IMG/VR virus record: IMGVR_UViG_3300028392_000036
Span: 78,902 to 142,901 of that record
DNA length: 64,000 bases
DNA from: a virus
Reading direction: 5' to 3' (one strand)
Positions 1 to 64,000 of the stretch are shown here, piece by piece (positions within the stretch are counted from its first letter, which is position 1; each line of letters starts with the position of its first letter). The position numbers and the translations under genes are program-made. A model generated the notes under the pieces. It was not told where the DNA came from and searched no databases. It saw nothing but the letters and a program-made list of their open reading frames with translations.

Positions 1-730
1 GTTCAGACTTTGGAACCCAATCAGTACCCAGTTGAGGATACTTTTTGATTCTATCTTGTATCACAAAAGCCATCATTAGCCCAATCGACAATGCAATAAC
101 AATACCCATCACTCCCCATATGGCATTGGCCCAAATAGCATCCATACGTCGACGTCTCCTAACAGCACGAATGTGATCTTGTCGCATTTGTTTAGCAATA
201 AGAATCTTTTGTTGCTTGCCCATGACCAGCATCATGTCTTCTACTTCAGTATGCAATGCACCCAGTTCAGGAGGTGATTGGTACACCATTATCTCACGCA
301 ATTCTGTGCCCATCTGTTCCAGTTGCTTACGCATCAGCACACGTTGTAAGGCACGTTTACCTAGACTAGCATCACCTTCGTATATCTCGTGCTGACTATG
401 TTTTTCTTCTTCTTCAAAGATGGCCATACACTTGTAGTAGTTGTCGTAGTAGGTACCCAGATGCTCGCCGAGTTCAGTGTAGATGCCTGTGGTTTCGCCG
501 TCACGTTTGTTTAGTTCAATGATGCGATTTTTTTCTTTTACAAATTGATTACGTGCTTCTAAACTGGCTGGTTTTTCTGGAGGATGCAACTTGGCAAACT
601 GTTCGTCGAGATCCTTGAGAACGTCCTTGACTTCGCCTGCCGCACCTTTGATATCTTTGTAGAGTTTACAACCGGCCTTGACAGCAGACACCGCCCCATT
701 GGCCAAGGCAAAGAGGGTTATGGGATCCAT
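1..730 (-). CDS. Conserved phage membrane-anchored protein, 3' end cut by window edge
   Basis: This frame opens with ATG at 730 and runs off the window start with no stop, giving about 243 visible residues. The N-terminus (MDPITLFALANG) is followed by a long charged, probably helical region. An arginine patch (RAVRRRRR) precedes a hydrophobic segment near residues 205-230 (IWGVMGIVIALSIGLMMAF), so it is probably membrane-anchored by its C-terminal part. The start overlaps the stop of the upstream gene as TAATG, which supports the start and translational coupling. I do not recognise a functional family. Confidence 0.75.
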   Translation of the reverse strand, partial: MDPITLFALANGAVSAVKAGCKLYKDIKGAAGEVKDVLKDLDEQFAKLHPPEKPASLEARNQFVKEKNRIIELNKRDGETTGIYTELGEHLGTYYDNYYKCMAIFEEEEKHSQHEIYEGDASLGKRALQRVLMRKQLEQMGTELREIMVYQSPPELGALHTEVEDMMLVMGKQQKILIAKQMRQDHIRAVRRRRRMDAIWANAIWGVMGIVIALSIGLMMAFVIQDRIKKYPQLGTDWVPKSE

Positions 731-981
731 TACTTGCCATCCTTCTTAACCGTACGCCATTCGACACAGATCACAGTTCTATTGTTGACGTCGCCGATCC
801 AGGCAGTTCTGACACATTCAGCTGTGCCTGTTGCTAGTTGTACTTGTTTAGGCGTGAATTCACGGGCAACACTGGGCCGATCGCCACCGTACATGGGCGA
901 ACTTGAAACCATCGCAGAACCGCACAGTATTAGCAATAATACTAGGATTACAGTTCTGTAGATGGCTCCATATTTTTTCAT
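730..981 (-). CDS. Small exported protein with signal peptide
   Basis: The 83-residue product begins with a basic n-region and a hydrophobic core (MKKYGAIYRTVILVLLLILC), then a short polar mature part with two cysteines (TAECVRTAW, RTVICVEWR). This looks like a Sec signal peptide or N-terminal anchor followed by a small disulfide-containing periplasmic domain. It precedes the 1-730 gene with a TAATG overlap, and a late-type box lies about 34 nt upstream. No function is recognised. Confidence 0.7.
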   Translation of the reverse strand: MKKYGAIYRTVILVLLLILCGSAMVSSSPMYGGDRPSVAREFTPKQVQLATGTAECVRTAWIGDVNNRTVICVEWRTVKKDGK

Positions 982-1014
982 CGTACTCCGTGTCCTTGTT
1001 ATTCAGGACTTAGA

Positions 1015-1021
1015 GTATTTA
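1015..1021 (-). promoter_or_regulatory. T4-late-like promoter box (TAAATAC)
   Basis: Read on the minus strand this is TAAATAC, matching the T4-type late promoter core. It lies upstream of the small exported protein starting at 981 in an otherwise gene-free stretch. Confidence 0.5.
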
Positions 1022-1050
1022 CAGGATCCTTGCGCTAGATTAAACTGGGT

Positions 1051-1596
1051 TTAAAACAATGTGGGAATCCAGAGCCAGATGGCCTGACTCATCAGCAACA
1101 TTGCAATACCGCCTACATATAAACTGGCGGTGTACAGTCGATTGTTCACTGCCAATATACTAGCCGATAATAGCACAATGGCAATCTGGAATAGACTTCC
1201 AGCAAACGTGTACCAAGGGCTACGTTGTTTTGCCACAGCACGATCTGCTTCTAAACCACGTGCCTTGGCCATGAGTTCTTTCTTGCCCTCACCTGTAGCA
1301 GGATCCGATTCATAACGTGCAATCTTCTTGCTGAGTGCGGCAACCTTGTTCACATCCTTGCGAGCCATGGCATCATCTAAGGCCATCTCGGCCAAGGTGC
1401 CTTTGATTGATTTGGCTTGATAAAATGCCCAAGTATTATTGGCCTCAATGGTGTCGTTTAGTATTCGGCCTGAGTTGCCGTTGCCCATATATGTGTTGAT
1501 AGCCAAGAATGCGGCAAATACAACGATTACCCATCCTGCTTTGTCTTTGATTAGTGCTTCACGCTCTGAGCGTGATAATTGTTTTTGTTCTGCCAT
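1051..1596 (-). CDS. DUF4337-like membrane protein
   Basis: A 181-residue protein with one N-terminal membrane segment (about residues 20-36) and two C-terminal ones (about 128-148 and 153-175), with a charged helical region between. The stretch NNTWAFYQAKSIKGT is the signature I associate with the DUF4337 family. Function is unknown; a membrane-remodelling or superinfection role would be speculation. The SD-like AGGAG lies just upstream of the ATG, and a late box and a possible -35-like TTGACCAATA precede it. Confidence 0.7.
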   Translation of the reverse strand: MAEQKQLSRSEREALIKDKAGWVIVVFAAFLAINTYMGNGNSGRILNDTIEANNTWAFYQAKSIKGTLAEMALDDAMARKDVNKVAALSKKIARYESDPATGEGKKELMAKARGLEADRAVAKQRSPWYTFAGSLFQIAIVLLSASILAVNNRLYTASLYVGGIAMLLMSQAIWLWIPTLF

Positions 1597-1615
1597 GTTT
1601 AGCTCCTTTGTGTAT

Positions 1616-1622
1616 TATTTAT
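1616..1622 (-). promoter_or_regulatory. T4-late-like promoter box (ATAAATA)
   Basis: Minus-strand ATAAATA, 20 nt before the start codon of the DUF4337-like gene and just downstream of the terminator of the preceding gene. It fits the late-promoter core seen before other virion-type genes here. Confidence 0.5.
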
Positions 1623-1630
1623 TGGTCAAT

Positions 1631-1652
1631 AAAAAAGCCCCTTGCGGGGCTT
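1631..1652 (-). terminator. Rho-independent terminator
   Basis: GCCCC-TTGC-GGGGC hairpin (1637-1650). On the minus strand it is followed by a run of six T. It ends the gene at 1655-1903. Confidence 0.8.
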
Positions 1653-1654
1653 GA

Positions 1655-1903
1655 TTAGTTTGCTGGGGTCTTCCGTGCTCGGGGCTTTCGGGCTGCCACT
1701 GCTGGTTTAACAGCAGGTGGTGCCTTGGGCTTGGCCGGTGCTTTTTTAGCAGGAGTAGTTGCTACTGCTGGAGCAGGTTCCGGGGCAATTTCACTTGCCT
1801 TGGGAAACGGCCAATCACTAGCAGGTGCCTCAACTTTGTAAGGCGCCTCAGGTGCCGGTGCGGCAGGCTTGCCGAGAAAGAATTCCTTGATTTTGTTTAA
1901 CAT
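1655..1903 (-). CDS. Small Ala/Pro/Lys-rich protein
   Basis: An 82-residue protein. The first 12 residues (MLNKIKEFFLGK) form a probable amphipathic helix; the rest is low-complexity, rich in Ala, Pro and Lys, and ends in a basic tail (RKPRARKTP). The composition resembles disordered nucleic-acid-binding or linker proteins. SD AGGAG lies 6 nt before the ATG, with a TTAAATAC late box further upstream and a strong terminator downstream, so it is probably a single-gene late transcript. Function unknown. Confidence 0.7.
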   Translation of the reverse strand: MLNKIKEFFLGKPAAPAPEAPYKVEAPASDWPFPKASEIAPEPAPAVATTPAKKAPAKPKAPPAVKPAVAARKPRARKTPAN

Positions 1904-1919
1904 AACGATCTCCTATAGA

Positions 1920-1927
1920 GTATTTAA
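1920..1927 (-). promoter_or_regulatory. T4-late-like promoter box (TTAAATAC)
   Basis: Minus-strand TTAAATAC, 17 nt before the start codon at 1903. It overlaps the last codons of the upstream transporter gene. Confidence 0.55.
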
Positions 1928-2544
1928 CCCTGATCGGTGTTGCCCAAACGCTTCTTCATGAAGTTCAAAAGCAAGCCGTATGCTGGCAAGAACACAACAA
2001 AGCCAACTAAAATCTTCAATAGACTTTGGCTCAGGGCAATCTCGGGCCAGTTAGCGGCCATGTACTCGTCAGCACCACCCGAGAAGGCAATACTGAAGAA
2101 CACATAACTGTCGATGAAGTTGGCAACAACCATGCTGAGTGCAGGAGCCGCCCACCATTGCTGTGTGAACTTTTCGCGAACATATTGGAACACGTATACA
2201 TCTAACAAGCAACCAATTAGGTATGCTGTGGCTGATCCAAAACCAATACGTAAGGCAACTGATTGTGGTGCGCCTTCTAAGAGAACAACAGCAATACTAC
2301 CAATGATGGCAAGTGGATAGGCAGCCGCAATAGTGGCTCGAGCAATACCTTTACCAATCAATCGTACTGTCAAGTCTGTAGCCAAAATTACCAAGGGATA
2401 GGTAAATGCGGCCCATGTCAATTTCACACCCATGATCTCAACTGGAATTGAAACTAGAGCATTGCTGATTACGATCACGAAGATATGTAATGCAACCAAT
2501 TTGGCCATCATGACCCGATCTACGCCTTTGAAAATATCAAACAT
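1924..2544 (-). CDS. yhhQ: Queuosine-precursor (preQ0/preQ1) transporter, YhhQ/VUT family
   Basis: A 206-residue protein with about six membrane segments. It shows the family pattern of YhhQ/VUT transporters: a KLTWAAFTYPLVILATDLTVR stretch near residues 41-61 and the polar FGSATAYLIGCLLDVYVFQ and NFIDSYVFF helices in the middle. Known members import 7-cyano-7-deazaguanine, the precursor of tRNA queuosine, which some phages divert into DNA modification. No other queuosine or deazapurine gene is in the window. An AAGGAG ribosome site precedes the ATG, and two tandem hairpins lie in the 5' region. Confidence 0.85.
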   Translation of the reverse strand: MFDIFKGVDRVMMAKLVALHIFVIVISNALVSIPVEIMGVKLTWAAFTYPLVILATDLTVRLIGKGIARATIAAAYPLAIIGSIAVVLLEGAPQSVALRIGFGSATAYLIGCLLDVYVFQYVREKFTQQWWAAPALSMVVANFIDSYVFFSIAFSGGADEYMAANWPEIALSQSLLKILVGFVVFLPAYGLLLNFMKKRLGNTDQG

Positions 2545-2582
2545 CTGTGTCTCCTTTGTATGTTGATCTAGTAGTTATGTTT

Positions 2583-2618
2583 CTAGTGACAGCTCACTAG
2601 AGAAATCGCTTGATTTCT
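2583..2618. repeat. Two adjacent perfect hairpins between divergent genes
   Basis: CTAGTGA-CAGC-TCACTAG (2583-2600) abuts AGAAATC-GCTT-GATTTCT (2601-2618). Both have 7-bp perfect stems and 4-nt loops. They sit in the presumed 5' leader of the transporter on the minus strand and overlap the -35 of the phasin-like gene on the plus strand, so they could be operators or RNA control elements. I see no clear preQ1 aptamer. Confidence 0.6.
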
Positions 2619-2639
2619 GGTGTTTTTTTCATATATAAT
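2610..2639 (+). promoter_or_regulatory. Sigma70-like promoter of phasin-like gene
   Basis: TTGATT (2610-2615), an 18-nt spacer, then TATAAT (2634-2639). The SD (AGGAG) and ATG of the gene at 2700 follow. Confidence 0.6.
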
Positions 2640-2699
2640 ACTACATAGGACGCTGGATAGGCCGGGTCCTATAGTAAACTCGCTTTATAGGAGAACCAT

Positions 2700-2975
2700 A
2701 TGTTTACAGCAGACGCAATCATCGACACCGTTCAAACCGGTAAAAAAACTTTAGTTAACACATTCGTTACCAACGAAACAGCCAAAGAATCAATGATCAA
2801 GTTCATTGACGCACAAGCAGACTATACCAAACGAGCCGCCAAGGTTGGAATGGACACAGCAACTACATTGACCAGTGAAATGATCAAACAAGTGGAAGCA
2901 GTGGCAAAGTATGACTATGCCAAAGCAGGTCAAGACTTCCTAAAGGCATTCCAGCCCACAACTAGTAAAAAGTAA
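2700..2975 (+). CDS. Phasin-like protein
   Basis: A 91-residue, all-helical, amphipathic protein without Cys or Trp. It resembles the short phasins that coat polyhydroxyalkanoate granules: alternating Ala/Thr/Val and charged residues, e.g. QADYTKRAAKVGMDTATTL and AKYDYAKAGQDFLKAF. Similarity is by pattern only; coiled-coil stress proteins look alike. TAGGAG lies before the ATG. It is a single gene between its own promoter and a terminator, as expected for an independently expressed accessory gene. A phasin would imply manipulation of host carbon storage. Confidence 0.6.
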   Translation: MFTADAIIDTVQTGKKTLVNTFVTNETAKESMIKFIDAQADYTKRAAKVGMDTATTLTSEMIKQVEAVAKYDYAKAGQDFLKAFQPTTSKK

Positions 2976-2989
2976 TACCTTAGTATTAC
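2972..2989. repeat. Dispersed palindrome GTAATAC-N4-GTATTAC, copy 1
   Basis: GTAATAC-CTTA-GTATTAC. The stop codon of the phasin-like gene lies inside it. Similar elements occur at 12522, 26561 and 30059, each near a sigma70-like promoter. Candidate operator or processing site. Confidence 0.6.
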
Positions 2990-2997
2990 CTTTCTGA

Positions 2998-3023
2998 AAG
3001 GCCCCAATTTTTGGGGCTTTCTC
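2998..3023 (+). terminator. Rho-independent terminator
   Basis: GCCCC (3001-3005), A/T loop, GGGGC (3013-3017), then TTTCTCTT. It ends the phasin-like gene. The -35 of the next promoter starts directly after it. Confidence 0.75.
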
Positions 3024-3052
3024 TTGACCAATAAATGTCAAAGTGCTATAAT
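3024..3052 (+). promoter_or_regulatory. Sigma70-like promoter, TTGACCAATA class (leaderless)
   Basis: TTGACC (3024-3029), 17-nt spacer, TATAAT (3047-3052) with extended TGC. ATG of the next gene comes exactly 6 nt after the -10, so the transcript is predicted to be leaderless. Confidence 0.8.
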
Positions 3053-3058
3053 ACGGTT

Positions 3059-3478
3059 ATGAATACAAAACTTTACTTTGGCTACGGCATGAACACCAAT
3101 CTCAATGAGATGGCGTATCGGTGTCCTCGGGCACGAAGTCTTGGCCACGCACGACTATTAAATAGTGCGTTTCGCTTTGCTACTCACGCTGACGTGGTAG
3201 TGGTACCTGATTGCTATGTGGACGGAGTACTATGGTCTATCACTGAAGAATGTTTACAGAAACTGGATGCACTAGAAGGCTTCCCGCATTATTACAATCG
3301 CATTGAGATGGCTGTGGAACATGACGGTGAAATAAAAGATGCCATTGTTTACTTTATGAACCCTGGTCAGGCAGATGGCTTGCCCAGTCAAGGCTATTTT
3401 GATCTCCTGATGGAAGGCTACACCCAACATGGTGTGCCAACAGAACAATTACACAACGCATTGGAACTGTGGGTATGA
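3059..3478 (+). CDS. Gamma-glutamylcyclotransferase-like (GGCT/AIG2 family) protein
   Basis: A 139-residue protein. The N-terminal glycine-rich strand and loop (LYFGYGMNTN) and the later LDALEGFPHYYNR, which carries the expected catalytic Glu, are the hallmarks of the GGCT fold. Family members cleave gamma-glutamyl amines or form 5-oxoproline; the substrate cannot be told. A longer upstream start (3035) would lie inside the promoter, so I take the ATG at 3059, which coincides with the predicted transcription start. Its stop overlaps the next ATG (ATGA), opening an operon of exported proteins. Confidence 0.8.
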   Translation: MNTKLYFGYGMNTNLNEMAYRCPRARSLGHARLLNSAFRFATHADVVVVPDCYVDGVLWSITEECLQKLDALEGFPHYYNRIEMAVEHDGEIKDAIVYFMNPGQADGLPSQGYFDLLMEGYTQHGVPTEQLHNALELWV

Positions 3479-3720
3479 TCCGTCGACTGTTACCTGTACT
3501 ATTGTTGACTGGTTGTGCATCAACTGTGAGCTATGTACCACCACCCAGTGTCAATGCCATGCCTAATGATTGTGCAAATCAAACAGCAATGATCAATTGG
3601 TTAGAATCACAAGCTCGTATCCCGCGTCACTCAATGGAAAGGCAAGAAGACTATGAAATCAGCCGTGCATCGTTTCGCCATCGTATTTGGCACGTGCGTT
3701 ATATGTGCCGTCCTGTCTAG
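3475..3720 (+). CDS. Small lipoprotein
   Basis: An 81-residue product with a lipoprotein signal: MIRRLLPVLLLTGC, lipobox LLTGC, lipidated Cys at residue 14. The mature part has two more Cys. The start at ATGA (3475) is preferred over 3469 because it overlaps the previous stop and gives a compact signal. No function recognised; it is the first of a lipoprotein/exported protein series. Confidence 0.7.
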   Translation: MIRRLLPVLLLTGCASTVSYVPPPSVNAMPNDCANQTAMINWLESQARIPRHSMERQEDYEISRASFRHRIWHVRYMCRPV

Positions 3721-3982
3721 TGGATGTGCAACACAGATCAATCCCAATCGTGTGCCTATGCATACTGTGGATCTTAACACTTATCAGATCAACTGTAGAC
3801 TAAAAGACCAACAGGTGGTATTTTTACAAAGTATGAGACAGTCACGTGAAGAACAGTTTGCCGCAAGGATGCGAAGCACTTTCCAACCGTTTAGTTGGAC
3901 ACACGACCACGATATTTCATACAACAACCCCAACAAGTTTATTGATTATCACCTTAACCAACTGAGCTATTGCATACAATGA
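3653..3982 (+). CDS. Lipoprotein with out-of-frame overlap
   Basis: A 109-residue product with a basic start, hydrophobic core and lipobox LSSGC (Cys near residue 25). The mature region holds two more Cys (NCRLKD, SYCIQ), a common pattern for phage-encoded outer-membrane lipoproteins. It overlaps the preceding gene by 68 bp in another frame, unusually long for this genome but supported by the clean signal. Function unknown; superinfection exclusion or spanin-type roles are possible but untested. Confidence 0.65.
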   Translation: MKSAVHRFAIVFGTCVICAVLSSGCATQINPNRVPMHTVDLNTYQINCRLKDQQVVFLQSMRQSREEQFAARMRSTFQPFSWTHDHDISYNNPNKFIDYHLNQLSYCIQ

Positions 3983-4539
3983 AACGACTCTTGCTTGCTG
4001 TTCTAATCCCTGTGCTGGCGCAGGCCGAGTGTGTGATGACTGATCGTGTGACAACCGCGGCCACAGTTCGAATTGAAGAACGCAGTGATGTTCGAAAGGA
4101 CATTGTGCCTAGCCCCACAGCAGGTTATCGCAGATGCCAGGTCAGTTACAAAGCCCGTATTGGTGCTCAATGGTACTTGGCTATGGGTGTGTATGATTGG
4201 CCAGGTAATGCCCCAGATGCAGAAGCCTGTGCAGTGGCCATGAGTCGAGCAGATGCTAGTGTACGAACACACGTGGCTCCAGTAGGAGTTCGTGGAGAAA
4301 GCACAATGGTCTGTACCGATCGTCCCAATATGGATACCCTGAGAAAAACAGCAGTGGGCACACAAGGACGCCTGCACCAATTTAGGCCACATCCAGATTA
4401 TCCCCGAGAGTTTTGGCACAATGGTACTCGGTGCCGTTGGTTCTTGGATACCGAATGGGCCCAAACCGATGTACAAACACGCCAAGGCATTATCTGCAGA
4501 TTGGAAACGGATCAGTGGGTAGTGGTTGACAAAATATAA
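3979..4539 (+). CDS. Exported protein, unknown function
   Basis: A 186-residue product starting at an ATGA overlap. The signal peptide MKRLLLAVLIPVLAQA ends in an AxA-type cleavage site; the mature protein has six Cys, suggesting a disulfide-stabilised periplasmic domain. No family recognised. The next promoter lies within its last codons. Confidence 0.7.
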   Translation: MKRLLLAVLIPVLAQAECVMTDRVTTAATVRIEERSDVRKDIVPSPTAGYRRCQVSYKARIGAQWYLAMGVYDWPGNAPDAEACAVAMSRADASVRTHVAPVGVRGESTMVCTDRPNMDTLRKTAVGTQGRLHQFRPHPDYPREFWHNGTRCRWFLDTEWAQTDVQTRQGIICRLETDQWVVVDKI

Positions 4540-4554
4540 TCAATCCTGTATAAT
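4526..4554 (+). promoter_or_regulatory. Sigma70-like promoter
   Basis: TTGACA (4526-4531), 17-nt spacer, TATAAT (4549-4554) preceded by TG. It is embedded across the stop codon of the upstream gene and drives the LPP20-like lipoprotein gene. Confidence 0.75.
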
Positions 4555-4587
4555 TGAACTATCGTTAAACTAACCTGAAAGGTATGT

Positions 4588-5388
4588 ATGTTAATCAAGC
4601 ATTTATCAATCGTGGCTGTGGCAGTGAGTCTTGTGGCCTGTGCCAGCGCACAAAAAGCAGAGATTCCTGCCACAGCACCTACTGCTCGAGTGGTTGAAAT
4701 TGCGCCACCAGCACATCCTTACGCCTTGCCCCAGACACAGGCTCGAGTAGTACCTCAAGCACCTGCTTGGTATGTGCGTATGCCAGAAGATACGCCAGAC
4801 ATGGTGTTTTCAGTAGGTACCGCAACATCAACAGATGAGCAGATGGCCTATGACAAAGCACGTATGGCCGCAGAGCGTAAACTGGTCGAACAGATGTACA
4901 GTCGGATCACAACACAGACCAACAGTTACAAAGCTGATCGTGGATCAGCCACAATTGAAAATTATCAACAAGTTACTCGTAAAAATGCACGTGGCGAGCT
5001 CAGTGGCGCACAACGAGTTGATAGTCAGGCCACATTTGATGGTCAGTTCTACAAGGTCTACGTGTTATTGCGTTTGCCAACAGGTGCCAACAACACAATG
5101 CAAACACGTCGTGATCAAGGCCGTTTGCAACGTGAAGCAGATATCCGTGGTCGTGCCGCAGAGCGTGACATGGATGCCAACGAGTCACGTGAGCAAAAGC
5201 AAGAACAGGAAAAAGAACAAGCACTTGAGCGAAGTTTAACTCCACAAAGCAAGGTTACTCCTGTAACTGTGCCCACAACATCAGGTGAAATCAAATTACT
5301 TGACGTGGACAACGCTGAATACAAGCAAAAACGGGACGAAGCACTGGCCAAACCTAATGCAGTGATTGGTCAAACTGTCGTAAGATAA
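4588..5388 (+). CDS. LPP20-family lipoprotein
   Basis: A 266-residue lipoprotein: signal peptide with lipobox LVAC (Cys 18), a Pro/Ala-rich linker, then a domain (about residues 55-170) resembling LPP20 family lipoproteins (PAWYVRMPEDTPDMVFSVGTA; then DKARMAAERKLVEQ and FYKVYVLLRLP). The C-terminus is strongly charged and probably coiled-coil (AERDMDANESREQKQEQEK). LPP20 proteins sit in the outer membrane and are rare in phages. It has its own promoter and terminator, so it is an independent cargo gene. Confidence 0.75.
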   Translation: MLIKHLSIVAVAVSLVACASAQKAEIPATAPTARVVEIAPPAHPYALPQTQARVVPQAPAWYVRMPEDTPDMVFSVGTATSTDEQMAYDKARMAAERKLVEQMYSRITTQTNSYKADRGSATIENYQQVTRKNARGELSGAQRVDSQATFDGQFYKVYVLLRLPTGANNTMQTRRDQGRLQREADIRGRAAERDMDANESREQKQEQEKEQALERSLTPQSKVTPVTVPTTSGEIKLLDVDNAEYKQKRDEALAKPNAVIGQTVVR

Positions 5389-5394
5389 ACGGCG

Positions 5395-5402
5395 TATAAA
5401 TA
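5395..5402 (+). promoter_or_regulatory. T4-late promoter consensus TATAAATA
   Basis: A perfect TATAAATA, but transcription from it would start at or inside the following terminator hairpin, so its use is uncertain. Confidence 0.4.
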
Positions 5403-5436
5403 GAAGCGGTGCCAAAAACACCGCTTTTTCTCTTTT
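5403..5436 (+). terminator. Rho-independent terminator
   Basis: GCGGTG-CCAAAAA-CACCGC (5406-5424) followed by TTTTTCTCTTTT. It ends the LPP20-like gene directly before the ClpP-like gene. Confidence 0.8.
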
Positions 5437-6018
5437 ATGATCATGCCAATAATTGAAACTACCCAAACTGAACAAACTCACACTCAAGCACTTGCTGACA
5501 CTGGCATGTATGTTTTTATGGGAGACGTGGATGATGAAAGTATCAAGCCAGTTGTGGAATGGATGCTGTATGAAAACTATGTGAGCAAGAAAAAGAAAAA
5601 AGAATTGTTACTCATGATTTGCTCCAATGGTGGAGACATGGGTGCGGCCTTTGCCCTAATTGATGTAATGATGAGCAGCCAAATTCCAGTAAAAACTGTG
5701 GGCCTGGGAACCATTGCATCAGCAGGCTTGTTGATCTTTATCTCTGGCACTCACGGACGACGAGTTCTTACACCTAATACTTCAATTCTAAGCCATCAGT
5801 TCTCCTGGTACAACGAAGGCAAAGCACATGAGTTGTTTGCTACCATGCGTGAGTTTGAACTCACACAGGCTAGAATGATTGCACACTATGAATTGTGTAC
5901 AGGCCTGGGCCGGGAAGAAATACGCACGAACTTGTTGCCACCACAAGACGTTTGGTTATCAGCATCAGAAGCCCTGGCTCTGGGCATCTGCGATGACATC
6001 AGTGTGGTCAAGAGTTAA
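5437..6018 (+). CDS. Divergent ClpP-family serine protease
   Basis: A 193-residue ClpP-fold protein with a complete triad by alignment: Ser95 in GTIASAG, His120 in ILSHQFSW and Asp171 in PQDVWLSA. The middle SNGGDMGAAF loop replaces the usual NSPGG. It is far from the canonical ClpP at 8914, so the phage carries two ClpP-type subunits, which could form a mixed ring or a different protease. The start could be ATG 5437 or 5443; no SD is evident and a terminator precedes it directly. Confidence 0.8.
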   Translation: MIMPIIETTQTEQTHTQALADTGMYVFMGDVDDESIKPVVEWMLYENYVSKKKKKELLLMICSNGGDMGAAFALIDVMMSSQIPVKTVGLGTIASAGLLIFISGTHGRRVLTPNTSILSHQFSWYNEGKAHELFATMREFELTQARMIAHYELCTGLGREEIRTNLLPPQDVWLSASEALALGICDDISVVKS

Positions 6019-6052
6019 ATAGGTCTTAACCACCACGTGCGCTACGGTCTTG

Positions 6053-7126
6053 TTATTTTTTGTTTTGCTTCAGGTATTCCGCATAACTCATAGCCCTCTG
6101 TCCTGTTGCAATATCACGTGGTTGTTTTAGCCAGGCATCCACAGTATCGAGTTTTGTTGGTGCAGGTAATGCTTGTGCGGGTGCAGTTGTTGGCAATTGC
6201 TCTGGTTTGTTGTCTGTGTCAACTTGATTTATTTTATCCAATGCCTTTTTACCTAGTCCTGCTAGTCGTGCAATATCTCCTGGAGAGGTGGTGTTATTTG
6301 GATCAATACCAGCGTCCCACATTTTATACATTTTCTCGCGTACCTGGTCCGGGCTTAGAGCATTTGATAATTTGCTTGGATCGATATATTTCTCGCTGTC
6401 TATCTTTACAGGTTTACCACCGCTAGTGGCTGTGAATTTCGTATATTTGTGAAAACGACTACCCGAAGGCGAACCATCACTTCTTATTATACTTTTGAGT
6501 TCTTCAACTGGGTCAGTTTCACGATTATCTCTAACATAGGTGTCCCCAATATTTCCATCAAAGTCGGTTTTGTAAATTACAATTTTGTTTTCTTCTGGTG
6601 TATTACTAGCATAATAATCATAAGGTTCACTGTCGTCTGGTTCCTTTAGTTTATTTTGATAACGCCAGTCGCTCGGGTCATCGGCTCTTGACCTGAATGA
6701 TGATTTTACTTTTGCAGGATTGATAGCGACACTTTGAAGATGTTTGATCAGTTGGGCAGCCGCCAGTTCGGGATTTTGTCGATACAAATCTAGTAAATCA
6801 AACATTTGATCTGTAGCAGATATGTCATCCCCCCTATCCTCATCGTCATAGTCAGGCTCTATATCTTCAAAACCCAAGGCGCCGGCCATGTCTTCCTGGG
6901 CATCAAACAGATCATCGTCGTCCTCTGCGTCCCATTGATCGAGATGATCTTGAATGCCTTTTAACAATGCAATTCCGGCTGGGATAGGCATAGCGGCAAC
7001 ACCTGCTGGTGTTGACAGCAGTTTAACTACAGGTGCAGGCACAGCCGCACTAGCCGCAAAACTTGCTAGACTTTTAAGGAACCCTCTACGAGTTGATTCG
7101 TTGATGTATTCTTTTAGGGTTTTCAT
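6053..7126 (-). CDS. Tagged internal/virion-type protein with capsid-targeting-like and Tat-like N-terminus
   Basis: A 357-residue product from the ATG at 7126. Its first ten residues, MKTLKEYINE, closely resemble the T4 internal-protein capsid-targeting sequence (MKTYQEFIAE), cut after Glu by the gp21 prohead protease. The next residues, STRRGFLK, match a twin-arginine export motif and precede an Ala-rich hydrophobic stretch. The rest has an acidic region (DAEDDDDLFDAQED) and a hydrophilic C-terminus ending MSYAEYLKQNKK. No enzyme motif is seen. It follows the gene at 7131 with 4 nt between stop and start. Confidence 0.7.
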   Translation of the reverse strand: MKTLKEYINESTRRGFLKSLASFAASAAVPAPVVKLLSTPAGVAAMPIPAGIALLKGIQDHLDQWDAEDDDDLFDAQEDMAGALGFEDIEPDYDDEDRGDDISATDQMFDLLDLYRQNPELAAAQLIKHLQSVAINPAKVKSSFRSRADDPSDWRYQNKLKEPDDSEPYDYYASNTPEENKIVIYKTDFDGNIGDTYVRDNRETDPVEELKSIIRSDGSPSGSRFHKYTKFTATSGGKPVKIDSEKYIDPSKLSNALSPDQVREKMYKMWDAGIDPNNTTSPGDIARLAGLGKKALDKINQVDTDNKPEQLPTTAPAQALPAPTKLDTVDAWLKQPRDIATGQRAMSYAEYLKQNKK

Positions 7127-7130
7127 TTTA

Positions 7131-8861
7131 TTATCCTTTTTTCTTGCGCCCTGTAGTCTTTTCATCAAAGTCGGCATCCTGAGCCTGTCTGGCTGCCTTG
7201 GCTCCCGGCCCAGTTAGTCTAGGTGCTTGTCCCACTTGATTGAGCTTTTCAATGTCCCCAATATCACTAGCATCTGCTGATGCTTCTTTAGAATCGCTAG
7301 GCTTGTTGGTTTTCTTTTTCTTCTTGCCCACGTCACCTGCATTGGGCGGCACTATCATGAAGCCCGGACGATTGTTACCTGCTATGTGGCTGGGTGCGTG
7401 ATAGTCAAATTCAAAGTCCAAGTTACCAAACGGCTTGCTGGTAATAACCAGTTGTCCTTCATTGTCAATGTCCACGTGACCCAGCTGGCAATTCAACTGT
7501 TTGATCATGTCGTTCATGATATCTTTGTATTGCTGTTGGTTAGGTCCACGGCGAATCATATACTCTATGCCCTTGCCTAAACTGTAGGCGATAATGTTGG
7601 CAGCACCATCCACATGATCATTGTCGTAACTGTATTTTCCTGCAATACCGGGTTTGGGCTTGTTGGCAGTGAGTCCCAGATAATAGTTTGAATCTTGTGG
7701 CATACCCACATTGCTACCCCATTGGCCGGCCTGTGTGGCAGGAAGTATCATTTGTAAAAATCCCTTGTAATCTAATTTTTCAACCAAGGGTTTTAATAGT
7801 TTTTTTAGTTCTGCCCAACTGTTGAATTCGCCGCCCAAGATGTCCACATAGCTGATATATTCGGGAGTTTGATTTCGATTGGCAGCCAAACAGATACGGT
7901 CAGTGACTGATCCTTCTTTTTTGGTGCTGGCCCAGATCTTGATAGCATCACGAAACATTTTTTGTTTGCCTTCGTCGGTCAAGGTCTGGTCGTATTCTTC
8001 TAGTAGGCTACCCAGACTGTTCATGCTGGTTCCTGAGCCGCCCAGCGCCTTGACACTGTAGCGTGTGTTGCCGCCCACAGTGACGTCGATCAACTTTTCG
8101 TTTCCCACTGGAAAACTAATTTCTTCGCTTTCGTTGGCTAATGCGATCGGAGCCAAGATCTCACCAAAGTCTTGACTGATCATGCCCAGGAATGGTTTTA
8201 CATATTCTAGGCTTTCGGGACTCAATTGTCCAGAGCCACGATTTTCAGCCAGCTCGACTAGCTCGGTCAGCGCCTTGGCCAAGTTTTCATTTTTGATTTT
8301 TGATTTGATAGCTTCTTTAGTGGCAGTGGCTAATTCTTTTCGGTCTGAGTACTCTCCGGCCAGGCCCAACTTGACTGGGGTAAGATCTTTGCGGTTCAAC
8401 ACTAGATCAACAGCGGCACCGGCATAGCTGGCAGCAGTCTTGACTCCACGTAGAACAAAGGTAAAAGTCTTGCCTTGACCGGTGTAACTGTAAATACTAA
8501 ATTGTCCACTAGATATGGCCTGATGGTCAGTTACAGGTGCTGAAACCAGCCCTAGCCCTTCTGCAGATTGCTCCAGTTGTGCTGGTGTTACGTCGCTGAT
8601 ACGCAGTACTGGTAATCGTCCAGATTTTTTGCTGTATTCTATTTTGTTTTTGGCATTTTCAACTCCGGCCTGCTCTAACCATTCTGACAATGCTGGAATC
8701 ATACTTTCGTAATCTGCTTTTTCGGCATAAACGGGCTGGGCAGGTTCTGCACCTGGGGGCTGTGCCGCAACTGCGGCATCTAATTCAGCTTCAAGTATCA
8801 TCATCTGTACCTTTGGTCCTTTGTCTGTAATTGATTCGAATAATTTTAGAGTATCGTGCAT
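7131..8861 (-). CDS. Large phage protein of unknown function, possible virion cargo
   Basis: A 576-residue protein beginning [13 protein letters not shown], where LFE-S fits the (L/I)xE site of the T4 gp21 prohead protease. Most of it is hydrophilic and globular with no signal peptide. The C-terminal 80 residues are low-complexity and very basic ([13 protein letters not shown] and a final RKKKG). It is the first gene of a two-gene minus-strand operon with the 6053-7126 gene, divergent from clpP. A structural or DNA-binding internal protein would fit; not proven. Confidence 0.7.
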
Positions 8862-8890
8862 TTGCTTTTTTCCAAGAATAATGTTATACT
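8862..8890 (+). promoter_or_regulatory. Sigma70-like promoter of clpP
   Basis: TTGCTT (8862-8867), 17-nt spacer, TATACT (8885-8890) with TGT just before it. An AAGGAG ribosome site and the clpP ATG follow. Confidence 0.65.
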
Positions 8891-8913
8891 TATCACATCA
8901 ACAAGGAGACCCC

Positions 8914-9504
8914 ATGCCAAACTTAGTACCTATTGTACTTGAACAAACAGCCAAAGGCGAACGCAGTTACGACATCTATAGCCGATTGCTAAAAGACCGT
9001 GTGATCATGCTGGACACAGAAGTGTCGGAACACACAGCCAGTTTACTGGTGGCACAGATGCTGTTTTTAGAAAGCGAAAATCCCGACAAGGATATCTCCC
9101 TATATATCAACTCGCCGGGCGGATCAGTAACAGCCGGTATGGCCATCTATGATACCATGCAGTTTATCCGGTGTGATGTGCAGACCATTGTGATGGGACA
9201 GGCCTGCTCCATGGGAAGTCTGCTAAGTACAGCAGGAGCCGCGGGCAAGCGTATGATTTTGCCCAATGCCCGACACATGATTCACCAACCATCAGGTGGT
9301 GCTCATGGACAAGCCACAGACATCCAAATCCAAGCAAGAGAAATTCAAAAGATGAAAGAGTATCTTACCAACATCTATGTCAAGCATAATTCAGCAGGTA
9401 AAACCTTTGGGCAGTTATCAGCAGATATGGAACGTGATTTCTTTATGTCAGCACAAGAAGCCTTGGACTATGGATTGGTAGACAAGATACTCGATAAACG
9501 TTAA
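8914..9504 (+). CDS. clpP: ATP-dependent Clp protease proteolytic subunit
   Basis: A 196-residue canonical ClpP. Catalytic Ser99 (QACSMG), His124 (MIHQPSGG) and Asp175 (MERDFFMSA) are present, with the NSPGG oxyanion segment. ClpP forms a 14-subunit barrel fed by ClpX/ClpA. No Clp ATPase is in the window, so it may plug into the host unfoldase. ATG 8914 is chosen because AAGGAG lies just upstream and the N-terminus then matches mature ClpP; an upstream start at 8821 would pass through the promoter. It overlaps the radical SAM gene (TAATG). Confidence 0.93.
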
Positions 9505-10769
9505 TGAGCCTAAAAGATAATTTTTGCCCAAGTCCTTGGTTCCATATGCGTATTACCAATAATGGTGGTATGACCTATTGCCGTTGGGCAGACAAAAATG
9601 CAACAGAAGCCAACATTCGAGATGTTGATCCTCAAAGTTTTTTCCAACAACACATGGCCGGTGTACGCAAAAAAATATTGCAAGGCGAACCAGTTGATGG
9701 ATGTAAGAGTTGTTATCTCATGGAATGCCACAACAAGGTCAGTGGTAGACAAAAACAACTGCTCAAAATTGGTGTGCGTGTTGAACAGTTCGAAAAGACT
9801 CTGGCTTCGAGTCCTTGGGTTGATACATTTGCATCGCAGGAATTCTCACAGTCGCCACAAGATTGGCAAATAGACCTTGGCAATCACTGTAACAGTGCTT
9901 GTATTTTTTGTCACCCAAATGCCAGTTCAAGATTGGCCACGGAGTGGCAACGTATAGGTTTTATTGATCAACTGCCAGCACCAAATTGGACCGATGATCC
10001 AGCTCTAGTTGATCAATTTATTACCATGCTTGAAGCAAGCCCGCACATTCAATACTTACACTTTATTGGTGGAGAGACCTTGATCACTCCGGCATTTCAA
10101 ACCATACTAGAAGCATTGATCAGGTCAGGATTAAATCACACAGCCACAATAGGATTTACTACCAATCTTATCACTTGGAATCAGCAGGTAGTTGATTTGC
10201 TATCACAATTTGCCGGCGTTAATCTTGGCATGAGTATTGAATCATTTGACTCTGTAAACGATTATGTACGTTGGCCTGCTACGGTATCAAGGACACACAA
10301 AACTCTAGACCAATGGATTGCCATAGCACAAGATCACAATTGGTTAATGCAGTTCCGTACCACTCCCACGGCACTGACCATTGACTCTTTATTGAGTGTG
10401 TACCGGTATGCCTGGGATCGATCAATAGCGATCGAAAGTTGTAATTTTTTAGATCAACCTGAGTGCATGCGTCCATCGGTGTTGCCCTTGAGTTATCGTC
10501 AATCCATAATTGATCGCATGGAATCTTGGATTGCCGAACATGGTACTGATGCTGATATCATTGTAAATACTCGAGATCCAAATGTGGCCCAACAGCAGAT
10601 ATTACAAGATCTGCAGAGCTATGTAAACTACTTGAAACATGCGCCTGATGAAAGTTTTAGATTACCTGAATTAGTAGCATATCTAAAACGCATTGAATCC
10701 AGCCGTGGCAATAGTATATTGACCTATCTACCCCAATATGAAGAACTTTTCAGAACTGCTGGCTACTGA
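9504..10769 (+). CDS. Twitch/SPASM-type radical SAM protein
   Basis: A 421-residue radical SAM enzyme. The CxxxCxxC cluster motif is at Cys129, Cys133 and Cys136 (CNSACIFC), followed by FIGGETL, the SAM-binding GGE region. The N-terminal part has extra Cys pairs (Cys8, Cys26, Cys67, Cys70, Cys75: GCKSCYLMEC) as in twitch-domain proteins with an auxiliary cluster placed before the radical SAM core. The substrate is unknown; such enzymes often modify peptides. Its end overlaps the small gene at 10738 by 32 bp, which may be a partner or substrate. Confidence 0.85.
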   Translation: MSLKDNFCPSPWFHMRITNNGGMTYCRWADKNATEANIRDVDPQSFFQQHMAGVRKKILQGEPVDGCKSCYLMECHNKVSGRQKQLLKIGVRVEQFEKTLASSPWVDTFASQEFSQSPQDWQIDLGNHCNSACIFCHPNASSRLATEWQRIGFIDQLPAPNWTDDPALVDQFITMLEASPHIQYLHFIGGETLITPAFQTILEALIRSGLNHTATIGFTTNLITWNQQVVDLLSQFAGVNLGMSIESFDSVNDYVRWPATVSRTHKTLDQWIAIAQDHNWLMQFRTTPTALTIDSLLSVYRYAWDRSIAIESCNFLDQPECMRPSVLPLSYRQSIIDRMESWIAEHGTDADIIVNTRDPNVAQQQILQDLQSYVNYLKHAPDESFRLPELVAYLKRIESSRGNSILTYLPQYEELFRTAGY

Positions 10770-10992
10770 GTTAAAACTAAATGTTGTTGTAAATGGTGTT
10801 GCAACCACGGCCAATTTGCATGACCGAATGATTTTTAATGCAGACGATATTGTTGCAGTTGATACTATTAAGGTATTACCACAATATCGTTATTTGGCCA
10901 CTGACGGACAGTTGACTATCGACGAGCCATTCTATAATTGGTATCACAGAATTTCAGGGCAGGGGTGGCTATTAACGCCGCATCAAGGATGA
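10738..10992 (+). CDS. Small protein linked to radical SAM gene
   Basis: An 84-residue protein overlapping the 3' end of the radical SAM gene in another frame. It has no Cys. An aromatic motif (FYNWYHRISGQGWLLTP) ends the chain. The tight coupling suggests joint function, perhaps as a substrate or chaperone, but no precursor-peptide family is recognised. Confidence 0.6.
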   Translation: MKNFSELLATELKLNVVVNGVATTANLHDRMIFNADDIVAVDTIKVLPQYRYLATDGQLTIDEPFYNWYHRISGQGWLLTPHQG

Positions 10993-11045
10993 ACTTCCCC
11001 GCCTTCACGAGCCCAGCGAAACAATGTTACGAGAGCGTCAATCAT
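10983..11045 (-). CDS. Putative 20-residue ORF
   Basis: ATG at 11045, product MIDALVTLFRWAREGGEVHP, starting 5 nt after the stop of the next small ORF upstream. It may be the last member of the minus-strand micro-operon or chance. Confidence 0.3.
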   Translation of the reverse strand: MIDALVTLFRWAREGGEVHP

Positions 11046-11050
11046 TGATG

Positions 11051-11140
11051 TTATCCTGCAATTACCAAATAAACAATCATGGCCGCGATGGCACAGGCTG
11101 TGAATAAAGTGTTATCAGAAACAGGCGGTTTATCGAACAT
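11051..11140 (-). CDS. Tiny single-membrane-segment protein
   Basis: A 29-residue product, MFDKPPVSDN then a hydrophobic helix (TACAIAAMIVYLVIAG). It is the third ORF of a minus-strand series with short spacing. Tiny membrane peptides of this type occur in bacterial and phage genomes; function unknown. Confidence 0.45.
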   Translation of the reverse strand: MFDKPPVSDNTLFTACAIAAMIVYLVIAG

Positions 11141-11143
11141 GTT

Positions 11144-11233
11144 TTACATCCATCCATATTTGATGCGATTGCTTGCTCGCATTTGTCCGTATGCCTCTAG
11201 GTATCGCCAAATGGCTTTTAAAACTTGTTTCAT
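11144..11233 (-). CDS. Tiny basic protein
   Basis: A 29-residue product beginning MKQVLKAIWRYLEAYGQMRA, starting at an ATGA overlap with the DUF3563-like gene. The overlap supports it as a real coupled gene. It resembles small basic proteins of Burkholderiales; no function known. Confidence 0.5.
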   Translation of the reverse strand: MKQVLKAIWRYLEAYGQMRASNRIKYGWM

Positions 11234-11400
11234 ACAAAATTCCTATCTGAATTTTTATCATACTGGCGTGACCAGTATTCCACATCTGATGCGCTGGTTA
11301 TGCATTTTGTGCTTAAATACTGTTCCAAGCGTGATTGATAACCTTGCTTGGGGAACATCTCAGCAAGACGTTCGATAAATTGAATAAACATTTGTGACAT
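11230..11400 (-). CDS. DUF3563-like small protein
   Basis: A 56-residue product starting MSQMFIQFIERLAEMF, with RLEQYLSTK and SDVEYWSRQYDK in the second half. This matches the layout of DUF3563 proteins, common in Burkholderiales, and so hints at the host. AAGGAG lies just upstream of the ATG. It heads a four-ORF minus-strand cluster that fills the otherwise gene-free 10993-11451 interval. Confidence 0.6.
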   Translation of the reverse strand: MSQMFIQFIERLAEMFPKQGYQSRLEQYLSTKCITSASDVEYWSRQYDKNSDRNFV

Positions 11401-11451
11401 TTACTTTTCTCCTTTGCAGTATTTACCACTAAGTAGAAACCATTATATATT

Positions 11452-12525
11452 ATGAAAATCAGACTAATTGGGCACAGAAATAACCTGGGAATAGGCGTAC
11501 ATTATAAAAATTTCGCCGATGCGCTAAAACGCATGAGTTACCTGGGTGATCTAGTGGAAGAAGTCAACTGTGACAATCAAGATGATGTGTGGGACGCGGC
11601 CAAACGTAGTCGGCCTGAAGACGTCAACATAAGTTTTGTAAGCATGCCCATACACGGGCATTATCAAGGTGCTAATATACAATGGGTAGTTTTTGAAAGT
11701 ACTCGAGTACCGCCCACAATAATGAGCACAATGCTAGCCGCTGACCAAGTGTGGGTTCCTAGCGAGTGGGGCAGAAAAGTCTTGATTGACAACGGTGCTG
11801 AAGCTGATCGATGCTGGATCATGCCCGAGGGTGTTGATGCACACAAGTACCATCCTTACAACCCGCGAGTTGAATCCTCTGTCATGAGCTATCTCATTAC
11901 CGGCAAATACGAACTGAGAAAAAGCATTATAGAAACAATAGTTGCCTGGGTTCAAGAATTTGGCAACGACCCTGGAGTGGAACTGATTGTCAAAAGCAAT
12001 CATTTTGCCAACCAAGTAGAAAAGTACAACGAACTCTCCAACTGGTTGGGGTCTACAGGCATCAACAATGTTCGTGTGTTATGGGGTGCGATCCCCGAAG
12101 CTGACTTGGTGGACCTGTATCAACAGAGTCATGTGTTTGTTCTACCCAGCAAAGGTGAAGGTTGGGGCTTGCCCTTGATCGAAGCCGCCGCAGTGGGACT
12201 GCCCATTATCACAACCATGTACAGTGCCCAAACAGAATTTCTACAACATATTACTTCAAGTGTGATCGCCGTGGAATATGATCCGATTCCTATTGCCTGT
12301 GCAGAATATCAATACTTCTATCCCACCGAGGATGGCAACTGGGGGCAGTGGGTGCAACCCAGAGTTGACAGCATACGAACCGCTTTGAGAACTGTCCGCG
12401 ACAACTACAGCATACTCAGTGAACAGGCTCGGATCAACAGCGAAATCATACGCAGGGATTTTAGTTGGGACCAATGTGCATTTCGTGTTGTGCAAACACT
12501 ACACAAACAGGGCTTGATAAAGTAA
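11452..12525 (+). CDS. Family 4-type glycosyltransferase
   Basis: A 357-residue GT-B glycosyltransferase. The N-terminus (MKIRLIGHRNNLGIGVHYKN) is the acceptor-side Rossmann start. The C-terminal domain carries the nucleotide-sugar-binding signature VFVLPSKGEGWGLPLIEAAA (about residues 230-250), with both glutamates of the EX7E motif. It probably transfers a sugar to DNA, a protein or a host surface glycan. No sugar-nucleotide synthesis gene is nearby. No strong promoter is seen; it diverges from the DUF3563-like cluster. A palindrome and a promoter follow. Confidence 0.85.
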   Translation: MKIRLIGHRNNLGIGVHYKNFADALKRMSYLGDLVEEVNCDNQDDVWDAAKRSRPEDVNISFVSMPIHGHYQGANIQWVVFESTRVPPTIMSTMLAADQVWVPSEWGRKVLIDNGAEADRCWIMPEGVDAHKYHPYNPRVESSVMSYLITGKYELRKSIIETIVAWVQEFGNDPGVELIVKSNHFANQVEKYNELSNWLGSTGINNVRVLWGAIPEADLVDLYQQSHVFVLPSKGEGWGLPLIEAAAVGLPIITTMYSAQTEFLQHITSSVIAVEYDPIPIACAEYQYFYPTEDGNWGQWVQPRVDSIRTALRTVRDNYSILSEQARINSEIIRRDFSWDQCAFRVVQTLHKQGLIK

Positions 12526-12539
12526 TACTCAAGTATTAC
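12522..12539. repeat. Dispersed palindrome GTAATACT-N2-AGTATTAC, copy 2
   Basis: GTAATACT-CA-AGTATTAC, perfect 8-bp arms. The stop codon of the glycosyltransferase lies inside, and the next promoter starts 25 bp downstream. Confidence 0.65.
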
Positions 12540-12563
12540 ATAAAAAGTACTACTTTTTGCTGG

Positions 12564-12592
12564 TTGACCAGAAATGCCCATTTTGCTATAAT
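12564..12592 (+). promoter_or_regulatory. Sigma70-like promoter, TTGACCA class
   Basis: TTGACC (12564-12569), 17-nt spacer, TGC-TATAAT (12587-12592). The leader after it (ACATAGAGTAACAAAACAGGAG) is nearly the same as that after the promoter at 30630. Confidence 0.8.
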
Positions 12593-12624
12593 ATAGACAT
12601 AGAGTAACAAAACAGGAGTCCCAA

Positions 12625-12876
12625 ATGCGCCACGTAGCAGGATTTAGTAACAGCACCAAAATTCGTTTTATTGTCAACGGTTTTGGCATGTACGGCACCA
12701 TCAATGACATCTACACAAAAACAGCCACAGCGAGCCATGGTGCGGCTCTGCGATTGGCCATCCAAAAACTGGCTTACGATCGTCGCCACAGTAGTTTTAC
12801 TGGTGACGGCCGCCCAGTGGGTGTCGGCATCACCCACGAGGGACATGACGTTCAAATCACCTTGATGGCCAATTGA
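12625..12876 (+). CDS. Small conserved-type phage protein
   Basis: An 83-residue protein from ATG 12625 with AGGAG upstream. It contains RFIVNGFGMYGTINDIY and basic stretches (LAYDRRHSS), suggesting a small alpha/beta fold. It is transcribed from its own strong promoter as a monocistron, like other small genes driven by this class. No family is recognised. Confidence 0.65.
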   Translation: MRHVAGFSNSTKIRFIVNGFGMYGTINDIYTKTATASHGAALRLAIQKLAYDRRHSSFTGDGRPVGVGITHEGHDVQITLMAN

Positions 12877-12882
12877 TTTTGG

Positions 12883-12911
12883 TTGACCAATATTTCCCGA
12901 TCGGTTATAAT
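12883..12911 (+). promoter_or_regulatory. Sigma70-like promoter, TTGACCAATA class
   Basis: TTGACC (12883-12888), 17-nt spacer, TATAAT (12906-12911). Its leader (ACTTGTATAGAAACTAAAA) is repeated after the promoter at 30111. Confidence 0.8.
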
Positions 12912-12940
12912 ACTTGTATAGAAACTAAAAGGAGCCCAAA

Positions 12941-13225
12941 ATGAGTCACAGTTATTATGTCGTCAGCAAAGGTTCAGGTCTTATTGTCAACGACGGTCCT
13001 AACAAAACTCGTGCATACAAAACTTTCGGTGCCGCAATGGCCACCCGTACTCGTCTTTGCCGCAAGTCAGGTTGGAACATATCTGAACTTGCTATCATAG
13101 ATACCAAAAGTTACAAACCCCGGATGGTTACCCGCACTAACATAATGACTGGCCAGGAATATCAAGAGGACGTGAATACTCCTAGATCTTGCTCGCCTAG
13201 TTCAGAACTTTTTTGGACAATGTAA
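12941..13225 (+). CDS. Small basic phage protein
   Basis: A 94-residue protein with AGGAG upstream. It has a YYVVSKGSGLIV start, a basic middle and a polar tail. No function recognised. Its stop overlaps the next start (TAATG), beginning a compact operon to 14023. Confidence 0.65.
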   Translation: MSHSYYVVSKGSGLIVNDGPNKTRAYKTFGAAMATRTRLCRKSGWNISELAIIDTKSYKPRMVTRTNIMTGQEYQEDVNTPRSCSPSSELFWTM

Positions 13226-13374
13226 TGGTAGATCCCAAGGACTACTGGTTTAAAATGTCGTGGACACAGCCCTATCTGGGCTGGCCCGAACCCAAACAAA
13301 AAGAAACTCCGGAACCCGAGATTACAGATCTTGCTCAGGCCCGCAAAGTGTTGGCAAGGATTATGTCACTATGA
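13225..13374 (+). CDS. Small protein (49 residues)
   Basis: Starts at a TAATG overlap and ends at an ATGA overlap, so it is locked between two coupled genes. The product begins MVDPKDYWFKMSWTQPYLGW and ends in a short basic helix. Unknown function. Confidence 0.6.
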   Translation: MVDPKDYWFKMSWTQPYLGWPEPKQKETPEPEITDLAQARKVLARIMSL

Positions 13375-13718
13375 AATGGTTTGCCGAAACTACTGATTAC
13401 AAAGATAACACACCTAATGGTGTGTACTTGTTGGATGATGGCAAGAGCAAGATGTATGCGTTCCGACCATTCGGCACAGGCACAATCAAAGTGTTCAAGA
13501 ACCCAATCCGCATTGATCTGCGTGGTCGTAAGTTTGCCATTAACTCTGTTCAATTCAAGACTGAGTTAACAGAACCTGAACCTGAAGGCCGTGTGTTTAC
13601 TGTGACCGGATCTAAAGGTGACACATATACAGTAAACGAGGTGCGTGGCTCATGGTCTTGCACCTGTTCAGGATTTCGATTTAGAGGTGAGTGTAAACAT
13701 ATTCGGGAGTTGTCATGA
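13371..13718 (+). CDS. SWIM-type zinc-finger protein
   Basis: A 115-residue protein. The last 25 residues (SWSCTCSGFRFRGECKHI) form a CxC...CxH SWIM zinc finger, a nucleic-acid- or protein-binding module. The start at ATGA (13371) is chosen because an upstream in-frame start would overlap the whole preceding gene. The N-terminal region has mixed strands (GVYLLDDGKSKMYAFRPFG). Role probably in DNA metabolism or regulation; not established. Confidence 0.75.
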   Translation: MKWFAETTDYKDNTPNGVYLLDDGKSKMYAFRPFGTGTIKVFKNPIRIDLRGRKFAINSVQFKTELTEPEPEGRVFTVTGSKGDTYTVNEVRGSWSCTCSGFRFRGECKHIRELS

Positions 13719-14023
13719 AATCTATTTTGGCCATTGCATTGTTAGCACTGAGTGGCTGTGCTACCAGTCAAACACCCAATCCTGCTTACAATATTCAATT
13801 TGAAGCACAACCCAACCTGCCGGAAAAAAGCATACGCTGGGTGGTGATAGAAGACGTCAGTAGATTTTGTCAGGCCAAAATGCCCTTGCTAGGCAACCAA
13901 CGGGTGTTGGCCTGTTCAGAATACAACAACCGTTCCTGTACAATATACACCGGACGTGTCACTGACATGGCCATCGTGGGACACGAAATACGGCATTGCT
14001 TTGAAGGTGCGTGGCACCGATAA
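13715..14023 (+). CDS. Lipoprotein with HExxH zinc-protease-like motif
   Basis: A 102-residue lipoprotein: lipobox LSGC (Cys 15), then a small domain ending in VGHEIRHCFEGAWH. HEIRH is an HExxH zinc-binding motif, with a further His downstream, so it could be a minimal metallopeptidase in the outer membrane; the size is small for known families. Four Cys occur in the mature part. ATGA overlap with the SWIM gene. Confidence 0.7.
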   Translation: MKSILAIALLALSGCATSQTPNPAYNIQFEAQPNLPEKSIRWVVIEDVSRFCQAKMPLLGNQRVLACSEYNNRSCTIYTGRVTDMAIVGHEIRHCFEGAWHR

Positions 14024-14024
14024 T

Positions 14025-15314
14025 TTAGAAAACTTGTTTCCAGCCGTCAACAGTTTTAGTCCACACTTTGTTGACTGTGGTCCATGTGTTTGCGGAGGTT
14101 TTGATTTTGATACTTTGAACTGGACTCCAGGTATTGCTTGCTGTTTTGACTCGTAAACCTGCAGTTGTAACTGCTTGATAGGTTTGTACACCATTGGCTT
14201 GTGATCCAAGCCCGGTTACAGGATCCCAGCCTGCGGTAGCGGCGTATCCATCCGGAATTTCATACGCATTATTACCATAAATTATATCATAAAAAGAACT
14301 GTAATTAGAATAAAATATTTTGGCTAGTGAGTTAGGGGGTGGTCGACGACCCCCATTTTTTGATATAAATCTAGCCATCATACCAGCCATAATGGGCGTA
14401 GCCGCACTGGTTCCTGCTATTCCAGACACTACAGCACCATTAAGATAAAATGCATATGATTGATATGGAGCGGCTATGTCAGGAATTCCGCGCCTAGGTA
14501 GTGCGGTTACTGGGCCAGTTATCCCAGTTGAACTATTATATGTTTGATATTTTTTTCCTATTTGTTGAGAAGGTATATTGATAATAGAACTTATGCCACC
14601 TCCAGACGGTGCGGCAGCCACCTCCGGATTAATTCTTGCATTATACTGATTTACATTTAATATTGTTCCGCCTACTGCTATCACATTGGCATTTGATGAT
14701 GGGTAGTTTACACCTTCAACATTAGTAAATTTTTGTTTTGACCCAGCATCACCAGTTGAGTTAAACACAGATATTCCTTGGGCGACTGCATTGGCTATTG
14801 GTACTGAAAGAAAGTCGCCAAGTCCTCCGTAGTTCTCATTGACTGACCAACTTTGGGTTATTACATCGCACCCGTCTGCTATAGCCGCATTGTAAATATT
14901 TGCCCACCTGTTTGCGAACTCGGAGTATGTTGATGCACTCAGCGGAGTTCCTATATAGATGTTTATAGTAGCATTTGGTACCATACCTGCTATACAGAAA
15001 ATATCTAAAGTATTTTCTGTACTAGCACCATCATTTGGATCAAAATTATTAGTTGCACCATTAACTGATTTAAAATTAATAGTAGGCGCGGTAATTCCTA
15101 AATCGGCCATTGATTTGTTTATGTCACTTTGTAGAAAACCGCCACCTAGACTCAGTATGCCAATCTTAACCCCTGCACCAGTGCTTGTGGGTATGTTGTA
15201 TGCTGTAGCAATCTGAGAAGGAATAAAATTCCCTGGCGCCGGAAGACTAGTTACATCAGGATCATATGATCCAAACTCCGTAATGTCTGGCTTAGGTAAA
15301 AATTCTAATTCCAT
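14025..15314 (-). CDS. Sedolisin-like (S53) serine protease with fibre-like C-terminus
   Basis: A 429-residue protein. The sedolisin catalytic set is visible: Glu100 and Asp104 (STENTLD), oxyanion Asp189 (STGDAG) and Ser303 (GTSAATP), plus the calcium-site stretch GWDPVTGLG near residue 365. There is no prodomain and no signal peptide, unlike cellular sedolisins. The last 50 residues repeat a VKT.S.NTW pattern typical of fibre tips. It lies just downstream of a fibre gene on the same strand, so it may be a virion protease that digests host surface protein. Confidence 0.85.
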   Translation of the reverse strand: MELEFLPKPDITEFGSYDPDVTSLPAPGNFIPSQIATAYNIPTSTGAGVKIGILSLGGGFLQSDINKSMADLGITAPTINFKSVNGATNNFDPNDGASTENTLDIFCIAGMVPNATINIYIGTPLSASTYSEFANRWANIYNAAIADGCDVITQSWSVNENYGGLGDFLSVPIANAVAQGISVFNSTGDAGSKQKFTNVEGVNYPSSNANVIAVGGTILNVNQYNARINPEVAAAPSGGGISSIINIPSQQIGKKYQTYNSSTGITGPVTALPRRGIPDIAAPYQSYAFYLNGAVVSGIAGTSAATPIMAGMMARFISKNGGRRPPPNSLAKIFYSNYSSFYDIIYGNNAYEIPDGYAATAGWDPVTGLGSQANGVQTYQAVTTAGLRVKTASNTWSPVQSIKIKTSANTWTTVNKVWTKTVDGWKQVF

Positions 15315-15316
15315 AA

Positions 15317-16270
15317 TCAGAACGTCTGATACCAGATATCACCAATGTTACCTTGATTATCAAGTGGCGCCGCACTTGCTACCCAAATTTGCCTAGCAAC
15401 ATTGCTCATTACTGCTTTATTGGTTCCAGTTTGAAATTGACTCGCGGTCATTGCACCCAACGCAGACACAGTGCTCGAAGTTACAATGTTACCAGTGACA
15501 TTTAAATTTCCACCTGTGGTTATGTTGTTGGCAGTTACTAGAGCGGCAAATACAGTACCAGTAGTGCTAAAATTTCCACCTGACACATTGCCTCCAACAC
15601 TAACTGTATTAGGTGTAAAGGTACCTGATATTGATAAATTTTGTGCGGCTATATTACCGCCTGCCGATATTGATCCAGCAGTCCGCAAGTTGCCACCTGA
15701 AACATTTCCGGTAACTGAAGCATTACTACCCACATTCAAATTAGTAGTTACTATTGAATTACCTTGTACAGTACCCGACGTTAAAATTGTGCCAGTTGTA
15801 GTAATATTACCCGCGGTTATATTGCCTGATGCGGTAATAGTTGATGGAGATAAGACGCCAGTATAAGTTGGCAAGTAAGCCGCAACATTAGAGTTGGTAT
15901 AAGAACTACCAGCACTGATACCAGTCAGTTGTGAGCCATTGCCAAAAAAGTAGGTGCCCGTAACTGTTCCTGCTGATGATATTAGTCCTCTAGAAATTAA
16001 GTTACCACCAGTGACATTTCCAGTGGTTGAAACAACTGAAGGAGTATAACTTCCCCCGTTTATGTTACCACCAACTGTTATGTTGCCTGAAGCACTGATA
16101 TTTTGGATTGTTAGGTTTCTACTTCCAACTATGTTTCCGCCCGAAGTGAAAGATTGGGTAGCAGTGATATTTCCACCATATACTTCCGCTCCTGACACAT
16201 AAGTTCGAGCACTAACGAATGTAGCGGCAGTAACAGAGCTTTGGGATTGTACATTGGGAAATGATGACAT
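15317..16270 (-). CDS. Repeat-built tail fibre-like protein
   Basis: A 317-residue protein from ATG 16270, made almost entirely of short beta-type repeats ([10 protein letters not shown]-like units), as in the fibres at 38583, 51520 and 54573. The C-terminus ends with a fibre tip motif (AAPLDNQGNIGDIWYQTF). The start is set by AAAGGA upstream. A longer upstream start at 16327 would run through the terminator. It probably forms a trimeric receptor-binding fibre with the sedolisin just after it. Confidence 0.75.
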   Translation of the reverse strand: MSSFPNVQSQSSVTAATFVSARTYVSGAEVYGGNITATQSFTSGGNIVGSRNLTIQNISASGNITVGGNINGGSYTPSVVSTTGNVTGGNLISRGLISSAGTVTGTYFFGNGSQLTGISAGSSYTNSNVAAYLPTYTGVLSPSTITASGNITAGNITTTGTILTSGTVQGNSIVTTNLNVGSNASVTGNVSGGNLRTAGSISAGGNIAAQNLSISGTFTPNTVSVGGNVSGGNFSTTGTVFAALVTANNITTGGNLNVTGNIVTSSTVSALGAMTASQFQTGTNKAVMSNVARQIWVASAAPLDNQGNIGDIWYQTF

Positions 16271-16286
16271 ACGCGGTCCTTTATTA

Positions 16287-16293
16287 TATTTAT
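16287..16293 (-). promoter_or_regulatory. T4-late-like promoter box (ATAAATA)
   Basis: Minus-strand ATAAATATAAT, 17 nt before the start codon of the fibre gene at 16270. Confidence 0.5.
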
Positions 16294-16303
16294 GCGGCCA
16301 CAA

Positions 16304-16332
16304 GAAAGCCCCTTTCGGGGCTTTCATTTTTT
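16304..16332. terminator. Terminator hairpin
   Basis: GAAAGCCCC-TTTC-GGGGCTTTC (16304-16325), with ATTTTTT on the plus-strand side and TTTCTTG on the minus side. It lies directly after the stop of the minus-strand gene 16331-16558. Confidence 0.65.
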
Positions 16333-16558
16333 ACGCTTGGTCTACAAACTTTTTGAGTTCTTCGGCCTTGCTCACAATGTCCGTGCTAGTGGGAAAACTA
16401 GGCATGGTCGGGTAAGGTAGCGTACCGCGATTGGCATCGTTCAGCTTGGAATGATATTCGTCGCTTAGTGCTACTCGGGTTTGGTGTACTGGCGTAACTA
16501 GAATTTCGTTAGCCATTTTGAGAAGTTCGAGACGGATCTCGTAAGGTGTTTTGCTCAT
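16331..16558 (-). CDS. Small conserved-type T4-like phage protein
   Basis: A 75-residue protein beginning MSKTPYEIRLELLKMANEIL, a helical start I associate with small proteins of T4-like cyanophages. It ends in a charged helix (KAEELKKFVDQA). AGGAG lies before the ATG. Function unknown. Confidence 0.75.
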   Translation of the reverse strand: MSKTPYEIRLELLKMANEILVTPVHQTRVALSDEYHSKLNDANRGTLPYPTMPSFPTSTDIVSKAEELKKFVDQA

Positions 16559-16629
16559 GTTTTTCTCCTGTGTATGTGTGTGTCGTTCAAGTCCCGCCCT
16601 ATGCAGGACAAGATTGCTACACGAGCGTA

Positions 16630-17061
16630 TTACTTATAGATGTAGTTGACAGTATCAGAATTTTCGCGGTAGATGCCGGCACCATTTTTCAAATGGAAAC
16701 GCTTGGCCATCTCGGTCTTGGGACTGAGTGTAACGTAGGTATCAATGTCCGGAAATTCCGCTTTGATTGATTCTTGAGCCCGAACAATCAGTTCGCGCCC
16801 TGCGCCTGCGGCATATGACCAAATGGTGTAGAATACCGCGGTTTTGGCACTGCCCACCAACTCCACCAAGTCGTCCACAGCCGCTGGAATCCCATCCAAA
16901 AACTTCACACAAGTGATTGCTCGGGTTTGGTCACCGTCTTTGAGCATGTATATTCGGCTGTTGGAGTTGACTCTTTGGTCAGCAGGTATCTCAGGGCGCA
17001 CTGGGTCGTCCTTTAGGAGATTAACAATTTCGTCAGTAATACTTGTGATGGTGTGTAACAT
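16630..17061 (-). CDS. GNAT-like acetyltransferase protein
   Basis: A 143-residue protein from ATG 17061. The pattern DDPVRPEIP..., AVFYTIWSYAAGAGRELI (similar to the acetyl-CoA loop) and VTLSPKTEMAKRFHLKNGA fits a GNAT fold and is typical of phage virion-associated small acetyltransferase-like proteins. An ATAAATA late box lies about 40 nt upstream. The longer start at 17097 is less likely because it lacks an SD. Confidence 0.6.
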   Translation of the reverse strand: MLHTITSITDEIVNLLKDDPVRPEIPADQRVNSNSRIYMLKDGDQTRAITCVKFLDGIPAAVDDLVELVGSAKTAVFYTIWSYAAGAGRELIVRAQESIKAEFPDIDTYVTLSPKTEMAKRFHLKNGAGIYRENSDTVNYIYK

Positions 17062-17100
17062 ATCTACGCTCTTTATATGCTGGCAACGATGTTGCAAACC

Positions 17101-17107
17101 TATTTAT
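17101..17107 (-). promoter_or_regulatory. T4-late-like promoter box (ATAAATA)
   Basis: Minus-strand ATAAATA, 40 nt before the GNAT-like gene start. Confidence 0.45.
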
Positions 17108-17129
17108 CAAAACTGCGTAGAAAATAAAA

Positions 17130-17471
17130 TTAGGCGTGTATCGCTCGGTACCGTGCCATGGCTCTGGCTCGGGCCACTGCCAATCTCACCTGAATATACT
17201 CAGACAACTCATCATCGGGTTGGTCGGTCGGTGGCGCCACCCGGGGTCTTCGGGGGGTACTACTACAAAGAAATTCATCATCGGGTGCATCATAAGGATC
17301 AGTTCCTTGCAACCGAATGGTAGTAAACCTATATGGATTGCTTCTCAACAGTTTGACTTTTGGCACCCGCGGTCCATGTGCTCGTAATACTGTGTGGTCA
17401 GGTGCCACAACAGGTACGTGAGCCCAGACGCCCGTGGCAACCAAAGCCACAATGATTAAAAAATATCGCAT
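17130..17471 (-). CDS. Exported protein, unknown
   Basis: A 113-residue product with a clear signal peptide (MRYFLIIVALVATGVWAH) and a basic, Pro/Arg-rich mature part with one Cys. No domain recognised. It diverges from the HTH gene at 17611. Confidence 0.55.
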   Translation of the reverse strand: MRYFLIIVALVATGVWAHVPVVAPDHTVLRAHGPRVPKVKLLRSNPYRFTTIRLQGTDPYDAPDDEFLCSSTPRRPRVAPPTDQPDDELSEYIQVRLAVARARAMARYRAIHA

Positions 17472-17535
17472 ACTAGTATATAACGCCTTAGTCCTGCAAA
17501 AGGTTGACTTAGTCTGGGAATGTTGCCAAAATGTG

Positions 17536-17564
17536 TTGCGATTGTGTTACAGTTGTACTATAAT
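17536..17564 (+). promoter_or_regulatory. Sigma70-like promoter
   Basis: TTGCGA (17536-17541), 17-nt spacer, TATAAT (17559-17564). A tiny ORF starts exactly 6 nt after the -10. Confidence 0.7.
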
Positions 17565-17570
17565 ACTTAG

Positions 17571-17621
17571 ATGCTGTACGCAACGGCTACACTTAAGAAA
17601 GGTAAAAATTATGCGTTTTAA
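17571..17621 (+). CDS. Leaderless 16-residue leader ORF
   Basis: ATG at the predicted transcription start opens MLYATATLKKGKNYAF, which overlaps the first 11 nt of the next gene in another frame. Possibly translation-coupling; could be chance. Confidence 0.35.
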   Translation: MLYATATLKKGKNYAF

Positions 17622-17877
17622 TGAAGACACCAAGACTTACAAAGTCTTTTCCGCACTGCAATCTGGCGAGACATTGACTCCTGCCCAAGCTCAACACCGT
17701 TTTGGTGTTAAGAACCTCAGCGCCGAGGTCAGCCGCGTTCGCCAGGCTGGTTTCTGTGTTTATGCCAACAGCCGTGTTGCTGGTAATGGCGTGAAAGTTA
17801 CCGAGTATCAAATCGGCAAACCATCACGTAAACTTATTGCCGCAGGCTATCGCGCAATGGCACTTGGTTTGGTTTAA
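17611..17877 (+). CDS. Small helix-turn-helix-like protein
   Basis: An 88-residue protein. It contains TLTPAQAQHRFGVKNLSAEVSRVRQAG, which reads as a small winged or helix-turn-helix segment (residues 22-48), and basic strands after it (VTEYQIGKPSRKLI). ATG 17611 is preceded by AAGAAAGG. A terminator follows. It is probably a small DNA-binding regulator. Confidence 0.65.
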   Translation: MRFNEDTKTYKVFSALQSGETLTPAQAQHRFGVKNLSAEVSRVRQAGFCVYANSRVAGNGVKVTEYQIGKPSRKLIAAGYRAMALGLV

Positions 17878-17913
17878 TCCCGACTCGCTGTCCTAATCCC
17901 AAAGGACACTACA

Positions 17914-17944
17914 CAAAAAACCCTGCTCACGGCAGGGTTTTTTC
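17914..17944. terminator. Bidirectional terminator
   Basis: AAAAAACCCTGC-TCACG-GCAGGGTTTTTT. It serves the plus gene ending 17877 and the minus gene ending 17927, whose last codons (EKTLP, stop) are encoded by the hairpin itself. Confidence 0.85.
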
Positions 17945-18535
17945 TATCAAGTACTGTTTCAATTCCACGTTTGGATGCAAGCGATAGTAGAATATCTTTT
18001 GTGTCACATCCGACTCTACTCTAAACACCAAGGGGGTGTACAATGATTTCTCCTGTGCTTGTACTCGCCGAGCAGTGTGCAAGTCTTTGGTGTCACGCAC
18101 AAATTGTTTGATGATGTTGTCCACAGGCTGTTGATAAAACTGCTCAATTTTGCCATCTTGTATCAAGGCCTGATAGTTCCAGTACTGGCTCAAAAACTCA
18201 CTATCATGGTGGCTCAACTGATACTGCTGGGCCAACTCATGTGTGAACTCTAGTCCACAATCGCCCAGGATCGGCAAGCGACCAGCAAAATTTGCCAACC
18301 AAAGTGAATTTATCTTGCTGTCGTTGATCAACAGGTACACCTGGTCCACACCCAGATTCCGATACATCTCGCTCCAGACGTTTAGATTTCTGATATAAAC
18401 CGGCAAGAACGAGCTGTTGAATCTTGTGACGGAACAGATCAAAACACGGCGGTTTTGTGTTAGACTTTGCCAGGTAAAGGAATCAAAGCAATCCTTTTGA
18501 TACAACAAGAATTGCTTTGTGGGAGCGACTGTCAA
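17927..18535 (-). CDS. Peroxiredoxin-fold protein lacking peroxidatic Cys
   Basis: A 202-residue protein. Residues 30-75 (LICSVTRFNSSFLPVYIRNLN then YRNLGVDQVYLLINDSKINSLW) align with Prx5-type peroxiredoxins (FTPTCSSTHLP ... YGVDEIICVSVNDTF...AW). The peroxidatic Cys is replaced by Asn (TRFNSS), so peroxidase activity is unlikely. The C-terminal half differs from the family. TTG start at 18535, 8 nt after the DctP-like gene, suggesting an operon with it. Confidence 0.65.
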   Translation of the reverse strand: MTVAPTKQFLLYQKDCFDSFTWQSLTQNRRVLICSVTRFNSSFLPVYIRNLNVWSEMYRNLGVDQVYLLINDSKINSLWLANFAGRLPILGDCGLEFTHELAQQYQLSHHDSEFLSQYWNYQALIQDGKIEQFYQQPVDNIIKQFVRDTKDLHTARRVQAQEKSLYTPLVFRVESDVTQKIFYYRLHPNVELKQYLIEKTLP

Positions 18536-18543
18536 CTGGGTAG

Positions 18544-19494
18544 TTAGGCCTTGATCATATCGTCAACCAACTGTGGGCTGAAGATATCACGATACTTGTC
18601 GTATAGTGGTTGAGTCTTTTGTTTGAGCTTGGCAATTTCTGCTTCGGCAAAACGGTGATAGCTGATGCCTTTGCGCTCATGCAAATCAGTGTCAGCTTCA
18701 ATTTGGTCAGCTTCGTTCACAGTCCATGAACGCTCTAGTTTGGCCACGTGAGCCGACGCCTGAGTCATGGCCTGTTGTTGTTCTGGAGTCAAACTGTTGA
18801 AGAAGTCATTGTTGATCAAAATAGTTGTGAGGAACATGCTGTGATCAGTTCTGGCAATGTGTGTGAGACCTTGCTTGTAGGCTTCGACATCGTAGCGTGG
18901 CAGGGTGGTTTCCACAGTGCCTTTGGCCTTGACCAAGTTGTTGCGATCATCACTCATTGCGGCTGTGGCAGGAACAACTGTGCAACCTAATGCACGAGCA
19001 GTGTCCACACGCACAGGATTCAGAGTTGATACGCAGGTCAGTTTCACAAAGTCTTCACTGGTGGTAACTTCTTGATCCGAAGCAAACACACGGAAGCCAC
19101 CTGAGTAGGTGAATGCCAGACCGCGTACTGCAGATGTTTCTTGTATCTTGCTCAGCAACTTCTTGCCAATTGCGCCATCCAATACTCTGGAGGCGTGATC
19201 ATGATCTTTGAACAGGTAAGGCAGTTCAAGAGCAAAGAAATCTGGATTGTACCAAGAACCCACCCAGCGTGTTTCAACTTGGGTAACTTCGGCATCGCCA
19301 GCATTGATCATGGTCAACGGGTGTACTTTGGCAGTTGAAAACTTCTTGGAATACTCTTCCGAAGTGTAAATTTCAACTTGGATCGAGTCCTGTGTCAATT
19401 CACGAATCTTTTGGTTAAATGCCTGGGCTGTGCGAATAAAAAGCTCAACAGGTTCGTGATCTACTATCCAACGGATTGTGCGGGTTTGGCTCAT
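18544..19494 (-). CDS. TRAP-type C4-dicarboxylate solute-binding protein (DctP-like), no signal peptide
   Basis: A 316-residue DctP-family protein from ATG 19494 with AGGAG upstream. The family pattern is visible: ELPYLFKDHDHASRVLDG, the ligand-binding loops and a GTVETTLPRYDVEAYKQGL stretch. DctP proteins bind carboxylates in the periplasm, but this one has no signal peptide at the chosen start; upstream in-frame codons also give no convincing signal. It may have been repurposed for cytoplasmic or virion use. A late-like box lies upstream, and the peroxiredoxin-like gene follows. Confidence 0.8.
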   Translation of the reverse strand: MSQTRTIRWIVDHEPVELFIRTAQAFNQKIRELTQDSIQVEIYTSEEYSKKFSTAKVHPLTMINAGDAEVTQVETRWVGSWYNPDFFALELPYLFKDHDHASRVLDGAIGKKLLSKIQETSAVRGLAFTYSGGFRVFASDQEVTTSEDFVKLTCVSTLNPVRVDTARALGCTVVPATAAMSDDRNNLVKAKGTVETTLPRYDVEAYKQGLTHIARTDHSMFLTTILINNDFFNSLTPEQQQAMTQASAHVAKLERSWTVNEADQIEADTDLHERKGISYHRFAEAEIAKLKQKTQPLYDKYRDIFSPQLVDDMIKA

Positions 19495-19529
19495 ATGGTT
19501 CTCCTGAGTTTGTGATATGATGTACACTT

Positions 19530-19536
19530 TATTTAT
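19530..19536 (-). promoter_or_regulatory. T4-late-like promoter box (ATAAATA)
   Basis: Minus-strand ATAAATA, 36 nt before the DctP-like start. Confidence 0.45.
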
Positions 19537-19564
19537 GTTCGCAAGCAGATCACCCGTATTTCGC

Positions 19565-19593
19565 TTGACCAATAATTCCCAATTTGCTATAAT
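19565..19593 (+). promoter_or_regulatory. Sigma70-like promoter, TTGACCAATA class (leaderless)
   Basis: TTGACC (19565-19570), 17-nt spacer, TGC-TATAAT (19588-19593). ATG 19600 comes 6 nt after the -10. Confidence 0.8.
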
Positions 19594-19599
19594 TAGGGC

Positions 19600-20733
19600 A
19601 TGAAACACATACTTGCACTGATTAGTACTTTGGTTTTAACTGCCTGCGGCGGCGGAGGTGGCGGAGGTGGCGGCGAGCCCAGTAGCGCCACAACAGTTAA
19701 GACGCAACCGTTTTCTTGTGTCGCTCCGCAATCGCAAAGCAATAGATATCGAGCGGCAACGTTTGATGTGCGTAGGGATGATATTGGCCGAACCGCAGAA
19801 GGTCACAATATCACCAGTTTTGCCGCAGTCAAACTCATGATAGATCGTGCCAAGTGTGTGGGTTTTGACACAGCAATTTTTGAAACCAATATCCCTATTG
19901 ATATTACAACGGGTCTGGTAAGAACCGATCAACCTATCCCGGTTGATTTTTGGCGATATGTTTCCTATGCCAAAAGTATAGGACTACGTGTGGCAGTACG
20001 GCCCATTCCTGTGAACTATGTTGATGACAACACTCTCACTGGTGATACAGTTGGGTTATCAGTTTCGCAGGCACTAAACAGTGTCAAAATCTTTGAACAA
20101 AATCTAGCGGTGCAGGCCCAAAATGCCGGCGTGGACATTTTCTACGTGGGGATTTTGAACTACGGAATTGATAATGCCACCTACAATACCGAATGGCAGG
20201 CAATTGTGGATGCAGTAAAATCTGTTTATACCGGCAAGTTAGCCTACACAACCTGTTTGCTTTGTACTGACACAGTTGTTTGGGGCAAAGTGGACATGGT
20301 AGGGATAGAAACCTCAACAGGTAATACTGTGGTCAGTGCCGCCGCTGTACCAAAAATACAAGCCCTGGCCCGCAGTTACAACAAACCTATTATGATAGAT
20401 AATGTGTACATTTATGCAACACCACCATCATATGCCAGTAACTCACTGTGGAACTCAGTAAACTCAGGTAGTGTCAGTAGTTTTCTACCAGATTATGTTG
20501 AACAGGCAAGAAAGTTCAACGAATTTTTTAGTTATATGACCTTGTTGAAATCTGATATTCAAGGCTTTGCGATCGGGCAATACATGCCATGGCTACAGAA
20601 TGCCAACATCCAATCACCGGTCACAAACATAGAAACTCAGTTCAAAATATTTGACACCATAGGCTTTTCGCTGTATAATAACATTCAAGCTCAAACTACC
20701 ATTCAATCATATTTGAGCAAACCGTGGAATTGA
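19600..20733 (+). CDS. Poly-Gly lipoprotein with TIM-barrel glycoside-hydrolase-like domain
   Basis: A 377-residue lipoprotein: signal with lipobox LTAC (Cys 16) followed by nine Gly, the flexible linker common in proteobacterial lipoproteins. The mature part (about 50-370) alternates strands and helices as in a TIM barrel, e.g. TAIFETNIPIDI, YAKSIGLRVAVRPIPVNY, VDIFYVGILNYG, DMVGIETSTG and NKPIMIDNVYIY. The order resembles glycoside hydrolase family 113-like domains, but I cannot assign catalytic acids. It probably sits in the outer membrane of the infected host. It is leaderless. Confidence 0.65.
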   Translation: MKHILALISTLVLTACGGGGGGGGGEPSSATTVKTQPFSCVAPQSQSNRYRAATFDVRRDDIGRTAEGHNITSFAAVKLMIDRAKCVGFDTAIFETNIPIDITTGLVRTDQPIPVDFWRYVSYAKSIGLRVAVRPIPVNYVDDNTLTGDTVGLSVSQALNSVKIFEQNLAVQAQNAGVDIFYVGILNYGIDNATYNTEWQAIVDAVKSVYTGKLAYTTCLLCTDTVVWGKVDMVGIETSTGNTVVSAAAVPKIQALARSYNKPIMIDNVYIYATPPSYASNSLWNSVNSGSVSSFLPDYVEQARKFNEFFSYMTLLKSDIQGFAIGQYMPWLQNANIQSPVTNIETQFKIFDTIGFSLYNNIQAQTTIQSYLSKPWN

Positions 20734-20734
20734 T

Positions 20735-21187
20735 ATGCTACTTAAACTGCTAGAGCGTTGGGGTCGTAAACGTATTGTTTATGATCGAGTTGAAAACGAA
20801 CCTTACCTAGAACGCTACTATTTGTTTCTCAAAGACCGAGAACGTTTTCCGTTTAACATATTCCTTCATAAGTTTTTAAAATCAGACCCGGATGATGTAC
20901 ATGATCACCCCTGGCCCTACTTTACAATTATCTTGAAGGGTGGATACTGGGAATGGATTCCGCATTTTGATTTGCGAGGTCAAAAGATTTGCGAAATACA
21001 AAAATGGCGAGGCCCGGGACATTTCCGTTTTAATCGAGCCACCAGTTATCATCGCATTGAACTAGATCCCAAAGTCACTGCCTGGACCTTGTTCTGCCCT
21101 GGACCCAAGCAACGTGATTGGGGTTTCTTGGTCCGGAATAAGTGGATACAGTGGGAACAATATTTGAAACAAAGGAAAACAGTATGA
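20735..21187 (+). CDS. Cupin-type protein
   Basis: A 150-residue protein with the first cupin motif HDHPWPYFTIILKGGYWEW (about 57-75) and the later SYHRIELDPKVTAWTLF, giving metal-binding His residues. A single cupin barrel of this kind binds a metal and may act as a dioxygenase or sugar epimerase. Its stop overlaps the next ATG (ATGA). The function is not fixed. Confidence 0.75.
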   Translation: MLLKLLERWGRKRIVYDRVENEPYLERYYLFLKDRERFPFNIFLHKFLKSDPDDVHDHPWPYFTIILKGGYWEWIPHFDLRGQKICEIQKWRGPGHFRFNRATSYHRIELDPKVTAWTLFCPGPKQRDWGFLVRNKWIQWEQYLKQRKTV

Positions 21188-21480
21188 AGTGGTTAAAACG
21201 TTGGTTGGCCCGAGCAGTGGTGGAAGGCCATAATGACGCAGAACGTGTAGAACGTATATACGCAACTGCTGGGCCCAAGTTATCCGCTGGAAGAGACGTT
21301 GAAAGCGATGATGGACTCAATATCACAGTACGCAAGGCCATTGGTGGTAAAATTGTGACGTTTAGGCACTATGATCCCAAATCTGACCGCCACAGTCACC
21401 GGCTGTATGTGATTCCAGACGAACTAGATTTTGAGCGAGAGTTAGGCAAGATGATCACTCTAGAATCAATGAGAGGCTGA
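21184..21480 (+). CDS. Small phage protein
   Basis: A 98-residue protein from the ATGA overlap at 21184. It has a helical basic start (MKWLKRWLARAVVEG) and a strand-rich end (RKAIGGKIVTFRHYD, HRLYVIPDELDFE). The pattern occurs in T4-like cyanophage genomes; function unknown. Confidence 0.65.
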   Translation: MKWLKRWLARAVVEGHNDAERVERIYATAGPKLSAGRDVESDDGLNITVRKAIGGKIVTFRHYDPKSDRHSHRLYVIPDELDFERELGKMITLESMRG

Positions 21481-21483
21481 AAG

Positions 21484-21490
21484 TAAATAC
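21484..21490 (+). promoter_or_regulatory. T4-late-like promoter box (TAAATAC)
   Basis: TAAATAC placed 3 nt before ATG 21494, the same spacing as the boxes before the superoxide dismutase and methyltransferase genes. Confidence 0.45.
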
Positions 21491-21493
21491 ATT

Positions 21494-21871
21494 ATGCATA
21501 CCTTAATTGATTTTGTAAGTTTTGTAGTCAACAGTATACTTGTTGGCGCCCTGGTATGGTTTGTTTTTACCTGGGCAGTGAGTCGTTATTTGGAACGCCA
21601 AATTGGTTCGGTGGTACGAGACCTTGATCAGGAACGCCTGATCCCACTCACAATAGAGGTTGACTTAGATCAGTATTTCTGCTATAATAGCATTACCAAA
21701 GCATTTGTATGCCAAGGTCGCAATTTGAAGGAAATTGTGGAACGTTTTAAACAACGCTATCCGGACAAGTCTGCCGCTATCTATGATGGTGATGAGACTG
21801 CGGTGCGTACTCTTAAAAGTCAATTGAAAGAACTCGGTGAAAATTTCTCTAGTATCAGACGTGCATCTTGA
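21494..21871 (+). CDS. Membrane-anchored small protein
   Basis: A 125-residue protein with an N-terminal membrane helix (residues 5-32) and a soluble alpha/beta tail (EVDLDQYFCYNSITKAFVCQG, then EIVERFKQRYPDKSA). The layout is typical of small membrane proteins in T4-like phages. It overlaps the phosphoesterase gene by 35 bp. Confidence 0.65.
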   Translation: MHTLIDFVSFVVNSILVGALVWFVFTWAVSRYLERQIGSVVRDLDQERLIPLTIEVDLDQYFCYNSITKAFVCQGRNLKEIVERFKQRYPDKSAAIYDGDETAVRTLKSQLKELGENFSSIRRAS

Positions 21872-22691
21872 ATTTGGAGACCTTGATTTTGAAAATGATC
21901 AAGGTGCCGAAGTCTTGATTCTTGGCGGCGACATCTGTGTTGCTCACGACATTGCCCAACGTGATCCATATGGCGTTATGGGTCCAGAGTATCGTAGCAA
22001 TCGCTTTCACGATTTCTTCCAACGCTGTCATGATCGTTTTCCACACGTGATCTACATTGTGGGCAATCACGAATACTACAATGGTGACTTTGCCACTAGT
22101 TTTGCACACCTAAAGGATGTGCTGGGCTATTTGCCCAATTTGCACATTCTAGAAAAAGAGTCAATCATGATTGGTGACACCACATTCTTGTGTGGTACGC
22201 TATGGACCGACATGAATCGCGAAGATCCAGATACCTTGTATCGCATTCGCAGTTACATGAATGATTTTAAAATCATCCGGGACAGTCGTTATCCTGTGCA
22301 TTACAAAGACTCGGAAGGCAAACGACACACACGTGAGGGCCGATTCAGTCCTGAAGCCAGTGTGGAAGAGCACCGTGCCATGTTGAAATTTGTTGAAGAG
22401 TCAATTGCGTCCAATCCCACTGCTAAGTATGTGGTAGTTGGTCATCACTCGCCCAGCAGATCAAGTACTCACCCGCAGTATGCAGATCAAACCATGGTGA
22501 ATGGTGCTTACAGTAGCAACTTGGATGAATTTATAATGGATCGTCCACAGATTAAACTTTGGACACATGGACATACTCACCATGAGTTTGACTACATGAT
22601 TGGCTCGTGCCGCGTGATGTGTAACCCACGCGGCTACGACGGATACGAGGAACAGGCAAGACAATGGAAACTGAAAACAGTAGATATTTGA
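21837..22691 (+). CDS. Calcineurin-like metallophosphoesterase
   Basis: A 284-residue enzyme from a GTG start. The full metallophosphoesterase motif series is present: SDVHLE (DxH), GGDI, GNHEYY (GNHE), GHHSP and THGHTHHEFDY (GHxH). It binds two metals and hydrolyses phosphate esters; the substrate is unknown (nucleotides, RNA ends or second messengers are possible). A cyclic-nucleotide role against CBASS-type defence is a thought, not evidence. The 35-bp overlap with the upstream gene suggests coupling. Confidence 0.88.
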   Translation: MKISLVSDVHLEFGDLDFENDQGAEVLILGGDICVAHDIAQRDPYGVMGPEYRSNRFHDFFQRCHDRFPHVIYIVGNHEYYNGDFATSFAHLKDVLGYLPNLHILEKESIMIGDTTFLCGTLWTDMNREDPDTLYRIRSYMNDFKIIRDSRYPVHYKDSEGKRHTREGRFSPEASVEEHRAMLKFVEESIASNPTAKYVVVGHHSPSRSSTHPQYADQTMVNGAYSSNLDEFIMDRPQIKLWTHGHTHHEFDYMIGSCRVMCNPRGYDGYEEQARQWKLKTVDI

Positions 22692-22870
22692 ATTGGTTCC
22701 GGTACAGTGGGATCAGTGTTATTTTTACACTGAACCCACTGCATTGGCGCTTGGTACCCGGTGCTAGACGTGAGCCCAACGATGGATGGCCCAGTCCCAA
22801 TGAACGCACTTGGAGCGTGAGTTGGTTGTTCTTGACCATACGTGGATGGATTGACAATGGAGATTGGTAA
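22664..22870 (+). CDS. Small Trp-rich protein
   Basis: A 68-residue protein overlapping the phosphoesterase end by 28 bp. Rich in Trp (WFRYSG, HWRLVPGA, WSVSWLFLTIRGW). Ends in a TAATG overlap with the next gene. Unknown function. Confidence 0.6.
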   Translation: METENSRYLNWFRYSGISVIFTLNPLHWRLVPGARREPNDGWPSPNERTWSVSWLFLTIRGWIDNGDW

Positions 22871-23022
22871 TGCGAGAGTATGCAGAGTTGATCATACTTG
22901 CGGTGCTGATTGCATTGGCTGTGATCAACAACTGTGTAATGGGCCAAGACGGTGAACGTGCGGCACTGGATCAAATACGCAATTCAAGTGGATACTTAAT
23001 ACGATATGGACAAACAAACTAA
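22870..23022 (+). CDS. Tiny single-pass membrane protein
   Basis: A 50-residue product: MREYAELIILAVLIALAVIN is a membrane helix, and the rest is a hydrophilic tail (QDGERAALDQIR). TAATG start overlap and 17-nt overlap with the next gene support it. Confidence 0.6.
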   Translation: MREYAELIILAVLIALAVINNCVMGQDGERAALDQIRNSSGYLIRYGQTN

Positions 23023-23278
23023 ACAACTAGCCGAACAAGCAGGTTTTGTACTGGATGAATTACCAGATACAGTATTACTTCCATTGGAGGAATTTGCCAA
23101 ATTGTTACGAGGTGCTAATACTCGTGAAGTGATTGCATTGTGTGCCAACACAATCAACCGCAACCTCAATGAACAAAAACAAAAAACAAAACAACGTTGG
23201 GATATGGTAGAAGCCGCGGTAATAGTAACAGCATTAGTAGTCTGGGGTGCCTGGTGGTACACTCGGTTGCATAATTAA
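23006..23278 (+). CDS. Small membrane protein
   Basis: A 90-residue protein, soluble helical N-part (EEFAKLLRGANTREVIALC) and C-terminal membrane segment (AAVIVTALVVWGAWWY). Probably tail-anchored. Its start overlaps the preceding stop. Function unknown. Confidence 0.65.
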   Translation: MDKQTKQLAEQAGFVLDELPDTVLLPLEEFAKLLRGANTREVIALCANTINRNLNEQKQKTKQRWDMVEAAVIVTALVVWGAWWYTRLHN

Positions 23279-23288
23279 AGGGTCGGAC

Positions 23289-24002
23289 ATGAAAGTTTAT
23301 ATTTCGAAATATCGAGATCACTGGATCTCACCTTACACTATATTGGACTATGTGTTCTTTTGGACTGACTGGTCCAAGTGCAGTCGAGACAAACGTATTC
23401 GCAGTCTTGAAGAAGAACGCACGTATGTAGAACATCCGGCCTGGGTAGAACGCTGGAGCGACCGCCTGGAACCCATTAGTCGTGCTATTCAATGGATATT
23501 AGATCGTGTGCATCCAGCCATCAACCTTGTGAAAATTGATCGTTGGGATACCTGGAGCATGGACCATACCTTGAGTCCCATCATCTTGCCCATGCTCAAG
23601 CAACTGAAAACAACTCAGCACGGTGCAGGGTTTGTAGACGATGACGATGTACCAGAGGAACTAAAATCAACATCAGCCCCGCCAAAAGAGAACGAATGGG
23701 ACACTGATGCCAATCACTTTGCTCGTTGGGAATATGTGCTGGATGAAATGATCTTTGCATTTGAGTGCAAAACAGATGACTCTTGGCAGGATGAGTTCTG
23801 TTCAGGCGAGATTGACATGCTATGGGTTCCTGTGGACAAAGACGGCAACGAAGTGCCCAAAGGTGAACACCGATACCATCAAATGAAAGACGGCCCCAAC
23901 AACACCTACAAATGCGATTATGAAGGTATGAAAGTGGTAGAAACACGTATACAAAACGGCTTCCGCTTGTTCGGTAGATACTACCAAAATCTTTGGGATT
24001 GA
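23289..24002 (+). CDS. Conserved-type T4-like phage protein
   Basis: A 237-residue protein from ATG 23289. The start MKVYISKYRDHWISPYTI is a pattern I associate with a protein conserved in T4-like phages of aquatic bacteria. The middle has a helical segment (WILDRVHPAINLVKIDRWDTWS) and the end a strand-rich motif (NNTYKCDYEGMKVVETRIQNGFRLFGRYYQNLWD). It lacks a signal or enzyme motif. Function unknown; late or virion role not implied by promoters. Confidence 0.75.
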   Translation: MKVYISKYRDHWISPYTILDYVFFWTDWSKCSRDKRIRSLEEERTYVEHPAWVERWSDRLEPISRAIQWILDRVHPAINLVKIDRWDTWSMDHTLSPIILPMLKQLKTTQHGAGFVDDDDVPEELKSTSAPPKENEWDTDANHFARWEYVLDEMIFAFECKTDDSWQDEFCSGEIDMLWVPVDKDGNEVPKGEHRYHQMKDGPNNTYKCDYEGMKVVETRIQNGFRLFGRYYQNLWD

Positions 24003-24003
24003 T

Positions 24004-24258
24004 ATGTCATTTAAACATCTGGTTAGAGACATGATGACCTACTCTGAAAACTTAGGCGTAGAATTTACTCCCAACTCAATACCCAGGAGCGACTACGATG
24101 AGTGGCGAAAACAATACACCTGGGACGCTCTCCATGATCTACGCTATGGACAAAGTTTCTGCAACTACTTTGGCATCACAGATCAACGAATCTTCTTTGA
24201 GCGAAACTGGTTGGTTTGCGACACAGTAATTCAGCGAGAGTGGCTTGCAAGATCCTAA
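24004..24258 (+). CDS. Small phage protein
   Basis: An 84-residue hydrophilic protein, 1 nt after the preceding stop. It contains FGITDQRIFFERNWLVCDTVIQREWL near the C-terminus. No domain recognised. The next gene overlaps it by 14 bp. Confidence 0.6.
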   Translation: MSFKHLVRDMMTYSENLGVEFTPNSIPRSDYDEWRKQYTWDALHDLRYGQSFCNYFGITDQRIFFERNWLVCDTVIQREWLARS

Positions 24259-24487
24259 ATTTCCACATGGTGCATGTATTGACTGGGGGTATCGTATGGA
24301 CACCCAGTCGCAATGGGATGATGTGGCCATGTGGGGATTTGAAACATTTGGTCTCCCTGGTGAACGATATGTGACTGACATAAACATACACGACATGACC
24401 TGGTGGTTTCGTAGTGAACAGGATCGCTTGGTGTTTGTACTACGCAATGGCCTGGCTCGATGTATACAGTTAGAGTTGACAACATAG
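24245..24487 (+). CDS. Small protein of the FxSExDxxxFxLxx type
   Basis: An 80-residue protein from a TTG start overlapping the previous gene. The C-terminus WWFRSEQDRLVFVLRNG matches a recurring motif also seen at 24460, 25488 and 32428 (aromatic strand, acidic turn, then FxLxW). These appear to be a paralogous small-protein family of unknown function. Confidence 0.6.
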   Translation: MQDPKFPHGACIDWGYRMDTQSQWDDVAMWGFETFGLPGERYVTDINIHDMTWWFRSEQDRLVFVLRNGLARCIQLELTT

Positions 24488-24678
24488 AAGTTTTTGATGC
24501 TCTTGATCTAAAGAATCGATTGATCCAGGATGGCCTGGTTGCAGACCGAGATTTTGAGTGGGCTTGGATCACTGCCGAATATGATCAATTCACCGGATGG
24601 ACCAGACAAAAACATGCTGAATTTCGATTTACGGATCCATCCTTGGCCACCTTCTATCAGTTGAAATGGTTGAGATAA
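24460..24678 (+). CDS. Small protein of the FxSExDxxxFxLxW type
   Basis: A 72-residue protein whose end, AEFRFTDPSLATFYQLKWLR, carries the same motif as its neighbour at 24245. It overlaps that gene by 28 bp. Unknown function. Confidence 0.6.
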   Translation: MYTVRVDNIEVFDALDLKNRLIQDGLVADRDFEWAWITAEYDQFTGWTRQKHAEFRFTDPSLATFYQLKWLR

Positions 24679-24687
24679 GTATTCTTG

Positions 24688-25485
24688 ATGTTCAAGAAAA
24701 TACTAATCACAATTGCATTGTGTGTGACTGTATCAGCCTATGCCGATAGTGTGTTGCTGTACAACCTAAGCCAAGATCGAACAGTGATGAGTCGTGATGC
24801 TGATCGAGTACGTAGTATTGCATCAATAACCAAGATCATGACTGCCATGGTTGCATTGGATTATGACAAGGATCTCAGTCGACGACTGATGTTGAGCAAA
24901 GTAGTTCGTGGCCATTTGCCCCAACAGGCGTACACCCGTGAACAACTGCTGAAAGCCATGCTGATCAATTCCGACAATGCGGCTGCCGAAACCATTGCTG
25001 AAGATTATCCCGGTGGTCGTAGTGCCTTTGTAGCCAGAATGAATATACAGGCTGATATATGGGGTATGAAAGATACCAACTTTGTTGATCCAAGTGGTCT
25101 GGGAGTATTCAATGTTAGCACGGTTCGGGACGTGGCCAACATGATGTCTACTGCCGCAGGCTACTGGTTTATTACCGAAGTTAGCAGTCAAAAACACACG
25201 GCCATCGAAACCAGATACAAGAAGAAAATTAGAACCATACGTTTGCCGCATACATCAGGTCAATTGTTGTTTACATTTGATTCAGTGCTGGTCAGCAAAA
25301 CTGGACTAACTTCGTCAGCTGGTTGGTGTGTGGGTATGGTAGTGGAACAAAACAACCAAAAGTATGTAGTGGTCGTTCTAGGCAGCCGTGACAAACGCGA
25401 GCGATTGGAAACAGTCAAGAACATACGCTACAACCATATTGATGATGCAAATTTAAAGCACATACGATTTTCAACTAATTATTAG
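24688..25485 (+). CDS. D-alanyl-D-alanine carboxypeptidase (PBP5-type, S11)
   Basis: A 265-residue periplasmic peptidase: signal MFKKILITIALCVTVSAYA, then the SxxK motif (SITK), the SxN motif (NSDNAA) and the KTG motif (VSKTGLTSSAGWC), in the order of S11 DD-carboxypeptidases. These enzymes trim the terminal D-Ala of peptidoglycan stem peptides. The C-terminal anchor of cellular PBP5 is absent and the protein is short. It may alter the wall of the infected cell or help lysis. The start at ATG 24688 gives a clean signal. Confidence 0.88.
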   Translation: MFKKILITIALCVTVSAYADSVLLYNLSQDRTVMSRDADRVRSIASITKIMTAMVALDYDKDLSRRLMLSKVVRGHLPQQAYTREQLLKAMLINSDNAAAETIAEDYPGGRSAFVARMNIQADIWGMKDTNFVDPSGLGVFNVSTVRDVANMMSTAAGYWFITEVSSQKHTAIETRYKKKIRTIRLPHTSGQLLFTFDSVLVSKTGLTSSAGWCVGMVVEQNNQKYVVVVLGSRDKRERLETVKNIRYNHIDDANLKHIRFSTNY

Positions 25486-25487
25486 TA

Positions 25488-25727
25488 ATGAAGCACACTC
25501 TTGATACGCCGTTTGAAATCCGACTGGGTGATAGTTTTAACTTTGCCCGAGAGATACACAAACCTTTTGGCGAATTAGATCGGGTACTGGCTTGGTGTAA
25601 GACCGAGCTGGTAGGCGAGTGGCGTTGGCAACTGGTAGATGTCAGCACAGACAAGCGTCCTGGCCGCTATATTTTCTACTTTGATTCAGAACGTGACTAC
25701 TTTGCTTTCACGCTGTATTGGCAGTAA
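25488..25727 (+). CDS. Small protein of the FxSExDxxxFxLxW type
   Basis: A 79-residue protein ending RYIFYFDSERDYFAFTLYW, the motif shared with 24245, 24460 and 32428. Located 2 nt after the carboxypeptidase gene. Function unknown. Confidence 0.6.
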   Translation: MKHTLDTPFEIRLGDSFNFAREIHKPFGELDRVLAWCKTELVGEWRWQLVDVSTDKRPGRYIFYFDSERDYFAFTLYWQ

Positions 25728-25731
25728 TTTG

Positions 25732-26547
25732 TTATCGAACAGCGCCAGCGATGTCGGCTTTGCTGATGTTCCTAGCACCCATAACATCGTTGCCATATTC
25801 CGTCCAGTCCACTGCCTGCCAAGGTGCTAGATCACCCCGAACAAAAAAGAAACTGTTGGGATTGGCCAGTTCAAATCCTTGTGTGATGATTTGCCCAGCA
25901 CGTCGGCCCTTCATCCTGAATGCAAAGTCGGCATCAGCAGGATCACGCACAAACTCATATCGGCCACTGGGCTTGGGCGGCTGAATTTGAGGTCGCTTTA
26001 CTTCGGTCCTGCGCCAAATTTGTGCCACTGCCGGAACATCGTATCCGCGTCGTGGGCCCTCACTGGGCAGGTAAAAACTATTGCGTGGTAGCACGTATTC
26101 GTCCATGAGTTCAAAGTCGTCGTCCAATCTATTTTGTATGCTGGGTCTGCGAAATGTGCGCGGAACAATTTGTGCAATGAAATCTGCAAAGGTTGAGGCC
26201 TTGTTGAAGAACCGGATGGCCAGATCTGATCCACGACCAAACGGAGGATTTTGTATGACCATGAGCCCTGGTTGACGTTGGTGTTGTGCTGTGAAGAAGT
26301 CTTGTCGAGTAATCTTGGGACTCTTGGGATCCAAATCATACATTTCAATACCAGGAAAATAACGTGCCAGATCTTGATTGCCTGCGGCTGGTTCAATCAT
26401 GCGTGACACTGGCAAGCGGTGACTTTTGACCCAGTTGGCAAATTGTTCTGCCGCTTGCGGACGAGTAAAGAACTGATCGTGCTCTACACCAGCAGATTGT
26501 TTACGCTGTGCTTGGGTTTTTTCCGGGATAAATTCGTTGAAACGCAT
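25732..26547 (-). CDS. Adenine-type DNA methyltransferase with capsid-targeting-like tag
   Basis: A 271-residue protein from ATG 26547. After a short tag (MRFNEFIPEK; IPE-K fits the gp21-type (L/I)xE site) it shows SAM-binding motif I (IEPAAGNQDL, residues 51-60) and catalytic motif IV (NPPFG, 100-104), as in N6-adenine methyltransferases; no target-recognition domain is obvious. An AAATAAATAC late box sits 3 nt before the ATG, the same as for superoxide dismutase. Together these suggest a late-made, perhaps virion-packed methyltransferase that could protect injected DNA. A longer start (26646) is rejected. Confidence 0.8.
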   Translation of the reverse strand: MRFNEFIPEKTQAQRKQSAGVEHDQFFTRPQAAEQFANWVKSHRLPVSRMIEPAAGNQDLARYFPGIEMYDLDPKSPKITRQDFFTAQHQRQPGLMVIQNPPFGRGSDLAIRFFNKASTFADFIAQIVPRTFRRPSIQNRLDDDFELMDEYVLPRNSFYLPSEGPRRGYDVPAVAQIWRRTEVKRPQIQPPKPSGRYEFVRDPADADFAFRMKGRRAGQIITQGFELANPNSFFFVRGDLAPWQAVDWTEYGNDVMGARNISKADIAGAVR

Positions 26548-26550
26548 AGA

Positions 26551-26560
26551 GTATTTATTT
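26551..26560 (-). promoter_or_regulatory. T4-late-like promoter box (AAATAAATAC)
   Basis: Minus-strand AAATAAATAC, 3 nt before the ATG of the tagged methyltransferase. Identical in sequence and spacing to the box at 37705. Confidence 0.6.
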
Positions 26561-26578
26561 GTAATACTTGAGTAGTAC
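26561..26578. repeat. Dispersed palindrome, copy 3
   Basis: GTAATACT-TG-AGTAGTAC. It directly abuts the -35 of the next plus-strand promoter and the late box of the minus-strand methyltransferase. Confidence 0.6.
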
Positions 26579-26607
26579 TTGACAAAAATACCCAATACCT
26601 GTATAAT
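26579..26607 (+). promoter_or_regulatory. Sigma70-like promoter
   Basis: TTGACA (26579-26584), 17-nt spacer, TG-TATAAT (26602-26607). Confidence 0.75.
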
Positions 26608-26638
26608 GCAAGCATAGCAACTTTTAATAGGTGTCACT

Positions 26639-26875
26639 TTGAGCATAGAAATAAAAAATCTAACCCCCGAGCAAGTAGAAATGCTGGATGCTATGTGGGC
26701 CTGTGAATCAGCAGAAGAATACCTGGCATGGTATCACTTGCTGGACGCTGAAGATCAAGAACAGGCAGATCTACTGCAACGCATGATCATTCTTGAAACC
26801 ATGGATGAGATGTTGGAAGAAGTGAGTGATGGCTATGCTGAAATTAAAACCTATTTAAAAAAGTTTATGCTATGA
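26639..26875 (+). CDS. Small T4-like phage protein
   Basis: A 78-residue helical, acidic protein from TTG 26639. The start IEIKNLTPEQVEMLDAMWAC is a pattern I recall from small T4-like phage proteins. Ends in an ATGA overlap. Function unknown. Confidence 0.65.
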   Translation: MSIEIKNLTPEQVEMLDAMWACESAEEYLAWYHLLDAEDQEQADLLQRMIILETMDEMLEEVSDGYAEIKTYLKKFML

Positions 26876-27204
26876 ACCATCACTTTGTTGTTGTGTGGGA
26901 TAACACTGGCCTAGAGTACATAGGTGACATTACTGCTGACGAAACGAATCGCAGTTGGTCGGCATTGCAAGGCAAACCTGTCGGTAGCGCCTTGCCAAAC
27001 CTCAATCACATGATACTTCGTGCTAGATACAATCCACAGCGCCACTATGAGATCTATCAGGTGGAAGCCACAGATGGTATCACTGCTGATGACATACGAG
27101 AAATGTTTACAGCCAGTCCACAAACAGCCGCGGACACAATCCGCAGACTCGGTCACTGCTACTTTAGTGACAGGGTCCAAGAAGACCGCGTGGTAATACG
27201 TTGA
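26872..27204 (+). CDS. Small phage protein
   Basis: A 110-residue alpha/beta protein (HHFVVVWDNTGLEYIGDI; REMFTASPQTAADTIRRLGHCYF). Coupled by ATGA and TGATG-type overlaps with both neighbours. No function recognised. Confidence 0.65.
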   Translation: MNHHFVVVWDNTGLEYIGDITADETNRSWSALQGKPVGSALPNLNHMILRARYNPQRHYEIYQVEATDGITADDIREMFTASPQTAADTIRRLGHCYFSDRVQEDRVVIR

Positions 27205-27353
27205 TGGACGAACTTAAAATACGGTTTGACGAGGATGAATGTAAGTACTATGTGTATTTCAACGGACCTTGGGGACAATGTGCCTATCAAAGCGATCCGT
27301 TTGACACACTAGAAGAAGCTGAAGCCTTCAAACAAGAACAGGAAAAACAATGA
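27204..27353 (+). CDS. Small acidic protein (49 residues)
   Basis: Product starts MDELKIRFDEDECKYYVYFN and ends in a charged helix. Coupled to both neighbours by one- to four-base overlaps. Function unknown. Confidence 0.6.
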   Translation: MDELKIRFDEDECKYYVYFNGPWGQCAYQSDPFDTLEEAEAFKQEQEKQ

Positions 27354-28288
27354 TTACAACAATTAATGGCGATATGTTAGAGGTAGCGGATCAAATTACA
27401 GACGGATCCATTGACCTACTGCTGACAGATCCACCTTACAACATCAGTGAGGACGGAGCCCAGCCAGTGTGGATTGACAAGGCCACTGGCAAAAACAAAA
27501 CAAACATACACAATCAAAAATTCAGCGAGAGTTTTGACCAGAACTGGGATGAAGTGGGACACGATGAGTTCTTGCAACAGATCAATGGCTGGGCTGAGGT
27601 TTGGTTCAAGAAAATCCGCAAAGGTGGAAGTTTTGCCATCTTTATCAGCGACCAGTATGTGAGCTATCTCTGGACTGCCATGGAGAACGCAGGATTTGAA
27701 CCCAAGCGTGTGTGGACCTGGAAGAAGCCAGCGGCAGTACCGTTCAACCGTCAGGTCAATCCTGTGAGTGCCTGTGAGTATGTGCTTTTTGGCATCAAGC
27801 CCAAGGGCCCTAGAACTTTTAATGCAAATGCCACCAAGGGTTCAATTGTGGAACGCTATGCATCAGCAGACAAGGTCAGTAGTATTGTTTACAAAATGGT
27901 CAAGGATGCCGACAGTCTCGATAACCTTGACAAGATCTTTGATGAGGCCAAGAAAGAAGCCAAACGTATGTTGGCTGATCGCAAGACTGAAGAAGGTTTA
28001 ATACAATGTGTGATTCCAAACACCATCACCTACAGTGGTGGTCTGGGCAAGGGCAAGATACATCCTACACAAAAGCCCACTGAGATCTTGGAGTACTTTA
28101 TTGAGTTGTTGAGCAACCCAGGCAACACAGTACTAGATACATTTGCAGGCAGTGGCTCCACTGGTATCGCGTGTGAGAACCGAAATAGAAACTGTATTTT
28201 GATTGAACGTGATCCGGGTATGTTTGCAAAGATGCAAGCTCGAGTTGATGAAAAAACCGCACAATCCAACATAGTTGAGTTCATTTGA
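27350..28288 (+). CDS. Site-specific DNA methyltransferase (beta-type N4/N6)
   Basis: A 312-residue methyltransferase. Motif order is TDPPY (motif IV, residue 26-30) first, then IHPTQKP and the SAM-binding DTFAGSGSTGIACENR near the C-terminus, as in beta-class N6-adenine or N4-cytosine enzymes. The middle region (WVRP-type target region, about 110-210) would give sequence specificity. It may protect phage DNA from host restriction or regulate transcription. The operon it closes starts at the promoter 26579. The next promoter overlaps its stop codon. Confidence 0.9.
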   Translation: MITTINGDMLEVADQITDGSIDLLLTDPPYNISEDGAQPVWIDKATGKNKTNIHNQKFSESFDQNWDEVGHDEFLQQINGWAEVWFKKIRKGGSFAIFISDQYVSYLWTAMENAGFEPKRVWTWKKPAAVPFNRQVNPVSACEYVLFGIKPKGPRTFNANATKGSIVERYASADKVSSIVYKMVKDADSLDNLDKIFDEAKKEAKRMLADRKTEEGLIQCVIPNTITYSGGLGKGKIHPTQKPTEILEYFIELLSNPGNTVLDTFAGSGSTGIACENRNRNCILIERDPGMFAKMQARVDEKTAQSNIVEFI

Positions 28289-28313
28289 CCTAATTCAATA
28301 AATTTGTTATAAT
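28285..28313 (+). promoter_or_regulatory. Sigma70-like promoter, TTGACC class
   Basis: TTGACC (28285-28290, overlapping the methyltransferase stop), 17-nt spacer, TATAAT (28308-28313). An ATG lies 6 nt after the -10. Confidence 0.75.
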
Positions 28314-28319
28314 ACACTT

Positions 28320-28346
28320 ATGTTTAATTTTTGGAGTACCGTATGA
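28320..28346 (+). CDS. Leaderless 8-residue leader ORF
   Basis: ATG at the predicted transcription start encodes MFNFWSTV and stops in an ATGA overlap with the next gene. The layout suggests translational coupling; it also carries the SD of the next gene. Confidence 0.45.
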   Translation: MFNFWSTV

Positions 28347-29476
28347 CCAAGGCTGTGACATCTAACCTAGTAGTAAATCCCTTTGCGCCACCACCTAAGA
28401 TTGTGCAAACCCCGTTGGTGTCAACTGGGAATATCTATGATCCATTGGTTCCCCGTGCAATGGCCATTGCCAATGAAGATGTGGTTCAAGAGGCTATAGA
28501 TGCTTTGCGTACCCGACTTCAAGGAACTCCATACCGTCAAGAACATTTTGGACGGCTTGAAGAGTTAGAATCCAATTTGATCGATATCAATATTGATATT
28601 CAACGTCTATTAGAAACGCCACATATTGCAAAAAATATTATTGAGCTGTTTGATCCTCGAATCATGCAACCACTCAATGTTATTTTTATTAAAGAAACCG
28701 GACGCTACAGTGCCTGGGAGGGCCAACAAAGTGGCACAGCCTTTGCATTGATGATGCATTTTGGATTGATTACTCCTGACACCTTAATTCAATGTAAAGT
28801 GGTAGATGATGATCTTGTGGTACCTGGCTCAGACTTGGCTGGTGAGGCTGTGGGCAATTACGGATTTCGTTGTATCAATTACAAAGGGCGCAAGGAACCT
28901 GATTTATTTTGGATCTTTAGAAGTATGGTCAATGGTGTTCGGCTCTATAAAAGTACACTGACGGAAGATTTACAGGCCAACGAAATTCAAAATATGTTGC
29001 AAACTCACAGTATGTTTTCAGCACCCGGACTTGAAGCTCGCGGGCAAAAAGCCAAACCGGGTATGGTCACTCACATCAGCAGTATGTTAAACATAGCCGG
29101 ACACGGTACCGAGTCAGAAAAATTTGATATAACCAAAGCAGATTTAGATTGGGTGCTAGGTTGGCACAATCGCTACTACGCCAGCGAAAAGGGTGTGAAC
29201 GGTGGTTATTTAATTACATTCGGACGTTTTGCCGCATTGTGTCGTGAGCAAGATATAGCAATTACCAAAGAACACGAGCTTGAGTTTTTCCAGCATATGA
29301 AACGCTACGGATCGCCAAAAGCATTCCACGATGATTGCAAGCAACGATACAAAAAAGTATATGGTGGATGGTCAGACGCTTGCCTATTACCAATCTGGCA
29401 GAAAGATTATATGAAACGTGGCGGCACCTTGCCATTACCAACTATCAAGAATTACAATGAATACAAATCTCTCTGA
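28343..29476 (+). CDS. ParB/Srx-fold-like protein
   Basis: A 377-residue protein from ATG 28343. The stretch NVIFIKETGRYSAWEGQQSGTAF (about residues 110-135) resembles the ParB/sulfiredoxin-type core (strand, then G.y.v.eGQh). No CTP-binding or HTH motif is certain. A C-terminal region (YMKRGGTLPLPTIKN) is basic. It lies next to a methyltransferase and a GIY-YIG-like protein, so a DNA-processing role is plausible; confidence in the family is modest. Confidence 0.6.
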   Translation: MTKAVTSNLVVNPFAPPPKIVQTPLVSTGNIYDPLVPRAMAIANEDVVQEAIDALRTRLQGTPYRQEHFGRLEELESNLIDINIDIQRLLETPHIAKNIIELFDPRIMQPLNVIFIKETGRYSAWEGQQSGTAFALMMHFGLITPDTLIQCKVVDDDLVVPGSDLAGEAVGNYGFRCINYKGRKEPDLFWIFRSMVNGVRLYKSTLTEDLQANEIQNMLQTHSMFSAPGLEARGQKAKPGMVTHISSMLNIAGHGTESEKFDITKADLDWVLGWHNRYYASEKGVNGGYLITFGRFAALCREQDIAITKEHELEFFQHMKRYGSPKAFHDDCKQRYKKVYGGWSDACLLPIWQKDYMKRGGTLPLPTIKNYNEYKSL

Positions 29477-29819
29477 TTCATATCACTTTTATCTTTGGCG
29501 TCATCGCTACATAGATGACGATACTGAGGCCACAGTGACTCGAACTTGTTTTGGAATAACCTCCAATCTTGACAAGAGACAAAACGGATATGAAGGGCAC
29601 GTGGGACATCCTATCCGCTGGGCAGCCGTTTGGCAAGGCCCTGAAAGACAGATACGTGAATTAGAGCATCGTCTCAAAGCCGCTTTTAGAGACTATCTAT
29701 TTGCCGGCCACAATGACTTTGTTTACGAGTGGGTGGACGAGACTGTACCTTACGAAAGTGTAAGAAATTGGGTAGAATGGGAAGTTGAAAATACATTTGC
29801 TGATATAGGAAAACTATGA
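29457..29819 (+). CDS. GIY-YIG-like nuclease-fold protein
   Basis: A 120-residue protein starting inside the end of the previous gene (20-bp overlap). The pattern YHFYLWRHRY...CFGITSNLDKRQNGYEGHVG matches the GIY-YIG two-strand core and following helix, and a Glu-rich helix (RELEHRLKAAF) comes next. Small stand-alone members act as homing or DNA-processing endonucleases. Its end overlaps the next gene (ATGA). Confidence 0.7.
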   Translation: MNTNLSDSYHFYLWRHRYIDDDTEATVTRTCFGITSNLDKRQNGYEGHVGHPIRWAAVWQGPERQIRELEHRLKAAFRDYLFAGHNDFVYEWVDETVPYESVRNWVEWEVENTFADIGKL

Positions 29820-30070
29820 GCGTTTTACATTTCAAAGCCAGACCATGGACGGTGTTTGATCCTGCCAACAAAGAACACCGGCGTTGGTATAACCAGTTTG
29901 TAACACACGGTGGATGGGGGCAATGTCCTTACAGATTTATTGTGCCCGAAGACCACGGCGATTTGATTACCATGTGCCAACGCAGTCTAGTGCGGTTTTA
30001 TGTGGAGCACGAGTTTAAAATTGTTGTAAAAAAGCCACAAAAAAGAGCCCGGAAAAAAGTAATACGTTAG
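29816..30070 (+). CDS. Small phage protein
   Basis: An 84-residue protein with aromatic and basic residues and a basic tail (KKPQKRARKKVIR). The stop codon lies inside palindrome copy 4. Unknown function. Confidence 0.6.
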   Translation: MSVLHFKARPWTVFDPANKEHRRWYNQFVTHGGWGQCPYRFIVPEDHGDLITMCQRSLVRFYVEHEFKIVVKKPQKRARKKVIR

Positions 30071-30076
30071 TACTAC
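30059..30076. repeat. Dispersed palindrome, copy 4
   Basis: GTAATAC-GTTA-GTACTAC, overlapping the stop of the preceding gene and followed by a terminator and a promoter. Confidence 0.55.
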
Positions 30077-30108
30077 AAAAGCCCTACTAACACTAGGGCT
30101 TTTCTTTT
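30077..30108 (+). terminator. Rho-independent terminator
   Basis: AAAAGCCCTA-CTAACAC-TAGGGCTTTT followed by CTTTT. Confidence 0.85.
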
Positions 30109-30110
30109 GG

Positions 30111-30139
30111 TTGACCGAATATTCTCTTTTTGCTATAAT
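30111..30139 (+). promoter_or_regulatory. Sigma70-like promoter, TTGACC class
   Basis: TTGACC (30111-30116), 17-nt spacer, TGC-TATAAT (30134-30139). Leader ACTTGTATAGAAACTAAAA matches that after the promoter at 12883. Confidence 0.8.
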
Positions 30140-30169
30140 ACTTGTATAGAAACTAAAAAGGGGTTTGAA

Positions 30170-30640
30170 ATGGGTACACGTAGTCGCATCGCAGTAATGC
30201 ACGGAGAAGTTTGCAAATCAGTTTACTGTCATTGGGATGGCTATCTTGAGCATAACGGTGCCATTTTGTTGGAACATTATGACTCCTCCAAAGCCAATCA
30301 ATTGGTTGCACTAGGTGACTTGTCAAGCCTGCGCCCTGAGATTGGTATCAAGCATCCTTTCAGTTGTTTGGATCCTGAGGCTGGTAGCGACTACGAACAA
30401 CGCTATGGCAACATGTGTACCTTTTACGATCGCGATCGCGGTGAGACAGAATGCACTTGGTCGGTAGATCACACGTTTGAAGACTTCCTGGACCGTGCCA
30501 AAGGTTGTGCCGCTGAGTTTTACTATGTGATGAAAGATGGTACATGGTATGTAGGCGACACTTACGGCTCAACGGCATTAAGTAATAAGTTAACACTTCT
30601 TGCAGAGGCCTTGCAGGCTGTAGAAACGGTTGACCAATAA
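30170..30640 (+). CDS. Conserved-type phage protein
   Basis: A 156-residue protein starting MGTRSRIAVMHGEVCKSVYC; the pattern (MGTRSRI, CHWDGY, VALGDLSSLRP) is familiar from T4-like phages of aquatic bacteria. AAGGGG precedes the ATG. The product has four Cys and an alpha/beta core. The next promoter is embedded in its final codons. Function unknown. Confidence 0.7.
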   Translation: MGTRSRIAVMHGEVCKSVYCHWDGYLEHNGAILLEHYDSSKANQLVALGDLSSLRPEIGIKHPFSCLDPEAGSDYEQRYGNMCTFYDRDRGETECTWSVDHTFEDFLDRAKGCAAEFYYVMKDGTWYVGDTYGSTALSNKLTLLAEALQAVETVDQ

Positions 30641-30658
30641 TCGCCAAACTGCTATAAT
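30630..30658 (+). promoter_or_regulatory. Sigma70-like promoter, TTGACCAATA class
   Basis: TTGACC (30630-30635, inside the last codons of the preceding gene), 17-nt spacer, TGC-TATAAT (30653-30658). The leader contains TAACAAAACAGGAG, shared with the 12564 promoter. Confidence 0.8.
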
Positions 30659-30689
30659 ATACACATAGATTAACAAAACAGGAGCCAGT

Positions 30690-31466
30690 ATGCCAGGATT
30701 TGTAGACGTATCAAATATGACAGCCCGTGAAATTCGCATGATGGACCATGCGGCTGACGCTGACGAATCATATCAGCCACGCCAAACTTGGAAACCCAAG
30801 GCCCGGCCTGCAAGTGTTGCTCACTCTGTGGACAATGTTTGGGGCGCGGCAGTGGCGTCACAACGCATCAATGGCTCTTATGTTAAAGAGACTACTTATA
30901 TCTTGGACACGGACCAGAACGTCAGTGTGGTAGACAAACGTCGCAACCGCGATATCATTGCAGACATTCTCGCCAACCCTGCTCAACTCACTGTGGAAGA
31001 TATTGCACAGGGCCAGGAGTGCCGCAAGTTCCTGCAAAACGACATTACCTTCCGTGCGCTCAAAGGTCGACTCACAGAGTTTGACAGTGCCATAAGCAAG
31101 GTGATTGCTGTGACTGAAGAGTTTGATACTGTGAAACACAAATACGAATTGGCTGTGGTTGCGTGTCTGCCACAAAGCCATACTCGTGCCTTGGAGCGTC
31201 AGACCGTGCAAGATCGAGTGCGCCAAACATCAGGCGAGTTCGTAGGTAATCCAGGCGACAAGGTTCAACTAGACGTTGAGATTATCAAATCAAATTTCAG
31301 TCAGCAGTGGAACACTTGGTATTCCACTGCCGTTACTCAAGACAATAGTGCTGTGTTTTTTGCCTATCGCCAGCAATTGTCTGTGGGTTCCAAACACACT
31401 ATCGCAGGAACCGTCAAGGCTCACAGAGACGGCTCCACTCAACTCAACCGTGTGAGCATTATCTAA
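30690..31466 (+). CDS. OB-fold-like putative nucleic-acid-binding protein
   Basis: A 258-residue protein. The C-terminal 75 residues (GDKVQLDVEIIKSNF, then NSAVFFAYRQQLSVGS and ...STQLNRVSII) read as an OB-fold five-strand pattern, as in single-strand DNA-binding domains. The N-terminal half is helical and contains FRALKGRLTEFDSAISKVI, a stretch similar to conserved T4-like phage proteins of unknown role. AGGAG precedes the ATG. A single-strand-binding or recombination role would fit but is inferred. Confidence 0.65.
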   Translation: MPGFVDVSNMTAREIRMMDHAADADESYQPRQTWKPKARPASVAHSVDNVWGAAVASQRINGSYVKETTYILDTDQNVSVVDKRRNRDIIADILANPAQLTVEDIAQGQECRKFLQNDITFRALKGRLTEFDSAISKVIAVTEEFDTVKHKYELAVVACLPQSHTRALERQTVQDRVRQTSGEFVGNPGDKVQLDVEIIKSNFSQQWNTWYSTAVTQDNSAVFFAYRQQLSVGSKHTIAGTVKAHRDGSTQLNRVSII

Positions 31467-31475
31467 GGACACATC

Positions 31476-31604
31476 ATGAGCAAACTCATAATTGGATTCA
31501 TTTTAGGTTTGGTGGTCAGTGCTGTTGGATTTTCGGGCATTGCTCGAATGTTTGACAAAGGCGTACAGACCATCCAAACCCAAAGCAAGGAACTGGCCCA
31601 GTAA
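31476..31604 (+). CDS. Tiny membrane protein
   Basis: A 42-residue product: MSKLIIGFILGLVVSAVGFS is a membrane helix, followed by IARMFDKGVQTIQTQSKELAQ. The layout matches tiny proteins conserved in T4-like cyanophages. Starts 10 nt after the OB-fold gene. Confidence 0.6.
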   Translation: MSKLIIGFILGLVVSAVGFSGIARMFDKGVQTIQTQSKELAQ

Positions 31605-31640
31605 AACGGGCAAATCGAATCAAAATTATTGCAAAAGTGG

Positions 31641-31669
31641 TTGACCAATATACTATCTTTTGCTATAAT
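31641..31669 (+). promoter_or_regulatory. Sigma70-like promoter, TTGACCAATA class
   Basis: TTGACC (31641-31646), 17-nt spacer, TGC-TATAAT (31664-31669). An ATG lies 6 nt after the -10. Confidence 0.8.
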
Positions 31670-31675
31670 ATTGAT

Positions 31676-31723
31676 ATGTTGAGCAGTAATGCAAAACATT
31701 TTTTAAACTTTAGGCAACTTTGA
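31676..31723 (+). CDS. Leaderless 15-residue leader ORF
   Basis: ATG at the predicted transcription start encodes MLSSNAKHFLNFRQL; the stop lies 14 nt before the next start, at its SD-like AAAGG. May couple or regulate translation. Confidence 0.4.
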   Translation: MLSSNAKHFLNFRQL

Positions 31724-31737
31724 AAGGCAACTTTATT

Positions 31738-32100
31738 ATGTCAGCAGACAAAATGTTTACAGTAGCAGGTACCGCTACAAATCCCGATGGTACTACTAAG
31801 GCTCGCTTTGCGAACGACTTGGTAGCCCGCATCAAGATCCTTAACAAGGCTAAATGCACCAACATCAACCTGGTAGAATTGCCTCGTGCAATGACCAAGT
31901 TAGAAGCCCTCCAGTTCTTGACTGAGAATGGCATCACCGACGGCGACGCTGGCTATGCTATAGCCAACAAGCTGGCAGAGAAGACCAAGGTCGCCAAGAA
32001 AGGCGAAGTCAAGGTTGCTGGCAAAGGCGTCAAAGCCACAGCACCTAAGACCGCCAAGGCTACCGTGACTGCCGAGGCAGTTGCAAGCACTAACTCCTAA
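31738..32100 (+). CDS. Small basic T4-like phage protein
   Basis: A 120-residue protein starting MSADKMFTVAGTATNPDG, with FANDLVARIKILNKAKCTNINLVEL and a Lys/Ala/Thr-rich, basic C-terminal tail (KGVKATAPKTAKATVTA). The N-terminal domain resembles one conserved in T4-like cyanophages; the tail suggests DNA binding. AAAGG precedes the ATG; a TTG start 18 nt upstream is less likely. A terminator follows. Confidence 0.7.
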   Translation: MSADKMFTVAGTATNPDGTTKARFANDLVARIKILNKAKCTNINLVELPRAMTKLEALQFLTENGITDGDAGYAIANKLAEKTKVAKKGEVKVAGKGVKATAPKTAKATVTAEAVASTNS

Positions 32101-32116
32101 TCAGAGTCAGAGTGCC

Positions 32117-32143
32117 AAAAAGGCGGCTTTAGGGCCGCTTTTC
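32117..32143 (+). terminator. Rho-independent terminator
   Basis: GCGGC-TTTAGG-GCCGC followed by TTTTC. Confidence 0.75.
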
Positions 32144-32176
32144 TACGACTTTTTGGTTTGGTACATAATTAATACT

Positions 32177-32428
32177 ATGCTCAAACCAGATGAATACTTA
32201 CACGAGCGCATCCAAAGTGTTATGCTTGAGGTCATGGGTGTGCTATATGGCAACAACATTACCTTGGTACATATGGGTGCCATGATGAGATTGTTGGGAG
32301 TGCCAGATCACAAGGCCGCCGAGCATGATGACGAGATGCTAGAGCTAGATGAAAAGTTTGGCGCTATGCTACTGGAATTAAATAAAAGCACACCAAAACA
32401 AGTCCCTAAGGACGCTACTATCCATTAA
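32177..32428 (+). CDS. Small phage protein
   Basis: An 83-residue helical protein (MLKPDEYLHERIQSVMLEVMG). The ATG at 32177 follows a weak TATAAT-like CATAAT by 7 nt, so it may also be leaderless. Ends in a TAATG overlap. Function unknown. Confidence 0.6.
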   Translation: MLKPDEYLHERIQSVMLEVMGVLYGNNITLVHMGAMMRLLGVPDHKAAEHDDEMLELDEKFGAMLLELNKSTPKQVPKDATIH

Positions 32429-32673
32429 TGACCATACCTAACTATCGTGCAGTGGAACCTCTGTACATTGTGATCTTGCGTAATACCAATCAAGCCGAAT
32501 CGTTATTTCGAACCTGGATCAAAGAGAATCGAATCGAACACGCTAACATCAACGGCAATCGCATGATGCTTCACGACCAACGTGCATTCGAACAGTTCCG
32601 TGTGACTTGGACACATTCTTGGGACGCTATTTCAGTGTGGGACACCTGGCTCAAGAGACCTGTTTATCTTTGA
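32428..32673 (+). CDS. Small protein of the paralogous FxxxW type
   Basis: An 81-residue protein with RMMLHDQRAFEQFRVTW, similar in arrangement to the motif of the 24245/24460/25488 group. TAATG overlap with the preceding gene. Function unknown. Confidence 0.55.
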   Translation: MTIPNYRAVEPLYIVILRNTNQAESLFRTWIKENRIEHANINGNRMMLHDQRAFEQFRVTWTHSWDAISVWDTWLKRPVYL

Positions 32674-32674
32674 T

Positions 32675-33295
32675 ATGGATCCTGTAGTGGTTGCTTACCC
32701 GCCGGGATCGTGTGGTACACGATTAACCAAAAAACTAGCCAATAGTGAGTCTTGGAATCGATACCCAAAACAACACCAACACTTTAGTACTTTACCCACA
32801 ATAAAATATAATGGGTATAACAAATATCCAGAGTCAAAAAATATAGATAATTTGTTACCAATTGAAATCGAACAACCGATAATTGCAGTACATTCCTTGC
32901 ACGGCCAAACAATTTCTAAAGTGTTTCCAGGGCGACAAATCGTCAAGGTGCAGGCAAGTTTTTACAAATCCTTGCGACGATGGTGGTATGTATATGGTAA
33001 TCAGTGGTATCAAAAACGGTCGCCGCCCCTGGACCTTTTTTTTCGGCCGTTGCAAAGACATCTAACACCGTGTCAACAAGTCATTGCATATCATGCAACC
33101 TACTACGAAACTAATGTAGATACTGTTGCTGATCAATGTTGGAAAATTGAACCAGGACAATCGGATTTTGCTGACTTTGTACTGGAAGAATTTGAATTCC
33201 CACATGATTCAGAATTTGATGATGCTTGGAATTACATCAAAGAGATTGCTGATTTTACTGCAATGAAATCAGATCAATTGATCTGTTCAAAATAA
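32675..33295 (+). CDS. P-loop/sulfotransferase-like protein
   Basis: A 206-residue protein opening with a strand and P-loop-like turn (VVVAYPPGSCGTRLTKKL), as in phage sulfotransferase-like proteins (PPGSGGTR). The region is more AT-rich than its neighbours, hinting at separate acquisition. It may bind PAPS or a nucleotide; activity is unproven. Compare the protein at 61510. Confidence 0.5.
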   Translation: MDPVVVAYPPGSCGTRLTKKLANSESWNRYPKQHQHFSTLPTIKYNGYNKYPESKNIDNLLPIEIEQPIIAVHSLHGQTISKVFPGRQIVKVQASFYKSLRRWWYVYGNQWYQKRSPPLDLFFRPLQRHLTPCQQVIAYHATYYETNVDTVADQCWKIEPGQSDFADFVLEEFEFPHDSEFDDAWNYIKEIADFTAMKSDQLICSK

Positions 33296-33324
33296 TTGCA
33301 TCCAGTGCAACTAATGTGTATAAT
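33296..33324 (+). promoter_or_regulatory. Sigma70-like promoter
   Basis: TTGCAT (33296-33301), 17-nt spacer, TG-TATAAT (33319-33324). A GTG lies 6 nt after the -10. Confidence 0.7.
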
Positions 33325-33330
33325 TAACTG

Positions 33331-33366
33331 GTGCGAAATGCACTTATTATAAAGGAAATACTATGA
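33331..33366 (+). CDS. Leaderless 11-residue leader ORF (GTG start)
   Basis: GTG at the predicted start reads (M)RNALIIKEIL and stops in an ATGA overlap with the next gene. It includes that gene's AAAGGA ribosome site. Confidence 0.4.
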   Translation: MRNALIIKEIL

Positions 33367-33548
33367 CACAACACGAACAAATCGTGGCCGCTTATGAAAC
33401 TTACTTGGCCGAGAATGCCAAGTTCGCCGACAAGGGCGTTAAAGCCAGCGCCGCTCGTGCTAGAAAAGCTCTGCAAGAAATGAGCAAGGGCATTAAAGAG
33501 CGTCGCAAAGAGATCACTACAGAAAAAGAAGCCTTGGCCGCCAAATAA
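33363..33548 (+). CDS. Histone H1-like (Hc1-type) small basic protein
   Basis: A 61-residue helical, Lys/Arg-rich protein. VKASAARARKALQEMSKGIKERRKEI matches the arrangement of bacterial Hc1-type histone-like proteins (NKAAGTRARKAL..L), which bind DNA. It starts at an ATGA overlap and ends in TAATG. It may compact phage DNA or host DNA. Confidence 0.7.
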   Translation: MTQHEQIVAAYETYLAENAKFADKGVKASAARARKALQEMSKGIKERRKEITTEKEALAAK

Positions 33549-33745
33549 TGCCAATTGTTCAAGTAGTAGAAGATCCAGATAATCCAGGAGAACTACTGTT
33601 GGATTTGGGTCTTGAACTGTGTGCTGAAATCGGATTGAAAGTAGGCGACACAGTAGAATGGATAGATCAAAAGGACGGCTCATGGCTGTTACAGAAATCA
33701 AAGACCTCAGCGAGTTGCTCGACCAACTCAACACAAAATCTTTAG
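33548..33745 (+). CDS. AbrB/MazE-like small protein
   Basis: A 65-residue protein: DPDNPGELLLDLGLELCAEIGLKVGDTVEWIDQKDGSWLLQK fits the AbrB/SpoVT swapped-hairpin DNA-binding fold (L.lp..l....gl..GD.vew...). Possibly a transcription regulator; a pattern also found in T4-like cyanophages. The end overlaps the next gene by 64 bp in another frame. Confidence 0.65.
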   Translation: MPIVQVVEDPDNPGELLLDLGLELCAEIGLKVGDTVEWIDQKDGSWLLQKSKTSASCSTNSTQNL

Positions 33746-34209
33746 AAGACACGCACTTCAAGTGGACTGCCGATACTATTGAGCCACAGACAACTTACAG
33801 TATATCTAGTGGTGGGACATTTAGTCCCTCATATGGTGCTGTGCCTAATGTGGCTATTAGTGGTAGCACTATGAGTGCCACCGGTATCAATGTTACCAGT
33901 CCTGTTTGGACAACTAACACCACTGCTGGCAGTTACAGTTTTACTGGCCTGAACGTTCAACCCAACAACACAGTCCATATCAAAGGTGAAGACGCTGATC
34001 TCTTGATCAACGACAAGAGTCTCAAGACCTGGATGGAAAAGGTAGAAGAGCGGCTCAACATCTTGACACCCAATCCTGAACTTGAGAAAGAGTGGGATGA
34101 TTTGCGTAGACTAGGCGAGCGTTATCGCAAACTAGAGAAGAAATGTCGAGAAAAAGCAGACGTGTGGAAGAAATTAAAAAGTATGCCTAAACCCAATATT
34201 AACATATGA
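33682..34209 (+). CDS. Conserved-type phage protein with coiled-coil end
   Basis: A 175-residue protein from ATG 33682. The middle is Ser/Thr/Gly-rich. The C-terminal half (LKTWMEKVEERLNILTPNPE and LRRLGERYRKLEKKC...) is a strong coiled coil, familiar from T4-like phages, with the pattern ERLNIL.PNP.LE..W..L. Possibly a structural or scaffolding factor. Coupled to the NAD synthetase gene by ATGA. Confidence 0.75.
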   Translation: MAVTEIKDLSELLDQLNTKSLEDTHFKWTADTIEPQTTYSISSGGTFSPSYGAVPNVAISGSTMSATGINVTSPVWTTNTTAGSYSFTGLNVQPNNTVHIKGEDADLLINDKSLKTWMEKVEERLNILTPNPELEKEWDDLRRLGERYRKLEKKCREKADVWKKLKSMPKPNINI

Positions 34210-34982
34210 ATAGTAAACAAAGAATCAAACACATAACCAAGTGGATCAAGTCCTATGCCCGGAGTGCCAAAATTGACACTTTGGTAGTGGGAATTTCAGG
34301 CGGCATTGACTCCAGTGTGGTATCCACGCTGTGCGCTGAAACAGGACTCAAAACCATTGTGGTCCAAATGCCCATCCGTCAGAATCGAAAACTGGACAAT
34401 CGCAGTAGTATGCAGGCTGGGTGGTTGCTGGAACGCTACAAAAATGTCACACACGTGAGCATGGATCTAACTTCAGTGTTCACAGCATTTGAAAAGAAAC
34501 TTGAACCAGTGTGCCGAGACAGCAATGACATAACGCTGGCATTTGCCAACAGCCGTGCTAGACTACGCATGATGACCTTGTACCAAATTGCACAAAGTTA
34601 TAGTGGTATTGTTGTGGGCACAGGCAATCGGGTTGAAGACTTTGGCGTGGGCTTTTTTACCAAGTACGGTGACGGCGGGGTTGACATCAGCCCCATTGGC
34701 GACTGCATGAAAACTGCTGTTTGGGACATGGGCAGAGAGTTTGGATTGCCCCAAGAAATCATTGATGCCGAACCTACTGACGGACTCTGGGACGATGACC
34801 GCACCGACGAAGGACAACTGGGCATGACCTACCCCGAGTTAGAAACGGCTATGGTCCAAGCAGAAACAAATTCTGGTGTGGACAACAAAACTGAAAAAGA
34901 TAATCTCAAGAAGTATCGAGCAATTCGAGCCAGAAACCTGCACAAGATGGAACCAATTCCTGTGTGCCAAATCTCTGAATAA
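34206..34982 (+). CDS. nadE: NH3-dependent NAD+ synthetase
   Basis: A 258-residue NadE. The PP-loop SGGIDSS (residues 31-37) binds ATP; GTGNRVEDFGVGFFTKYGDGG and DISPIGD are further hallmarks. It makes NAD+ from nicotinic acid adenine dinucleotide, ATP and ammonia. Phage NadE may boost or rebuild the NAD+ pool, for instance after an NADase-type defence. A kinase-nucleotidyltransferase at 62127 could supply the previous step. A terminator follows. Confidence 0.92.
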   Translation: MNSKQRIKHITKWIKSYARSAKIDTLVVGISGGIDSSVVSTLCAETGLKTIVVQMPIRQNRKLDNRSSMQAGWLLERYKNVTHVSMDLTSVFTAFEKKLEPVCRDSNDITLAFANSRARLRMMTLYQIAQSYSGIVVGTGNRVEDFGVGFFTKYGDGGVDISPIGDCMKTAVWDMGREFGLPQEIIDAEPTDGLWDDDRTDEGQLGMTYPELETAMVQAETNSGVDNKTEKDNLKKYRAIRARNLHKMEPIPVCQISE

Positions 34983-34985
34983 AGT

Positions 34986-35016
34986 AAGCCGTTTACTCCA
35001 AAACGGCACCTTTTTC
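34986..35016 (+). terminator. Rho-independent terminator
   Basis: GCCGTTT-ACTCC-AAAACGGC, then ACCTTTTTC, after nadE. Confidence 0.75.
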
Positions 35017-35064
35017 ACCCGGTCTGAGCCCGGTTCTGCAATCAACTGAGTAAGTAAAACTACC

Positions 35065-35640
35065 ATGAAAGCACAAGTAAACTACATCAGCGATCAACTC
35101 GCAATTTGGAGTTCAAGAGCCTTCCGAGTCGCAGGACTTTGGATTGTTGCCCTAGCTGTGATCGCTGTATGCAATCACAAGTTAAATGATCTCCGTGCAG
35201 GCATTGAATCAATGCCTGCTGGTTATGTGTCAGCTACAGAAAAAATTCGATCCTTGGATTGTTTGACACGCAACATCTACTGGGAAGCCGCATCAGAGCC
35301 TTTTGAAGGCAAAGTTGCTGTGGCCCAAGTCACAATGAATAGACTAGCATCAGGACGCTTTGGCGACAGTGTCTGCGGTGTAATCTATCAGAAAAACGTA
35401 TTCTACGAACGAGTAATCTGCCAGTTTAGTTGGGTGTGTGAAAGCACTCACAAAACTCGGCCAGTGCATCAACCCTTGTGGGCAGAGTCAGAATTGGTAG
35501 CCAAAAAAGTGCTACTGGAAAACTTTAGACTGCCCAGTTTAAAAGGCGCACTTTATTATCACGCAGACTATGTTAGCCCGGGTTGGCAAAAACCCAAAAT
35601 TGATAAAATCGGTCGTCACATCTTTTACGGAGAGCGTTAA
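35065..35640 (+). CDS. SleB-type cell wall hydrolase, membrane-anchored endolysin
   Basis: A 191-residue protein with an N-terminal membrane or signal-arrest-release segment (VAGLWIVALAVIAVCN, residues 22-37) and a Hydrolase_2/SleB domain (LTRNIYWEAASEPFEGKVAV, then VAQVTMNR and VFY..VICQFSW). SleB cuts the glycan backbone of peptidoglycan. With the small membrane protein after it this forms a lysis cassette. The TAATG overlap couples the two. Confidence 0.85.
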   Translation: MKAQVNYISDQLAIWSSRAFRVAGLWIVALAVIAVCNHKLNDLRAGIESMPAGYVSATEKIRSLDCLTRNIYWEAASEPFEGKVAVAQVTMNRLASGRFGDSVCGVIYQKNVFYERVICQFSWVCESTHKTRPVHQPLWAESELVAKKVLLENFRLPSLKGALYYHADYVSPGWQKPKIDKIGRHIFYGER

Positions 35641-35954
35641 TGCCTTTCAATCTTCCTGTTGCAATCATTGCTGTTCGTGATTACATTACTAACAGCCTGG
35701 CACGACTTTCGGCAGATACACTGGGCTGGTTGGCGGCCATCGTATTACATTGTGCAACCCTGCCCAGTTTCCTGGCCTTGATGACCGGGCTTTCGGACAA
35801 GACCCCGAGTTTGGACATCATCCTGTTTCTCTGGGGCGGTTTGATCCTGTTGTTCTTGCGGGCGGTAGTACTGAAAGATATGCTAAACATTGTGACCATT
35901 GGCGTTGGGTTTATGCTACAGGCTGGATTCTTGGCCTTGATCCTGTTTAAGTAA
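35640..35954 (+). CDS. Putative holin
   Basis: A 104-residue protein with about three hydrophobic segments (residues 24-48, 57-75, 80-103) and a charged gap between them. Size, topology and position after the SleB endolysin fit a class I holin, though no family signature is visible. Start overlaps the endolysin stop (TAATG). The next promoter begins 10 nt after its stop. Confidence 0.6.
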   Translation: MPFNLPVAIIAVRDYITNSLARLSADTLGWLAAIVLHCATLPSFLALMTGLSDKTPSLDIILFLWGGLILLFLRAVVLKDMLNIVTIGVGFMLQAGFLALILFK

Positions 35955-35964
35955 AAAGTATTAC

Positions 35965-35993
35965 TTGACCACAAACTCTGAATATGCTATAAT
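35965..35993 (+). promoter_or_regulatory. Sigma70-like promoter, TTGACC class (leaderless)
   Basis: TTGACC (35965-35970), 17-nt spacer, TGC-TATAAT (35988-35993); a degenerate half palindrome GTATTAC (35958-35964) abuts the -35. ATG 36000 follows the -10 by 6 nt. Confidence 0.8.
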
Positions 35994-35999
35994 ATAGGC

Positions 36000-36239
36000 A
36001 TGTTTAAGACAGCCAAACACACTTACCGAACGCTCAAGCAAAGTGATCCTAACTTTAGTTTCAGCCCTGACGGCATTACTCTGGTGCCACGTGCCGGTTT
36101 TGAGATTTCGTCTGGGTGCCCCGGCAACTATGCAGACATCATTCGTGAGTGTATCAACCACGGTTGGCTCAAACCGGTTGCCCATATGCGTGACGAAGAA
36201 CTAACTTGGGAATTATTGAAATATGAAACTCTGCCCTAA
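36000..36239 (+). CDS. Small leaderless phage protein
   Basis: A 79-residue protein starting exactly at the predicted transcription start. It includes DGITLVPRAGFEISSGCPGNYADIIRECINHGW. No function recognised. It heads an operon running to about 37059. Confidence 0.65.
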   Translation: MFKTAKHTYRTLKQSDPNFSFSPDGITLVPRAGFEISSGCPGNYADIIRECINHGWLKPVAHMRDEELTWELLKYETLP

Positions 36240-36444
36240 ATGCGATGATCGAGCCCTGTGCTGTGATCACTGTGCCTACTTCAACTTCAACGGAGATGCA
36301 GACGGTGCCTACACTGGCGACGGTTGGTGCCGCTTGCACAAGCGAGCAGAAGACCCCGGCAGTCTCTGTGACGAGTACGTTTGTTTTGAACTCTTAGCAA
36401 AGGACGCACCCAATGTCGATGCATCTACACCATCCCAGTCTTAG
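36223..36444 (+). CDS. Cys-rich, probably zinc-binding small protein
   Basis: A 73-residue protein with eight Cys, many in CxxC spacing (LCPKCDDRALCCDHCAY, WCRLH, LCDEYVC). Probably binds one or two zinc ions. Overlaps both neighbours in other frames. Confidence 0.65.
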   Translation: MKLCPKCDDRALCCDHCAYFNFNGDADGAYTGDGWCRLHKRAEDPGSLCDEYVCFELLAKDAPNVDASTPSQS

Positions 36445-36802
36445 TCTCAACGGTCGTAAAAAAGGCAAGGTCAAGTTTCGTAATGCAGACGAGGCTCGCA
36501 AGGCACGTGAATTAGATACCTCGTGGAAAGAATTAAAAAAGAAGTGGGACGTGGATGCTGAAGAAAAGCGTCGTAATCGTGCCTTGAAGGCCGAACCGCT
36601 TGATTATAAACTGACCACTCCTGCTGGTCGTAGCACCGCGCATATACCCAGTCTGTCAACTCCTGGTGGATCTACAGCACCTGTTTACAAAGTTTATACA
36701 GGTACCAAGGTCAAAGGTATTGCTACCATGCACAAGTCAAATGCTGTGCCTGTGTTCTCAAACGAAGAGGCTGTGGAGATTTCCAGAATGCGACGTGGAT
36801 GA
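36413..36802 (+). CDS. Basic phage protein
   Basis: A 129-residue protein starting MSMHLHHPSLSLNGRKKGKV, a start familiar from phages of aquatic bacteria. The N-half is highly basic and helical (DEARKARELDTSWKELKKKW); the C-half is Ser/Thr/Pro-rich. Possibly DNA- or RNA-associated. Ends in an ATGA overlap. Confidence 0.65.
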   Translation: MSMHLHHPSLSLNGRKKGKVKFRNADEARKARELDTSWKELKKKWDVDAEEKRRNRALKAEPLDYKLTTPAGRSTAHIPSLSTPGGSTAPVYKVYTGTKVKGIATMHKSNAVPVFSNEEAVEISRMRRG

Positions 36803-37059
36803 AAGATCTGTATTCCACACCCGAAGCCAGACTGGACACTATACTGGGCGAGGTTAGTTTCTGGGCACAGATGCAACGATGCAGACTATCTGAAGAGGGT
36901 GAGAAGAATTGTCGCACAGGCGCAGACACAATCACATGGTTTAGAGACACTTGGGGCATACAACTGTTACCCTCAGATGATACCATATTTGGATTTCAGC
37001 GTGGAGTCAACATTGTGGATGAGCAAAAGTACATGATATTTTTATTGAAGTGGTCATGA
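36799..37059 (+). CDS. Small phage protein
   Basis: An 86-residue protein with a helical start and an aromatic strand end (FGFQRGVNIVDEQKYMIFLL). ATGA overlap. Function unknown. Confidence 0.6.
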   Translation: MKDLYSTPEARLDTILGEVSFWAQMQRCRLSEEGEKNCRTGADTITWFRDTWGIQLLPSDDTIFGFQRGVNIVDEQKYMIFLLKWS

Positions 37060-37097
37060 TTAAAAAACGTTTATTAACCTATAAGGGAGATTTTGTA

Positions 37098-37481
37098 ATG
37101 GGTGGTATGTGGGAAAAAGATGAAGTGGTGCGCCTGCTCAAAGGCGTGCCGGGCACACAATATCAAGAAGCAGACGATCAAGTCAAAGAACAGATGCGTG
37201 AGTGGATCCGTGGTCTGTTACAGAACAGCGCAATCAATGTAACATTCACCAAAGCCGACGGAACCGATCGTGACATGCTGTGTACTCTAGATCACAGTAG
37301 GATTCCGGTTAGCATAGCAAAACCAGTGCAGTCAGTAGATGGTATTGTGCGTGAAAGTCGGAAGCCTCGCAAAGAACCTGACCCACATAGTATTCGGGTG
37401 TTTGATTTGCAAAAACAAGAGTGGCGCAGTTTCCGTTTTGACAGACTCCGAAAGGTCACAGCCACCTTGGATTTCCAATAA
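37098..37481 (+). CDS. DUF2693/WYL-like SH3-fold protein
   Basis: A 127-residue protein from ATG 37098, set by AGGGAG upstream. The C-half (NVTFTKADGTDRDMLCTLD ... IRVFDLQKQEWRSFRFDRL) follows the pattern of DUF2693/WYL-like phage proteins with a small SH3 barrel. Role unknown, probably nucleic-acid-related. An earlier in-frame start at 37050/37056 would overlap the previous gene and is possible. Confidence 0.7.
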   Translation: MGGMWEKDEVVRLLKGVPGTQYQEADDQVKEQMREWIRGLLQNSAINVTFTKADGTDRDMLCTLDHSRIPVSIAKPVQSVDGIVRESRKPRKEPDPHSIRVFDLQKQEWRSFRFDRLRKVTATLDFQ

Positions 37482-37491
37482 GTAATACTCA

Positions 37492-37710
37492 ATGGCAAAA
37501 GAAGATATTATAAACATGGAGGGTCGAGTAGAAGAAGTACTACCAGCCGCCATGTTCCGGGTAAAAATAGACAACATCAACAACGTGGTACTAGCACACT
37601 TATCCGGGCGTATGCGCAAGAACAACATCAAAGTCCTCTTGGGAGATCGGGTAGAAATGGAATTTAGCCCATATGATCTTACCAAGGGACGTATTACTCG
37701 TCGCAAATAA
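37492..37710 (+). CDS. infA: Translation initiation factor IF-1
   Basis: A 72-residue IF-1. It follows the bacterial protein along its whole length: [18 protein letters not shown], then [20 protein letters not shown] and [15 protein letters not shown]. The S1/OB fold is complete, so it should bind the 30S A site during initiation. One insertion (IDNINNVV) differs from bacterial IF-1. No SD is seen. Its stop codon overlaps the late box of the superoxide dismutase gene. Many genes here are leaderless or coupled, so a phage IF-1 may tune start selection. Confidence 0.93.
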
Positions 37711-37714
37711 ATAC
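37705..37714 (+). promoter_or_regulatory. T4-late-like promoter box (AAATAAATAC)
   Basis: AAATAAATAC, 3 nt before ATG 37718. Identical to the box before the tagged methyltransferase (26551-26560). Confidence 0.6.
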
Positions 37715-37717
37715 AAG

Positions 37718-38266
37718 ATGGAATTACGCAACCACATCAATCTTGTAGAAGCAAGCACCCGTCCAGCAAAACTGGAAACTACCCCTCTCCCTTACGGTGT
37801 CAAAGACCTTGAGCCTGTGATGAGCAGAGCCACTATCGACTATCATTTTGAACACCTAGCCAAAGGCTATGCAAAGCGTTACAACGCAGGAGAAGGCAAT
37901 GCGGATTTTAATCGTGCTGGCAGTTTTCTACACAATAAATTTTTCCCTCAGCTTCGGGCTCCCAAGGGCGCAAACAAGCCCCGCGGTGCAGTACTCGCGC
38001 TGATAGAAGAAAACTTCAAGACTTGGGAAGATTTCAAGGAGCAGTTTAAAGAAACTGCAATGAAGATCCAGGGGTCTGGTTGGGTTTACTTGAGCACTGG
38101 TGGTACAATCAAAACAATCCCCAATCATCAAGTTCGCACTGATATCTGCTGTTTAGTAGACTGGTGGGAACACGCCTGGAGTTTAGACTACCAGTGGGAC
38201 AAAGAAAAATACCTAGACAATATCTGGAAGATTATTGACTGGGACGTTTGTAACGAAAGACTATAA
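37718..38266 (+). CDS. Fe/Mn superoxide dismutase with capsid-targeting-like tag
   Basis: A 182-residue SOD from ATG 37718. Metal-ligand candidates are His43 (TIDYHFEHL), Asp148 and His152 (DWWEHAW). Where usual enzymes have NH in WNHTFYW, this has His72-Asn73 (LHNKFF), so the second ligand is swapped by one position, a feature of a divergent clade. The N-terminus [12 protein letters not shown] is a likely gp21-type cleavage site. Superoxide is turned into oxygen and peroxide. The tag and late promoter suggest it may be packed in the virion. Confidence 0.88.
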
Positions 38267-38586
38267 TGATATTAGAAACTGGTGCTGTGGCTAAATTACG
38301 TGACCTAGTTGCTGAAGAGGGCAATCCTGGACTCATGTTACGAGTGTTTGTTCAAGGTGGAGGATGCTCAGGAATGAGCTATGGTTTCACATTTGAAGAA
38401 GTGCAAAACGAGGACGACTTTGACTTTGCGTATGAAGATGTACGGGTTGTAGTAGATAGCATGAGCATGCAATATCTACAAGGTGCCTCAATTGACTACA
38501 AAGAAGATTTGATGGGTGCCAGTTTTGTGATCAACAATCCACAGGCGCAAACCACTTGTGGTTGCGGAAGCAGTTTCTCAATTTAA
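38266..38586 (+). CDS. erpA: A-type iron-sulfur carrier, ErpA-like
   Basis: A 106-residue A-type carrier with the three cluster Cys: Cys34 (GGCSG), Cys98 and Cys100 ([11 protein letters not shown]). The overall pattern is closest to ErpA. It delivers iron-sulfur clusters to apoproteins. Phage HesB/IscA relatives are known in T4-like cyanophages. It follows the SOD gene with an overlapping TAATG, so the two share oxidative-stress and metal-cluster context. Two radical SAM enzymes in the window would also need clusters. Confidence 0.88.
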
Positions 38587-39686
38587 CTGTAGTAAGCGAT
38601 TGTAAAGTCTCTCCAACTACCGCTTTGATAAACCTGCGGTAAATTACTAGTAGTATTGTAAACCATATCCCCATTGCTTGGAGACAACGCATCAATTTGA
38701 GATTGTGTTAAGTTAGGCAATCTAAATGCACTAGTAGTTCCGGTGCTAATCACAGTGTTAGCAATCACCACATCAGCAATAATAGTGTTAGATGTAGTAA
38801 TATTACCAGTAGCAGATATACTGCCAGTGGACGAAATATTGCCACCACTCACATTACCAGTTGTTGAAACAGGACTACCAGCAGGAATAGTTACATTACC
38901 AACAAAGTTTGCCCCGTAAACATTACCAATTGCACTTACTGTTCCACTGGTTAAAAGATTGCCCCCGGTGATATTGCCGGTGGTGCTCATTGCGCCACCT
39001 GCTGGTGGGATCACATTGCCAACAAAGTTTGCACCATATACATTGCCACCTGCGGACAATATTCCTGTGGTTACTACATTACCAACAACATTACCAACAA
39101 TATTACCAACAACATTACCAACAAAGTTTATGCCGGTGATGTTGCCACCTGCTGATATTGTGCCGACACTGGTAATATTACCTCCTGTAATATTACCCCC
39201 TGACGTGACCGATCCACCAGCACTTACTATACCAGCTGTGAGTAAATTACCGCCGGTGATGTTGCCAACTGAAACAATTGAATTGGAACCTCCCAGTTGA
39301 TTTAGAACAAATGCTGTGGTAGCAATTTGAGTTGTAGAAGTGCCATTTGCGGCAGTGGGTGCTGTGGGTGTACCAGTAAATGCAGGACTGGCTTTTTGTG
39401 CCTGAACATAATCTTGACTGGCCAATGCTGACCAGGCATTGGCGCTGTTGTATGCAGAAAGAACGTCTGTGGAACTGTTGTACCAAAGTTGTCCTAGAAT
39501 TGGTTGCAATGGTGCAGTTGAGTTGGCAAAATTTTCCAACAAATACACGTAGTTTTCGTTTTCGTAGGTACCGTAATCTGTTACTGCCCGGCCTACTAGG
39601 GCCAAGTCTGTGGCGGTGGTGTTAACAGTACCGTCTGCAACGATTGCAATTACATTTCCACGGCTGTTGTTGATAATATATGACAT
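38583..39686 (-). CDS. T4-like tail fibre protein with repeat region
   Basis: A 367-residue protein from ATG 39686. The N-terminal part ([21 protein letters not shown]...[22 protein letters not shown]) is the fibre attachment domain I associate with T4-like cyanophage fibres. It is followed by (S/A)(T/A)GNITGGN repeats and a C-terminal tip ([23 protein letters not shown]). The C-terminal end probably contacts the host receptor. A TAAATAC late box precedes it. Its 3' end overlaps that of erpA. Confidence 0.8.
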
Positions 39687-39704
39687 TGATAGCTCCGAAT
39701 GCTT

Positions 39705-39711
39705 GTATTTA
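39705..39711 (-). promoter_or_regulatory. T4-late-like promoter box (TAAATAC)
   Basis: Minus-strand TAAATAC, 18 nt before the fibre start at 39686, with GGAG between. Confidence 0.55.
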
Positions 39712-39750
39712 GCGATAGATTGGGTTCGCAAGCCTGTGTACAAAGTTTGG

Positions 39751-39757
39751 TAAATAC
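39751..39757 (+). promoter_or_regulatory. T4-late-like promoter box (TAAATAC)
   Basis: TAAATAC, 20 nt before ATG 39778, in front of the plus-strand structural operon. Confidence 0.55.
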
Positions 39758-39777
39758 AGCACTAGGACTGCAAATTT

Positions 39778-40056
39778 ATGACACAGCAAATAATCAATGT
39801 AGGAAACGTGGCCAACGATGGACAAGGTACTCCGCTACGCACAGCGTTTCAGTATATAAACAGCAACTTTACTGAACTTTATAATAGTGTATCCACACCA
39901 ACAGCATTAGCCAATTTAACTGCTGTAGCAGGTGCTCGTGCATTTGTTAACAATGGTAATTTAGTAGCAACAGGTAATTTTGGAGCTCAAATTGGCAGTG
40001 GTGGTTCAAATGTTGTACCTGTGTGGAGCAACGGCACCAACTGGTACGTGGGATAA
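39778..40056 (+). CDS. Small fibre/baseplate-associated structural protein
   Basis: A 92-residue protein. IINVGNVANDGQGTPLRTAF then YINSNFTELYNS is the standard N-terminal motif of phage tail fibre or baseplate fibre connectors. The rest is Gly/Asn/Val-rich strand. First gene of a three-gene structural operon. Confidence 0.75.
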   Translation: MTQQIINVGNVANDGQGTPLRTAFQYINSNFTELYNSVSTPTALANLTAVAGARAFVNNGNLVATGNFGAQIGSGGSNVVPVWSNGTNWYVG

Positions 40057-40059
40057 TCG

Positions 40060-43000
40060 ATGAGTCAACCAGTTTGGATTACCCCTGTAGGTAGTTTGGG
40101 AACCATACCCGAAGGTATATTTTATCAAAATACACTGTTGGTAGTTGCGGGCGCACTGCCCAACACCCCTACCTGTACGGCTACCACAGCAGGCACCAAC
40201 ATCATCACCTGTACCAGTACTGAAGGGCTGTATCCAGACCTCAATGTTGTGTTTAGCGGCAATGTATTTGGTGGTGTTGATCCTGCCATAAGATATTTTG
40301 TATTAGATGTGATCAGCGACACAGAGTTTAGAATCACCGACACAGAGTTTAGTGCTATTCCTGTTGCATTAACAACTGACACTGGCACAATGACCGCAGA
40401 ATTCAGACAGCACGTTTACTACACCCTGATTGCTGGTAATTTACCACCGGGTATCCAAGTTTCAGACAATGGATTGATTGTGGGTGTTCCTAGTGCATTG
40501 GCAAGTATACAAGGCGTACCGTTTGATGTCAATAGAGATGTAACCAGCAAATTTACCATTAGAGCGTACACACAAACTGCCACTGGCACAGTTGATCGCA
40601 TTAGAGATCGAACATTCACACTCACTGTAATCAACACCAATGCGCCAGTGTTTACTTCCCCCGGTGACCTTGGAACATATTATGATGGTGACAGATTAGA
40701 TATTCAACTTGGCATTACCAACGTTGGACCAAACAATCCTGCTGTGGTCAGTTTGATAGGCGGTCAATTGCCAGGTGGAGTTTATCTTAGTCCCACAGGA
40801 TTAATATCGGGCTACATTCAACCGTTTGCCAACGTCGATCGACCGCCCGGTTACGATCTCACTCCCGAAGATGTATATCCGTATGACTTTGTTACCAGTG
40901 CTATAAACAAAAACTATCAGTTTACTCTGCAAGTTACAGATGGCACCTCAACTGATATAAAAACATTTAGCTTTTTTGTATATGACCGTTCTACACTCAA
41001 TGCCAGTACCACACAAATCACAGCAGACAATAGTGTGATCACAGCCGACGAAGGTGAAGAACGCAAACCGTTTATTGTAAATTCATTACCATCAAACTTG
41101 GGTACTGTGCGTAGTGACAACTACTATGCACATCAGTTTATTGCCAATGACTACGACACTCCTGATCTCAAATTTGCCATCAGTGTGAACGTGGGATCAG
41201 GACTTCCTCCGGGACTAGGAATTGATCCCAATTCAGGTTGGTACTATGGTTATATCCCCGATCAAGGTGTGACTGAAGTTGAATACAGTTTCAATATTGT
41301 TACCTACCAGGCTGACTTTGTAGGAACACCGATTACTTGTACCGCTACTGCATTCAATACCAATATTATTACCTGCGATAGCACATCACAGATCAATCCA
41401 GGGCAACCGATTGTGTTCACTGGCACCAGCTTTGGAGGTATCACTGCTTCACCAACGCAGGTGTATTATGTTCTCTCAGTAGAAAGCGACACAGAGTTTA
41501 CTATAACCAACAACCTTGGTAGCAATAGTGCGGTAACATTAACAACATCAACTGGTTCCTTGGCAGCCAACTTGATCGTTGCAAGTAGCCCATATCCATT
41601 TACGCTAACAGTTAATGGGGCCGTCAATGCCGAAGTAATTTGGTCTACACCTGCTGATCTCGGGTACATCGAAAACGGTGCCACAAGTATGTTGGTAATA
41701 CAGGCAGAGAACACAGGAGGCCGTGCTCTAAAGTATCGTCTCAAGCCAGGGGCCGGTCCTGCACAATTACCATATCCCTATGTGCCTGGAGTATACAATC
41801 TACTACCACAAGGGCTGAAATTATTAGACTCTGGAGAAATATCTGGGCGAGTAACCTTTAATACCTTTGCCATTGACCTAGGGTCAACAACATTTGATGC
41901 CACGCAATCTGTAGTAAGAAATATTTCTATTCAAGAAACCACATTTGATAGTACTTTTACATTTACCGTGAATGCCTACGCAGAAGATTCTCAACAGGTA
42001 CTTTACAAAGTAAATTCAGTTGAGGTGCTTGATGGCGGATCAGGATACAGTGCAGTAACCACTCCAGTGTTGACATTTAACACACCAATAGGAGCAACAG
42101 CAATTCAGGCACAAGCAGGCACTGTCACTGTGAGTGGTGGTAAGATAACTGCTGTAGCAGTCGAAAATGGTGGTAATGGATACACTAGTCCTGCTATCTT
42201 GACAGTCACTGAAGGGTTCGGCGGATCAGGGGCAGTACTACAATCCATAATGAAACCTACCGGTACCCGAGACGTTGTGAGTGTGGACAAAACATTTACC
42301 GTACAGGTTCGACGTGTTTACAACAAGCCTTATCAGAACCTGTTGATTGAAGCCATGCCACCGGCTAATGATCGTGCCACAATAACAGAGTTGTTGAACA
42401 ACCAAGAAATCTTTGTGCCAGATTATATCTACAGAATAGATGATCCATACTTTGGCAAGAGTGAACGAGTGATATACCAACACGCATTTGGTCTTGCCCC
42501 CGATACGTTAGAAACTTATGTACTCAGTTTGTATGAAAATCACTACTGGAAAAATCTTGTGTTGGGCGAAATTGATACTGCTCAGGCTATAGATCCTATC
42601 ACAGGCGAAGTGGTATATGAAGTTGTATACAGCAAAATCATAGATGACCTTGTGAATGCATCGGGGGTCAGCGTGAGCAAGATTGTAAATCTTCCTTATT
42701 CCATCACGGATCCAGGTGATGGCAGCACACAACTCACACAGGTGTATCCTAATAGCCTAGTTGACATGAGAGATCAAGTGATTGACGTGGTTGGACAAAT
42801 ATCAACCAAACTTCCACTGTGGATGACTTCAAAACAAACCAATGGAAGAGTGTTAGGCTTTACTCCAGCCTGGGTCATGTGTTACACCAAACCTGGAAGA
42901 AGCCGACAAATTGCTTACTATGTACAAACACAATTCCAAGGACAATTAAACACAGTAGACTTCAAGGTTGATCGATATATTCTAGATCATACACTAAGTC

Positions 43001-44226
43001 GTAACTGGGATACTGTAACTCAAAACTGGACACCAAAACCTAGTTTGACCACATTTGATAGATACGGATCAGGATTACTTCCATTCATTGGATATGTTGA
43101 TATAGCCACACGTTTGGCCTACTCTGATGTTAATCAACAGACATTGGATTATATTACTAGCCTTGGCGGACTTGATGGAATACTATCTAACATCAACGGA
43201 AACACTTTAATCTTTACCAAGCAGGAATACTACACTGACTACGCCACTGCCGATGATGCTTGGCAAGACTATACTACTCTTTATGACGGTGGATTATATG
43301 ATCAAGGTGATGCAACAGATCCATCTGCACCGCCACCACAAAATATCGACTACCCTGTTGAGTCATTTGACGACAGTTATACTATTCCAGGTGGATACAC
43401 TTATGACTGTACTAACACTTATACCAGCACTGATTATATCAAAGCTTCAACTACTGCGGGTATGCAGGTAAATGATCCTGTGTGGTTTACTGGTAGCACC
43501 TTTGGTGGAATACTTACTACCAATGCCGCTAATGGACTGACTCAAATATACTATATTACCGAAGTGGTCAAAACTACTTGTACTATTACTGCGGCAGGAA
43601 CAAACTTAATAACTTGTGCTAGTGCCACATATTTAAATACCAATGATGTGGTGTGGTTTACCGGTACTACATTTGGAGGTGTAGAAGCATTGACCGCAAG
43701 CAACACTATTCAACAATATTACGTGACCAAAATATCATCTACAACATTCAAGATTTCACTAACACAAGGTGGAGGATTTGTTACTTTATCAAATGCAACA
43801 GGATCAATGAATGTAAACACGTCATACTTTACTGTAAGCGAAACACAAGGTGGTACTAATACCACCTTGACCACAGCATCGGGTGGTATGCTTGTGAACT
43901 TTGGCAACACAAGAATGGCCGTCTACACCATATCGGTGGACCCTGTGACTACACTTGTGACTCTTACTCCCACAACACTTACTGCACAAACCCAATATGT
44001 ACAAATCACTCGCGGACGCAGATATAAAGGCGCTCAATTGTATTACCCGACAAGCCCGGCACAAGGATATACATTGATCAACTGGCTCCCAGTACCAGAA
44101 TCTAGCTCAAGTGAAACCACATTTGACGCGGCAAGCATGGCGTTTGAACAACCAGTTGATATGTACGATCCCACCGATCGGGATGATAAATATCTGGTAT
44201 TTCCCAAAGCCAATATATTGGTATAA
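40060..44226 (+). CDS. Very large structural protein with Ig-like repeats
   Basis: A 1388-residue protein. Putative-Ig (He_PIG) signatures recur (LPPGIQVSDNGLIVGVP, LPGGVYLSPTGLISG, LPPGLGIDPNSGWYYG, LPQGLKLLDSGEISG). A second repeat, with the pattern v.FtG..FGG ... YyV..i.s.teF.it, occurs about four times near residues 45, 440, 1145 and 1200. There is a Gly-rich stretch near 680. It is probably a long extended tail or baseplate-fibre protein that binds carbohydrate or protein on the cell surface. No enzymatic motif is seen. Confidence 0.8.
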   Translation: MSQPVWITPVGSLGTIPEGIFYQNTLLVVAGALPNTPTCTATTAGTNIITCTSTEGLYPDLNVVFSGNVFGGVDPAIRYFVLDVISDTEFRITDTEFSAIPVALTTDTGTMTAEFRQHVYYTLIAGNLPPGIQVSDNGLIVGVPSALASIQGVPFDVNRDVTSKFTIRAYTQTATGTVDRIRDRTFTLTVINTNAPVFTSPGDLGTYYDGDRLDIQLGITNVGPNNPAVVSLIGGQLPGGVYLSPTGLISGYIQPFANVDRPPGYDLTPEDVYPYDFVTSAINKNYQFTLQVTDGTSTDIKTFSFFVYDRSTLNASTTQITADNSVITADEGEERKPFIVNSLPSNLGTVRSDNYYAHQFIANDYDTPDLKFAISVNVGSGLPPGLGIDPNSGWYYGYIPDQGVTEVEYSFNIVTYQADFVGTPITCTATAFNTNIITCDSTSQINPGQPIVFTGTSFGGITASPTQVYYVLSVESDTEFTITNNLGSNSAVTLTTSTGSLAANLIVASSPYPFTLTVNGAVNAEVIWSTPADLGYIENGATSMLVIQAENTGGRALKYRLKPGAGPAQLPYPYVPGVYNLLPQGLKLLDSGEISGRVTFNTFAIDLGSTTFDATQSVVRNISIQETTFDSTFTFTVNAYAEDSQQVLYKVNSVEVLDGGSGYSAVTTPVLTFNTPIGATAIQAQAGTVTVSGGKITAVAVENGGNGYTSPAILTVTEGFGGSGAVLQSIMKPTGTRDVVSVDKTFTVQVRRVYNKPYQNLLIEAMPPANDRATITELLNNQEIFVPDYIYRIDDPYFGKSERVIYQHAFGLAPDTLETYVLSLYENHYWKNLVLGEIDTAQAIDPITGEVVYEVVYSKIIDDLVNASGVSVSKIVNLPYSITDPGDGSTQLTQVYPNSLVDMRDQVIDVVGQISTKLPLWMTSKQTNGRVLGFTPAWVMCYTKPGRSRQIAYYVQTQFQGQLNTVDFKVDRYILDHTLSRNWDTVTQNWTPKPSLTTFDRYGSGLLPFIGYVDIATRLAYSDVNQQTLDYITSLGGLDGILSNINGNTLIFTKQEYYTDYATADDAWQDYTTLYDGGLYDQGDATDPSAPPPQNIDYPVESFDDSYTIPGGYTYDCTNTYTSTDYIKASTTAGMQVNDPVWFTGSTFGGILTTNAANGLTQIYYITEVVKTTCTITAAGTNLITCASATYLNTNDVVWFTGTTFGGVEALTASNTIQQYYVTKISSTTFKISLTQGGGFVTLSNATGSMNVNTSYFTVSETQGGTNTTLTTASGGMLVNFGNTRMAVYTISVDPVTTLVTLTPTTLTAQTQYVQITRGRRYKGAQLYYPTSPAQGYTLINWLPVPESSSSETTFDAASMAFEQPVDMYDPTDRDDKYLVFPKANILV

Positions 44227-44241
44227 CTAGGACAAAAAAGA

Positions 44242-45153
44242 ATGGCAAGTCAAATTAACCCAAACGACATCGACGGAGCATATCCGGTTGCTGGACAAGA
44301 CAATAACTCACAAGGTTTTCGTGATAATTTCACCAACACCAAAACAAATTTTACTTTTGCGGCAAACGAAATTACCGACTTGCAAAATAACGCAGTATTA
44401 AAGTCTGCACTAAACGGAACCACGCTGGACAACAACATGGGTGGAAGTTTGCTATATGATGCTACTATACAGGACTTTGGGGCCACACGAGTAGCATTAG
44501 GCTCAGTATCTGGATCAACTACCGTTAACTACGCTTCTGGACATTATCAAACGCTCACAACTGGTGGCAATGTAACGTTGACATTCAGCAACTTCCCTGC
44601 ATCGGGAATACAGGCCTGGGTAATTGTAAGAGTTACTGTGGCAAGTGTTGCCCACATATTAACATTGTCTTCGGCAGTGGGCACAGGTGCTAGTTCTGCT
44701 TCAGTTTTGGGTATTCAAGGTATCAGCAGTAATGTTATTACCTTTAACGAAACAGGCACATACGAATTCCAGTTCCATACAGAAGACGGTGGAACCACAA
44801 TCTATCTTAGCGAACTAACTCGTCCAAGAAACAGATTTACTAATCCATTGCTTTTAACCGGAAGTGAAGACCTGGCTGCCAGTGGCGCCGCTAGTCTTGC
44901 ACTTACAACCAGCTACTTCACAACCGCCGCCGCAGAAACAGCCACCTTGGCTGCAGGCACAACCGGACAAATCAAGGTGTTCAGTGCCGTAAGTATTGCC
45001 GCAGGCAACATGGTCATCACAGTGACCAATGCTGGATGGAAGAGTTCAGGTACAGGCACTATTACGTTTGGTACAATCGGTGCAGGTTGTACTTTACAGT
45101 ACACCAACAGCAAATGGTTCTGCATTGGCAACAACGGTTGCACCTTCGGCTAA
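44242..45153 (+). CDS. T4-like structural protein
   Basis: A 303-residue protein. The N-terminal GFRDNFTNTKTNFTFAANEITDLQN is a conserved pattern of T4-like aquatic phage structural proteins. The remainder is Gly/Ser/Thr-rich beta structure (LTTGGNVTLTFSNFP, ...GTYEFQFHTEDGG). It follows the 1388-residue protein by 15 nt and is probably a fibre or baseplate decoration. Confidence 0.75.
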   Translation: MASQINPNDIDGAYPVAGQDNNSQGFRDNFTNTKTNFTFAANEITDLQNNAVLKSALNGTTLDNNMGGSLLYDATIQDFGATRVALGSVSGSTTVNYASGHYQTLTTGGNVTLTFSNFPASGIQAWVIVRVTVASVAHILTLSSAVGTGASSASVLGIQGISSNVITFNETGTYEFQFHTEDGGTTIYLSELTRPRNRFTNPLLLTGSEDLAASGAASLALTTSYFTTAAAETATLAAGTTGQIKVFSAVSIAAGNMVITVTNAGWKSSGTGTITFGTIGAGCTLQYTNSKWFCIGNNGCTFG

Positions 45154-45160
45154 CAAACAC

Positions 45161-45189
45161 TTGACAACCCAGTTGTTCTAGTGTAAACT
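45161..45189 (+). promoter_or_regulatory. Sigma70-like promoter (leaderless)
   Basis: TTGACA (45161-45166), 17-nt spacer, TAAACT (45184-45189); ATG 45196 follows by 6 nt. Confidence 0.65.
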
Positions 45190-45195
45190 AACAAC

Positions 45196-45438
45196 ATGGA
45201 ACATCCTTTAATCGGCGACATAAATGACTTGACCATTGATGAACTCAGTGCCCGGGTCAGCGAACTTTCCAACAAACTCAATATAGCCGCAGGAACGGGT
45301 AATGCCCATTTATGCGATCAAATTAGAATGGCTCTGGAAACTTTTCGAAACAAGTACCAAGATAAATTAAGAGATTCTTACAAGAAACAAGAAGAAATCA
45401 ACCACATCAACTTTGACGACAAAATCAATATCAAATGA
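45196..45438 (+). CDS. Small T4-like phage protein
   Basis: An 80-residue helical protein (MEHPLIGDINDLTIDELSAR; ...IRMALETFRNKYQDKLRDSY). Pattern seen in T4-like cyanophages. Predicted leaderless. Ends in an ATGA overlap. Confidence 0.7.
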   Translation: MEHPLIGDINDLTIDELSARVSELSNKLNIAAGTGNAHLCDQIRMALETFRNKYQDKLRDSYKKQEEINHINFDDKINIK

Positions 45439-46034
45439 ACGTTAGACTACAATACGATTTAGAATTTCTTGCAGGTGTCTACTACGAAGATCAACTGCAA
45501 ATGAACAGTTACACAGTGAGCCTCAACTTGCTGACCAAGACCAAAGATTCTGCCAGCACCAATATTGCCCTGGATCGAGCCAAGGCATTTGTGCATGGTG
45601 CATTAGAAAGTTCGGTCTTTATAAATCAAGATAATATGGAACGTGCCGAGTTCATGCAAATGATAGGCATCAATGTTACCACGTTGCCTGAAGAACCAGT
45701 TGACCAAATCATTGGAATGATGTTATACTACAAACTTAATGCTGTGATGGAAGGGCGCATGATTGTAACTGGATTAGATATTTCTAGCACACTAGGTGAC
45801 TCAGTTTGGTATCAACACGACGAGGATGATGCGGCTGGACCGTTTACTGCCGATGGTTGGTGGAACCGCGCCAGTATGCAACACGAAACAATAGAGCGCG
45901 ATCCTGAACCGGGCAATATTGTCAAAGTAATGTCAACAGGTTGGTATGAATTGAATCTAGAGTGGCCCGAGAACACCGCAACAGTCAGTGACAACACGGT
46001 AGTATTTGCAAACTTTCCAAAAAATGAGAAGTAA
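45435..46034 (+). CDS. T4-like phage protein of unknown function
   Basis: A 199-residue protein with helical N-half (YDLEFLAGVYYEDQLQMN; ERAEFMQMIGINVTTLPEEP) and a strand-rich C-half (GWWNRASMQHETI...GWYELNLEW). Shape and place match proteins conserved in T4-like cyanophages, next to the DnaE-derived gene. No catalytic motif seen. Confidence 0.7.
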   Translation: MNVRLQYDLEFLAGVYYEDQLQMNSYTVSLNLLTKTKDSASTNIALDRAKAFVHGALESSVFINQDNMERAEFMQMIGINVTTLPEEPVDQIIGMMLYYKLNAVMEGRMIVTGLDISSTLGDSVWYQHDEDDAAGPFTADGWWNRASMQHETIERDPEPGNIVKVMSTGWYELNLEWPENTATVSDNTVVFANFPKNEK

Positions 46035-46542
46035 CCAGTACGGAGAAATAGTACTTGACGAAACTGATCTTTGTGATTTAATCATGCAAGGTCGCGATCT
46101 CTCACAAATGAAATGTGTAGTTGATTCAAATGTAGATATAGAATCAGCAATTCAGTTGTTGGAAGATCCAGGACAATTAGTGTTATGGACATTCCCATAC
46201 AACAGCGATATTAGTGTGCCTGACTGGGATCACATACAACAACGCAACTGGCACATGCCCGATGAATACAAACAACTGGATGTGGCTGAACACGTGGTTG
46301 GGTTATGTGACACACCCGAAAAACTGCAACGTGTGGGGCACGAATTATTATTGTATCAAGAGCGTGGTCTGTTTGATTTACTGCGTTACTTGAAGTATCT
46401 AGTGGATGTCATGCGAGACAATCATGTGATTTGGGGTGTAGGCCGTGGATCTAGTGTGGCCAGTTATGTGCTATACCTGTTGGGTGTACACAGAATAGAT
46501 TCGATGTATTACGATTTAGACGCAGAAGAGTTTTTGCGTTAA
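46024..46542 (+). CDS. DnaE/PolC-derived fragment protein
   Basis: A 172-residue protein from ATG 46024. The C-terminal WGVGRGSSVASYVLYLLGVHRIDSM and DLDAEEFLR reproduce the conserved palm segment of bacterial DNA polymerase III alpha (GRGSA.GSLV.Y.LGIT.IDP...DLLFERFL). The catalytic aspartates are not included, so it is not a full polymerase. Such short DnaE-like proteins occur in T4-like aquatic phages; the role is unknown. It overlaps the upstream gene by 11 nt. Confidence 0.7.
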   Translation: MRSNQYGEIVLDETDLCDLIMQGRDLSQMKCVVDSNVDIESAIQLLEDPGQLVLWTFPYNSDISVPDWDHIQQRNWHMPDEYKQLDVAEHVVGLCDTPEKLQRVGHELLLYQERGLFDLLRYLKYLVDVMRDNHVIWGVGRGSSVASYVLYLLGVHRIDSMYYDLDAEEFLR

Positions 46543-46546
46543 ATAT
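46539..46546 (+). promoter_or_regulatory. T4-late-like promoter box (TTAAATAT)
   Basis: TTAAATAT across the preceding stop codon, 18 nt before ATG 46564, followed by TTAGGAG. Confidence 0.4.
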
Positions 46547-46563
46547 TATTTTAGGAGATAGCA

Positions 46564-46788
46564 ATGACAAATGAAGTATATAAATCAGCTGGTGGTAAAA
46601 CTGTAGATATGGGTGCATTACGTTTACAAAACGAAAAAGTTCGTGCTGTGGGCAATATGCGTGTGAACGCTCGCGGTGATGAAATCAACGACAACAACGA
46701 AGTAATTCGCACAAGAAACGAGCAAGTTAACAAACAGTACAAGGCACAAACTCGTATGCCACTTCCTAGCTCAAAGGATACACAATGA
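46564..46788 (+). CDS. Small T4-like phage protein
   Basis: A 74-residue basic, hydrophilic protein; VRAVGNMRVNARGDEI is the conserved-type stretch. AGGAG precedes the ATG. ATGA overlap with the GroES-like gene. Unknown function. Confidence 0.7.
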   Translation: MTNEVYKSAGGKTVDMGALRLQNEKVRAVGNMRVNARGDEINDNNEVIRTRNEQVNKQYKAQTRMPLPSSKDTQ

Positions 46789-47186
46789 CCAAACTTGCTT
46801 TTGAAGCACATAGGTTCAACCGTGATCAACTGAAACCACTCAACGATGTGGTTATTGTAGGCGAGATGACTTTTACCGAACGCTTTACCAATACTGGTAT
46901 TGTGTTGCTCAGTGACAATGGCAAAACTGCAGGTATTCGACCACGTTGGGGGCAGGTATATGCTGTGGGTCCAGATCAAAAGGATGTGCAGGTGGGCGAG
47001 TGGGTTTGTATTGCACACGGGCGTTGGACACGTGGGATTGATATCGAAGACGAAAACGGCAAACAAACTCTGCGCCGGGTTGATCCCAAAGACATCTTGA
47101 TGTCAGCTGATGAACAGCCAGATGACTTAACATTTTCAGATGCAGTACAAGCAGAAGCCGCACCTAGCCATATGCAACACTCATGA
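46785..47186 (+). CDS. GroES/gp31-like co-chaperonin
   Basis: A 133-residue protein. The beta-barrel pattern LKPLNDVVIVGEMTF ... GIVLLSDNG ... RPRWGQVYAVGPDQKDVQVG is that of GroES (RPLxDrVlV, G.i.lp, G.VvavG.G). The segment TERFTNTGIV occupies the mobile-loop position that binds GroEL. T4 gp31 replaces GroES to fold large capsid protein; this gene probably does the same. It ends in an Ala/Gln-rich tail and ATGA overlap. Confidence 0.8.
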   Translation: MTKLAFEAHRFNRDQLKPLNDVVIVGEMTFTERFTNTGIVLLSDNGKTAGIRPRWGQVYAVGPDQKDVQVGEWVCIAHGRWTRGIDIEDENGKQTLRRVDPKDILMSADEQPDDLTFSDAVQAEAAPSHMQHS

Positions 47187-47419
47187 AGATAGACTGGAAT
47201 GTCAACCAAGTTATCAGTGAGTGTCGCAAAATGTATGCCGGGGCAAATGATCCTTATGTAACAGGTTATGTCAATTGGCCTTGCAAACAAGACTTGTATC
47301 GTGTAAAATTTGCTATAGACGAGATGTTGAAAAACACTAGTGGATTTGCTGGTGAAGCGGAATGGCTAGAGCAACTGGAAAAAGAACAAATGTGGAAAGC
47401 ATTAAAAAATGGAAATTGA
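47183..47419 (+). CDS. Small T4-like phage protein
   Basis: A 78-residue helical protein (MKIDWNVNQVISECRKMYAG, ...EWLEQLEKEQMWKALKN). ATGA overlap with the co-chaperonin gene. Function unknown. Confidence 0.65.
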   Translation: MKIDWNVNQVISECRKMYAGANDPYVTGYVNWPCKQDLYRVKFAIDEMLKNTSGFAGEAEWLEQLEKEQMWKALKNGN

Positions 47420-47582
47420 AGTACAACCTAAAGACCCAAGCAAGGGACATTTTTATGTGAGCCTTGTAAAGAGTGGTGTACGTATTATAGCAGGTGGATG
47501 TTTGATTACAGGTAACTTGCTAATGGCAGGTGTTTGTTTTATAATGGCAGAAGTATTAGGTATTGTAGAGGAATTGGTATGA
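47409..47582 (+). CDS. Small membrane protein
   Basis: A 57-residue product: MEIEVQPKDPSKGHFYVSLV, then hydrophobic helices (RIIAGGCLITGNLLMAG, VCFIMAEVLGIV). It overlaps the genes on both sides (ATGA at its end). Function unknown. Confidence 0.6.
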   Translation: MEIEVQPKDPSKGHFYVSLVKSGVRIIAGGCLITGNLLMAGVCFIMAEVLGIVEELV

Positions 47583-47764
47583 GCAAGGGTTCAAGACCAC
47601 GTCCATATTCAGTGGATCAGGAAACATTTGGCAACAACTATGATGCTATATTCAAAAAGAAATCAACATTCAAAGATCTAGAAGAAGATGCCGACGAGCG
47701 TGCAAGATTAGCAGAACTTGAGAACTTGAAACAAAAGGAAAATAATGAAAGAACTATGGGTTGA
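47579..47764 (+). CDS. Small T4-like phage protein
   Basis: A 61-residue protein beginning MSKGSRPRPYSVDQETFGNN, a conserved start in T4-like cyanophages and aquatic phages (DAIF.KK follows). The rest is a charged helix. The start is set by the ATGA overlap. It lies directly before the clamp loader, overlapping it by 20 bp. Confidence 0.7.
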   Translation: MSKGSRPRPYSVDQETFGNNYDAIFKKKSTFKDLEEDADERARLAELENLKQKENNERTMG

Positions 47765-48668
47765 AAAATATCGTCCCAGGACTGTGGACGGTTATGTGTT
47801 TGTGGATGCTGGTCAACGAGAACAAGTGCAACAATGGATACAAGATGGGACTATTCCACACTTGATGTTGAGCGGTTCGGCAGGCACAGGTAAAACAACT
47901 CTAGCCAAACTCTTGATCAACGAACTGGGCGTGGACGAGTATGATGTGATGTATGCCAACGGATCCAAGGAAGCACGTAAGGTTGAGTGGGTCGATAAAC
48001 TGATCTCATTCTGTCAAACAATGCCGTTTGGCAAGTTCAAAGTTGTGCTGATTGACGAAGCAGACTATATGAACCCAAACTCTGTACAACCTGCACTTCG
48101 TAACCTCATGGAAGACTACAGCCAAACAGTGAGATTTATTCTTACCTGTAACTATCCTTCAAAGATTATCCCGCCACTGCACTCACGCTGTCAAGGATTC
48201 CAGATTAACAAAACTGATCACACAGAGTTCACTGCCCGTGCCGCAACTGTGTTGGTCACAGAAGGCGTGGAGTTTGACTTGGATATGTTGGACACTTATG
48301 TCAAAGCCACATATCCAGACTTGCGTAAGTGTTTGAACTTGTTGCAACCCAACTCACAGTCGGGCACACTTGCACCACCCAGTGCGGCTGACAGAAGCGC
48401 AAGGGACTGGAAGTTGGAATGTGTGGACCTGTTCAAACAAGGGCACATTAAACAGGCAAGAACATTGTTGTGTCAAAGTGCCACACCAGAAGAATCAGAT
48501 GCCATATTCCGTTGGATGTATGACAACTTGGACTTGTTTGGGCGGACTCCGGAGCAACAAGATCAGGCTATTGTAATCATACGCAATGGCGCGGCCAATA
48601 TACCTTTGGTTACAGATCAGGAAATTAACTTGAGTGCTACTTTAATTGAACTTGGCAACATCACTTGA
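47745..48668 (+). CDS. Sliding-clamp loader subunit, T4 gp44-like
   Basis: A 307-residue AAA+ protein. LWVEKYRPRT opens the chain; Walker A is GSAGTGKTT (44-52), Walker B VVLIDEAD (100-107) and sensor 1 is LTCNY, with the SRC motif in LHSRCQGF. It loads the DNA polymerase sliding clamp using ATP. The gp62-like partner is not in the window. It is the clearest T4-type replication gene here. The next gene starts inside its end. Confidence 0.92.
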   Translation: MKELWVEKYRPRTVDGYVFVDAGQREQVQQWIQDGTIPHLMLSGSAGTGKTTLAKLLINELGVDEYDVMYANGSKEARKVEWVDKLISFCQTMPFGKFKVVLIDEADYMNPNSVQPALRNLMEDYSQTVRFILTCNYPSKIIPPLHSRCQGFQINKTDHTEFTARAATVLVTEGVEFDLDMLDTYVKATYPDLRKCLNLLQPNSQSGTLAPPSAADRSARDWKLECVDLFKQGHIKQARTLLCQSATPEESDAIFRWMYDNLDLFGRTPEQQDQAIVIIRNGAANIPLVTDQEINLSATLIELGNIT

Positions 48669-49761
48669 ACCCAAGATAGATACTGCTAACAGGATCACAT
48701 TCCTGTTGGACTGGGAACTCACAATGAAGTGCAACTTGGATTGCAGTTATTGCGAAACAGGTATCTATGGCGGACACGATAACTCACAACGCCATCCTCC
48801 ATTAAAAGACTGTTTAGAGACCATTGACTTTATGTTTGAGTATGTGGACATTTACATGGCCACTAAACCTCGAGGCATTCGCTATGTAGTACTGAATGTA
48901 TATGGTGGAGAGGCCCTGCATCATCCTGATATTATAGATATTCTAAATACAGTACGTGAACGTTATCTTCCTTATCAAGACCGATGGCACTTGACAATCA
49001 CCACGACCACAAACGCTATCATAGCGCCACATAGACTGGATCAAATCATACCCTTGATTGATGAGTTTACTGTGAGTTATCACACTGATAATACTGCAGA
49101 TCAAAAACAACAGTTTCGTGAAAATTTGTTAAGAATCAAAGACGCAGAACGCAGACAAAAATGTATAGTGCTCATGCACTCCGAACCTGACAAATTTGCA
49201 GATGCCCAGCTCATGATTGAATGGTTGAAACAAAATGATATCAAACACTTGCCAAGACAATTGGATCATTATCGAGAAGACGACTTCAACTATAATCAAC
49301 AACAGGTGGTTTGGTTTGAAGGTCTTTACAAAAAATCTCTAGATCATTCCGCAATGAAAGATGGCAAGGCAGATTTGGCCAACACCGGGCGATCCTGTTG
49401 TGGTGGCAGAGAATTGTGCGAAAATCAAAATCGTCAATCGCCACAAACTTTTGTGGCCAACAAGTTTCCTGGATGGTACTGTAGTGTAAATCACTTTTTT
49501 GTTTATATCAAACAGGTCAACGGCGAAGTTTATGTGAACAAAGATTGCAAAATGAATTATAATGGTAAAGTAGGACCAATTGGAAACTTAAACCATACTC
49601 AACCTATATTAGAACAGGCTCGAAACCCACCAATAATTCAATGTGCTCGATGGCGATGTTTCTGCGGACTTTGTGCGCCCAAGGCCGCTGACTTAGATAC
49701 ATACAAATCCATTATGAGGAAATATGAGATACCTAATTCTAACTTACTACCAAAAGGCTAA
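48646..49761 (+). CDS. Radical SAM protein with Cys-rich C-terminus
   Basis: A 371-residue radical SAM protein from a TTG start. The CxxxCxxC motif is Cys29, Cys33, Cys36 (CNLDCSYC), with YGGEALHH following. The C-terminal part carries many more Cys (SCCGGRELC; DCK; CARWRCFCGLCAP), consistent with an auxiliary SPASM-type cluster. It overlaps the clamp loader gene by 23 bp. A second radical SAM is at 9504. Substrates are unknown. Confidence 0.85.
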   Translation: MNLATSLEPKIDTANRITFLLDWELTMKCNLDCSYCETGIYGGHDNSQRHPPLKDCLETIDFMFEYVDIYMATKPRGIRYVVLNVYGGEALHHPDIIDILNTVRERYLPYQDRWHLTITTTTNAIIAPHRLDQIIPLIDEFTVSYHTDNTADQKQQFRENLLRIKDAERRQKCIVLMHSEPDKFADAQLMIEWLKQNDIKHLPRQLDHYREDDFNYNQQQVVWFEGLYKKSLDHSAMKDGKADLANTGRSCCGGRELCENQNRQSPQTFVANKFPGWYCSVNHFFVYIKQVNGEVYVNKDCKMNYNGKVGPIGNLNHTQPILEQARNPPIIQCARWRCFCGLCAPKAADLDTYKSIMRKYEIPNSNLLPKG

Positions 49762-50035
49762 CGGCCAAATTGACGAAGTAATGGCTGTGGCCAAAAGTTT
49801 AAAGCGTCGCGATCACCAAACGGCAAATGTGATACTTGACTTCCGAACCCTTTCTGTGTTAAAATGTAGCATGAGCGGTGTTAATGTTCCTAGAGACTTT
49901 GACCGCATTGCGGAATACTACCACCAACACTATGAATCAACCATCTCAAGGTTGCTTAAAGAAAATGGATATGAAATTGTCAAGCCAGAACCCACAAAAG
50001 AAGAAGTACAACCCCAACCAGCTGATCCTAGTTGA
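49724..50035 (+). CDS. Small T4-like phage protein
   Basis: A 103-residue protein beginning MRYLILTYYQKANGQIDEVM, with LKRRDHQTANVILDFR and a helical end. The pattern is conserved in T4-like cyanophages, next to replication genes. Overlaps the radical SAM gene and the HAD gene, in other frames. Function unknown. Confidence 0.7.
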   Translation: MRYLILTYYQKANGQIDEVMAVAKSLKRRDHQTANVILDFRTLSVLKCSMSGVNVPRDFDRIAEYYHQHYESTISRLLKENGYEIVKPEPTKEEVQPQPADPS

Positions 50036-50594
50036 TGCAGATGGTGTTCTCCTAAACTGGGAGTATGCCTTTGCCATCTGGATGGAACAGCACGGACACG
50101 AAAAGCAACCTGGATCTGAGTTCATATACGACATCGGTGAGCGTTACGGAATCTCTAAAGACCAAGGTCGCAAGCTGATCAAACTGTTTAATGAATCAGC
50201 CGCAATTGGCTTCTTGCCTCCGCTACGTGATGCCATGTACTATGTGAAACGTCTACACGAAGAACACGGCTATGTGTTTCATTGCATCACAAGTTTATCA
50301 ACAGATGTCAATGCACAACGCCTGCGTGAAATGAATCTCGCCAAACTGTTTGGTAAAACTGCTTTTGAACAGATTGTTTGTTTGGAAACTGGTGCAGATA
50401 AGGACGAAGCACTAGAGCCTTATCGAAACTCAGGATGCTGGTGGGTAGAAGACAAACCGGAAAATGCTGAAGTTGGACACGAACTTGGTTTAAAAAGTAT
50501 CCTAATGGAACATGGTCATAATATGAGTCATGCCAACGAGCAAATTCCGGTTGTAAAAAATTGGCGGGAAATCTACGAAATTATCACCTCCTAA
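49971..50594 (+). CDS. HAD-superfamily hydrolase
   Basis: A 207-residue HAD protein from about ATG 49971 (49965 also possible). Motif I is VDADGVLLNW with the nucleophile Asp (DxDG); motif II is FHCITSLS, and WWVEDKPENAEVG supplies the acidic motif IV. HAD phosphatases act on nucleotides or small phosphates; T4-like aquatic phages often have such a gene. The N-terminus is uncertain because the ORF is open far upstream. It converges with PhoH. Confidence 0.8.
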   Translation: MKLSSQNPQKKKYNPNQLILVDADGVLLNWEYAFAIWMEQHGHEKQPGSEFIYDIGERYGISKDQGRKLIKLFNESAAIGFLPPLRDAMYYVKRLHEEHGYVFHCITSLSTDVNAQRLREMNLAKLFGKTAFEQIVCLETGADKDEALEPYRNSGCWWVEDKPENAEVGHELGLKSILMEHGHNMSHANEQIPVVKNWREIYEIITS

Positions 50595-51325
50595 ACTGCG
50601 TAGAGTTTCAACACTGACCCAATGATCCGGTGACGTTGTACGTCCCGGGCCTCTAATGCACAAACAGCAATACCTTCCACAGGTGTACTCTGTAAGCGTT
50701 CACAAAGATCCAGCAAGCCGTTGTCTCCGCTATGTCGGTCGGCTTGCTCCACATCTCCTGTGATCACTATCTTTGAATTCGTCCCTATTCGAGTCATCAA
50801 CATCTTGGCCTGTGCCGGGGTTGCATTTTGCATTTCGTCGGCAATAATCCATGAGTTTTTAAAGGTACGGCCGCGCATGAATGCCAGAGGCGCAATTTCC
50901 ACTACCTGATCTTCTATAAGGGCTACAATGTCCTGGGCACGATAATATTCGCGCATGACATCCAATAGCGGACGAGTCCACGGTTCCATTTTGGCAACCA
51001 AGTTGCCCGGGAGGAAACCATGTTGTTCTCCCTCTACACCCACTGCTGGGCGTGTCATTACGATCCTGTCACAATCACCTTCTCTCAGTGCCTTTACGGC
51101 CGCCTGCATGGCTAGATAAGTTTTGCCCGTGCCTGCGGGACCTACTGTAACTACTATGTGGGCGTCAGGGTCCTGTAGTGCCATAACCAAGCGTTCTTGA
51201 TTTCGTGTGCGAGGGATCAAGTCTATGCGGCGCTGGGCCGTACTAGGTGCTGGGTTAAAGCTGATGGTGTTTTCTACTGCCTGATTCATTCTTTTTTGTG
51301 CTTTCGCTGATCGCTGTCTACTCAA
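50591..51325 (-). CDS. phoH: PhoH-like ATPase
   Basis: A 244-residue PhoH-family ATPase: Walker A GPAGTGKTY (62-70), LPGNL(V)AKMEPWTRPL, and the Walker B region KNSWIIADEMQNATPAQ are all present. PhoH-like genes are a common marker of aquatic myoviruses, with an unresolved role. TTG start at 51325 chosen because AGGAGA lies 8 nt upstream. Divergent from the large fibre gene. Confidence 0.92.
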   Translation of the reverse strand: MSRQRSAKAQKRMNQAVENTISFNPAPSTAQRRIDLIPRTRNQERLVMALQDPDAHIVVTVGPAGTGKTYLAMQAAVKALREGDCDRIVMTRPAVGVEGEQHGFLPGNLVAKMEPWTRPLLDVMREYYRAQDIVALIEDQVVEIAPLAFMRGRTFKNSWIIADEMQNATPAQAKMLMTRIGTNSKIVITGDVEQADRHSGDNGLLDLCERLQSTPVEGIAVCALEARDVQRHRIIGSVLKLYAV

Positions 51326-51417
51326 GTGCTATTCTCCTGGTAAAAGTCCTCTCGGACCAACCTATTTACGGAGTGTGCCAACACAATAACCTGGTGTTAT
51401 TTTTGTCAGATCTGGCC

Positions 51418-51426
51418 ACTAAATAC
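51418..51426 (+). promoter_or_regulatory. T4-late-like promoter box (TAAATAC), upstream of fibre operon
   Basis: CTAAATAC in the 194-bp PhoH-fibre intergenic region, about 95 nt before the fibre start. A second box follows at 51474. Confidence 0.4.
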
Positions 51427-51473
51427 TGACCTGGCATAGTATTTCTCCACATTTGACTTCCCCCTGCTTCTGA

Positions 51474-51481
51474 ATAAATAC
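51474..51481 (+). promoter_or_regulatory. T4-late-like promoter box (ATAAATAC)
   Basis: ATAAATAC, 38 nt before ATG 51520 of the large fibre. Confidence 0.55.
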
Positions 51482-51519
51482 CTAGTGAGATAAAAATCTA
51501 ACTATTTTAAGGGCGGCCA

Positions 51520-54426
51520 ATGTCATCAAACATCGTAACCATAAGCGATTTTGCAATAAATTTAAATTCTGGGGCAAATACCCTGGTAGTTACCGGTGCA
51601 GTCAGTGCCACAGGTAACCTAATAACCACTGGATATTTGATAGGCAACGGCTCACAATTAACTGGTATTATTACTGCCGCTGGTAACCCAACAATTGCCA
51701 ATGGCACATCAAATATATTTGTTGCAAATTCCAGCAACATTACCTTGGGTGTGGCCGGTAGCACAGTTGGTGTATTTGCATCAACAGGCGAATATGTAAC
51801 TGGACTTATTTCAGCAAGTGGAAACGTAATCGCAGGCGGCGCATTAAGTGCCGCTGGCAATGTAAGTGTGGGCACCAGCGGTATAGTAATTATTGCCAAC
51901 GTGGCCAATGCAACTGGCGCCGGAACTGGTGCATTACAAGTACAAGGTGGTGCTTCTGTCAGCAAAGATTTATGGGTTGTGGGCAACATTTATGCCAGCA
52001 ATATTGTGGGTACAACTGCCAACGTGATCACTATCGAAGACCCACTGGCATATTTTTCCAGCTCCAGCACATATCCATACAATTACGACATTGGCTTTTA
52101 CAGCCATTTTACAGGTGGCACAGGCAACACATATCAACACACAGGTATTGTGAGAGATTTCAATGATGCCACTTGGAAAGTATTCAGCAACGCAGGCGAA
52201 CCCTCAGGCAGTGTGGTTACCTTCAACAGTGACACAATATATGATGCTTTGTTGGCAGGCAACATTACCTCTGTAGGTATTGTGAGTGCCTCGGGCAACG
52301 TGGTTGGCAACAATGTCACGGGCGGTAATGTATTAACTGGCGGGATAATGAGCTCCACCGGTAATGCCATTCATGGCAACATATTAACTGGGGGTTTAAT
52401 ATCCAGCACTGGTAATGCAATTGGTGGCAACATATTAACTGGTGGGGTAATATCCAGTACTGGTAATGCCATTCATGGCAACATATTAACTGGTGGCATT
52501 GTGTCCAGCACCGGTAATGCCATTCATGGCAACATATTAACTGGGGGTTTAATATCCAGCACCGGTAATGCAATTGGTGGCAACATATTGACTGGTGGCG
52601 CAGTTTCGGCTGTTGGCAATGTAACTGGTGCTTACCTTATTGGCAACGGCAGCCAAATAACCAATGTATTCATTGCTGGCTCAACCGGTGGCGCTATTAT
52701 TAGCGGAACATCAAATGTAATCACAGCATACAGTAGCAATGTTACTGTGAGTGTGGGTGGCACATCAAACGTCGCTACCTGGGCAACCACTGGCGAATAC
52801 ATCGCTGGGGTCATAAGTGCTTCAGGCAATATTACCGGCAACTATATCTTAGGCAATGGCTCACAACTGTCTGGAGTTATTACAAGTGTGGCCAATATCA
52901 ACTCAGGAACCTCAAATGTAACTGTGGTAAGTTCAGGTGGTAATATTGCTATCAGTGTGGGTGGCACATCAAATGTTGCTTATTTTGCCACCACTGGCGA
53001 ATACATCACAGGATTGTTAAGTGTCAGCGGTAATGTGATTCCTGGTAACGTGACCACAGGCGGATTGGTCACAGCAACTGGTAACATAACTGGTGGCAAT
53101 GTATTGACAGGTGGGCTGATTTCAGCAGGCGGTACTGTAACTGGCACAAGTCACTTGGGTGCAGTCGTTTCGGTAACAGCCAACATCACTGGTGGTAATG
53201 TATTGACTGGCGGTATTGTAAGTGCCACAGGCAACATTGCTGGTAACTATATTTTAGGTAATGGTAGTCAGCTGACTGGATTAGCGGCAACATATGGCAA
53301 CGCCAACGTTGTGGCCAACCTGGCAGCACTGGGTTCAAACCCAGTATCAACTACAGGTAACATAACAAGCGGTAACATACTAACCAGTGGCCTGATAAGT
53401 GCTACTAGTACTATCACAAGTACGGCAAACATCACAGGTGGTAATGTATTGACTGCTGGATTGATCAGTGCTACAGGCAATATATATGGTGGCAATGTAA
53501 TCAATTCGGGTATTAGCAGTGTTACTGGTAATATCATAGGTGGCAATATTATTACTGCTGGATTGATATCAGCCGCTGGCACAGTATCTGCATCAAGTTA
53601 TTTGGGTGCTGTGGTAAGTGTTACTGGTAACGTAACCGGTGGCAACATTTTGAACAATGGATTAATTTCTAGCACTGGTAACAGTACCGCAGGAAACTAT
53701 CTAACTGGCGGATTGATATCCGCAACTGGCACAGTAACTGGATCAAGTCATTTGGGTGCTGTGGTAAGTGTAACAGCAAACATTACAGGTGGTAACGTAT
53801 TAACTGGCGGAATAGTCAGCGCCAGCGGTAACATTGCAGGCAACTACATCAGCGCCGCTGGTAACATTGCAGGTGGCTATATCAGCGCCAGTGGCAGTAT
53901 TGTTGCTACCGGCCTAACAGTATCAACGGGCAACGTTACACTGGGCAACATCATCAACGCCAACGGCAATGCTGTGGGCAACATTGGTAGCTCAAGTGCA
54001 TATTTCAATACCATATTTGGCAAAGCAACCACAGCACAATATGCTGACGTTGCTGAAATGTACACAGCCGATGCGGCCTACGCTCCTGGCACAGTGGTAG
54101 TGTTTGGTGGCTCACAAGAAGTCACACTCAGCACACAAAGTCACGATGTTTGCATAGCAGGTGTGATATCTACAAACCCTGCTCATTTGATGAACTCCAC
54201 ACTTGTGGCCGAACACACAGTGGCAGTGGCGTTGCTGGGACGAGTACCGTGTCAAGTGACAGGACCTGTGCAAGCCGGCGACCGAATGGTATCAAGTGAT
54301 ATTCCGGGTGTTGCAGAACGTATGGATATTGCTCGATATCAACCTGGCACAATTATCGGCAAAGCACTAGAAAACTACTCAGGCCCGGGCACAGGCACAA
54401 TAGAGATAGTGGTAGGTAGACTATAA
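51520..54426 (+). CDS. Large repeat-built tail fibre protein
   Basis: A 968-residue fibre. Most of it is (S)(A/T)TGN(I/V)xGGNxLTGG repeats forming a probable beta-helix or triple-stranded fibre. The C-terminal domain, from YADVAEMYTADAAYAPGTVV to KALENY near the end, matches the fibre C-terminal domains of phages (AEY.AD...PGT.V) with possible intramolecular chaperone or peptidase G2-like fold. It probably determines host range. Confidence 0.85.
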   Translation: MSSNIVTISDFAINLNSGANTLVVTGAVSATGNLITTGYLIGNGSQLTGIITAAGNPTIANGTSNIFVANSSNITLGVAGSTVGVFASTGEYVTGLISASGNVIAGGALSAAGNVSVGTSGIVIIANVANATGAGTGALQVQGGASVSKDLWVVGNIYASNIVGTTANVITIEDPLAYFSSSSTYPYNYDIGFYSHFTGGTGNTYQHTGIVRDFNDATWKVFSNAGEPSGSVVTFNSDTIYDALLAGNITSVGIVSASGNVVGNNVTGGNVLTGGIMSSTGNAIHGNILTGGLISSTGNAIGGNILTGGVISSTGNAIHGNILTGGIVSSTGNAIHGNILTGGLISSTGNAIGGNILTGGAVSAVGNVTGAYLIGNGSQITNVFIAGSTGGAIISGTSNVITAYSSNVTVSVGGTSNVATWATTGEYIAGVISASGNITGNYILGNGSQLSGVITSVANINSGTSNVTVVSSGGNIAISVGGTSNVAYFATTGEYITGLLSVSGNVIPGNVTTGGLVTATGNITGGNVLTGGLISAGGTVTGTSHLGAVVSVTANITGGNVLTGGIVSATGNIAGNYILGNGSQLTGLAATYGNANVVANLAALGSNPVSTTGNITSGNILTSGLISATSTITSTANITGGNVLTAGLISATGNIYGGNVINSGISSVTGNIIGGNIITAGLISAAGTVSASSYLGAVVSVTGNVTGGNILNNGLISSTGNSTAGNYLTGGLISATGTVTGSSHLGAVVSVTANITGGNVLTGGIVSASGNIAGNYISAAGNIAGGYISASGSIVATGLTVSTGNVTLGNIINANGNAVGNIGSSSAYFNTIFGKATTAQYADVAEMYTADAAYAPGTVVVFGGSQEVTLSTQSHDVCIAGVISTNPAHLMNSTLVAEHTVAVALLGRVPCQVTGPVQAGDRMVSSDIPGVAERMDIARYQPGTIIGKALENYSGPGTGTIEIVVGRL
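52318..52600 (+). repeat. 51-bp tandem repeats inside fibre gene
   Basis: The core GGCAACATATTAACTGG recurs at 52375, 52426, 52477, 52528 and (as ATATTGACTGG) 52579, exactly 51 bp apart. Each unit encodes a 17-residue fibre segment (STGNAIHGNILTGG). Copy number can be expected to vary by slippage or recombination. Confidence 0.85.
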
Positions 54427-54570
54427 ATGTCAACGATTGTAATAGAAGGCGGAATCACCATTGAGACCGGTATCTACATTGGTGTTGACGTGGATCTCTC
54501 TGTGTTTTTTACAACAGAGGACAGCAATCAACTGATCAGTGAAACAGGTGATAGTTTCATCGAGGAATAA
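54427..54570 (+). CDS. Small protein between fibre genes
   Basis: A 47-residue product beginning MSTIVIEGGITIETGIYIGV, an acidic, beta-rich chain. It lies 0-3 nt from its neighbours. Possibly a fibre assembly or attachment factor; unknown. Confidence 0.55.
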   Translation: MSTIVIEGGITIETGIYIGVDVDLSVFFTTEDSNQLISETGDSFIEE

Positions 54571-54572
54571 TA

Positions 54573-55712
54573 ATGAGTAGTAATATTAAATTTAGTCAAC
54601 TGCCCAATCTAGGCACTATCACAGCCAACACCACAGTACCGGTGGTTGCTGCCGGTACCAACTACACCATCACAGCGGCCAATTTACAAAGTTATGTAAA
54701 CAGCAGTACTGGCAACGTAACTGCCAACTATTTCATTGGTAACGGATCACAACTCACAGGATTACCGGCAACATATGGCAACGCCAACGTTGTGGCCAAT
54801 TTGGCTGCGTTAGGTTCTAACCCTGTATCAACAACAGGAAACATAACCGGCGGCAACATCCTTGGTGTTAATAATATCAGCACTGGAACTATCACACTCA
54901 CAAACGGTGCAGTGATTCTAGACACAGCTGATGGCGCAGTGGCCTTTGGTAGCGGTGCTGGCATTAGCCCACAAGGCGAATACGCAGTGGCCATGGGCTT
55001 TAGTGCTGGACAAGGTTCACAGGGCAATGCCGCAGTGGCTATCGGTGGTGGGGCTGGTGAAACCTCACAAGGCGACTCAGCGGTGGCCATTGGTTATCAG
55101 GCTGGTGGAACCAATCAGGGCAACAATTCAATCATCATCAATGCTACTGGCACGACATTAGATCAAACCACAGCCAACACATTCACAGTGGCCCCGGTCC
55201 GCAATGATGTGGCCAATACGAGTCAAGTCATGTTCTACAACACCACTTCAAAAGAAATCACATATGGCAATACTATAAGTGTAGCTGGCAACATCACAGC
55301 CGCTAATTTTGTCGGTAATGGTAATACCTTATCTAATGTTGCTACTCAGGTAACCGGATCCTGGACAGTGCCTACAGGCAACAGCACTCAGAGTTTTACT
55401 GTGGCGGCCAGCAAGACCTACCTCATGTGGGTTGATTGCAATATCCCCAATGGTATCTTGGCTTGGAACGCCACGGCTACTGTTACCAATACCAATGTGC
55501 CTGTGGTGGGTGCTCAGTATGCCTGGGTCTACAACGGTGGTGGATCGCCCATTGACTTTACCAGCATACCCAATCAGTTCGTAGGCACAGCAAACTCCAT
55601 AGTTCGTAGCAGTACGGCACCTAGCGCAACTACCAATAGATTTGACTTTGGTATCAACAACACCAGCGGCGGTAATGTCACTGTGCGTTACGGTTGGACC
55701 AAAATAAGTTAA
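54573..55712 (+). CDS. Tail fibre protein with YadA-like repeats
   Basis: A 379-residue fibre. The N-terminus (KFSQLPNLGTITANTTVPVV) is a common fibre-attachment start. The middle has AVAIGGGAG-type head repeats (AVAMGFSAGQGS; AVAIGGGAGETSQGDS; AVAIGYQAGG), as in trimeric YadA-like adhesins. The end is Gly/Asn/Thr-rich. Residues about 65-95 share near-identical DNA with the fibre at 53289. Confidence 0.8.
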   Translation: MSSNIKFSQLPNLGTITANTTVPVVAAGTNYTITAANLQSYVNSSTGNVTANYFIGNGSQLTGLPATYGNANVVANLAALGSNPVSTTGNITGGNILGVNNISTGTITLTNGAVILDTADGAVAFGSGAGISPQGEYAVAMGFSAGQGSQGNAAVAIGGGAGETSQGDSAVAIGYQAGGTNQGNNSIIINATGTTLDQTTANTFTVAPVRNDVANTSQVMFYNTTSKEITYGNTISVAGNITAANFVGNGNTLSNVATQVTGSWTVPTGNSTQSFTVAASKTYLMWVDCNIPNGILAWNATATVTNTNVPVVGAQYAWVYNGGGSPIDFTSIPNQFVGTANSIVRSSTAPSATTNRFDFGINNTSGGNVTVRYGWTKIS

Positions 55713-55780
55713 TGTATAAATCATGGTCAACTCACCGGCCGCCCTGCAGATCGTGAAATAACGCTTGAACTAAAATGTAC

Positions 55781-55787
55781 TAAATAA
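55781..55787 (+). promoter_or_regulatory. T4-late-like promoter box (TAAATAA)
   Basis: TAAATAA, 6 nt before ATG 55794, in front of the operon of tagged internal proteins. Confidence 0.4.
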
Positions 55788-55793
55788 ACTATC

Positions 55794-56408
55794 ATGCAAA
55801 CACACAACAAACATGGCGTCCGCGATCGAGATCTATTCAAAGATCACACCGACTACTGGCAGGTAGCCGACAACATTCGCGACATTTACATGAGTGAGGG
55901 CAGTTTAACTACCCTGCTGGACTTTGAGCGTGTGCTGGACGAAGTAGATATCTACGCATTCAAGAACTGGGACATTGGGGAACTGGTGGACGGTCCCGAA
56001 ATTGGCAAATACCGTGTGACCTGTACCTTTATGTGGCCGGAAAAGCTCATGCCCGATCCCCGTGGTGGGCGTAGACTTTTAGCATTTGACTGCGAAGTTG
56101 AATACCAACGCAAAGAAATAAAGATCCCCATTAAAATTACAGACCCCTCAGATTATCGCCCGGGCACACACAAAGCCAAGCTGACCACACGTGATGTGTG
56201 GCTAGTAACAATCACCATGCCCAAAGCACTCATGAACGACATCCGCACAGGATCAATCGAAATGGAAGATCAGGACATTGATCTAGACGAACTGGATCAG
56301 GCCTACGAAAACGATTTGGACAAAGAGGAAAATCAAAGCGATGAACAAGCCAACGATGCTCAACAATCCCTTCAACAGCAATCAGCCGCTACCGGCCCTG
56401 CTGTCTGA
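55794..56408 (+). CDS. T4-like phage protein of unknown function
   Basis: A 204-residue protein with a helical N-part (DYWQVADNIRDIYMSEG; TLLDFERVLDEVDIYAFKNW), a central strand region (TFMWPEKLMPD and YQRKEIKIPIKITD), and an acidic tail. Looks like a conserved core protein of this phage group; role unknown. Confidence 0.7.
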   Translation: MQTHNKHGVRDRDLFKDHTDYWQVADNIRDIYMSEGSLTTLLDFERVLDEVDIYAFKNWDIGELVDGPEIGKYRVTCTFMWPEKLMPDPRGGRRLLAFDCEVEYQRKEIKIPIKITDPSDYRPGTHKAKLTTRDVWLVTITMPKALMNDIRTGSIEMEDQDIDLDELDQAYENDLDKEENQSDEQANDAQQSLQQQSAATGPAV

Positions 56409-56931
56409 GGGTCTGCAATATAAAGACCTAGAGGGCATGATGAAGCCCACGCTTCACGTGGACGAATTTGCGGCCAAAATGGGTGATGACGATGATATCA
56501 TTGTGCTATCATTCTTTGTGCGTGATTTAACAGCCGCCAAAGACCTAGTGGGATGGTTTGAAAAGGGCTATGACTTTGTGTTGGATGCCGATCGTAGCCC
56601 AGGTGAAATCAAGCCCAGCCGTTATCTAGTGTACTTAGAACTGCGTCGCCGTAGATCAGCACCACAGCACGTACAAACGCTGTTGGATGATTTATCGACA
56701 CTGACAGAATTTGCCCCAGAAGAATGGCGATTCAAATACGATGGTCGAGACCATGAATGGTCTGAAAAGACCTTTAGTGAACTGGTGCCATTAACTCCGG
56801 ATTCTTATAGAGCCACGCACGAAGATGACCTAAATGATGTGCGCACAGCGGCGGGTATTGCACCCAAAAAGATTCACGAAAAACTGCCGGATGATGTTAA
56901 ATCATTGCAGAGCATGGCCGGGATACGATAA
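56341..56931 (+). CDS. T4-like phage protein of unknown function
   Basis: A 196-residue protein. The stretch MMKPTLHVDEFAAKMGDDDDIIVL near residues 33-56 is characteristic of these phages. It overlaps the upstream gene by 68 bp and the downstream gene by TAATG-like coupling. No enzyme motif. Confidence 0.7.
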   Translation: MNKPTMLNNPFNSNQPLPALLSEGLQYKDLEGMMKPTLHVDEFAAKMGDDDDIIVLSFFVRDLTAAKDLVGWFEKGYDFVLDADRSPGEIKPSRYLVYLELRRRRSAPQHVQTLLDDLSTLTEFAPEEWRFKYDGRDHEWSEKTFSELVPLTPDSYRATHEDDLNDVRTAAGIAPKKIHEKLPDDVKSLQSMAGIR

Positions 56932-58739
56932 TGAAGATAAACGACGTACTAGTAGAATTTGCACCCGCAGGTGGCGGAGGTTCAGGCAACTACTTTCAAG
57001 CCTTGGCCTCGGCCTGGTACAATGGTACCTTTGACACAGGCAGCCTGCAAAAAGGCATCAAGAGTCAAGAAGACGTGGAACGCTTGTTGAATCGCGGCAT
57101 TGTGTGCCCAGACGGCAAGACTCGTAAACTGCATATTGATTACAACTCAGACTTTGACGGTGTGGAAATCTACAGTGATGACTACTATGAATACGGTGAT
57201 CACGATGACACCATAGACAGTCGCACAGGCCAAAAATGGGGGCCATATGACTTTATGGCATTCTCAGATGATGAATTAAGCGAAGGTATTAATGAAAAGT
57301 TGGGTGCCAACAGACCCAGTCTAGGCAACCGACGCGATCAATTCCGGAACCTGCACAAGATGCGTAAACAACGTGGGCTAAATGAATTCTCAGCCGATGG
57401 TGGCGACAGTGGTGGCGACAGTGGTGGCGAAGACGATGCACTACGCAAATACGCTCAAATGTGGTGGACCGGAGACGAAGCAACGCAAATGCAAATTGAA
57501 GCCGCACTGGCCCGTATGGGCTGGGAAATCGGTGAGGACGAAGGCGGCTACGACAACGGCGGTGTGTTTGTGGTACGTGCTGGCGATGAAAATGGCAAAA
57601 GTTATACATCATGGCCCGCAGAAGATTTGTCAGAAGGTGTGGCGGAAGGCTCGTTAGATGAAAAGTCAACAAGCCAGGCACAGTTCCGCACAATGGCGGC
57701 AGCCGCACACAATCCTGAATTTGCTCGTAAAGTAGGCATCAAACAGAGTGTGGCACGAGAGTTTAATCAGGCCGATCGAGGGCAAGACTACAAGTCATTG
57801 CCAAAAAAGGCCACCGAAGGCGCTCCGGTCACAGCAACTCCGGGATCCATTGAATCCGGTGGAGCGGTGGACAATTTCAAACAACAAATGACCAACAATA
57901 CTGAAATTGCTTACAAAAAAGGCATGGCGGAAGCCGCTTTTATGCACAGCGGACAAAGTGCTCCATTCAGTGGTGTTGGTGGCACTGCAAAATACGGGTA
58001 TGGCCTAAACGATATACGAAATGCAAGGGCAAAAAAACCAGAAATTGATGCCAATCTGAGAAAATTTAAAGCATGGATCAACGGTGGCCCAAAGCCAGTA
58101 GATATAAATGATGTAATTCAATCTGTTGAAGTATATTTTACAAATATCAAACCGCCGTCAGATGCTAGAGTTTCAACGGCATTTAATCAAATATTAAATT
58201 CACAAGGCCAAGGTTGGGTCGCTAATAAAAATCAAGCCATGCTATTAAATCCATCATTAGACGCAGCCATTAGAGAACCATTGCCCAATCAACGTGCTGG
58301 AAATAATCAAAACGCAGATGGGTACCCTATCGCTCCTTCAAGGCCAATGGCTGGACAAGCGGCACAACCAGCACAAGCGGCACAACCAGCACAACCAGCA
58401 CAAGCGGCACAACCAGCACAACCAGCACAAGCGACATCAGCACAAGCACCAGCGGCAGCGGCAAATTCAGCAAATCCTGTAGGTAAGAAATTTAATACTG
58501 CAAATGCTACAACTGTTACTCCGAAACCAATAACAAGACCAGCATTACCAATGCGAGAACAAGATACTGTAGAAAGCAAAAGCAAGCCCGCAGAAAAAGA
58601 AGCCGACTATGGTGATGATTATCAGCAAATGGTTTTGCGCTTGAAAAAACTGGCCGGTGCAGGTCCATTAAAGACTGTGTACGATCCGCAAAAGCGTGTG
58701 TATCGAAACATGCCCACAGCACAACAGCCCAAAAAATGA
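56931..58739 (+). CDS. Tagged internal/virion-type protein
   Basis: A 602-residue protein beginning MKINDVLVEF, a capsid-targeting-like tag (LVE-F). It is largely disordered. Multiple internal (L/I/V)xE-G or -S sites resemble gp21-type cleavage sites: GLNEFSADG, LSEGINEK and EGVAEGSLDE. A Gln/Pro/Ala repeat lies near residues 475-505 (AQPAQAAQPAQ). The C-terminus ends KRVYRNMPTAQQPK. Likely a cleaved internal or core protein; no enzyme found. Confidence 0.7.
   Translation: MKINDVLVEFAPAGGGGSGNYFQALASAWYNGTFDTGSLQKGIKSQEDVERLLNRGIVCPDGKTRKLHIDYNSDFDGVEIYSDDYYEYGDHDDTIDSRTGQKWGPYDFMAFSDDELSEGINEKLGANRPSLGNRRDQFRNLHKMRKQRGLNEFSADGGDSGGDSGGEDDALRKYAQMWWTGDEATQMQIEAALARMGWEIGEDEGGYDNGGVFVVRAGDENGKSYTSWPAEDLSEGVAEGSLDEKSTSQAQFRTMAAAAHNPEFARKVGIKQSVAREFNQADRGQDYKSLPKKATEGAPVTATPGSIESGGAVDNFKQQMTNNTEIAYKKGMAEAAFMHSGQSAPFSGVGGTAKYGYGLNDIRNARAKKPEIDANLRKFKAWINGGPKPVDINDVIQSVEVYFTNIKPPSDARVSTAFNQILNSQGQGWVANKNQAMLLNPSLDAAIREPLPNQRAGNNQNADGYPIAPSRPMAGQAAQPAQAAQPAQPAQAAQPAQPAQATSAQAPAAAANSANPVGKKFNTANATTVTPKPITRPALPMREQDTVESKSKPAEKEADYGDDYQQMVLRLKKLAGAGPLKTVYDPQKRVYRNMPTAQQPKK
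58349..58440 (+). repeat. Pro/Ala/Gln tandem repeat in tagged protein gene
   Basis: Repeats of CAAGCGGCACAACCAGCA-type units encoding AQAAQPAQP inside 56931-58739, probably length-variable. Confidence 0.7.
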
Positions 58740-58903
58740 CAAGACGCACAGCAAACGGTCGACCAGTTCCTGTGCTACAAGGCTCAGCAGGACCTGTAGC
58801 ACCCAACCCACATGTACCACCACCCATGCCCGCACAGCAGGCAATGACACGATTACCACAGCCTGTGATCAACATGGGACTGGGCCTGAAACTAAACCCA
58901 TGA
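58736..58903 (+). CDS. Small Pro-rich protein
   Basis: A 55-residue basic, Pro-rich protein (MTRRTANGRPVPVLQGS; PNPHVPPPMPAQQ). ATGA overlaps at both ends support it. Unknown function. Confidence 0.55.
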   Translation: MTRRTANGRPVPVLQGSAGPVAPNPHVPPPMPAQQAMTRLPQPVINMGLGLKLNP

Positions 58904-59103
58904 GAGCTAACGAATTCGTCACTGAGAAAAAGCGCATGAAGCGACTGAAAGAACTTACTTTTATGGGCCTGAGTCCTTGCACCAAAGACTGTTCAGGACA
59001 CCGTGCAGGCTACCGATGGTCAAAAGCACGTGGTGGTGTTAGCACAGCAAGCCCAAGCAACAGTTTTAACCGGGGTGCTGAAATAGCCAAGGCTGGCTAC
59101 TAA
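58900..59103 (+). CDS. Tagged small Cys/His protein
   Basis: A 67-residue protein beginning MRANEFVTEK, a capsid-targeting-like tag (VTE-K is a weaker match to (L/I)xE). It continues KRMKRLKELTFMGL, then CTKDCSGHRAGYRWSKAR, a Cys/His cluster that may bind metal or nucleic acid; a related Cys-rich module occurs at 63437. ATGA start overlap. Its 3' end overlaps the opposite-strand methyltransferase by 4 nt. Confidence 0.65.
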   Translation: MRANEFVTEKKRMKRLKELTFMGLSPCTKDCSGHRAGYRWSKARGGVSTASPSNSFNRGAEIAKAGY

Positions 59104-59819
59104 TTTTTCGTATAAACAAAATACAATCTATCATTGGCATCCTTTTTGTAGGTGTCTAAATGCAAGTTGTATTTCATTTCAAATTCTTTAACTACTTCAA
59201 AAGTCCAATTAAAAATGTCCACATACGGCCCTGTTCGGTGTGTGATTCCAGGATTGGCACGTAGATAAAACTTACCACCTGTGTCTAGTATATCCACACA
59301 TTTTTTAAAACGACTTTCTATTTCGTCGCGGCTATTAAAGTTAATTGATCCTAGTGCAATGATAACATCGTGACTGCCAACATAATCAAGTATATCAACC
59401 ATGTAGTCGGCACAATTATTGTAAGGATCAATACCAACCAAGTTACGGATTCGTCCTTTAAAGGGGTGATACCCACATCCAACATCAAGTACGCTACGAG
59501 GATTAACAGCGTTAATCTCGTCAGCAAGTTGCCAACCAGTGTAGTCATAGTCTCCGGTCCTGGGTTTCCAGATTTCTCCAAAGAAGCGATTGATATAACG
59601 CTCACTCAAGTCGTCTGTGATATATTTAAGCGAGCCCACGTAATCGCAGGGAAGGCTTAGTTCTGCTTCCACAGCATCTTTGAACTTTCTATAGCGAGCA
59701 GGCGTCCAGGGCAAGTCCTGTACTTGTGTATCAGCCGTGATAGAAATATCAGCATACTTGGGCAAATTAAACGCAGAGTGCAAATTTTTTTGTAAAAGGT
59801 TAAAAATTTTGGTGTTCAT
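59100..59819 (-). CDS. SAM-dependent methyltransferase
   Basis: A 239-residue class I methyltransferase. SAM motif I is VLDVGCGYHPFKG, with GIDPYNNCADY as motif II and DVIIALGSINF as the acidic loop and motif IV region. No DNA-specific motif (DPPY/NPPF) is seen, so the target may be a small molecule or protein. It converges with the tagged gene ending 59103 and diverges from the TctC-like operon. Confidence 0.8.
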   Translation of the reverse strand: MNTKIFNLLQKNLHSAFNLPKYADISITADTQVQDLPWTPARYRKFKDAVEAELSLPCDYVGSLKYITDDLSERYINRFFGEIWKPRTGDYDYTGWQLADEINAVNPRSVLDVGCGYHPFKGRIRNLVGIDPYNNCADYMVDILDYVGSHDVIIALGSINFNSRDEIESRFKKCVDILDTGGKFYLRANPGITHRTGPYVDIFNWTFEVVKEFEMKYNLHLDTYKKDANDRLYFVYTKN

Positions 59820-59870
59820 AAAAAATTTTGATATATAAGTTAGATTTTCAACAGTATTTAAGGAGTTTAC

Positions 59871-60848
59871 ATGTCAATCAAAAAATTATTAATTGCCGCA
59901 TTGCTAGTGCCTGTGTTAGCATTTGCCTGGGAGCCTGCTAAACCTGTCACAGTTGTTATTGGCAACACACCCGGGGCTGGAAATGAAATGGCCTTTAGAA
60001 AACTTGCAGAAATTGTGCAGAAACGGAATCCCAATTTTGTGTATGTTGTGCAAAACATTCCTGGTGCCGATTCAGTTGTTGCCAACAACAAGTTTTTAGA
60101 AGCAGCCGCAGATGGCTTGACCATTAATTTGCCCAGCCACATGAGTTCATATGTAACAAATGATATCTGGGAAAAGTCAATAAAGAAATACAACTACGAC
60201 TCATTTGTTGATGTGCTAACAATGGGTAAAAGTCCTTTAGCACTAGTAGCGTCAGTCAAAAGCGGAATTGAAACCCCACAAGACTTTGTGAAGTACATAC
60301 AGTCCGGCAAAACAATCAACGTGGCCATTGGCGGCGGCGCACACCGTACTGCTTTTGAATACTTGATGGATCGAGCCCGTGGCAATCGAGACGCTGTTCG
60401 ATCCATCAAGTTCAATGGCCCTGTTCCTGCTGTGCAAAGCGTGGGCCAATGGGATGGCAAGACCGGCACTGAATTTGGTATCATGCCCATTGCTGTGGCC
60501 AAAAGCCTGATAGATGCAGGCCGGGTCAAACCTATTGGATTCACAGGCACAAGAAAGATGCCACAGTTTCCCAACGTTCCGTTGCTAAACACTGTGGCGC
60601 CAGGCATAAACGTATATGCCGCGTGGTCAATTCAATTGCCCCCAGGTACCGGCAAGGACATTACGGAATGGTATCAACGTGAATTTTCAGCCGCTGTACG
60701 TTCAACAGAATATCGAGAATACACAGATGCCAATGTTATCTTTTATGCTGAAGATGAATTGACTCCTGCAGGACTAAAGCGGCACATGGAAGAATTACGT
60801 GCCGCCTTTTTACCTGTGCTGAGCAAGATTGATTTAAGTAAAGAATGA
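59871..60848 (+). CDS. TctC/Bug-family periplasmic solute-binding protein
   Basis: A 325-residue TctC/Bug protein with a signal peptide (MSIKKLLIAALLVPVLAFA) and the VTVVIGNTPGAGNEMAFRK start that follows the family's P.GAGgD pattern. Internal GKTINVAIGGGAHRTAFEY and PIGFTGTRKMPQFPNVPLL are typical. Bug proteins bind carboxylates and are expanded in Burkholderiales. It heads the four-gene operon to 62969, which overlaps throughout (ATGA). The role in infection is unknown. Confidence 0.85.
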   Translation: MSIKKLLIAALLVPVLAFAWEPAKPVTVVIGNTPGAGNEMAFRKLAEIVQKRNPNFVYVVQNIPGADSVVANNKFLEAAADGLTINLPSHMSSYVTNDIWEKSIKKYNYDSFVDVLTMGKSPLALVASVKSGIETPQDFVKYIQSGKTINVAIGGGAHRTAFEYLMDRARGNRDAVRSIKFNGPVPAVQSVGQWDGKTGTEFGIMPIAVAKSLIDAGRVKPIGFTGTRKMPQFPNVPLLNTVAPGINVYAAWSIQLPPGTGKDITEWYQREFSAAVRSTEYREYTDANVIFYAEDELTPAGLKRHMEELRAAFLPVLSKIDLSKE

Positions 60849-61513
60849 AATATATCTTTGATATGAAATCAAATTGGGAAACGAGTCGAGCACGTAGCAC
60901 ATATCATTTTAATTCCAAGCAAATTGATCAGCCTGCTGAAGTAATGACATACTTGGGACACATAGAACCCACGTGGTTGGCAGATTTAAATGACGTAATT
61001 GCCACGGCACGGCCAGCAACCTGGGCCACACGAGGCTACAAAGGCGAGGGCATTGAAGCACCACCAGAAGAATTGGCTGCGGAAGAATATGATTTAACAA
61101 GTCACGGCATGAGTCCGGACTTGTCTATCTCGCATTTAAACTGGCGCTTGCCCGAGAGTCTGCGACGCATTAGTGATGCATTTGCTCTGGCAGACTGTAT
61201 GGATCGCATACACGTACAACAGCCCGGACAAGTGTGGAACTTGCACATAGACAAGTTATACAAATGGGATCCAGACCACCCCGAACAGGTCATGCGAATA
61301 ATGATACAACTTACAGACTGGCAACCCGGGCAGTTCTGGAGTTACGGCAACTACAACTACAGCCAATGGCGTGCCGGCGATGTCACTACATTTGACTGGG
61401 CCAATGTCCCGCACTCTACTGCCAATGCTGGATTTGAACCCAGGGCAACATTACAATTAACCGGCATACGAACTGCCGCAACCATGGACTACCTAGCGGC
61501 AATACCCCGATGA
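60845..61513 (+). CDS. 2-oxoglutarate/Fe(II)-oxygenase-like protein
   Basis: A 222-residue protein. HxD is at His134-Asp136 (LHIDKL), the distal His at 190 (VPHSTAN) and Arg200 (GFEPRAT) may bind 2-oxoglutarate, in the order expected. Related to aspartyl-asparaginyl hydroxylase-like phage proteins (WQPGQFWSYGN). It overlaps genes on both sides. The substrate is unknown. Confidence 0.75.
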   Translation: MKYIFDMKSNWETSRARSTYHFNSKQIDQPAEVMTYLGHIEPTWLADLNDVIATARPATWATRGYKGEGIEAPPEELAAEEYDLTSHGMSPDLSISHLNWRLPESLRRISDAFALADCMDRIHVQQPGQVWNLHIDKLYKWDPDHPEQVMRIMIQLTDWQPGQFWSYGNYNYSQWRAGDVTTFDWANVPHSTANAGFEPRATLQLTGIRTAATMDYLAAIPR

Positions 61514-62130
61514 AAACAATCTTAATCTTAACAGGGCCGCAAGGCTCGGGCAATCATTTATGGTCAAAAATATTTGCGCTACATCCGCAGGTTTGGGGTT
61601 GGTCAGCACTGTTAAATGATTACTGGATAGGGCACGATCAAGAGCCATTTGCCCAGTACTGGCAGGATCCAGAACAGTTAAAATACTTTAAATGGGCGCA
61701 AAGCGACTGGTATGTGACTTCAATGAGTGTGCCTTATATGAATAATGGTGAACCCACTGTGCCTGATTTTAAATCATTTGTGACTAGATTACAAGTGTCA
61801 GGCCTACGTGTGAAGTTTGCTGTGCTGGGACGGGACAGAAACATTGTCCAAATGCAACAAACCCGTGTGCGTGGCGCACCCACCCTGGCCACAGCACTGT
61901 CAGAGTTTGATCAATTGGCTGCCCCTGTGTATTTGAGTTATGAAATGTTGCATCTTTATGGCACAAAGTATCTAGAAAACGTACAACAACAATTGGCCTT
62001 TCCTATTGCTGTCAACGACGCTAGATTAACGGATATACTAGCAACAGACGCAAATGCCAAGTATTTTCAACCCATCAAGCATCATGCCACAGATGATCTT
62101 GCACGTCACACTTCAAGGAAACACCGATGA
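61510..62130 (+). CDS. P-loop sulfotransferase/kinase-like protein
   Basis: A 206-residue protein opening with a P-loop (LILTGPQGSGNHLWSKIFALH), as in sulfotransferase-like phage proteins (GP.GSGNH). A later LRVKFAVLGRDRNI is a probable core strand. Nucleotide-binding is likely; activity (sulfotransfer or kinase) unknown. ATGA overlaps both neighbours. Confidence 0.6.
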   Translation: MKTILILTGPQGSGNHLWSKIFALHPQVWGWSALLNDYWIGHDQEPFAQYWQDPEQLKYFKWAQSDWYVTSMSVPYMNNGEPTVPDFKSFVTRLQVSGLRVKFAVLGRDRNIVQMQQTRVRGAPTLATALSEFDQLAAPVYLSYEMLHLYGTKYLENVQQQLAFPIAVNDARLTDILATDANAKYFQPIKHHATDDLARHTSRKHR

Positions 62131-62969
62131 AACAACCACAACGTATATTGATAATGGGCCTGCCAGGCTCGGGCAAAACCTATCTTGCTGAAAGATTAAA
62201 ACGCTATTTAGAAGCACACATGAATCCCATCAATGAGCATAGTCTTAGACCCATTGCTGATGCACAAGTCACAGTGGCTTGGCTCAATGCCGACGAAGTT
62301 CGCAAACACTACAATGACTGGGACTTCTCTGTAGAAGGTCGCATTAGACAAAGTAAACGCATGCGAGACCTAGCTGATGAAGCCAACACTGACTATTGTA
62401 TTGTGGACTTTGTTGCTCCCCTGGTTGAAATGCGCAACAACTTCAAAGCGGACTGGTGCATCTGGGTAGACACAATTGATCGGGGTCGCTTTGAAGACAC
62501 AAATCGAGCATTTGTTCCTCCCGAAGTGTATGACTTCCGCATTACAGAACAAAACGCGGAGAAATGGGCAGAGTTCATTGGACAACACATTGTTGACAAT
62601 CAGCGTAGACCTACCTTCAACTGGCAGAAAGAAACTGTTCAAATGTTAGGAAGATGGCAACCCTGGCATGAGGGCCATCGTGCGTTGTTTGAACGTGCTA
62701 TTGCAAAAACAGGACAAGTTGTGATACAAATACGCGACTGTCAGGGCTGGCAAGGAACTAATCCTTTTGCTATAGAGCAAGTGAAACATTATATACGCAG
62801 AGATCTAGACCCCATTTATCAAGGCCAATATGAAATACAAGTTGTTCCTAATATTGTTAATATCACTTATGGTCGCGACGTGGGCTATCGAATCGAGCAA
62901 GAGTCCTTTGACGACGCGATTACCGATATCTCTGCGACCAAGATAAGAAAGTCAATGGGATTAGAATAA
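62127..62969 (+). CDS. Kinase-nucleotidyltransferase fusion
   Basis: A 280-residue two-domain protein. The N-part is a P-loop kinase (GLPGSGKTY, residues 11-19; WLNADEVRKHYNDWDFSVEG resembles APS kinase). The C-part is a cytidylyltransferase-fold domain with HEGH (181-184) and ISATKIR (268-274), the hallmarks of NMN/NaMN adenylyltransferases. The domain order is the reverse of NadR. It may make NAD precursors for NadE, or act on a sulfate- or sugar-type substrate. Operon end. Confidence 0.75.
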   Translation: MKQPQRILIMGLPGSGKTYLAERLKRYLEAHMNPINEHSLRPIADAQVTVAWLNADEVRKHYNDWDFSVEGRIRQSKRMRDLADEANTDYCIVDFVAPLVEMRNNFKADWCIWVDTIDRGRFEDTNRAFVPPEVYDFRITEQNAEKWAEFIGQHIVDNQRRPTFNWQKETVQMLGRWQPWHEGHRALFERAIAKTGQVVIQIRDCQGWQGTNPFAIEQVKHYIRRDLDPIYQGQYEIQVVPNIVNITYGRDVGYRIEQESFDDAITDISATKIRKSMGLE

Positions 62970-62982
62970 GATAATTCCACGC

Positions 62983-62989
62983 TAAATAT
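62983..62989 (+). promoter_or_regulatory. T4-late-like promoter box (TAAATAT)
   Basis: CTAAATAT, 8 nt before ATG 62997. Confidence 0.4.
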
Positions 62990-62996
62990 TAGCACT

Positions 62997-63440
62997 ATGT
63001 GGATCTTACACTTTCTTCCTGACAGCATTATTCTTGCATTCTGTAACACTCTGTTATTCGCGGGCATTTTAGCCACCGCGGCAGGCTTTGTTGCGCATCG
63101 TATCCCAGGATTGTGGTCATATCAATTGGGTTTTAAACTGGGTGGTATTGCATTGCTAGTACTAGGCGTGTACTTTCGCGGTGGACTGGCTGTGGAAGAA
63201 ACCTGGCGTGAGCGTGTGGCTGCTGTAGAAGCAAGACTTGCTCAGGCTGAAAAGGCTTCAGCAGATGCCAATACAAAAATAGACACAAAGTCACAAAAGA
63301 AAACAACGCAACTACGCGAACGCACCACATACATCCGACAGTATGTGGACCGTGAAGTTGTCAAGTACGATAACACTTGTACAATTCCTGAACCATTTAT
63401 TCGGGCGCATAATGACGCCGCGGAGGCACCTAAAAAATGA
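62997..63440 (+). CDS. Rz/i-spanin-like membrane protein
   Basis: A 147-residue protein with two N-terminal hydrophobic segments (residues 5-32 and 40-58), then a coiled coil (AVEARLAQAEKASADANTKI) and a C-terminal periplasmic-type end (KYDNTCTIPEPFIRAHNDAA), similar to the tail of i-spanins (Rz). Spanins join inner and outer membranes at lysis. It is far from the endolysin-holin pair. Late box upstream. An alternative is a general membrane protein. Confidence 0.65.
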   Translation: MWILHFLPDSIILAFCNTLLFAGILATAAGFVAHRIPGLWSYQLGFKLGGIALLVLGVYFRGGLAVEETWRERVAAVEARLAQAEKASADANTKIDTKSQKKTTQLRERTTYIRQYVDREVVKYDNTCTIPEPFIRAHNDAAEAPKK

Positions 63441-64000
63441 AAATAAATGATATTTTAAATGAACAGTGGAGTCAAAAATACAAGAGCAGTATCAACTGCT
63501 CACACCCCAAAGGGTTTAGTCAACGAGCACATTGTGCCGGCAAAAAGAAACACAACGAAAGTGTTGAAATGGAAATGGTCTGCGAAGACTGTGGCATGTG
63601 TGAAACACACGGTAATGTAATGGAGATTCGGAAGGGTCAGAAAGACTCAAACGGATATACACGTTGTTGGCCGGGCAAACACGCCGAAGGCACCAAAAAA
63701 GGCAAGAATGGTGGACAGGTGCGTAACTGTGTGCCCAATGAAAGCGTTAACGAAGATGGCAAGCGATGCATGCAATGCGGTATGATCAATTGCAAGTGCC
63801 CTGGCGATAGTTGCAAGTGCAAGCCGGTCAAGGGTTGGGTGCCTGGCAAAGGATTCCGCAAAGCCATGGACGATGCTGCCAGTCGAGAACTGGCTGAAGA
63901 GTTTGATCTAATAGAAAACATCATTGAAGGTATTGCCGCACAAAATGGTGTAGACGCCGAAGCAGTATGGGCGGACCTAGAAAGTCTCACAGAAGATGAA
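63437..64000 (+). CDS. Tagged Cys-rich modular protein, 3' end cut by window edge
   Basis: Starts at an ATGA overlap and runs off the window (188 residues seen). The tag MKINDILNE-Q matches the (L/I)xE capsid-targeting type. The body is a chain of Cys-rich modules (CSHPKGFSQRAHCAGKKKHN, MVCEDCGMCETHG, RCMQCGMINCKCPGDSCKC) suggesting several bound metal ions. Similar modules occur at 58900. It is an unusual, mosaic virion-type protein of unknown function. Confidence 0.7.
   Translation, partial: MKINDILNEQWSQKYKSSINCSHPKGFSQRAHCAGKKKHNESVEMEMVCEDCGMCETHGNVMEIRKGQKDSNGYTRCWPGKHAEGTKKGKNGGQVRNCVPNESVNEDGKRCMQCGMINCKCPGDSCKCKPVKGWVPGKGFRKAMDDAASRELAEEFDLIENIIEGIAAQNGVDAEAVWADLESLTEDE

Follow-up and report, generated by a model that had tools for sequence, protein, structure and literature searches.

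Genomic setting and a recurrent promoter motif

The window analyzed here is a stretch of 64,000 nt that comprises bases 78902–142901 of a 142,901-base virus record (GC content 44%). The phage carries genes for ribonucleotide reductase, a DnaB-type helicase, primase, ligase and UvdE, and its terminase shares ~52% identity with the terminase of Pseudomonas phage PA5oct and 51% with that of Agrobacterium phage Atu_ph07, which makes the phage a remote member of the large T4-like assemblage. For the first 25 kb of the window, no close match was found among deposited phages. Other genes include a subtilase-family protease on the minus strand of the window (14025–15314) and, elsewhere in the contig, a phosphate-transporter subunit (contig positions 73597–74601).

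The motif TTGACC-N17-TATAAT-N6-AT occurs nine times in the window, exclusively on the plus strand (at 3024, 12564, 12883, 19565, 28285, 30111, 30630, 31641 and 35965), against an expectation of 0, with no match in 100 dinucleotide shuffles. Every coordinate at which an earlier note on this DNA had reported the motif, with its 17-nt spacing, carries it. The complete 142.9-kb contig, searched as the note had proposed and with one mismatch tolerated, contains 16 matches, all in the forward orientation, compared with 0 in a backward-read control; five further motif sites lie outside the window, at contig positions 21689, 21992, 22284, 56528 and 56725. Two related promoters on the plus strand of the window have TTGACA as the −35 hexamer: one of the form TTGACA-17-TATAAT-6-AT (4526–4554), with a Shine–Dalgarno (SD)-led gene downstream, and one with the same geometry as the class and ending in ATA (26579–26607). 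The base that follows the AT is G at the 3024, 19565, 28285, 31641 and 35965 promoters and A at those at 12564, 12883, 30111 and 30630. TATAAT is preceded by TGC in seven of the nine sites, the exceptions being GGT (12883) and TGT (28285). The CAATA extension of the −35 is present at 3024, 12883, 19565, 30630 and 31641 but missing from the remaining four sites. Both of these longer words are thus less strictly conserved than had been claimed.

Among 343 non-redundant promoters selected on the −35 and −10 hexamers only, +1 is A in 72% and +2 is T in 72%, and −1 is mostly C or T. Given the −35, the 17-nt spacer, the extended −10 and the canonical distance to +1, the motif is a sigma70/extended −10 promoter class, and the proposal of a distinct sigma70-like class with a fixed 6-nt gap is supported. 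The gap itself reads as the ordinary sigma70 start-site distance combined with an initiator preference and would be no signal on its own. An UP element upstream of the −35 is not evident in the 343 promoters, where A or T is only weakly preferred between about −44 and −38.

Of 17 large viral contigs searched, most carry the class, on a single strand within each contig and in up to about 20 or more copies in contigs of 290–360 kb; the large relatives gave zero control matches. PA5oct, Atu_ph07 and Phosso essentially lack it, and a 65-base query spanning promoter and leader produced no full-length match in 50,697 phage records. The class is common to many large, uncultured, mostly lake bacteriophages. 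We sought the host through the nearest DNA match, which led to no close isolate, and through motif matches in bacterial genomes, which are scattered across many phyla; the window holds no tRNA that could serve as a clue. The contig also encodes a ribosomal protein bS21 (contig positions 65631–65789, outside the window), which is found in 9 of the 17 related contigs. Phages with bS21 have been described with 31–34% GC and predicted Bacteroidetes hosts (PMC9723584); equating the present phage with them was considered and dropped, given its 44% GC and sigma70-type promoters.

Genes predicted to be leaderless

All promoters and genes of the window described below lie on the plus strand. Four genes of the window are predicted to begin at the first transcribed base, as the earlier note had proposed, and none of them has an SD sequence. 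The promoter at 3024–3052, with a TGC extended −10, serves a gamma-glutamyl cyclotransferase gene (3059–3478) whose predicted +1 is the A of its ATG and whose product matches Pfam GGACT and PHROG 2520 starting at its N-terminus. Another candidate start farther upstream, the ATG at 3035, falls within the spacer of this promoter. Relatives of the cyclotransferase (L013–L019) keep the order promoter, 6 nt, ATG despite N-termini of differing length. In another relative (L024, near 5957–6001), the arrangement is TATAAT-6-ATTATG, which could mean a leader of 3 nt or initiation at ATT.

The promoter at 19565–19593 serves a GH113-like lipoprotein-type gene (19600–20733; Pfam GH113, E 5e-9), for which a frame check found no in-frame upstream start and a search for homologues to compare found none. 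Its product contains a poly-glycine stretch. The promoter at 35965–35993 serves a gene for a 79-aa protein (36000–36239), and the arrangement of a promoter followed after 5 or 6 nt by ATG recurs in relatives among L029–L045 and L085, so that this family resembles the cyclotransferase in its behavior. The fourth gene encodes an 80-aa protein (45196–45438), with a promoter at a gap of 5–6 nt in 15 of 26 non-redundant relatives. Its leaderless start had been claimed together with membership in the class; the start is supported, but the promoter (TTGACA-17-TAAACT-6-ATG, 45161–45189) is a different, weaker sigma70 sequence outside the CAATA class.

Genes with Shine–Dalgarno leaders and a hairpin leader

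At the other class promoters, the gene begins farther downstream. The promoter at 12564–12592 (+1 = ATA at 12599) precedes a gene at 12625–12876 with a 26-nt leader and AGGAG; that at 12883–12911 (ATA at 12918) precedes a gene at 12941–13225 with a 23-nt leader and AAGGAG; that at 30111–30139, located directly after a terminator-like hairpin (ATA at 30146), precedes a gene of the phrog_1987 family at 30170–30640 with a 24-nt leader and AAGGGG; and that at 30630–30658 (ATA at 30665) precedes a gene at 30690–31466 with a 25-nt leader and AGGAG. The 12625, 12941 and 30690 genes were called from the sequence and the open reading frame. At the promoter at 28285–28313, +1 is an ATG (28320) that opens 8 codons only, and the gene that the promoter serves (28343–29476, called from the sequence) starts behind GGAG after a 23-nt leader.

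The promoter at 31641–31669 is of a third type. Here, a hairpin (ATGTT...AACAT, 31676–31699) starts at +1 and has the ATG at 31676 as its 5' arm, and the gene (MSADKMFTVAGTATN..., 31738–32100) begins behind AAAGG. The stem has 5 pairs only in the window itself; in relatives it is better paired and changes on both sides (ATGTTG/CAACAT, ATGCTG/CAGCAT, ATGCAG/CTGCAT), with the same gene following. A micropeptide starting at 31676 was considered and rejected because what the variants preserve is the pairing, not a protein, and because the same SD-led gene lies downstream across the family. The leader of ~60 nt (31676–31737) is conserved, with its covarying 5' hairpin and GGCAAC repeated around the SD, and might act as a stabiliser or in autoregulation. 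Hairpin leaders of this kind were identified at 12 related loci. The gene product (FTVAGTATN...) has no Pfam or PHROG match.

The geometry described earlier, ATG or ATA 6 nt past the −10, is retained, but the notion that every +1 ATG opens a gene fails at 28320 and 31676, and the genes behind the ATA triplets are SD-led. Across the promoter set, perfect hairpins of at least 6 pairs begin at offset 5 after the −10 in 7 sites and at offset 6 in 9 sites, compared with 3 or fewer at each other offset up to 29. Such clustering is expected of an RNA 5' end and lends independent support to the assigned +1.

Two start modes of one promoter class

The position of ATG relative to the −10 is sharply restricted: among the 343 promoters, 70 have an ATG at offset 6, 19 at offset 5, 3 at offset 7 and at most 6 at each offset from 8 to 15. 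In the complete contig, eight promoters lie 6 nt from an in-frame ATG and none at gaps of 2–4 or 7–10 nt. Frames of at least 30 codons are opened by 51 of the 70 offset-6 ATGs, and in 43 of the 70 such a frame has no SD-led start within 70 nt; when +1 is ATA, only 1 of 130 sites opens a frame of this kind without an SD, whereas 124 of the 130 have an SD-led start downstream. The contrast (43/70 vs 1/130) gives a Fisher P of 6e-24, a value that is too small because related phages are not independent, and some of the led calls depend on a loose SD pattern. The leaders of the led genes peak at 23–25 nt (mode 24). The 59 leaderless predictions at offsets 5–7 fall into 22 protein families. Early codons contain 48% A in leaderless genes and 37% in led genes; a CA-rich downstream enhancer was considered and rejected, given that ACA is not enriched (25/63 vs 90/202, p = 0.56) and A-richness alone is.

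One could argue that the AT at +1/+2 is a mere start preference of the polymerase, so that the ATGs occur by chance and translation really begins farther downstream. This is what happens at 28320 and 31676, and an SD-led start is located near 24 of the 70 ATGs. As a general explanation, it is very unlikely, in view of the 43 sites that open a long frame with no such start and of the homologous cyclotransferase, UvdE and primase proteins that begin at exactly that ATG. Instead, the pattern strongly supports the view that a single promoter class may permit a gene to start either at the first transcribed base or ~24 bases later behind a ribosome-binding site.

Conservation of the ATG position among orthologues

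Further leaderless candidates of the contig are genes for primase (contig position 30810), UvdE (72254) and the helicase (23699). For UvdE, the start was defined as the nearest ATG before the conserved motif, with promoter information left unused; among 57 diverged regions upstream of the gene, 39 contain a promoter at a gap of 5–6 nt (0.01 per gap in the background), and the position of the ATG is fixed even though the N-termini vary in length (MTTPQIGFCCK, MTTRIGFCCK, MTTPITPRIGFCCK). In the 45196 family, with starts likewise picked independently of the promoter, 12 of 23 members have a promoter at a gap of 5–6 nt. SD-led starts are found in 10 of 26 relatives of this gene, in several of which the promoter lies 16–18 nt upstream with AAGGAG or GAGGAG in between. 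The best promoter match in the primase family is at gap 6 in all six members, five of them above threshold. A core SD before the start was found in 0 of 6 primase and 0 of 39 helicase genes. The helicase signal is weaker, a promoter being close to the ATG in only ~13 of 39 relatives, mostly at gaps of 6–8 nt. Taken together, in the UvdE, cyclotransferase, 45196 and primase families, the ATG stays 5–7 nt past the −10 while the upstream DNA and the length of the N-terminus change. An additional family of ~110 aa (RKKRTDRTHIVY...YIG), found at nine loci in the leaderless arrangement, looks like a putative small GIY-YIG nuclease.

These genes might normally be translated from longer read-through transcripts, the nearby promoter being secondary. 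Some homologues of the 36000 gene and of the helicase indeed belong to operons without a nearby promoter, and in the records checked for a cultured relative with a leaderless UvdE (NCTB, pEa_SNUABM_5 and JA13), the gene lies close behind another one in an operon-like arrangement. We nevertheless consider read-through highly improbable as the normal mode: a gap of 5–7 nt would hardly be conserved over dozens of diverged orthologues unless it were used, and terminator-like hairpins precede the −35 at 31 of 342 sites (~9%, under a strict test) compared with 4.0 in controls, an excess that suggests compact terminator–promoter units. Seventeen of these stem-loops end 5–9 nt ahead of the −35. Terminator-like hairpins a few bases before the −35 are located upstream of the 30111 promoter, of the promoter at contig position 56528 and of many promoters in relatives; a recurrent AAGTAATACTT/AGTACTAC element lies farther upstream of the hairpin and −35.

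The two-mode pattern and the conservation of the ATG among orthologues were observed directly, and leaderless mRNAs at 3059, 19600, 36000 and 45196 are therefore well supported as predictions, with the arrangement kept in relatives of 3059, 36000 and 45196. For genome annotation, this yields a rule for these phages: an in-frame ATG 5–7 nt past TATAAT and lacking an SD is to be taken as the start codon. Start calls are corrected accordingly, for example, to 3059 rather than 3035.

Promoter recognition and proposed mechanism

Outside the hexamers, the spacer positions from −29 to −16 are informative at about 0.2–0.9 bit per position, where AATAAT, CCC and TT are favored; at −37/−36, the preference is for GG or AC. 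The earlier note had suggested a phage factor in view of CAATA. Given this conservation, a phage-encoded factor that binds the spacer and the CAATA extension might read or boost the class, and such a factor would be compatible with leaderless translation. We regard its involvement as unlikely. The complete −35, TGn and −10 already suffice, these phages also have leaderless genes whose promoters lack the extension, and common descent or optimisation of a host-type promoter would produce the same conservation. Moreover, T4 early promoters carry extra consensus and yet are read by the host polymerase (PMC2988021). No sigma region 2 was detected in the 17 contigs and no sigma region 4 in the present contig. 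The leaderless property is independent of the CAATA class: the UvdE, helicase, primase and 45196 genes use other sigma70 promoters.

We therefore favor, as highly probable, a scheme in which the strong promoters would be read by the main sigma factor of the host, as judged from their canonical consensus. RNA polymerase would start at the conserved A seven bases past the −10, in the context of a pyrimidine at −1, A at +1 and T at +2. The base at +3 and the sequence that follows would then choose the start mode. With G at +3 and an open frame, the first three transcribed bases would be the start codon and the ribosome would engage the leaderless message; otherwise, an A-rich leader, usually of 23–25 nt and carrying (A)AAGGAGCC, would recruit the ribosome by SD pairing. 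The leader of ~60 nt that opens with a hairpin at +1 would be a third form. Expression probably takes place early in infection. That the choice between leaderless and SD-led starts is itself a regulated output of the class, with leaderless genes (including UvdE, primase and helicase) favored during a phase of infection in which ribosomes or their factors have changed, perhaps with phage bS21 involved, seems to us quite improbable.

Relation to known systems

The cI message transcribed from PRM of phage lambda is the classic leaderless phage mRNA, in which a sigma70 promoter places the AUG at +1. The genes described here share this layout, with AUG at the predicted +1, but comprise several unrelated families per genome as opposed to a single regulated gene. 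T4-type phages reportedly carry promoter/stem-loop cassettes (Arbiol et al. 2010). In the present phages, a stem-loop adjoins the promoter between small genes at some sites, only 31 of 342 under the strict stem-loop test.

Lambda has been named as the first leaderless case, and in bacterial leaderless genes the Pribnow box lies ~12 bp before the start codon and orthologues switch mode (Zheng et al. 2011, PMC3160421); leaderless genes are also known in Deinococcus, with a −10 motif (PMC12340547), and in Mycobacterium (PMC4633059). The genes reported here resemble them in having the −10 located 6 nt before the ATG, no SD and orthologues that change from one start mode to the other, but differ in belonging to large phages and in having a full −35 and an extended −10, with SD-led genes sharing the promoter class. 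T4 early promoters are strong host-type promoters with near-perfect −35/TGn/−10 and additional consensus, recognized by the host polymerase (PMC2988021); the present class is similarly close to consensus with additional conserved positions but has TTGACC as the −35, a different spacer consensus, no UP element that is evident and frequent leaderless starts. Phage transcripts are often leaderless according to the study of phage AR9, the leaders of which are themselves at least 26 nt long (PMC5312081). Both ingredients are thus known, and their joint use as a general style of a phage lineage appears not to have been described, judging from searches of an open-access library. The usual examples of leaderless phage messages are isolated ones, lambda cI among them. 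In many large uncultured phages, by comparison, leaderless and SD-led genes stand side by side behind one promoter class, with orthologues in both states, and form a natural comparative set for the choice of the leaderless mode.

Finally, we noticed that the same architecture is present in unrelated bacterial genomes. In a Gastranaerophilales-like metagenome-assembled genome, over a dozen genes for pseudopilins (MKNYSSRKGFTLAEVLIT...) all lie 6 nt behind a TTGACC-17-TATAAT promoter sequence; these repeats, at 15 loci, are leaderless-looking units.

Follow-up and report, generated by a model that had tools for sequence, protein, structure and literature searches.

Do short N-terminal peptides that end in glutamate mark otherwise unrelated phage proteins for packaging into the virus head, as the tags of the T4 internal proteins do? 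This question is raised by a window of 64 kb (the whole stretch of DNA analysed here), which corresponds to bases 78902-142901 of a linear viral record of 142,901 bases and forms the right end of this 142.9-kb fragment. An initial annotation had listed seven genes of the window whose N-termini end in E after an (L/I/V)x pattern, two of them within positions 6053-8861, and all seven ATG starts indeed translate as listed; the genes are named here by the coordinate of their start. The first tag, MKTLKEYINE, had been likened to MKTYQEFIAE of T4, which is nearly identical in form. The T4 protease gp21 cleaves after L/I-x-E, and for targeting a protein into the T4 head, ten IPIII residues are enough (PMC9026906).

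The large terminase of the record (contig positions 5788-7377) features 52% identity to the terminase of the Pseudomonas jumbo phage PA5oct and 72-97% identity to many viral contigs from metagenomes, including several of 210-350 kb. Because of these matches, the record probably covers part of a jumbo phage of ~300-350 kb related to PA5oct. Genes were called with a simple, purpose-written codon-model caller, so that individual starts may be off.

Written as a loose pattern, i.e., M followed by three to seven residues and [LIV]xE, the motif occurs at 20 of the 177 gene starts of the genome compared with 12.0 in shuffles (p = 0.012), and the loose pattern alone is weak. A strict pattern, M[KR]-x(2-4)-[FYLIVM][LIVF]-x-E, was fixed on four genomes and tested on two held-out genomes. 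The own genome features seven such starts; shuffles gave 0.3 and column permutations 1.0 (maximum 4), and none of 775 internal methionines matched. One held-out genome gave 7 matches versus 0.75 in shuffles and 1.9 (maximum 8) in column permutations, and the other gave 9 matches versus 0.83 and 1.6 (maximum 6), respectively. Pooled over six related genomes, the pattern is found at 40 of 1759 gene starts versus 5 of 8374 internal methionines, which is a ~39-fold enrichment; since true orthologues, which are non-independent, are among the genes counted, the p-value of the pooled enrichment is too strong, while the fold enrichment does not depend on it. A test of orthologue families for an N-terminal LxE was weak (17 all-positive families versus 8-13 in control windows), and an unbiased alignment-start test, diluted by ordinary proteins, gave 16% versus a null of 4%. 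Moreover, a DNA scan of viral contigs for MRAxEFhxE returned at least 120 stretches, 80 of which were analysed as loci; among these, at least 87 matches were counted, including at least 82 at open-frame starts, and the bodies fall into at least 23 clusters of unrelated proteins.

Gene by gene, the tags of 7126, 26547, 37718, 56931, 58900, and 63437 are well supported, be it by the strict motif, by orthologues keeping [LIV]xE under a changing prefix or by a known module directly after the E. The remaining one, 8861, is weak, and the loose pattern itself is barely above chance. Six of the seven window tags have L or I at position -3, and 58900 has V. Collecting the motif throughout the genome, as had been proposed, revealed further tagged genes elsewhere on the contig that the initial annotation had missed, namely MRAREFVAE, MRAREFVTE, and MRAREFIPE at contig positions 2541, 2921, and 3298 as well as MINLNE|GGNVFKD at contig position 36686; under the loose rule, the collection also catches ordinary proteins, e.g., ClpP. 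The three MRAREF-tagged genes are small and arranged in tandem just ahead of the terminase (contig 2541-3684; also L001:2541-3684). Two such small tagged genes are kept ahead of the terminase in all relatives, and they may be core head proteins.

That one tag precedes otherwise unrelated proteins was confirmed by the MRAxEFhxE body clusters and by the window itself, where a superoxide dismutase (SOD), a methyltransferase, unassigned and modular proteins carry it. The tagged 357-aa protein at 6053..7126 (minus strand) reads MKTLKEYINE, then STRRGFLKSLASFAASAA, with the cut predicted after E10; its T4-like tag (7097..7126, minus strand) is conserved in the relatives L173 and L175, and the RBS AAAGGATAATAAA lies ahead of the ATG. 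The 576-aa protein at 7131..8861 (minus strand) starts with the candidate tag MHDTLKLFE (8835-8861). This tag is doubtful: it is non-canonical, its N-terminus is not displayed by any close orthologue, and the gene caller gave a start at 8804 a better score. Searches of PHROG, Pfam, and PADLOC gave no match for this protein, which has one distant relative only, and a Hfq-like homology was rejected because the matches were weak (E about 0.01) and covered only part of the sequence. A phage-encoded ClpP (8914-9504, plus strand) adjoins the tagged genes at 6053-8861 on the opposite strand; it was rejected as a tagged protein, its matching N-terminus being the usual N-terminus of ClpP. ClpP peptides were also reported from particle preparations of PA5oct and CBB.

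A DNA methyltransferase (25732..26547, minus strand; PADLOC MTase_II, 2e-27; PHROG 5172, 7e-39) contains NPPF and features the strict tag MRFNEFIPE (26521-26547). The Fe/Mn SOD (37718..38266, plus strand) exceeds the Pfam cut-offs (PF02777, 77.3 bits, 1e-21; PF00081, 28.7 bits, 1.9e-6) and starts with an 11-residue tag (37718-37750), which is followed by an ASTRPAK linker. Its metal ligand regions, H and DxxxH (DWWEH), align with the second His one position off in the alignment, and PDB alignments begin at query residues 18-22, equivalent to residues 3-5 of bacterial FeSOD. Out of 80 SOD loci retrieved from viral contigs, N-termini were compared for 24, and 21 distinct ones were found among these 24 loci listed. 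They vary in length and sequence before the site, e.g., MELRDHINLVE, MREHIDLLE, MRKEINLIE, and MHTTIRQDLELLE, with L[VIL]E|A[SN]T remaining constant. Likewise, the GGNVFKD proteins (contig position 36686) of six genomes feature six different prefixes before xE|GGNVFKD (6/6). As far as can be judged from sequence comparison, the tag is separable from the protein body. The gene ahead of the polyprotein gene at 56931 (56440-56931, plus strand) begins with MKPTLHVDEFAAKMGD, with varying prefixes in the orthologues (MKSTVHIDE|FASKMGD), and may encode another tagged protein.

As cargo, the SOD could dampen an oxidative burst during infection. DarB of phage P1 is thought to protect incoming DNA (PMC5512222), and by analogy with this proposed role the type II methyltransferase could do the same. 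In relatives, the tagged cargo includes GNAT acetyltransferases, a T7-kinase-like protein, a HAD phosphatase, ParB-like domains and a weak RegB-like match, i.e., typical takeover functions, which would suggest corresponding roles.

Genes for a Peptidase_S77 and a Gp23 capsid protein were searched on the own 142.9-kb contig and neither was found. An S77 protease scores above the curated cut-off in 9 of 13 large relatives, where its gene is located 40-55 kb left of the terminase. As the own contig starts just 5.8 kb left of the terminase, S77 is probably absent because the fragment ends before the place of the protease in the relatives. The gp21-type protease that had been presumed is missing from the contig and was found in relatives, at a place beyond the contig end, so that the idea of a packaging tag withstands the objection named in the initial annotation, a genome lacking such a protease. 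The S77 proteases of the relatives have the motifs GEVDHP and GVSSRG in common, and the catalytic His and Ser are presumably located in these. In the relatives, the capsid protein features KYLKE|NASAGSTxSGNIATL at the expected position, and the corresponding site in PA5oct is FLVE|NASAGATQAGNIATI. Small tagged proteins of the relatives read MRASEFIAE|NASAGGTSSGSIATV, with NASAGGTSSG after the tag E being nearly the same as in the capsid protein; hence, the end of the tag resembles the capsid's own cleavage site. At position -3, the residues V, M, and F occur here as well (VTE, VSE, MAE), which is a wider range than L/I in T4.

Three of the tagged genes, all on the plus strand, encode proteins of modular build. 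The tagged polyprotein of 602 aa at 56931..58739 contains 11 [LIVMF]xE sites versus 6.1 expected in shuffles, and its modules are common to relatives in other contexts. Its strict tag MKINDVLVE (56931..56957), at the place of which a relative has an internal LKE|FAPSAPGG, is followed by module b (FAPAGGGGSGNYFQALASAWYNG..., 56958..57284) between LVE and LSE sites. For module b, 10 independent upstream contexts were found, each of which places xE at the boundary, and the module is internal elsewhere, after LKE, LNE, VNE, FNE or LAE; both flanks are conserved (alignment A1), the far end also being an LxE site. Its fold was predicted by a moderate model (pLDDT 79), with no match below E 0.8 in a PDB search. 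Another, similar module (FSADGGDSGG...AQMWWTGDEATQ..., 57387..57647) stands after LNE and also behind SLNE in L266. Module c (KSTSQAQFRTMAAAAHNPEFARKVGI..., 57663..57818) follows LDE, with a site ahead in 7/7 independent contexts, and matches PHROG 16759 and the 'virion structural protein' PHROGs 22033 and 25121, while module g (GAPVTATPGSIESGGAVDNFKQQM..., 57819..57932) has E ahead in 7/7 contexts and the full [LIVMF]xE in 4/7, here ATE. The 67-aa protein at 58900..59103, whose upstream region has no clear RBS, consists of the tag MRANEFVTE (58900-58926), then KKRMKRLKE, then LTFMGLSPCTKDCSGHRAGYRW; its module f (58954-59100) is found after LxE in five independent contexts. Finally, a Cys/Lys-rich protein with the tag MKINDILNE (63437-63463) and module a (QWSQKYKSSINCSHPKGFSQRAHC) extends over 63437..64000 and runs past the contig end. 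Module a (KWSxKYKxSINC...) stands behind the tag here and in three relatives and is internal after EQELDE in another relative (5/5 contexts); in cyanophages, it occurs as a stand-alone protein, MKTFKQFQE|GWSNKYKKSIDC..., and internally after EEFRE in S-SM2.

The same behaviour as for modules a and b, i.e., a position behind either a tag or an internal site, was observed for modules c, e, f, g, and h. Likewise, the module DACYHKVKSRY... is internal in a cyanophage and in a jumbo polyprotein and occurs as a separate tagged gene product of 53 aa in another contig. Upstream contexts were called independent at <45% identity; of the 45 obtained in this way, 42 feature [LIVMF]xE exactly where the module begins, including four cases with the search pattern starting a few residues off, compared with a rate of at most 1.1% inside modules. 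The largest polyprotein found is a 1246-aa frame in L267 (1708, plus strand) with >12 such sites. Chains thus hold several modules, each bounded by the protease motif, as is expected of polyproteins processed by a head protease. From the position of the modules behind a tag or an internal LxE, we infer that, inside the prohead, the head protease would split these chains into their domains, and the proteins of 56931, 58900, and 63437 look like polyproteins, or parts thereof, of this kind. DNA binding is a possible role of the small Cys/Lys-rich modules.

Behind the tag of the 7126 protein, a Tat-like region (STRRGFLKSLASFAASAAVP, 7037..7096, minus strand) features the twin-arginine consensus and a hydrophobic stretch and is kept in 3/3 orthologues, which retain the tag and the RR motif with a variable spacer in between (MKTFKQYVNE|AQEQLNRRGFLKGLASFAA in L173, MKTFKQYIEILE|ALDQPSRRGFLKGLASFAA in L175). 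The Tat model PF10518 gave 13.5 bits on the 7126 protein, which is under the cut-off of 22.7. A different tagged protein, G008 g212 (MRAQELLVE|ITRRDFLRGAGAVAGSAALGSAQAQ), reached 28.8 bits with PF10518 at residues 9-29, directly after the tag, and a third one, from another contig, reads MRAKEFLAE|ITRRDFLRG. In G002, L266, and L274, Tat-like signals are located deep in long frames, each behind [LM]xE|D. As a signal peptide in mid-chain is sensible only with a cut ahead of it, these cases support release at the LxE sites. It is conceivable, albeit rather doubtful, that the head protease unmasks the twin-arginine signal as a new N-terminus and that the host Tat system exports the protein to the periplasm after delivery; the segment singled out for this export hypothesis is ITRRDFLRGAGAVAGSAALGSAQA. 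Besides Tat signals, the 1246-aa frame of L267 includes a module starting with VEE|GWKSTLAGAALAGASMLGGAHAQ, apparently a signal peptide of the Sec type that follows a protease site.

The strict pattern was fixed before it was compared with published virion proteomes of cultured phages. For S-CREM2, 52 proteins were reported in CsCl-purified virions (PMC10665884). The strict tag is present in five of its 219 proteins (a SAM hydrolase, an APH-like kinase, a cytidylyltransferase and two small proteins), and 5/5 were detected in the virion compared with 52/219 overall (p = 6.5e-4); contamination was considered possible for these enzymes by the authors (PMC10665884). In S-SZBM1, one of two strict-tag proteins was detected, a result that is individually non-significant; this cytidylyltransferase is the sole enzyme reported in the virion (PMC9146016). 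PA5oct features strict tags in 2/93 virion proteins versus 1/191 others, which is likewise non-significant individually; in both S-SZBM1 and PA5oct, the tagged proteins are too few to decide. Pooling the three phages resulted in 8/175 versus 2/487 (p = 5.7e-4), mostly driven by S-CREM2. In addition, the Cas9-like virion protein ORF12 of S-CREM2 (OR473000) carries LRFASFMAE|AAV ~25 residues in; possibly, its start is misannotated or extended and this stretch is a tag.

A single explanation, which we regard as highly probable, would account for targeting, cleavage, delivery and polyprotein processing. The N-terminal peptides would be capsid-targeting propeptides of the T4 internal-protein type, which bind the scaffold core during head assembly and bring unrelated proteins into the prohead. 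A gp21-type S77 protease would then cut after [L/I/V/M/F]-x-E, and the mature proteins would stay with the packaged DNA until infection, when the phage delivers them into the next host cell. The internal LxE sites of the 56931, 58900, and 63437 chains would be cut by the same protease, yielding several small domains. Motif enrichment, site conservation including the match to the capsid site, S77 in relatives and the presence of tagged proteins in virions of the cultured cyanophage S-CREM2 form the observed part behind this explanation, from which we infer targeting, cleavage and delivery in this phage. Arguing against it are the own contig devoid of S77 and Gp23, the wider residue choice at -3, the individually non-significant proteomes of S-SZBM1 and PA5oct and the weak orthologue-family test. 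Overall, the observations support the shared packaging tag on diverse cargo suggested by the initial annotation. Its picture of the cargo was right as to the diversity of tagged proteins and incomplete in other respects, as it lacked the modular polyproteins with internal sites and one Tat-like signal and included the doubtful 8861.

Alternatively, the tag might be a core-binding packaging signal that is not removed, with the internal LxE motifs acting as acidic linkers in large polyvalent virion proteins. Packaging is known for polyvalent proteins, which in some cases stay uncut (PMC5512222), and T4 IPIII with Asp at the last tag position retained targeting with no cut (PMC9026906). Nevertheless, an uncut tag is unlikely in view of the modules beginning right at [LIVMF]xE in 42/45 contexts versus at most 1.1% inside modules, and of the twin-arginine signals inside polyproteins, after sites, which could act only if released. 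Far less probable is an origin of the shared N-termini by chance or gene-start bias: it is refuted for the strict motif, which is enriched in held-out genomes as well, and opposed by the modules common to tag and internal sites and by the virion detection in S-CREM2. What such an origin would explain is the loose pattern (20 versus 12 expected, with ordinary ClpP included) and the weak orthologue-family test, as hydrophobic residues and Glu are common and a short motif holds little information; single members such as 8861 may have arisen in this way.

The least plausible alternative is a tag directing proteins to places in the infected cell other than the head, e.g., the membrane or a replication compartment. 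The T4 tag MKTYQEFIAE, almost identical in form, acts in head targeting (PMC9026906), and tagged enzymes were found in CsCl-purified S-CREM2 virions (PMC10665884), which both argue against another destination, whereas two tagged families with Tat-like signals, and a tag too short to name its receptor, would be in line with it.

The mechanism of capsid-targeting propeptides proposed here is of a known kind, namely that of the T4 capsid-targeting sequences. The tags of IPI, IPII, IPIII, and Alt also comprise an N-terminus of ~10 residues that ends in hydrophobic-x-E and precedes unrelated bodies, and T4 likewise features a gp21-type S77 protease, here found in relatives, and diverse internal proteins behind one tag (PMC3012670, PMC9026906). 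Differences from T4 concern the cargo (SOD and type II methyltransferase here; GNATs, kinase-like and RegB-like proteins in relatives), the wider -3 residues, very short tags (MRLRE, MNIFE) and several cut sites per cargo protein. The polyvalent proteins (Iyer et al., 2017), including P1 DarB, are similar as multi-domain, fast-shuffling, packaged proteins with methyltransferase, GNAT and ParB-like domains. Their domains act in one chain or have their own protease domain, whereas the modules described here have head-protease sites at their borders and are found as individual tagged genes, too. In phiKZ and SPN3US, propeptides of inner-body and ejection proteins are removed by a gp21-like protease and many proteins are ejected, but these phages belong to another lineage with other cut motifs (PMC9026906). 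The T4 core proteins gp22 and gp67 resemble the polyproteins in their multiple gp21 cuts per chain, although their fragments mostly exit the head, while the fragments here look like folded domains. The polyprotein architecture and the masked export signals look new, and no description of polyproteins cut inside a phage head with hidden export signals was found in the open-access literature searched.

If the explanation by capsid-targeting propeptides is true, a short, readable motif marks packed and delivered unknown genes of large T4-type phages, and hundreds of 'hypothetical proteins' could be tested from sequence as host-takeover or counter-defence effectors. Moreover, the metabolic enzymes recurring in cyanophage virions, for which the S-CREM2 authors were undecided between cargo and contamination, would be explained, and polyproteins cut inside the phage head with hidden export signals would represent a delivery strategy.

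Besides the tags, a TAAATA late-promoter-like box was noticed 4 nt ahead of the SOD start (37708..37713, plus strand) and, in the sequence ahead of the 26547 start, with the same spacing (26552-26557, minus strand). In a genome-wide count, which took in G000, G002, G003, G008, G009, and G011, TAAATA boxes of the T4 type, ending 4-8 nt ahead of the ATG, were found at 14 genes here and at ~20-30 genes per large relative; spacings of 9-14 nt are nearly empty, and a second peak occurs at 15-25 nt. As the T4 spacing from TAAATA puts the transcript start at or beside the ATG, this analogy suggests leaderless late mRNAs.
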